NCBI GenBank assembly: GCA_945952355.1
Contig: CAMFIW010000021.1
Span: 1-14,291, forward strand
Source of the DNA: an uncultured Phenylobacterium sp.
GTDB lineage: Bacteria > Pseudomonadota > Alphaproteobacteria > Caulobacterales > Caulobacteraceae
Length of the DNA: 14,291 bases
Direction of reading: 5' to 3'
In this document: in pieces, positions 1 to 14,291 of the stretch
Position numbering within the stretch: position 1 is the stretch's first letter
Layout of the letters: each line of letters opens with the position of its first letter
Program-made: the position numbers and the translations under genes
The notes under the pieces: generated by a model
Told to the model about the DNA's origin: nothing
The model's database searches: none
What the model saw: only the letters and a program-made list of their open reading frames with translations

Positions 1-813
1 GTCCACCACCTTCTCGTGGCCCAGGCCGGCGAGCGCTACCGCCCTTATCAGCTCGCCGGTCTGCTCGACGCCCGCTCACGCGCGGCGTCCGGCGCCGGCA
101 GCGCCCTGCGTCCCAAGCGCCGCCCAGGTGGCGCGGCCCCCTCAGCCGAGGCCTTCGCCGCCCTCGACGCGAAGCAGCAACAGACCTTTGCGCCCTGGCG
201 GGCGGCCCCGGCCGCCTGGCGCTGTGAGGTCTGTGACCGCAGCAAGATCGAGATCTGCCGCACGTCGAACGCCGGCCGCTGGTCGGCGCAGATCCATGAC
301 ATCCCGGAGTTCGAGCTCGAGACCGATCCCGTCAATCTGGGTTACCGGCTGGCGGAGCGCGGCCGGCCCATCATCGGCGGACACCGAAGCGTGCTGATCT
401 GCCACGACTGCCGCAACATCGTCGCCGAAGCCAAACGGCGCGCCCCGGGCCTGACCGACGCCAGCCTCACCCTCGAGGATCTTCGCGCGACCATTTTGGC
501 GGTTCAGCCCCACGCCCGACACGACGTCGATTTCGTCAGCGTTCTGGAACGCGGCGCGGCGAACACTGACCGGGTGGCCGCCGTCCAAGACTACTGGCGC
601 CATCGCAGTCAGGCCTCGGGGCTCTTCCACCAGGCGATCCATCTGCACAAGCGCGGCGGCTGGGCGATCGAAGACGTCGAATGGACCCTCGCTGCCGACA
701 CCCTGCCCTCGGCCGAGGAGGATCCTGACCGCGCACTCCAACAGATCCGTTGGCTGCTCGACCAGGGCGCGGCGTTTGCCCGTCAGGACCGGCCTGACTT
801 AGCGACCGGCTAG
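1..813 (+). CDS. Zinc-finger-like plasmid protein, 5' end outside the window (resembles the misnamed 'rrp5' family)
   Basis: The frame is open from base 1, so the start probably lies upstream; the first internal start is a GTG at 16, which would give 265 residues. Counted from that GTG there are two CxxC pairs, C70/C73 (WRCEVC) and C129/C132 (LICHDC), about 55 residues apart, with G87 and W89 (GRW) and H123 between them. This spacing suggests one zinc-binding site, loosely like an HNH or treble-clef fold. The C-terminal half is helical and charged, with no membrane segment or signal peptide. From memory it resembles an accessory family on alphaproteobacterial plasmids often labelled 'rRNA biogenesis protein rrp5', a name unrelated to any shown function. 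The stop overlaps the end of the convergent glycosylase-like gene by 15 bp. That it is a real gene is fairly sure; its function is unknown. Confidence 0.7.
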   Translation, partial: VHHLLVAQAGERYRPYQLAGLLDARSRAASGAGSALRPKRRPGGAAPSAEAFAALDAKQQQTFAPWRAAPAAWRCEVCDRSKIEICRTSNAGRWSAQIHDIPEFELETDPVNLGYRLAERGRPIIGGHRSVLICHDCRNIVAEAKRRAPGLTDASLTLEDLRATILAVQPHARHDVDFVSVLERGAANTDRVAAVQDYWRHRSQASGLFHQAIHLHKRGGWAIEDVEWTLAADTLPSAEEDPDRALQQIRWLLDQGAAFARQDRPDLATG

Positions 814-1569
814 GGCGGCGAACTGCCGTTGCAGGCGCTCTCGCGCCGCATCGATCCGATCGGGGTTGGTCTTGGCCGAAAGCGCCGCGCGGGGTTTGCG
901 GCCAAGGAAATAGGCGATCCGCTCGGCATTGGCGCCGCTCGGGTGCGGCAGTCCGGTCAGGATTCGCGCGGGATCAAGACGACCCGCCTGGGCCAAGTGC
1001 TGCAGACCCGCCTCTGCGTGTCCGCCAAGCGGGACCCAGATGGCGCGCGGCAGAGCCGCCGCCGCTTCCGCCAGATGCGTTTCGACCATTTTTCGCAGTA
1101 ACGAGTGGGACAGAGGCGCGGGCGCGCCTGAATAATTGGCGCCCCCGGCCAGATAGACTGGATAGCGCAACATCGACGTGAAGTGGACGAGCGGGCTCCC
1201 GGCCTCGAAAAACGCCGCCGCGCTGGCCCGGCCGAACTTCTGCGGCACGCCGACGAGGTCGAGCATGGCGATCAGCGATGAGCGCATCGATCCGCTGAAG
1301 CTCGCCGTGGACTTGGCCGCCGCGAGCGCCCCCTCGAGGTCCCGTCCGGCGTTCAACTGGCCCTGTAGAGCCTCGAGGGCGTTGGCGGCTTGGGTTCGCC
1401 CGGGAGTCAATCCGACGAGCACCAGCTCGGCCTTCCGGGCGATGTGGTCGAAGGGCGCGTAGGAGACGAACAGATCGCGCCCGTCCGATAGGGTAAGCTC
1501 TGGCGGAGTGACGCCTCGGCGATAGGCCGCCAGATCCAGTCGGCGGGCGGCGTCGATGTAGGATTGCAT
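799..1569 (-). CDS. Uracil-DNA glycosylase superfamily-like protein
   Basis: The 256-residue protein starts at ATG 1569 (MQSYIDAARR). The frame stays open upstream, but that stretch is low-complexity, Arg/Ala-rich and unlike a protein, so I reject a longer start. Two motifs match the uracil-DNA glycosylase superfamily: a motif-1-like GLTPG at 53-57 after a hydrophobic strand (ELVLV), and a motif-2-like LPHPSGAN at 207-214. Members of this superfamily remove uracil or other damaged bases from DNA; some close relatives have no known substrate. The classic catalytic residue cannot be assigned by eye. The gene is divergent from hipB across a 310-bp gap and convergent with the left-hand gene, so it is probably transcribed alone. 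No Shine-Dalgarno sequence is obvious. It may protect single-stranded plasmid DNA after transfer, but that is inference. Confidence 0.6.
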   Translation of the reverse strand: MQSYIDAARRLDLAAYRRGVTPPELTLSDGRDLFVSYAPFDHIARKAELVLVGLTPGRTQAANALEALQGQLNAGRDLEGALAAAKSTASFSGSMRSSLIAMLDLVGVPQKFGRASAAAFFEAGSPLVHFTSMLRYPVYLAGGANYSGAPAPLSHSLLRKMVETHLAEAAAALPRAIWVPLGGHAEAGLQHLAQAGRLDPARILTGLPHPSGANAERIAYFLGRKPRAALSAKTNPDRIDAARERLQRQFAALAGR

Positions 1570-1615
1570 CAGGAGACTCGAGCGAACGCGAACAACAACC
1601 CAAACCCTAGAGCAT

Positions 1616-1640
1616 CGCGGAGCGCCTCGGGCGATCCGCG
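1616..1640. repeat. 25-bp imperfect palindrome (hairpin)
   Basis: Arms CGCGGA (1616-1621) and TCCGCG (1635-1640) enclose a second stem, CGCC (1623-1626) and GGCG (1630-1633), with one G/A mismatch between the stems and a three-base loop. It could be a bidirectional terminator, a protein site, or a remnant of a REP-like element. I see no second full copy in the window. Confidence 0.45.
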
Positions 1641-1844
1641 CCAAGCAAAATGAAGGCTGCAAGGAGCCCGCGCAAAGCGCGCGGCGGGACGCGCCGTCGA
1701 GCGGCTGGCGGCGCGGAGCGCCCGTAGGGGCGGACCCGTACGAGCCGCGGCACGCGGCGGGACCGAGCACGCCCGACAGCCGCTCTCCGGTTTAGGCACG
1801 GCAAAGAGAAGCCCTCCAACGCTATCGCGTTTTGGACAATTATC

Positions 1845-1873
1845 TTGAATTTTCCCGATCAATTGGCCATATA
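1845..1873 (+). promoter_or_regulatory. Candidate hipBA promoter
   Basis: TTGAAT at 1845-1850 and CATATA at 1868-1873 are spaced by 17 bp, a sigma70-like arrangement within an otherwise GC-rich region. Transcription would begin around 1880, almost at the proposed GTG start of hipB, giving a leaderless or nearly leaderless message. The match is moderate and the call tentative. HipB-type antitoxins usually bind their own promoter, but I see no TATCC-N8-GGATA operator of the E. coli type. Confidence 0.35.
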
Positions 1874-1879
1874 CGGACA

Positions 1880-2209
1880 GTGCTACAGACACCCTCCGAA
1901 ATCCTGCATGAGCTCGCCGGCCGCATCAAAGCGCGCCGGGTCGCCTTGGGCTGGCCTCAGCTCGAAGCCGCCCAGCGCGCTGGCGTCGCCTACCGGACGT
2001 GGCGGCGGCTGGAGACCGAGGGACAGGCTTCGCTGGAGGACATGGTGAAGGCCGCCGTCGCCCTGCGCTGCGAGGAAGCGTTAGGCGCTCTCTTTCCCTT
2101 GCCCGCGGCCAGCAGCCTCGACGCCCTCCTGGCGCAGCAGGTCGCGCGCGTCCCGACGCGGCGGGTACGGGCGCCCCGCTCACGCTCGGCCAGGCCGCCA
2201 AGCCCATGA
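1880..2209 (+). CDS. hipB: HipB-type antitoxin, XRE-family helix-turn-helix
   Basis: A small DNA-binding protein of about 109 residues, counted from the in-frame GTG at 1880 (MLQTPSEILHELAGRIKARR). A TTG at 1832 would add 16 residues, but these read like promoter sequence. The helix-turn-helix runs from about residue 13 to 65: RIKARRVALGWPQLEAAQRA, then GVAYRTWRRLE, then a segment (ASLEDMVKAA) typical of XRE repressors paired with HipA. The C-terminal tail is Arg/Pro/Ser-rich. Its TGA overlaps the ATG of hipA as ATGA, so the two are probably translationally coupled. By analogy with E. coli HipB it should bind HipA, neutralise it and repress its own operon. Start choice is uncertain; the family is fairly sure. 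Confidence 0.75.
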   Translation: MLQTPSEILHELAGRIKARRVALGWPQLEAAQRAGVAYRTWRRLETEGQASLEDMVKAAVALRCEEALGALFPLPAASSLDALLAQQVARVPTRRVRAPRSRSARPPSP

Positions 2210-3459
2210 AACTTGCGCCGGGAACCCCGCTGGCCGCCAGTCTGGCCTTTGACGACGACCAGGCCGCCCTGCCCGTCGGCCGCCTGGCCATGGCCGGCGG
2301 CCTGGCGCAACTGGAATGGTCTCCGGAACTCATCGCGGCGCCTGTGCCGGTTTCGGCCCTGCTCTACCCGCCAGAACCCGGCCTGCACCCCGCACGCGGA
2401 CGCGAGTTCGAGGGCTTGCACGGCTTTCTCGCCGACAGCTTGCCGGAAGGTTGGGGCTACCTCGTCATGCGGCGACGCCTGAGCAAGCTCGGCGTCAGCA
2501 TCGAGACCTTGAGCCCGCTCGACCGCCTGGCGTTGGTCGGCGACCACGGCCGCGGCGCCCTGACCTATCGGCCGGCGACCGCGCCGCCGCCCGAGGTGGC
2601 GAGCCTCGACCTTGACGCCCTTGCAGCAGAGTCCACCGCGATCCTGACCGGTCACGAAGGCGAGCTTGCCGACACCTTGGCAGCCCTGGCCGGCGGCTCG
2701 GGCGGCGCGCGGCCCAAGGTCCACGTCGGCTTCGATGCCGAGGGACGGATTTCGATCTCGGAGGGCGAGACCGCCGCCGGTCACGAGGCCTGGATCGTCA
2801 AGTTCGCCGCGACCAACGACCCGCCCGACATCGGGCCGATCGAGGCCGCCTATGCCGCCATGGCCCTGACCGCCGGCCTCGACATGGCGCCCCACCGGCT
2901 GCTCCCGTCCAAAACCGGCCCCGGCTATTTCGCGACCCGCCGGTTCGACCGGCCGTGTCCCGGCCAGCGACTGCACATGGTCTCGCTGAGCGGCGCCGTC
3001 GAAGCGCCCTGGCGCACGCCTGCAAGCTACGACCTCTTCCTGCGCGCCACCGTCGCCATCACCCGGCACGCCGAGGATCTGCAGGCCGCGTTCCGGCGCA
3101 TGGTCTTCAACGTGCTGGCGAGCAACCGGGACGACCATACCCGGCAGCACAGTTACCTGATGGATGCGCAAGGCCAATGGCGGCTCGCGCCGGCCTATGA
3201 CCTGACCTATTCGGCAGGCCCTGGCGGCGAGCACTACCTCGACGTCGAGGGCGAAGGCCGCAACCCTACCCGTGCGCAGGTTCATGCCCTAGGTCGTCGC
3301 CACAGCCTCTCCGACCGCCTCATCGACGCCGTCATCGAAGAGGTTCGCGCCGCCGTGGCCGATTGGCCGCGCTTTGCCGAAGACGCAGGCGTGACCCGGG
3401 CCTCTCGCGCTGAAATCCTAGCCGCCCACCAAGCGGTCGAGGCGGCCTTCTCGACCTGA
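2206..3459 (+). CDS. hipA: HipA-type serine/threonine kinase toxin
   Basis: The 417-residue protein is close to the 440 residues of E. coli HipA. It starts at ATG 2206, overlapping the hipB stop; the frame is open further upstream but only as a shadow of hipB. The kinase landmarks are in order: a Gly-rich loop GGSGGARPK (163-171), a strand lysine in AWIVKF (K199), YFATRRFDR (241-249), the catalytic loop NRDDH (307-311, with D309 where E. coli has its catalytic Asp) and the metal-binding YDL (331-333). It therefore looks catalytically intact. E. coli HipA phosphorylates glutamyl-tRNA synthetase and arrests translation; the target here is unknown, since HipA relatives differ in substrate. It ends 3 bp from the stop of convergent trbB, with no terminator between. 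On a plasmid it probably serves stability or phage defence (inference). Confidence 0.88.
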   Translation: MKLAPGTPLAASLAFDDDQAALPVGRLAMAGGLAQLEWSPELIAAPVPVSALLYPPEPGLHPARGREFEGLHGFLADSLPEGWGYLVMRRRLSKLGVSIETLSPLDRLALVGDHGRGALTYRPATAPPPEVASLDLDALAAESTAILTGHEGELADTLAALAGGSGGARPKVHVGFDAEGRISISEGETAAGHEAWIVKFAATNDPPDIGPIEAAYAAMALTAGLDMAPHRLLPSKTGPGYFATRRFDRPCPGQRLHMVSLSGAVEAPWRTPASYDLFLRATVAITRHAEDLQAAFRRMVFNVLASNRDDHTRQHSYLMDAQGQWRLAPAYDLTYSAGPGGEHYLDVEGEGRNPTRAQVHALGRRHSLSDRLIDAVIEEVRAAVADWPRFAEDAGVTRASRAEILAAHQAVEAAFST

Positions 3460-3462
3460 ACT

Positions 3463-4464
3463 CTAGGCGGCCTGGACGACGTAGCCGCCCTCACCCCACC
3501 CTGTCACCCGCATCAGCTCCGACACCCGGCGGCCGCCGGGCGTGCGCGCAATGTGGATCACAAGGTCGATCGCCTGACCAATAGCCCGGTGCGGAATCCG
3601 CTGCGTCACCTCGCCGATCAGGTCTTCCAGGCGGCTGAGGCCTTCCGCCGCGCTGTTGGCGTGCAAAGTCGCCAACCCGCCCGGGTGGCCGGTATTCCAC
3701 GCCTTCAAAAGATCCAGCGCCGAGCCGTCGCGCACCTCGCCGATGACGATGCGGTCGGGCCGAAGCCGCAGCGTGTCGCGCACCAGGTCGGTCATGGTCA
3801 CCGCCGGTTCCGTGCGCTTGGTCAGCATCTGAATCTGGTCGGCGGCCGAGCACTGCAGCTCGGCGGTGTCTTCGATCAGGACCACTCGGTCGCCCGCAAA
3901 GGCCGGCTCGGCCAGGATGGCGTTGGCCAAGGTCGTCTTGCCCGACCCGGTGCCGCCCACGATGAGCAGGTTTTGGCGCGCCTCGGCCGCGGCCCGGATC
4001 GTCTCGGCCTGGCTCGCGCTCATCATGCCGCCCTCGACATAGTCGGTGAGGGTGAACACCACCTCGGGCCGCTTGCGGATCGCGAAAGCCGGCCGCGCCA
4101 CGACCGGCATGAAGGCGCCCTGGAAACGCTCGCCGGTCTCCGGCAGGGTCGCGCTGACCCGCGGCCGGTCGCGGGTCACCACCTCCCCCGCGTGATCGGC
4201 CAGGAGGCGCAAGATCCGGTCGGCGTCAGCCGCCGCCAGTAGCTCTCCTGTCCACGAGCGCCCCTCCCCGATCCGGTCGATCCAGATCTTGCCGTCGGGA
4301 TTGACCATCACCTCGACCACCATGCGGTCGGCGAGGGCGGCGGCGATCACCGGTCCCATGGCCTGGCGCAACGCGGCGACCTTGCGGTCGAGAACAACAG
4401 GATGGCGTTCGGTCATGGGGCGCTCGCGGAACAAGGAAGGGTCATAGGCTGCCGTCGTCGTCAT
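3463..4464 (-). CDS. trbB: TrbB/VirB11-family secretion ATPase
   Basis: The 333-residue hexameric ATPase acts at the cytoplasmic base of a conjugative type IV secretion system. Visible elements are the Walker A GGTGSGKT (170-177), an Asp-box IEDTAELQ (197-204), the Walker B region IVIGEVRD (239-246) and a His-box GHPGGLATLHAN (259-270). An N-terminal domain of about 150 residues precedes them, and the length is normal for TrbB. The first start at 4464 overlaps traG by 23 bp and has a weak GAGAG upstream; ATG 4416 (MTERHPVVLD) is a credible alternative, giving 317 residues. In P-type systems trbB opens a trb operon (trbC, D, E, J, L, F, G, I); here the operon ends at trbB and runs into convergent hipA. 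CpaF/TadA ATPases are related, but the TraG neighbour favours TrbB. Confidence 0.9.
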   Translation of the reverse strand: MTTTAAYDPSLFRERPMTERHPVVLDRKVAALRQAMGPVIAAALADRMVVEVMVNPDGKIWIDRIGEGRSWTGELLAAADADRILRLLADHAGEVVTRDRPRVSATLPETGERFQGAFMPVVARPAFAIRKRPEVVFTLTDYVEGGMMSASQAETIRAAAEARQNLLIVGGTGSGKTTLANAILAEPAFAGDRVVLIEDTAELQCSAADQIQMLTKRTEPAVTMTDLVRDTLRLRPDRIVIGEVRDGSALDLLKAWNTGHPGGLATLHANSAAEGLSRLEDLIGEVTQRIPHRAIGQAIDLVIHIARTPGGRRVSELMRVTGWGEGGYVVQAA

Positions 4465-6433
4465 CGGCTCTCAGCGCCGCCACAGGGGCCAAGGTGAGGT
4501 AGTCGGACGCCAACACCGCCTCTGGGACGTCAGCGGCCTCTGGAGGGCCCTCAGCGCCGCTGTAGCGCGGCTTGGGGACCCGGACGCCGGCAAAGGCTTC
4601 TGGCGGGGCGCAGACGGCCCTAACGCCACGCCAGTCGATGCTGGCGGGTCCGGGCAAATCGGCCGCGCCCGGCCGCTGCTCATAGGCCGCCGGCACACCG
4701 TGGAAATAGGCCCCGGTGCGCGCCTTGAAGAACGGCTCTTCGTAGTAGCGGATCTTGTCGGCCAGGATCGGCTTGGTGTTGTTCACGAACAGGAACTGCT
4801 TGCGGTCATCCAGGCCGCGCACGTCCTCCTCCGACAGGATGTAGCGCTGCTGCTCTGACTGCGACGTCGACCGATGCGCCCGCCCGAACAGGCTGCGCGG
4901 GTCGCTGTAACTCTCCCGCATCTCCAGCGCCTTGCCGGCGCGGCGCGTGACCTTTTCGATGCTGGTGGGCTCGGACGTCGCGAAGGTCGCGGTGATGTGC
5001 ATGTTGTCGAATAACGGCGTTTTGTCACCGTACTTGGAAAACACGTCGTTGAAGCTCTGGCAGACCAGGTGGGCGGTGATCCCGTAGCCGGCCATCTCCC
5101 CCATGGCGTTCTCCAGGAACGGCAGACTGCCGAGCTTGGGAAACTCGTCGAGCAACAGCAGCAGTCGATGGCGCTTACGGCGCCGCCGGCTGTCATAGTG
5201 CTCATGCTCCATCAGGCTGTTCACGCTCTGGCGGATGAACACCCGCACCAGGAAGGCCAGGCGGTCGGCGTGGGCCTGCGGTGTGATCAGGTAGAAGGTC
5301 ACCGGCGCCTCGGCGCACACCAGGTCGCCGATCGAGAAATCCGACCAGCTGGTGGCGTATTCGACCAGAGGATCGGCCCATAGCGACAGCGAGGCCCGGC
5401 AGGTCGCCAGCACATTGGATTTGACCCGCTCGTCCATGCCGGCGAGCGCTGTGGCCCCCAGACGCACCTCGGGATGGGTTTCGGGGATGGGCGCCCCGTC
5501 CGCGTCGCGCGCCAGGCCATCGTCCGCGTGATAGTCGGGCTGATGGCGATGCTGGGTGTGCAGCATGGCGTGTAGCGTCGGCTCGATGTCGATCAACAGC
5601 CGCCGGACCTGCGCGAGGTTCTTGCGCTCGTCAGGCTCGCTGTAGAGAACATGCAGGATCACCGCCGTGAAGAAGTCGGTGGCGCTCTGGTCCCAGAAGT
5701 TCAGGTCGCCGGCCTTGCGCCCGAGCGGATCGACCAGGATGCCGACCACATTCTGGATGTCGGCGATTTCCATCGGACCCTTGCGGACCTCGAACAGCGG
5801 ATTCCAGCGCACCGTGTTGGGATCGGTCGGGGCGAAGTAGAAGACGTGGCTGAACGTCTTCCGATGATCGGCCGTGATGTGCCAAAGCTCGCCCTTGCGG
5901 TCGTAGACGAAGGCGCTCTCCGGCCAGGCCACCAGAGTCGGCACCACATGGCCCGCGCCCTTACCGCTGCGCGACGCGCCGACGATGATCGCGTGCTCCG
6001 GACCGCCGTAGGTCAGATAGCGGCCCTTGAACCGGCCCAACACCCGGCCCCGGATCTGACCGCCTTGGCCGAACAGTTTGGCGCGCGCGACGTCCGCCAA
6101 GTCCGCCCAGGCGTCACGGCCAAACGCCTTGGGCGCGCGCCCCGAGCCGCGGGTCGCGAGCGCCGTGAAAAGGATCGGCGCCATCGCCACCGCGAGCCCC
6201 GCCAGCCCGGCGCCATCGAACAGCCGCGGGTAGCGCGGCTGCAACGCCAGATACCATTCGGCGAAGGCCCAAGGCCGATAGAGCCGGACCGGGCCGAGGT
6301 CCGCCCAGCCCGCCCCCAAGGCGGCCGCGTAGTGCAGACCGTGCGCCGCCTGTTGGGTGGCCCAACCGAGGCCGAGCAGGATCGCCAAGACCGCGATCGG
6401 CAAGACGAGGAGGAGACGCTGGGAGGTCGTCAT
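4442..6433 (-). CDS. traG: TraG/VirD4-family coupling protein
   Basis: The 663-residue inner-membrane ATPase links the relaxase-DNA complex to the secretion channel. Two N-terminal membrane segments are visible at about 7-25 and 74-93, with a short periplasmic loop between them. The Walker A is GASRSGKGA (152-160), followed by FVYDRKGELW (175-184). The Walker B is LLLLLDEFPKLG (424-435), followed by a conserved stretch ending in HLVCQSF (455-461). The length fits TraG of Ti and RP4-like plasmids (about 640-660). The last 90 residues are Pro/Ala-rich and end in acidic DDDDGSL, a likely variable region for substrate recognition. It starts 7 bp after the relaxase stop, with trbB overlapping its end: one operon of relaxase, traG and trbB. 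The CopG-like gene that often lies between traG and trbB is missing. Confidence 0.93.
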   Translation of the reverse strand: MTTSQRLLLVLPIAVLAILLGLGWATQQAAHGLHYAAALGAGWADLGPVRLYRPWAFAEWYLALQPRYPRLFDGAGLAGLAVAMAPILFTALATRGSGRAPKAFGRDAWADLADVARAKLFGQGGQIRGRVLGRFKGRYLTYGGPEHAIIVGASRSGKGAGHVVPTLVAWPESAFVYDRKGELWHITADHRKTFSHVFYFAPTDPNTVRWNPLFEVRKGPMEIADIQNVVGILVDPLGRKAGDLNFWDQSATDFFTAVILHVLYSEPDERKNLAQVRRLLIDIEPTLHAMLHTQHRHQPDYHADDGLARDADGAPIPETHPEVRLGATALAGMDERVKSNVLATCRASLSLWADPLVEYATSWSDFSIGDLVCAEAPVTFYLITPQAHADRLAFLVRVFIRQSVNSLMEHEHYDSRRRRKRHRLLLLLDEFPKLGSLPFLENAMGEMAGYGITAHLVCQSFNDVFSKYGDKTPLFDNMHITATFATSEPTSIEKVTRRAGKALEMRESYSDPRSLFGRAHRSTSQSEQQRYILSEEDVRGLDDRKQFLFVNNTKPILADKIRYYEEPFFKARTGAYFHGVPAAYEQRPGAADLPGPASIDWRGVRAVCAPPEAFAGVRVPKPRYSGAEGPPEAADVPEAVLASDYLTLAPVAALRADDDDGSL

Positions 6434-6440
6434 TGGGCCC

Positions 6441-7937
6441 TCATCGACCTGGAAGGATGCCGCGGCCGATGGTCTGGCCCATGGAGCGATTGACGCGCTC
6501 GACGGCCAGCGCCCGAGCCTGCGCCGGATAGCGCATCAGGGCGGCCCGGGCGGGCCCGCCGACCTCGCGGATGAACCGGGTTTCGTCGGGCAAACGGGAC
6601 GGAACCTGCAGCTCCTTCTGTCCGAGCGCCTGGGCGACCCGCAGGTCATTGTAGGCCCGCGTGGCGCCCTCGATCCGCTTGTCGATCCGCTTGATCTTGC
6701 GCTCGAGCGTGCGCCGCTCGCGCGCCACATCGGCCGCCCGCTCCAGCTGCGGTCCGCGTCGCCCCGCGACATAGGCCTGACCGGCCGGCGAGGCGATCCA
6801 GGCGGCTCGCACCTGCACATCGATCTGCGCCCGCCGCGCCGCCGCACGCGCCCGGGCGATGGCGTTAAGCTCCGCGTGCTTGGCCCAGATCATCCGCGCC
6901 GGATTGCGGATCCACTGGACGAGGGCGAGCCGCCTCTGGCGCACGCTAACCACCCGCTGCTCGACCTGACGTAGCCGAAGTTTGGTCGCCGCCAGCGCCG
7001 CGCGGGCGGGCTGTAAGAGCTCGCGCTCCACCGCCCGCACGCTGTCGATTTTCGGTAAGACAAGCGCCGACCTTTCGGCCGCCCAACGATCCCGCTCCGC
7101 GATCATCCGGGCGCGCATCTGCTCGGCCTCCGTCGTCAGTTTCGCCACCGGCACGGCGATCACCGGCGCCTCGCGCACCAGCCGATCCGCCGTCGCCTGA
7201 AAGTCCGTCCGCAGCTCTTTTCGTTTGGCGTTGTGGGCGTTGGTGTCGCGGTTCTGCTGTCCACGCTCCGAGGCGATGTCCTTGCGCTCCAGAGCGCTCG
7301 CCGTCGGCCCCAAATGCACCCCGGGCTCCCGGTCCGAACCCTGCTCGGCCAGGGATAAATGCGAGACTTGCGGCGCGTCCGGACCAAGATGCCGACGCAG
7401 ATGTTCGTTCTGGATCTCCGCCCACGCCGACCGCCATTCGCGGACCGCCTTCGGGCTCCACCACTCGGCCGGCTTTTTGCCGAATCCGGCCGGCGTCACC
7501 GACCGGGTCGTCACCAGGATATGGGCGTGGAAATTGCGCTCGTCGCCGGCCTGACCAGGCCGATGCATCGCCACGTCGGCGACCATCCCGCGCGCCACCA
7601 GCTGCTCGGCGACGAACGCCTCCACCAAGGCCCGCCGCTGGCCGAAATCCAGCTCGTGCGGCAGCGAGACCAACAGCTCCCTCGCGGGCACGGCGTCCTT
7701 GCGATTCTCGGCCGCCTCGGCCGCGTTCCATAGCGTCTGACGATCTCCGAAAGCGGCCGGGGCGTCGGTCGGCGCCATGATGGCCGCGAACTCGATGTCG
7801 CCCTTGGCCCCGAAGTCGAACTCCATCGCCAGACGCTCGTCGATCAGGCGATCGCCCGAGCGATAGGCGGCCGCCGCGACGGCGGACCGGCCGGCCGATC
7901 TTTGGATGGTCTGCACTTCTAGTCGGTACTGCGCCAT
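6441..7937 (-). CDS. MobQ (MobA/MobL) family relaxase
   Basis: The 498-residue relaxase should nick oriT and stay bound to the 5' end. It shows the MobQ motifs: the N-terminal Tyr in AAAAYRSGDRL (Y25, the likely attacking residue), the acidic motif NAAEAAENRKD (71-81), H125 in AMHRPG, and the metal-binding histidines in NFHAHI (H137, H139). A further MobQ signature lies at SLAEQGSDREPGVHLGP (195-211). About 280 residues follow, basic and probably coiled-coil, rich in Arg, Ala and Glu. Unlike Ti/rhizobial TraA there is no RecD-like helicase domain, so this is a relaxase-only protein like MobA of RSF1010 but without the primase. A good Shine-Dalgarno, GGAGGAGGG, precedes the ATG. The gene begins next to oriT and heads the traG-trbB operon. 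Confidence 0.92.
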   Translation of the reverse strand: MAQYRLEVQTIQRSAGRSAVAAAAYRSGDRLIDERLAMEFDFGAKGDIEFAAIMAPTDAPAAFGDRQTLWNAAEAAENRKDAVPARELLVSLPHELDFGQRRALVEAFVAEQLVARGMVADVAMHRPGQAGDERNFHAHILVTTRSVTPAGFGKKPAEWWSPKAVREWRSAWAEIQNEHLRRHLGPDAPQVSHLSLAEQGSDREPGVHLGPTASALERKDIASERGQQNRDTNAHNAKRKELRTDFQATADRLVREAPVIAVPVAKLTTEAEQMRARMIAERDRWAAERSALVLPKIDSVRAVERELLQPARAALAATKLRLRQVEQRVVSVRQRRLALVQWIRNPARMIWAKHAELNAIARARAAARRAQIDVQVRAAWIASPAGQAYVAGRRGPQLERAADVARERRTLERKIKRIDKRIEGATRAYNDLRVAQALGQKELQVPSRLPDETRFIREVGGPARAALMRYPAQARALAVERVNRSMGQTIGRGILPGR

Positions 7938-7982
7938 GCGCCCTCCTCCAGCCTAGTCGCTACGGCCCCTGCCGGGATCGCT

Positions 7983-7997
7983 AAGGGCAACGCCCTT
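7983..7997. repeat. Perfect hairpin between relaxase and oriT core
   Basis: AAGGGC (7983-7988), loop AAC, GCCCTT (7992-7997). On the minus strand it lies in the 5' leader of the relaxase gene, 45 bp before its ATG, so it may be an operator or a leader hairpin that limits relaxase synthesis. No T-run follows. Confidence 0.5.
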
Positions 7998-7999
7998 GG

Positions 8000-8040
8000 C
8001 TCAAGGTTTCCTTCGGATCGTGGAGACGAAGGGCCTTGAG
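8000..8040. repeat. Long two-part inverted repeat within oriT
   Basis: The outer arms CTCAAGG (8000-8006) and CCTTGAG (8034-8040) are perfect. Inside are CTTCG (8011-8015) and CGAAG (8027-8031), separated from the outer arms by 4 and 2 bases. It could bind the TraD-like accessory protein or form a cruciform near the nick site (inference). Confidence 0.6.
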
Positions 8041-8201
8041 GGTGTTGGGCGAGGCCTGACCGCAGGGTTGGTGGGCGCAGCACATCCAACCCGTAACTGC
8101 GCCCTTGTGACGAATTACGATGAACCCCGGCATAGACCGATTTGCGCTTTGCTGGCAGAATTACGCCGTTTCGTGCTTTTTCTTCAATGAAAGGCCGCGT
8201 C

Positions 8202-8885
8202 ATGGCCAAGGTCGACAAGCGCCGTAGGAACACCCGCCCCTCCAAGTACAAACCCCGCTCGCCCGCCCAGCTCGCCCGCAAACGCGAGCTCTGGGCGGCC
8301 CGTTCAAGCGACCGCGAACGGGCGAAAAGGACCGACGAAGAAGCCGCCCTCATCGATCGTTTGGCGGAACTGGAGACCGCGCTTCGAGAGGCCGGCCAGG
8401 ACGGAATCCACAAGCAGCGGCACGTCACCCCGCTCGAAGATATCGAGGACGACGCCAAGCGCTTCCACGTCCTGAAGGCCCGCGTGGAGCGGCTCGAGGC
8501 CCTATGGTCGATCAACAAGCGCAGGCGCGAAACGCGCGGCAAAATCATCATCGGCGGCGCCCTGCTGGCGGAAGCCGGCGACGCCCACTTTGCCGGAGAC
8601 GACGAGCTGCTGGCCCGCCTGGTCGACATCCTTGATCGGCGCGTCGAGCGCGTCCGCGACCGCCTGACGGTGCGCGAACTCCTAGGCAATGTGCCCCTGC
8701 CCTTGCGCCCGGGCGGCGACCTGGATGAGGACGCTGAAAGCGCCCTTCAAGCTGCCGGCGACCGCCTCCCCGATTTCGATCTGATGGCCGAGACAGCCCT
8801 CGCGCACGAAGGCGCTGACCCCCTGACGCCGAGCGAACTCGACCCCGACTACGCGGACCTCGATCAGGCCTGGCGCGCCGCCTGA
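8202..8885 (+). CDS. traD: TraD-like conjugal transfer (relaxosome accessory) protein
   Basis: The protein has 227 residues from ATG 8202, chosen because GAAAGG (8189-8194) sits a normal distance upstream; an in-frame ATG at 8187 would add five residues. The N-terminus is strongly basic (KVDKRRRNTRPSKYKPRS), followed by a charged, probably coiled-coil region (about 35-105). The motif KRRRETRGKIIIGGALLAEAG (106-126) resembles the core of the small TraD proteins of Ti-type transfer systems, where a basic stretch precedes an LGGL-like segment. The rest is acidic, and the whole is longer than Ti TraD (about 70 residues), so it may be a fusion or an extended relative. It is divergent from the relaxase across oriT, the usual place for a relaxosome component. 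Its stop abuts the stop of the convergent hydrolase gene with no gap (TGATCA). Confidence 0.65.
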   Translation: MAKVDKRRRNTRPSKYKPRSPAQLARKRELWAARSSDRERAKRTDEEAALIDRLAELETALREAGQDGIHKQRHVTPLEDIEDDAKRFHVLKARVERLEALWSINKRRRETRGKIIIGGALLAEAGDAHFAGDDELLARLVDILDRRVERVRDRLTVRELLGNVPLPLRPGGDLDEDAESALQAAGDRLPDFDLMAETALAHEGADPLTPSELDPDYADLDQAWRAA

Positions 8886-9719
8886 TCATCGCTCGGCGCC
8901 GACGGCAAGGCCGGGTCCCACCACGAAGATCGAGCGGCCCGGGTCGGTGACCTTGGTGGCCTGCAACGAGCCCTGCCCGGCTTCACGCGCCGCCGCACCG
9001 GCCGCCGGGTCTCTCGCTGCGTCCGCCCGGTTGTCGCCGACGAAAATGGCGCCGCCAGCCGCCCGCCAAGCGGCGGCGGACGACGATCCACGAGGGGTGG
9101 AGGTTGCGGCCGTCGTGCGAGATCCCCTCGCCCCAGCGGACCGCGCTTCGACATAGAAACTGTGTGCGCCAATCACCGCCGAGGGACCCGTGCCCCCGAA
9201 GTTCACCAAGCCCTCGGACACCTCGCCCCGACGGGCGCGGTCCGCAACGATCTGCGGGTTCTGGAAGAAGCGCGCGCCGTTCGTCAGATCCGGCAACCGG
9301 CCTTCCAGTGCGAGGTTGAGGATAGTCTCGATCCGGGCGCGTTGCGCGACCGTGGAGGCCGGCAGGCGACGCCAGTCACCGCCGGCTCGCATCACCGGCT
9401 CGAACTGGCCTCGGGCGTTGACCACGGCCTCGACCGTGGCGCCCCAGCGCCCGTCCTGGACCCGATTGAGGATCGTGTAGACGACGGCGGCCAGGCCGCT
9501 GTCGCCCTGATTGCCGGCCTCGGCGAAGGCGACCCGGGTGATCGCTTCGCGCGCGTCCGGGCCGGCCACGAGGGGAGCCAGATCGCTCCGCGTCCACGGC
9601 GGCGCCATCGCCGCCGAGGCGGGCGCGGGAAGCGGGCAATTGACGCCTGCGGGCAAGGGTTGGGCGCTCTGTCCGCGCGCCAGCAGCAGGCACAATCCCG
9701 CCAGGGCTGCCGGGTCCAC
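8886..9719 (-). CDS. SleB-like cell wall hydrolase associated with transfer
   Basis: The start is GTG 9719, overlapping the traF stop by one base (TAGTG), with a strong AGGAG eight bases upstream; this gives 277 residues. The open frame extends to 9881, but only as a shadow of traF. A hydrophobic N-terminus (ALAGLCLLLA) ending near AQPLPA looks like a signal peptide, though with no N-terminal basic charge. The hydrolase domain spans about residues 55-190: DAREAITRVAFAEAGNQGD (E67 in FAEAG is the likely catalytic Glu), AAVVYTILNRV, then QFEP and IGAHSFY. This matches the SleB/Hydrolase_2 family, which cleaves peptidoglycan. The C-terminal 90 residues are Ala/Gly/Arg-rich and low in complexity. 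Position after traF suggests it opens the wall for the transfer channel, the job done by VirB1 or TrbN elsewhere (inference). Confidence 0.8.
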   Translation of the reverse strand: MDPAALAGLCLLLARGQSAQPLPAGVNCPLPAPASAAMAPPWTRSDLAPLVAGPDAREAITRVAFAEAGNQGDSGLAAVVYTILNRVQDGRWGATVEAVVNARGQFEPVMRAGGDWRRLPASTVAQRARIETILNLALEGRLPDLTNGARFFQNPQIVADRARRGEVSEGLVNFGGTGPSAVIGAHSFYVEARSAGARGSRTTAATSTPRGSSSAAAWRAAGGAIFVGDNRADAARDPAAGAAAREAGQGSLQATKVTDPGRSIFVVGPGLAVGAER

Positions 9720-10270
9720 TAACGGTCTCCTAGGGAGGGAAACGACAGGGTCACCGGCCGGAACACACCGACGATGTCGGCGCGGCTCACCGGGCCGAAG
9801 TAGCGACTGTCGAAGCTGTTGGGAATGCGGTCGGAGAAGACGAACACCTCGCCGTCCCGTAGACGGCGACAGCCGGCCCAAAGCGGCAACACAGCGCCAC
9901 GGCGATCCTGCTTCAGGATGGGGGCTCGCACCTGCCCATTGATCACCAGCCGGCCGTCTTCCGTGCAGACGTGGTCGCCGGACACGGCGGCGACGGACTT
10001 CAGAATCGGGACCCGGCGCAGGTAGTTCATGTGCCCGTCGGCGTAGGGAAAAGCGGCCGCCGGCGCGGGAAAGGCGACCAGCGCGCCGACCCTCGCCGGC
10101 TCGTCCTGCCGCGCATAAAGACCCTCCGGCTCACTGGCGGTTCGGTTCCACAGGAGCAGCGGACGGTCGCCCCCAGCCGTGGCTATCGACAACGCGCTGA
10201 TGAGCGCGGCCCCGCCGCCCAGGACGCAGGCCAAGGGCGTCCAGCGCGGGGCAATGGGGGACAGAAACAT
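9719..10270 (-). CDS. traF: TraF, S26-family signal peptidase (pilin maturation)
   Basis: The 183-residue length is typical of TraF from RP4 and Ti-like plasmids. One N-terminal membrane segment (about 13-31, LACVLGGGAALISALSIA) anchors the peptidase domain outside the inner membrane. The Ser/Lys dyad is visible as S46 in NRTASEPEGLY and K91 in PILKSVAAVSGD. The conserved NSFDSRYFGPV (151-161) closes the active site, and two Cys (C102, C134) may pair. In RP4, TraF trims and cyclises the TrbC pilin; no trbC is seen here, so its substrate must be encoded elsewhere. No clear Shine-Dalgarno precedes ATG 10270. It overlaps the next gene by one base and follows a terminator-like hairpin that separates it from parB. 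Confidence 0.9.
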   Translation of the reverse strand: MFLSPIAPRWTPLACVLGGGAALISALSIATAGGDRPLLLWNRTASEPEGLYARQDEPARVGALVAFPAPAAAFPYADGHMNYLRRVPILKSVAAVSGDHVCTEDGRLVINGQVRAPILKQDRRGAVLPLWAGCRRLRDGEVFVFSDRIPNSFDSRYFGPVSRADIVGVFRPVTLSFPSLGDR

Positions 10271-10290
10271 TGGGTGGGACCGGCGCAGCC

Positions 10291-10310
10291 AAAACGAGCC
10301 GAAGGCTCGG
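10291..10310 (-). terminator. Intrinsic terminator after parB
   Basis: Read on the minus strand: CGAGCC, loop TTC, GGCTCG, followed directly by TTTT. It lies about 175 bp past the parB stop and about 20 bp before the traF start, so it would end the parAB transcript and isolate traF. The T-run is short, so termination may be partial. Confidence 0.6.
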
Positions 10311-10372
10311 CAGGGCTTGCGGCCACGATGTGACTCATGCCCGGCGATTGTGGGCTTAAGGCCCGGCTACCC

Positions 10373-10388
10373 GGTCACTGATACCCCG
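10373..10388 (+). repeat. Isolated iteron-like sequence beside the first parS
   Basis: GGTCACTGATACCCCG matches the iteron GGTCACCGATCCCCCG at 14 of 16 positions. It lies 12 bp from the first parS palindrome and about 2.6 kb from the iteron array. It overlaps a CCCCG-ACGAA-CGGGG hairpin (10384-10398). It may be an extra RepA site (inference). Confidence 0.45.
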
Positions 10389-10400
10389 ACGAACGGGGCG

Positions 10401-10418
10401 AGTTGCCCATGGGCAACT
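10401..10418. repeat. parS: Proposed parS site 1 (18-bp perfect palindrome)
   Basis: AGTTGCCCATGGGCAACT is its own reverse complement and occurs three times in the window. It lies 66 bp beyond the parB stop. It fits the repABC-type centromere framework as I recall it (GTTNNCNGCNGNNAAC), except that the central GC is AT. It is probably bound by the ParB encoded next to it. Confidence 0.72.
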
Positions 10419-10468
10419 TGTCGGTAACTCTCGCTAGAAGGCGAGGACCGCGAGGGTGGAAGGCATGA

Positions 10469-10486
10469 AGTTGCCCATGGGCAACT
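10469..10486. repeat. parS: Proposed parS site 2, overlapping the parB stop
   Basis: An exact copy of the 18-bp palindrome, 68 bp from site 1. Its last two bases are part of the parB stop codon (TAG, 10485-10487), so the centromere begins where the gene ends. Confidence 0.72.
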
Positions 10487-11513
10487 AGGCCTTCGGACGG
10501 ACCCGATCGAGCTCGCGGGCGAAGGCGGCCTGGAAGTCCGCGTTGCTCGCTTCGGCGTCCAGCGACAGTTCGAGCACGACCCGTTTGGCCCCCTTGCGCG
10601 CCAGGGTGAACAGGGTCGCGCCGGCCTCGTTTGTCACGTTCATGACGCCCTTGGCGGTCGGCTTTTTGGCCGACGCCGGCGCTGCGGACGCCTTGACGAG
10701 CAGGGTCACGACCTTGGCGGGGTCAAGTAGCCCCTTCCCGCTCGCCACAGCGGCCGCCTGCACGCCGGCCAGACGCTTGGCTTCCGCCATCACCTTGGGA
10801 CGCGAAGCGTCGTCAGCCAGCAGGGGTTTCAGCGTCCGGGCATGGCGCTCCTTCAGCTGGCGCGGATCACCGAAAGCTTCGACGACATCGGTCGGCAGCT
10901 TGCCGAGGTCCAGGAAGCGCGAAAGCCACGCCTTGGGCACTTCCAGCCGTTCGGCCATGCGCTGCGCGACACCGCCATAGAAGGTCTCGACCGCATGGCG
11001 GTAGTCGAGCGCGCGCTCGTAGTCGCTGATGTCCTGGCGGGCGCGGTTCTCGACGTCGGCCAGTCGGAAGGCCTGCTCGTCGGTGAGCTCACGCTCCTCG
11101 ATCAGGTAGCGGATCTCGCGATGCTCGACATTGCGCAGGTAGCTGACCGACCAATGCCGGCGCGCGCCACTGATGACTTCGTAGTCGAAGGCCGGGTCGT
11201 CCTCGACCCGCCGCACGATCGCGGGAAACTCCTGCTCGCCCTGGGAGCGCAAGCTCTCCAGCAGATCGGCGCAGGAGGCCTCGTTGAGCAAATCGTAGCG
11301 GCGATTATGACGGCTCCACATCCGGCAACGGGCCGGATCGACGAGCTTGAGGGTCTTTTCCTTGACGTCTCCGGACGTCACCCGCGCCAGGCCGGTCAGG
11401 CGGGTGCTCAGACGCTCCGTCGCGGGCGCGCCACGTTCAACGGTTGGGGTTTCAGTGACCGGGGCCACCAAGCCCGCGAGGATCGAGCGGTTCTTGCCTG
11501 TTGTGGATGCCAT
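10485..11513 (-). CDS. parB: ParB/RepB-type centromere-binding partition protein
   Basis: A 342-residue protein with the usual ParB layout. A short N-terminal ParA-contact segment (MASTTGKNRSILAGL) comes first. The ParB N-terminal domain (about 50-160) follows, with SRHNRRYDLLN (67-77), EFPAIVRR (95-102) and the box GARRHWS (116-122), equivalent to the GERRxR nucleotide-binding motif but with Ala for Glu and His-Trp after it. A helix-turn-helix lies at about 181-206 (AQRMAERLEVPKAWLSRF). A C-terminal segment of about 70 residues probably forms the dimer. A strong GGGGAGGG ribosome site precedes the ATG, 12 bp after the parA stop. It should bind the palindromes at its own 3' end and upstream of repA. 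The changed GARR box makes its CTP binding worth checking. Confidence 0.9.
   Translation of the reverse strand: MASTTGKNRSILAGLVAPVTETPTVERGAPATERLSTRLTGLARVTSGDVKEKTLKLVDPARCRMWSRHNRRYDLLNEASCADLLESLRSQGEQEFPAIVRRVEDDPAFDYEVISGARRHWSVSYLRNVEHREIRYLIEERELTDEQAFRLADVENRARQDISDYERALDYRHAVETFYGGVAQRMAERLEVPKAWLSRFLDLGKLPTDVVEAFGDPRQLKERHARTLKPLLADDASRPKVMAEAKRLAGVQAAAVASGKGLLDPAKVVTLLVKASAAPASAKKPTAKGVMNVTNEAGATLFTLARKGAKRVVLELSLDAEASNADFQAAFARELDRVRPKA
11445..11460 (-). repeat. Iteron-like sequence inside the start of parB
   Basis: Read on the minus strand, GGTCACTGAAACCCCA matches the first iteron (GGTCACCGAAACCCCG) at 14 of 16 positions. It shares the GGTCACTGA start with the copy near parS. 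It lies within parB codons for V-T-E-T-P, so chance or protein constraint cannot be excluded. Confidence 0.35.
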
Positions 11514-11525
11514 GACCGCCCTCCC

Positions 11526-12731
11526 CTACCCTAGTCCAAGCCGACGAAGCTCAGGCCGATGGCTCGGCCAGGCTCTGCGAATAAGCAGTTCGATCTCGCC
11601 GTTCAGGCGATCCAGATTGTTGCGGCAGCGCTCATAGGTCTTGGTCGTCGGACCGCTGAGCTCATAGACGGTGCGCAGCTGGACGTTGGCGTTGTCGATC
11701 TCGGCGGAATCGAGCAGCGAGGCCGACAGCATGTCGGCGCCGAACACCGCCTCCATCATGTCCCGGATCTGCGTGTGAGCGCTCTTGCCCTCATCGACCT
11801 TGGTCGCGACGACGCGCAGGAAATGGTAGCCGCGGGCGCCCAGGTGGTTCTGCATCACCTCGAGCGTCTCGACGATCATCCGCAGGAAGTGCGCCGTCGA
11901 GGCGAAGTCGACGGTCGAGGGCGGCGTCGGGATCAGCAGCGCATTGGCGGCACGCAGCACGGCCAGCGATAGCATGCCCAGCGCCGGCGGCGGATCGAGT
12001 AGGACCACGTCGTAGTCCCCGGCCATACTTTCCACGCCGCGACGCAGACGGTCGAGCGCGTCCGGATTGCCGCGAAGCCGTGCCGCGGCCTCGTATTCAG
12101 CCTGGTAGAGCCCCAGGTTCGCAGGCACCAGATCGATGCCCGGCCATGCGGTAGACCGCAGGGCATACTTCAAGTCCGGTTCGCCGCCGTGGCGGAAGAA
12201 GGGGAGGAGGGTCTCCTCATCGTCGATGTCGATGTCGGGGTTGAAGCCGAAGATCGTCGTGGTGCTCGCCTGGCTGTCGCAGTCGATCACCGCCACCCGG
12301 TAGCCCTTCAACGCCAGGAACTGGGCGACGTGGCAGGTCAGCGTGCTCTTGCCGACGCCGCCCTTGAAGTTCTGCACCGCCAGGACGATGGGCGGATCGT
12401 CAGGCCCACGCCGGGGGCGCGTGCCGAAGACGTCACGCATGTGATTGACTTCGGACAGGCTGTAGCCTTCCCGGCGGCCGGTCGCGCTCAAGCGCGGGGC
12501 TGGGAGACGTCCATCGGCTTCGGCCTGCCGAATGGCTTCAGAGGTTCGCCCGACCATCTCGGCCGCCTTCGTGACCGTAAACCGCAGATCGACGATCTTC
12601 TGCTCACCCGGCGCAAACACCGTGGCGCGAAGGCGGGTGATGACGTCATGCGCCCGGTCGCTCAGCGCCGACATGGCAGCAAGCAGGACGGGGCCGGAAG
12701 CGGTGCTTTCAGCTAGGGCTTGCTTCGCCAT
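11526..12731 (-). CDS. parA: ParA/RepA-type partition ATPase with N-terminal DNA-binding domain
   Basis: The 401-residue protein starts at ATG 12731, with an excellent AAAGGAGG seven bases upstream. The frame runs on to 12797, but that part is the operator region. The N-terminal 110 residues hold a MerR-like winged-helix segment (FTVTKAAEMVGRTSEAIRQA, 51-70, then GRREGYSLSEVNHMRD, 85-100), as in P1 ParA and the RepA proteins of repABC plasmids. The ATPase part has the deviant Walker A KGGVGKST (123-130), the A' motif DCDSQ (150-154) and the Walker B VVLLDPPP (242-249). It should polymerise on nucleoid DNA and move ParB-bound plasmids. With its DNA-binding domain it should also repress its own promoter. 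parB follows after 12 bp. Confidence 0.93.
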   Translation of the reverse strand: MAKQALAESTASGPVLLAAMSALSDRAHDVITRLRATVFAPGEQKIVDLRFTVTKAAEMVGRTSEAIRQAEADGRLPAPRLSATGRREGYSLSEVNHMRDVFGTRPRRGPDDPPIVLAVQNFKGGVGKSTLTCHVAQFLALKGYRVAVIDCDSQASTTTIFGFNPDIDIDDEETLLPFFRHGGEPDLKYALRSTAWPGIDLVPANLGLYQAEYEAAARLRGNPDALDRLRRGVESMAGDYDVVLLDPPPALGMLSLAVLRAANALLIPTPPSTVDFASTAHFLRMIVETLEVMQNHLGARGYHFLRVVATKVDEGKSAHTQIRDMMEAVFGADMLSASLLDSAEIDNANVQLRTVYELSGPTTKTYERCRNNLDRLNGEIELLIRRAWPSHRPELRRLGLG

Positions 12732-12750
12732 GGTCCGCCTCCTTTGCAAA

Positions 12751-12794
12751 TATCCGACATCATGTCCGGAATTTGCCAAGTTTTCGGTCGGATA
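12751..12794 (-). promoter_or_regulatory. Inverted-repeat operator and promoter region of parAB
   Basis: Perfect 8-bp arms TATCCGAC (12751-12758) and GTCGGATA (12787-12794) flank a 28-bp spacer. A third, imperfect half-site, ATGTCCGGA, follows the left arm. On the minus strand, TTGGCA and GGATAT with near-normal spacing (12750-12779) could be the promoter, but this is weak. The arrangement suits autorepression by ParA. Confidence 0.5.
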
Positions 12795-12880
12795 CAATGA
12801 AGAAAGGGTTAACAGCGCGCCGAGCCTGAACCCTCTTGGTTCAAGGCGACGGCAAGCCAGCCTGTCCGCCGCACCCCGTT

Positions 12881-13055
12881 AGAAGATATCTTAGGGATAA
12901 GGTTAGACAGAGTTAGGCGCCGCGCGAGGGTCGGAAAAGCCAGTCCTCACAAGGGGTTTTGAAATCGGTCGGTCACCGAAACCCCGAGAGCTGGGTCACC
13001 GATCCCCCGGCAAGGCGGTCATCGATCCCCCGTGGAAAAGGTCATCGATCCCCCG
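12881..13055. other. oriV: Proposed replication origin (oriV)
   Basis: The 310-bp gap between parA and repA (12732-13041) holds no gene. From 12881 to about 12920 it is unusually AT-rich for this DNA and carries the palindrome AAGATATCTT (12883-12892); near 12891-12900 a sequence only loosely like a DnaA box occurs. Next comes GGGGTTT (12953-12959), inverted against AAACCCC (12979-12985), and then four iterons. An AT-rich segment beside iterons next to an initiator gene is the classic iteron origin plan. Confidence 0.68.
12971..13055 (+). repeat. Four iterons with exact 23-bp period
   Basis: Copies start at 12971 (GGTCACCGAAACCCCG), 12994 (GGTCACCGATCCCCCG), 13017 and 13040 (both GGTCATCGATCCCCCG). 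Each is 16 bp with a 7-bp variable spacer, so the period is 23 bp, about two helical turns. The last copy covers the repA stop codon. These are the expected binding sites of RepA. Too few and too regular with short unlike spacers for CRISPR. Confidence 0.83.
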
Positions 13056-14028
13056 ACGGAGGAACCCTGCGCTTCTCAAACATCGCGTCGACCTGCAAGG
13101 CCCGGGCGTCCTCGCGTTCACGACGGGCCGATTCGGCGGCGAGTCGCTCAAGATCGGCTTTGATGGCCGCGCGCTCGGCGGCGTCCCGTCGCACGAAATG
13201 GATGGCCTGGGAATTGTCGGCCGTGTTGACGAAGCTGAGGTCGTATTCCGGCAGATCATTGGCGGCGACGATCCGCTTGAGCAGGTAGTTGAACTGCTTG
13301 AGCGGGCTCTCGCTACCGGTCTTGTCGTGCAGCACGCTCACCCGACAGGTCCACCCGCCGGGTTGGTCGCCGGCGTGCTTGCGGGCGATGCGATAGATGG
13401 CCCGCTCGACCCCGCCGGCCAGGGCGAAATAGTCCGGATGCAGGGTCAGCAAGGAGCGATCCTTGATCACCCCTTCATAGACCCAGTTGGACAGGGTCAG
13501 GCTGAGCCCCTTGGGCGCGCCGGTCACCGGATCTGATTCCAGCACCCACTCGTCGAGCCAGCCGAACTGCGCCTTGGTGTTGCGCTTCGAGCCGCGGATC
13601 GAGGTCTGTATCGTGGTCGCTTCGAGACGCTGCAGCGCCGCCTGGAGCTCCTTGTAGCCCTTGCCCCCGGTGTCGCGCTTGATCGCTTTCAACAGGTCGT
13701 AGCTGGTGGTGTGCAGGGTGCGCGGCAGGTCGTTGACGCCCTGCTCGCGCATCTGGTTGATCCGCGAGGTCGCCCAGATGAGGATGTCCGCGTCCCAGAT
13801 GGTGGCGATGCCGAAAGACGGATTGGCGCTGACATGCACCCAGACCTCGCCATCGGGGCTGGTGTATTCGATGGGCTTCAGGCGCTTGCGTTTGCTCAAC
13901 GAAAAGAACGGGCGCTCCATCACCTCCCGCTGGTCTTTCAGCGGCAGGCTGCTCATCCGAGGGATGAAGAGATCGAACTCCTGTTGTCGAATCGCGCGCT
14001 TGGACATCTTGGGCGCCACCATGCTCAT
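13042..14028 (-). CDS. repA: RPA-family plasmid replication initiator
   Basis: A replication initiator of about 328 residues, recognised by the RPA-family (replication initiator protein A) signature: QEFDLFIPRMSSLPLKDQRE near the N-terminus, FFSLSKRKR, then SFGIATIWDADILIWATSRI, and a central winged-helix-like region (SYDLLKAIKRDTGGKGYKEL, LQRLEATTIQTS). I place the start at ATG 14028 (MSMVAPKMSKRAIRQQ). ATG 14022 and ATG 14007 are possible, and none has a Shine-Dalgarno, so translation may be deliberately weak. The frame is open to 14211, but that part contains the palindrome and is Arg/Pro-rich. It should bind the iterons, the last of which overlaps its stop. The C-terminal 40 residues are highly charged. 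Confidence 0.87.
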   Translation of the reverse strand: MSMVAPKMSKRAIRQQEFDLFIPRMSSLPLKDQREVMERPFFSLSKRKRLKPIEYTSPDGEVWVHVSANPSFGIATIWDADILIWATSRINQMREQGVNDLPRTLHTTSYDLLKAIKRDTGGKGYKELQAALQRLEATTIQTSIRGSKRNTKAQFGWLDEWVLESDPVTGAPKGLSLTLSNWVYEGVIKDRSLLTLHPDYFALAGGVERAIYRIARKHAGDQPGGWTCRVSVLHDKTGSESPLKQFNYLLKRIVAANDLPEYDLSFVNTADNSQAIHFVRRDAAERAAIKADLERLAAESARREREDARALQVDAMFEKRRVPPSGDR

Positions 14029-14080
14029 TTGTGAGAGGGAAGGGTAGGGGAGGGCGCGCCAGGGCGGCCTCGGATCGAAA

Positions 14081-14098
14081 AGTTGCCCATGGGCAACT
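14081..14098. repeat. parS: Proposed parS site 3, upstream of repA
   Basis: The third exact copy of AGTTGCCCATGGGCAACT, here extended to 20 bp of symmetry by flanking A and T. It lies 52 bp before the proposed repA start and 3.6 kb from site 2. ParB bound here could influence repA transcription (inference). Confidence 0.68.
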
Positions 14099-14179
14099 TC
14101 ACCCGAATCCACCCCAAATCGCCCTGCCTTTACGGCCTTTGCGGGCCCGCCCGGCGACCGGATGGGCCCTGCCCGAAGG

Positions 14180-14291
14180 CTAGTCCTCGTCGGCCGCCTC
14201 CTGCCGATCAAGGGACTTCAGCTCGTGCTGCGGCGTGGCGACCACCACCTTGGAGAAGAACCGCTCCTGGCCGCTTTGGTCGGTGTAGCGG
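14180..14291 (-). CDS. C-terminal end of an unidentified protein
   Basis: The last 36 codons and a TAG stop are visible; the start lies beyond the window. The readable end is RYTDQSGQERFFSKVVVATP, then a polar tail QHELKSLDRQEAADED. The beta-rich part with a YTD-x-x-G turn vaguely recalls the last strands of an OB-fold single-stranded DNA-binding protein, but too little is present to say. It is on the same strand as repA, 151 bp upstream of its proposed start, with parS site 3 between. That it is coding is likely from the protein-like composition and the acidic C-terminus; function is unknown. Confidence 0.5.
   Translation of the reverse strand, partial: RYTDQSGQERFFSKVVVATPQHELKSLDRQEAADED

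Follow-up and report, generated by a model that had tools for sequence, protein, structure and literature searches.

The nearest described counterparts of the site analysed here are the origins of transfer (oriT) of MOBQ plasmids, for which a consensus, NWACCNNTAAGTGCGCCCTY, has been quoted (PMC3832669). In the IncQ1 group (RSF1010/R1162), whose MobA is a MOBQ relaxase, a hairpin is followed by TAA and a TGCG/CCC nick core. The substrate used for RSF1010 reads GTAAGTGCG/CCCTCCC, where the slash marks the nick (PMC4814116). NES, also of the MOBQ class, is described as bending the single strand ahead of the nick, short of a full U-turn (PMC4176350). Outside this class, plasmid pMV158 (MobM, MOBV) carries partly overlapping, mutually exclusive hairpins, the longer, bulged one containing the shorter one; in the longer one, IR3, the right arm has the nick at its 3' end, and footprinting revealed that MobM switches IR3 to IR1 (PMC5863519).

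The DNA analysed here, referred to as the window, spans 14,291 nucleotides and is one contig (C21) of a genome in 664 contigs. Judged by its sequence, the region described below is the nick region of a MobQ-type oriT beside a MobQ relaxase gene on a Caulobacteraceae plasmid contig, and it is probably the site at which a Caulobacter-type plasmid is cut to begin moving between bacteria. The nearest named plasmid record, pNIBR24541 of Caulobacter sp. NIBR2454, is 95.4% identical over positions 7900–8250 and 98.0% identical in the relaxase. The genes that define the neighbourhood are the following.

3463..4464, minus strand: TrbB-type conjugative transfer ATPase (TIGR02782, 402.8 bits, cut-off 304.55)
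4442..6433, minus strand: coupling protein of the TraG/VirD4 type (PF02534)
6441..7937, minus strand: MobQ relaxase, 498 aa (PF03389; NCBIfam NF041496; NES, 4ht4; Y25 and HAH at 137–139)
8202..8885, plus strand: divergent 227-aa frame, matching no family in the Pfam and NCBIfam searches

The relaxase scored 201.3 bits against PF03389 (cut-off 26.7), which places it in the MobA/MobL (MOBQ) family above the curated cut-off, and 236.9 bits against the NCBIfam MobQ model NF041496 (cut-off 200). A search of the PDB with the same protein (E 0.01) returned NES (4ht4) as the sole match, at E 2.2e-23. The catalytic tyrosine and histidine triad are present as Y25, H125, H137, and H139; the counterparts in MOBQ4 relaxases are Y25, H125, H133, and H135 (PMC6856555). 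The divergent 227-aa frame occupies the position of mobC in MOBQ4 plasmids (PMC6856555), and the MobQ-bearing plasmids L002–L004 have a gene annotated as hypothetical in the corresponding place. NCBIfam TraG-type matches to the coupling protein fall under their cut-offs. The window also encodes ParA-type and ParB-type proteins and a RepA-type initiator, and two neighbouring plus-strand frames at 1832–3459 may represent a HipB/HipA pair. Next to the transfer region, 8886–10270 encodes a cell wall hydrolase (PF07486) together with a signal-peptidase S26 protein (PF10502), and a cell wall hydrolase is annotated at the corresponding place in L002–L004. These three plasmids are classed as non-mobilizable by PLSDB/MOB-suite typing, which may consequently overlook the clade of the window.

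As in other MOBQ plasmids, the oriT adjoins the relaxase gene and consists of a hairpin followed by a TAAGTGCGCCCTY-like core; the window sequence CAACCCGTAACTGCGCCCTT differs from the MOBQ consensus at a single position, G to C. The slash in the RSF1010 substrate places the putative nick by homology at 8101/8102. A sequence-only reading of this DNA had proposed a MobQ oriT with a hairpin just 5' of the nick core and a nick at about this position, and the proposal is supported by the RSF1010 homology and by the relaxase passing the MobQ cut-off. That reading had also drawn attention to two perfect, interleaved inverted repeats, which lie 128–167 bp upstream of the relaxase start codon (7937), between the relaxase gene and the divergent frame. 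The elements of the site are listed below.

8044..8060, plus strand: GTTGGGC-GAG-GCCTGAC, a second conserved hairpin, abutting the closing stem on its 5' side
8061..8064, plus strand: CGCA, which supplies the 5' side of the nested closing stem; G8065 is an optional fifth base that competes with the hairpin base
8065..8092, plus strand: main oriT hairpin, with a 7-bp base (8065–8071/8086–8092), T8085 as a bulge, an apex (8072–8076/8080–8084), and a GCA triloop (8077–8079)
8073..8104, plus strand: interleaved repeat GGGCGCAG/CTGCGCCC, exact as sequence, unsupported as a conserved structure
8093..8097, plus strand: GTAAC, a linker that joins the hairpin to the closing stem and is left unpaired by the lowest-energy fold
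8098..8101, plus strand: nick core TGCG, doubling as the 3' arm of the closing stem, which ends at the putative nick
8101..8102, plus strand: putative relaxase nick, TGCG^CCC, placed by homology to RSF1010 (PMC4814116) and the MOBQ consensus (PMC3832669)

Relatives were gathered in two sets. The clade of the window was assembled from relaxase searches of 297 and 390 partly overlapping genomes (48 genomes matching at E 1e-20 and 42 at E 1e-60), from a search of genome contigs (33 loci), and from plasmids; removal of duplicates left 31 loci with relaxases 56–100% identical and 20 distinct oriT cores, that of the window included. L073, whose core reads ATGCG followed by CAATT, was recognised later and left out of the clade alignment. 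The wide set drew on 14 further MobQ plasmids, the distant loci of the clade searches, and a PF03389 search of 398 genomes in the phylum, 35 of which matched. Its sites were located by a pattern that asks for a hairpin, a linker containing TA, and a core and takes no account of the left arm, and 40 of the 95 distinct matches were chosen by eye as oriTs with the left flanks visible. A written rule, blind to the left flank, likewise passed 40 sites, 38 of them common to the by-eye set; the two extra sites come from L116 and L117, each read in a second register, and the rule fails L104 and L109, by-eye choices whose linker is ATTA. Ten further sites with imperfect hairpins were added. These searches identified no oriT in L096, L097, L099, L105, L107, L112, L115, L120, L121, L122, L126, L129, L130, L132, L136, and L137. 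L030, L076, and L078 have no upstream sequence, and L091 has no relaxase match. L139, L140, and L141, discussed below, are single examples that stand outside the wide-set counts.

Two hairpins accompany the main one on its relaxase-proximal side. The hairpin at 8044–8060 keeps 7 of 7 pairs, G.T counted, in all of the 28 clade loci that were aligned here (L021, L027, and L061 were omitted), with changes among loci between T-A and C-G and between G-C and A-T; its apex, GGGC-NNN-GCC, resembles that of the main hairpin. Another, GCTAAGGGC-AAC-GCCCTTGGC at 7980–8000, lies between the relaxase gene and the oriT, and its arms are identical in 28/28 aligned loci while the loop varies. An Rfam search of the window at the gathering threshold gave no match, this last hairpin included.

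The stem GGGTTGG (8065–8071)/CCAACCC (8086–8092) described earlier is exact, but it does not enclose a 14-nt open loop: the supposed loop, in which the second repeat starts, is itself a stem with a triloop, making the hairpin longer. In the window, the apex TGGGC-GCA-GCACA allows 8072–8076 to pair with 8080–8084 with one G.A mismatch, and most distinct clade sequences have the fully paired form TGGGC-GTA-GCCCA. Triloops of the form GNA are frequent in distant MobQ hairpins too. Among the 20 distinct clade sequences, 90.3% of the cells of hairpin and apex are paired, and 5 of the 12 pairs change on both sides (17 cells). None of 500 shuffles scored as high for cells paired, for cells changed on both sides, or for the covariation score; for pairs changed 1/500 did so, and for further pair types 218/500. 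Individual loci illustrate the exchanges, for example, a base pair that turns from G-C to C-G in L017 and a stem that reads CAGTCACG/CGTGACTG in L072. These compensatory changes strongly support the main hairpin as a conserved structure, and the shuffle comparison rejects a chance origin. In L021, most of the main hairpin is gone through a deletion of about 18–19 nt relative to L019, and the complementarity of CGCAT and ATGCG is retained.

The same alignment speaks differently about the second repeat, GGGCGCAG (8073–8080)/CTGCGCCC (8097–8104), which is as exact as had been described and for which a role as a switch had been proposed: the 8-bp stem would replace the main hairpin, or form a pseudoknot with it, and so hide the nick. 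Exact 8-nt arm pairs with spacers of 3–25 nt occur 18 times in the 14.3 kb window, so that such a repeat is by itself unremarkable; of 300 dinucleotide-shuffled versions of the intergenic region (7938–8201, 264 bases), 8.7% contain at least one. The interleaved combination of 7- and 8-nt arms occurs once in the window and in 0/300 shuffles of that region, and is thus locally unexpected by chance. Taken alone, the interleaved stem is also about as stable in the window as the hairpin with its apex (−9.8 and −9.6 kcal/mol), and its six central pairs, one of them usually G.T, persist in most clade sequences; both sides of these pairs are, however, otherwise constrained, and their persistence therefore gives no positive evidence for the stem. 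Against the switch, none of its eight pairs is changed on both sides in the 20 distinct sequences, of the 19 other sequences 3 retain the outermost pair and 6 the innermost, and all eight are kept in just 2 of the 20. Even close relatives depart from it: L012, L013, L014, and L016, with relaxases 91–92% identical to that of the window, have A at 8104 with the left arm unchanged, a central pair is broken in L044 (relaxase 92% identical), L021 has lost the left arm by deletion, and the apex differs in more distant members. The energy of the stem drops to −2.6 kcal/mol in 11/20 sequences, and it appears in the lowest-energy fold of none of the 20, all of which contain the nested stem described below.

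In the clade, covariation supports the main hairpin; for the interleaved stem there is no such support, and as a conserved switch we reject it, its probability being very small indeed. An H-type pseudoknot of both stems would be unlikely as well, given connecting loops of 1 and 4 nt across stems of 8 and 7 bp. Most simply, the interleaved repeat could be a by-product of two constrained elements: the conserved apex of the hairpin, GGGC and its triloop, supplies the left arm, and the conserved nick core supplies the right one.

A third arm had been missed earlier. CGCA at 8061–8064 is complementary to TGCG at 8098–8101 and is nested around the main hairpin rather than interleaved with it. Concealment of the nick core by pairing, as proposed earlier, thus gains support, but through this nested stem, CGCA/TGCG, and not through the interleaved one. 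With DNA parameters, the fold containing the closing stem is the lowest in the window, at −12.1 kcal/mol. Its linker, GTAAC, matches the ATAA/GTAA-like linkers of other MobQ oriTs. Within the clade, the TGCG core is invariant across the 20 aligned sequences, as are three of the closing pairs; at the fourth, 12 sequences have A-T, 6 have G.T, and 2 are unpaired, and the fifth carries bases in just 5 rows (T-A in 3, G-C in 1, broken in 1). Covariation of the closing stem was as high in 206/500 shuffles, and owing to this near-invariance the clade is hardly informative about it. The lowest-energy fold of 8038–8110 also pairs AGGG (8039–8042) with CCCT (8102–8105) across the nick; we make no claim for this extension, since relatives with CCAT on the right still have GAGGG on the left.

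The wide set, in which the cores vary, is more telling. It comprises 44 distinct combinations of left arm and core from 70 entries, and for each of the six core types at least one left arm is its own exact 5-nt complement, 0–2 nt from the hairpin (GTGCG with CGCAC in 8/17, CTGCG with CGCAG in 4/8, ATGCG with CGCAT in 1/8, GCGCG with CGCGC in 1/9, GCGTG with CACGC in 1/1, and CCGCG with CGCGG in 1/1), whereas 28/44 combinations have no exact 5-nt arm. Arms seldom complement the core of another type: GTGCG occurs three times with the wobble arm CGCGC, and CTGCG once each with CGCAT and CGCGG. The pairs GCGTG/CACGC of Sphingobium pSY2 (L010) and GTGCG/CGCAC of Brevibacillus (L106) are two double changes apart. 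When cores were permuted, the observed complementarity was reached in 0/20,000 trials, a value inflated by the relatedness of the sequences and not a true probability. Matched changes of arm and core are accordingly seen in part of the wider MobQ set. Where flanks were long enough, an exact match lay 0–2 nt from the hairpin base in 15/35 and at 3–9 nt in 0/35. Under strict scoring, in which the first core base must pair too, the window's own arm reaches 2/5, since its fifth base, G8065, belongs to the hairpin base.

Folding gave a similar picture. Of 40 sites, 30 were folded after omission of near-duplicates (L031, L048, L084, L088, L090, L092, L111, L114, L116, and L117, which have 3 to 5 core bases paired). 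At least three core bases paired with the left flank in 29/30, L080 being the sole fold without a closing stem, and all five did so in 22/30; shuffled left flanks gave means of 15.5 and 3.3 and maxima of 22 and 10, respectively. With a left flank taken from an oriT of another core, pairing of all five bases fell to 7.5%, while at least three bases still paired in 80%, which indicates that weak pairing largely reflects similarity among the arms. At the 40 sites of the rule that is blind to the left arm, all five core bases were paired in 26. A chance origin of the closing stem is therefore unlikely. No description of a covarying closing stem in MobQ oriTs was found in open-access titles and the opening parts of abstracts, which is weak evidence of novelty.

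Comparable arrangements are predicted in better-known systems. The IncQ1 record L139, which contains the RSF1010 substrate, folds at 366–442 into a four-way structure in which GCGCA/TGCGC closes three hairpins (z −4.15), at odds with the earlier view that the RSF1010 site has the first hairpin only. Unlike in the window, about 23 nt, occupied by two additional hairpins, separate the GCGCA arm from the hairpin on its 3' side. In vitro, RSF1010 substrates that lack the outer arm are still cleaved (PMC4814116), so that a closing stem is unnecessary for cleavage of the single strand and lies outside the minimal substrate. The staphylococcal NES-type oriT (MOBQ; S. aureus L140, which carries an 'oriT nickase' gene) has a GAA-capped hairpin, an ATAA linker, and a GTGCG core, and its predicted fold includes closing pairs GCAC/GTGC, that is, four pairs with a core different from that of the window. 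We take L140 to be of the pSK41/pLW1043 type. In the Ti-type TraA oriT of rhizobia and agrobacteria (Agrobacterium L141), a hairpin and a TATAA linker precede a TTGCG core that pairs with GCAA in the predicted fold; here the protein is much longer than the relaxase of the window, and core and arms differ. As for pMV158, the window likewise has a shorter hairpin nested in a longer bulged one whose 3' end falls at the nick, as placed here by homology. Its relaxase is MobQ rather than MOBV, so it is no member of the pMV158 family, but it may work alike; the switch was footprinted in pMV158 (PMC5863519) and is deduced in the window.

We propose that the nicked strand would fold as one extended hairpin, made up of the imperfect main stem (8065–8092), the linker (8093–8097), and the closing stem CGCA/TGCG. 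This would be a closed form, in which the four bases before the nick are paired. The relaxase would bind the main hairpin and open the closing stem only, exposing TAACTGCG as a single strand for cleavage at 8101/8102; in the resulting open form the main hairpin would persist, with the relaxase keeping the core single-stranded. The transferred strand may adopt the fold again when transfer ends, which would hold its 3' end in place for rejoining. The switch of IR3 to IR1 by MobM in pMV158 (PMC5863519) is a precedent. That the window is such an oriT, with a closing stem that hides the nick core and is opened by the relaxase and an interleaved repeat that is a by-product, we consider somewhat more probable than not; the nick position, the opening by the relaxase, and any gating or termination role are inferred. 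The extension to MobQ oriTs generally is put forward tentatively and falls a little short of an even chance: in staphylococci, Brevibacillus, Ti-type, IncQ1, and Caulobacter plasmids, the last 4–5 bases before the nick may pair with an arm outside the recognised hairpin, in a conserved stem that ends at or next to the nick and acts as a relaxase-opened DNA lock co-evolving with the core.

Matched changes in the two arms could have another source. The arms may instead be the two halves of a symmetric binding site in double-stranded DNA, recognised, for example, by a dimeric accessory protein or a second relaxase, and would then never pair within one strand. A dimer reading both half-sites predicts the same matched changes; a gene without a matched family indeed adjoins the site, at the place of mobC in MOBQ4 plasmids (PMC6856555). 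Such a site sits less easily with exact matches that stay 0–2 nt from the hairpin base although the length of the hairpin varies, or with the IncQ1 arm, which is parted from the hairpin by further hairpins and is still opposite the core in the predicted fold. We regard it as rather unlikely, and give about the same weight to a stem that forms but acts solely at the end of transfer, holding the 3' end at the nick for rejoining, and has no part in the start. The closing stem does end at the putative nick, and for TrwC the distal arm of the hairpin is reported to matter mainly for hairpin formation in the recipient (PMC4176350), yet for pMV158 the switch by MobM is assigned to transfer initiation (PMC5863519).

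It is quite improbable that everything beyond the main hairpin is a coincidence of base composition in a G+C-rich intergenic region. G+C content is about 63% in 8001–8500, and the fold of 8038–8110, which includes the upstream hairpin, is moderately better than those of shuffled sequences (z −1.70, 13/200 shuffles as good). Composition would not explain, however, why arms match their cores specifically across MobQ oriTs, the outcome of the shuffle and exchange controls, or the z of −4.15 for the IncQ1 fold.

Should the closing stem prove real, a MobQ nick site would be more than a hairpin plus a single-stranded core, and the in vitro oligonucleotides without the outer arm, such as those of RSF1010 (PMC4814116), would omit a recurrent part of it. 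Prediction of oriTs could then improve, as the left arm would be expected to match the core. MobQ plasmids would have the same kind of structural gate as pMV158, and the arm would offer a simple test of how the site stays closed until the relaxosome is ready.
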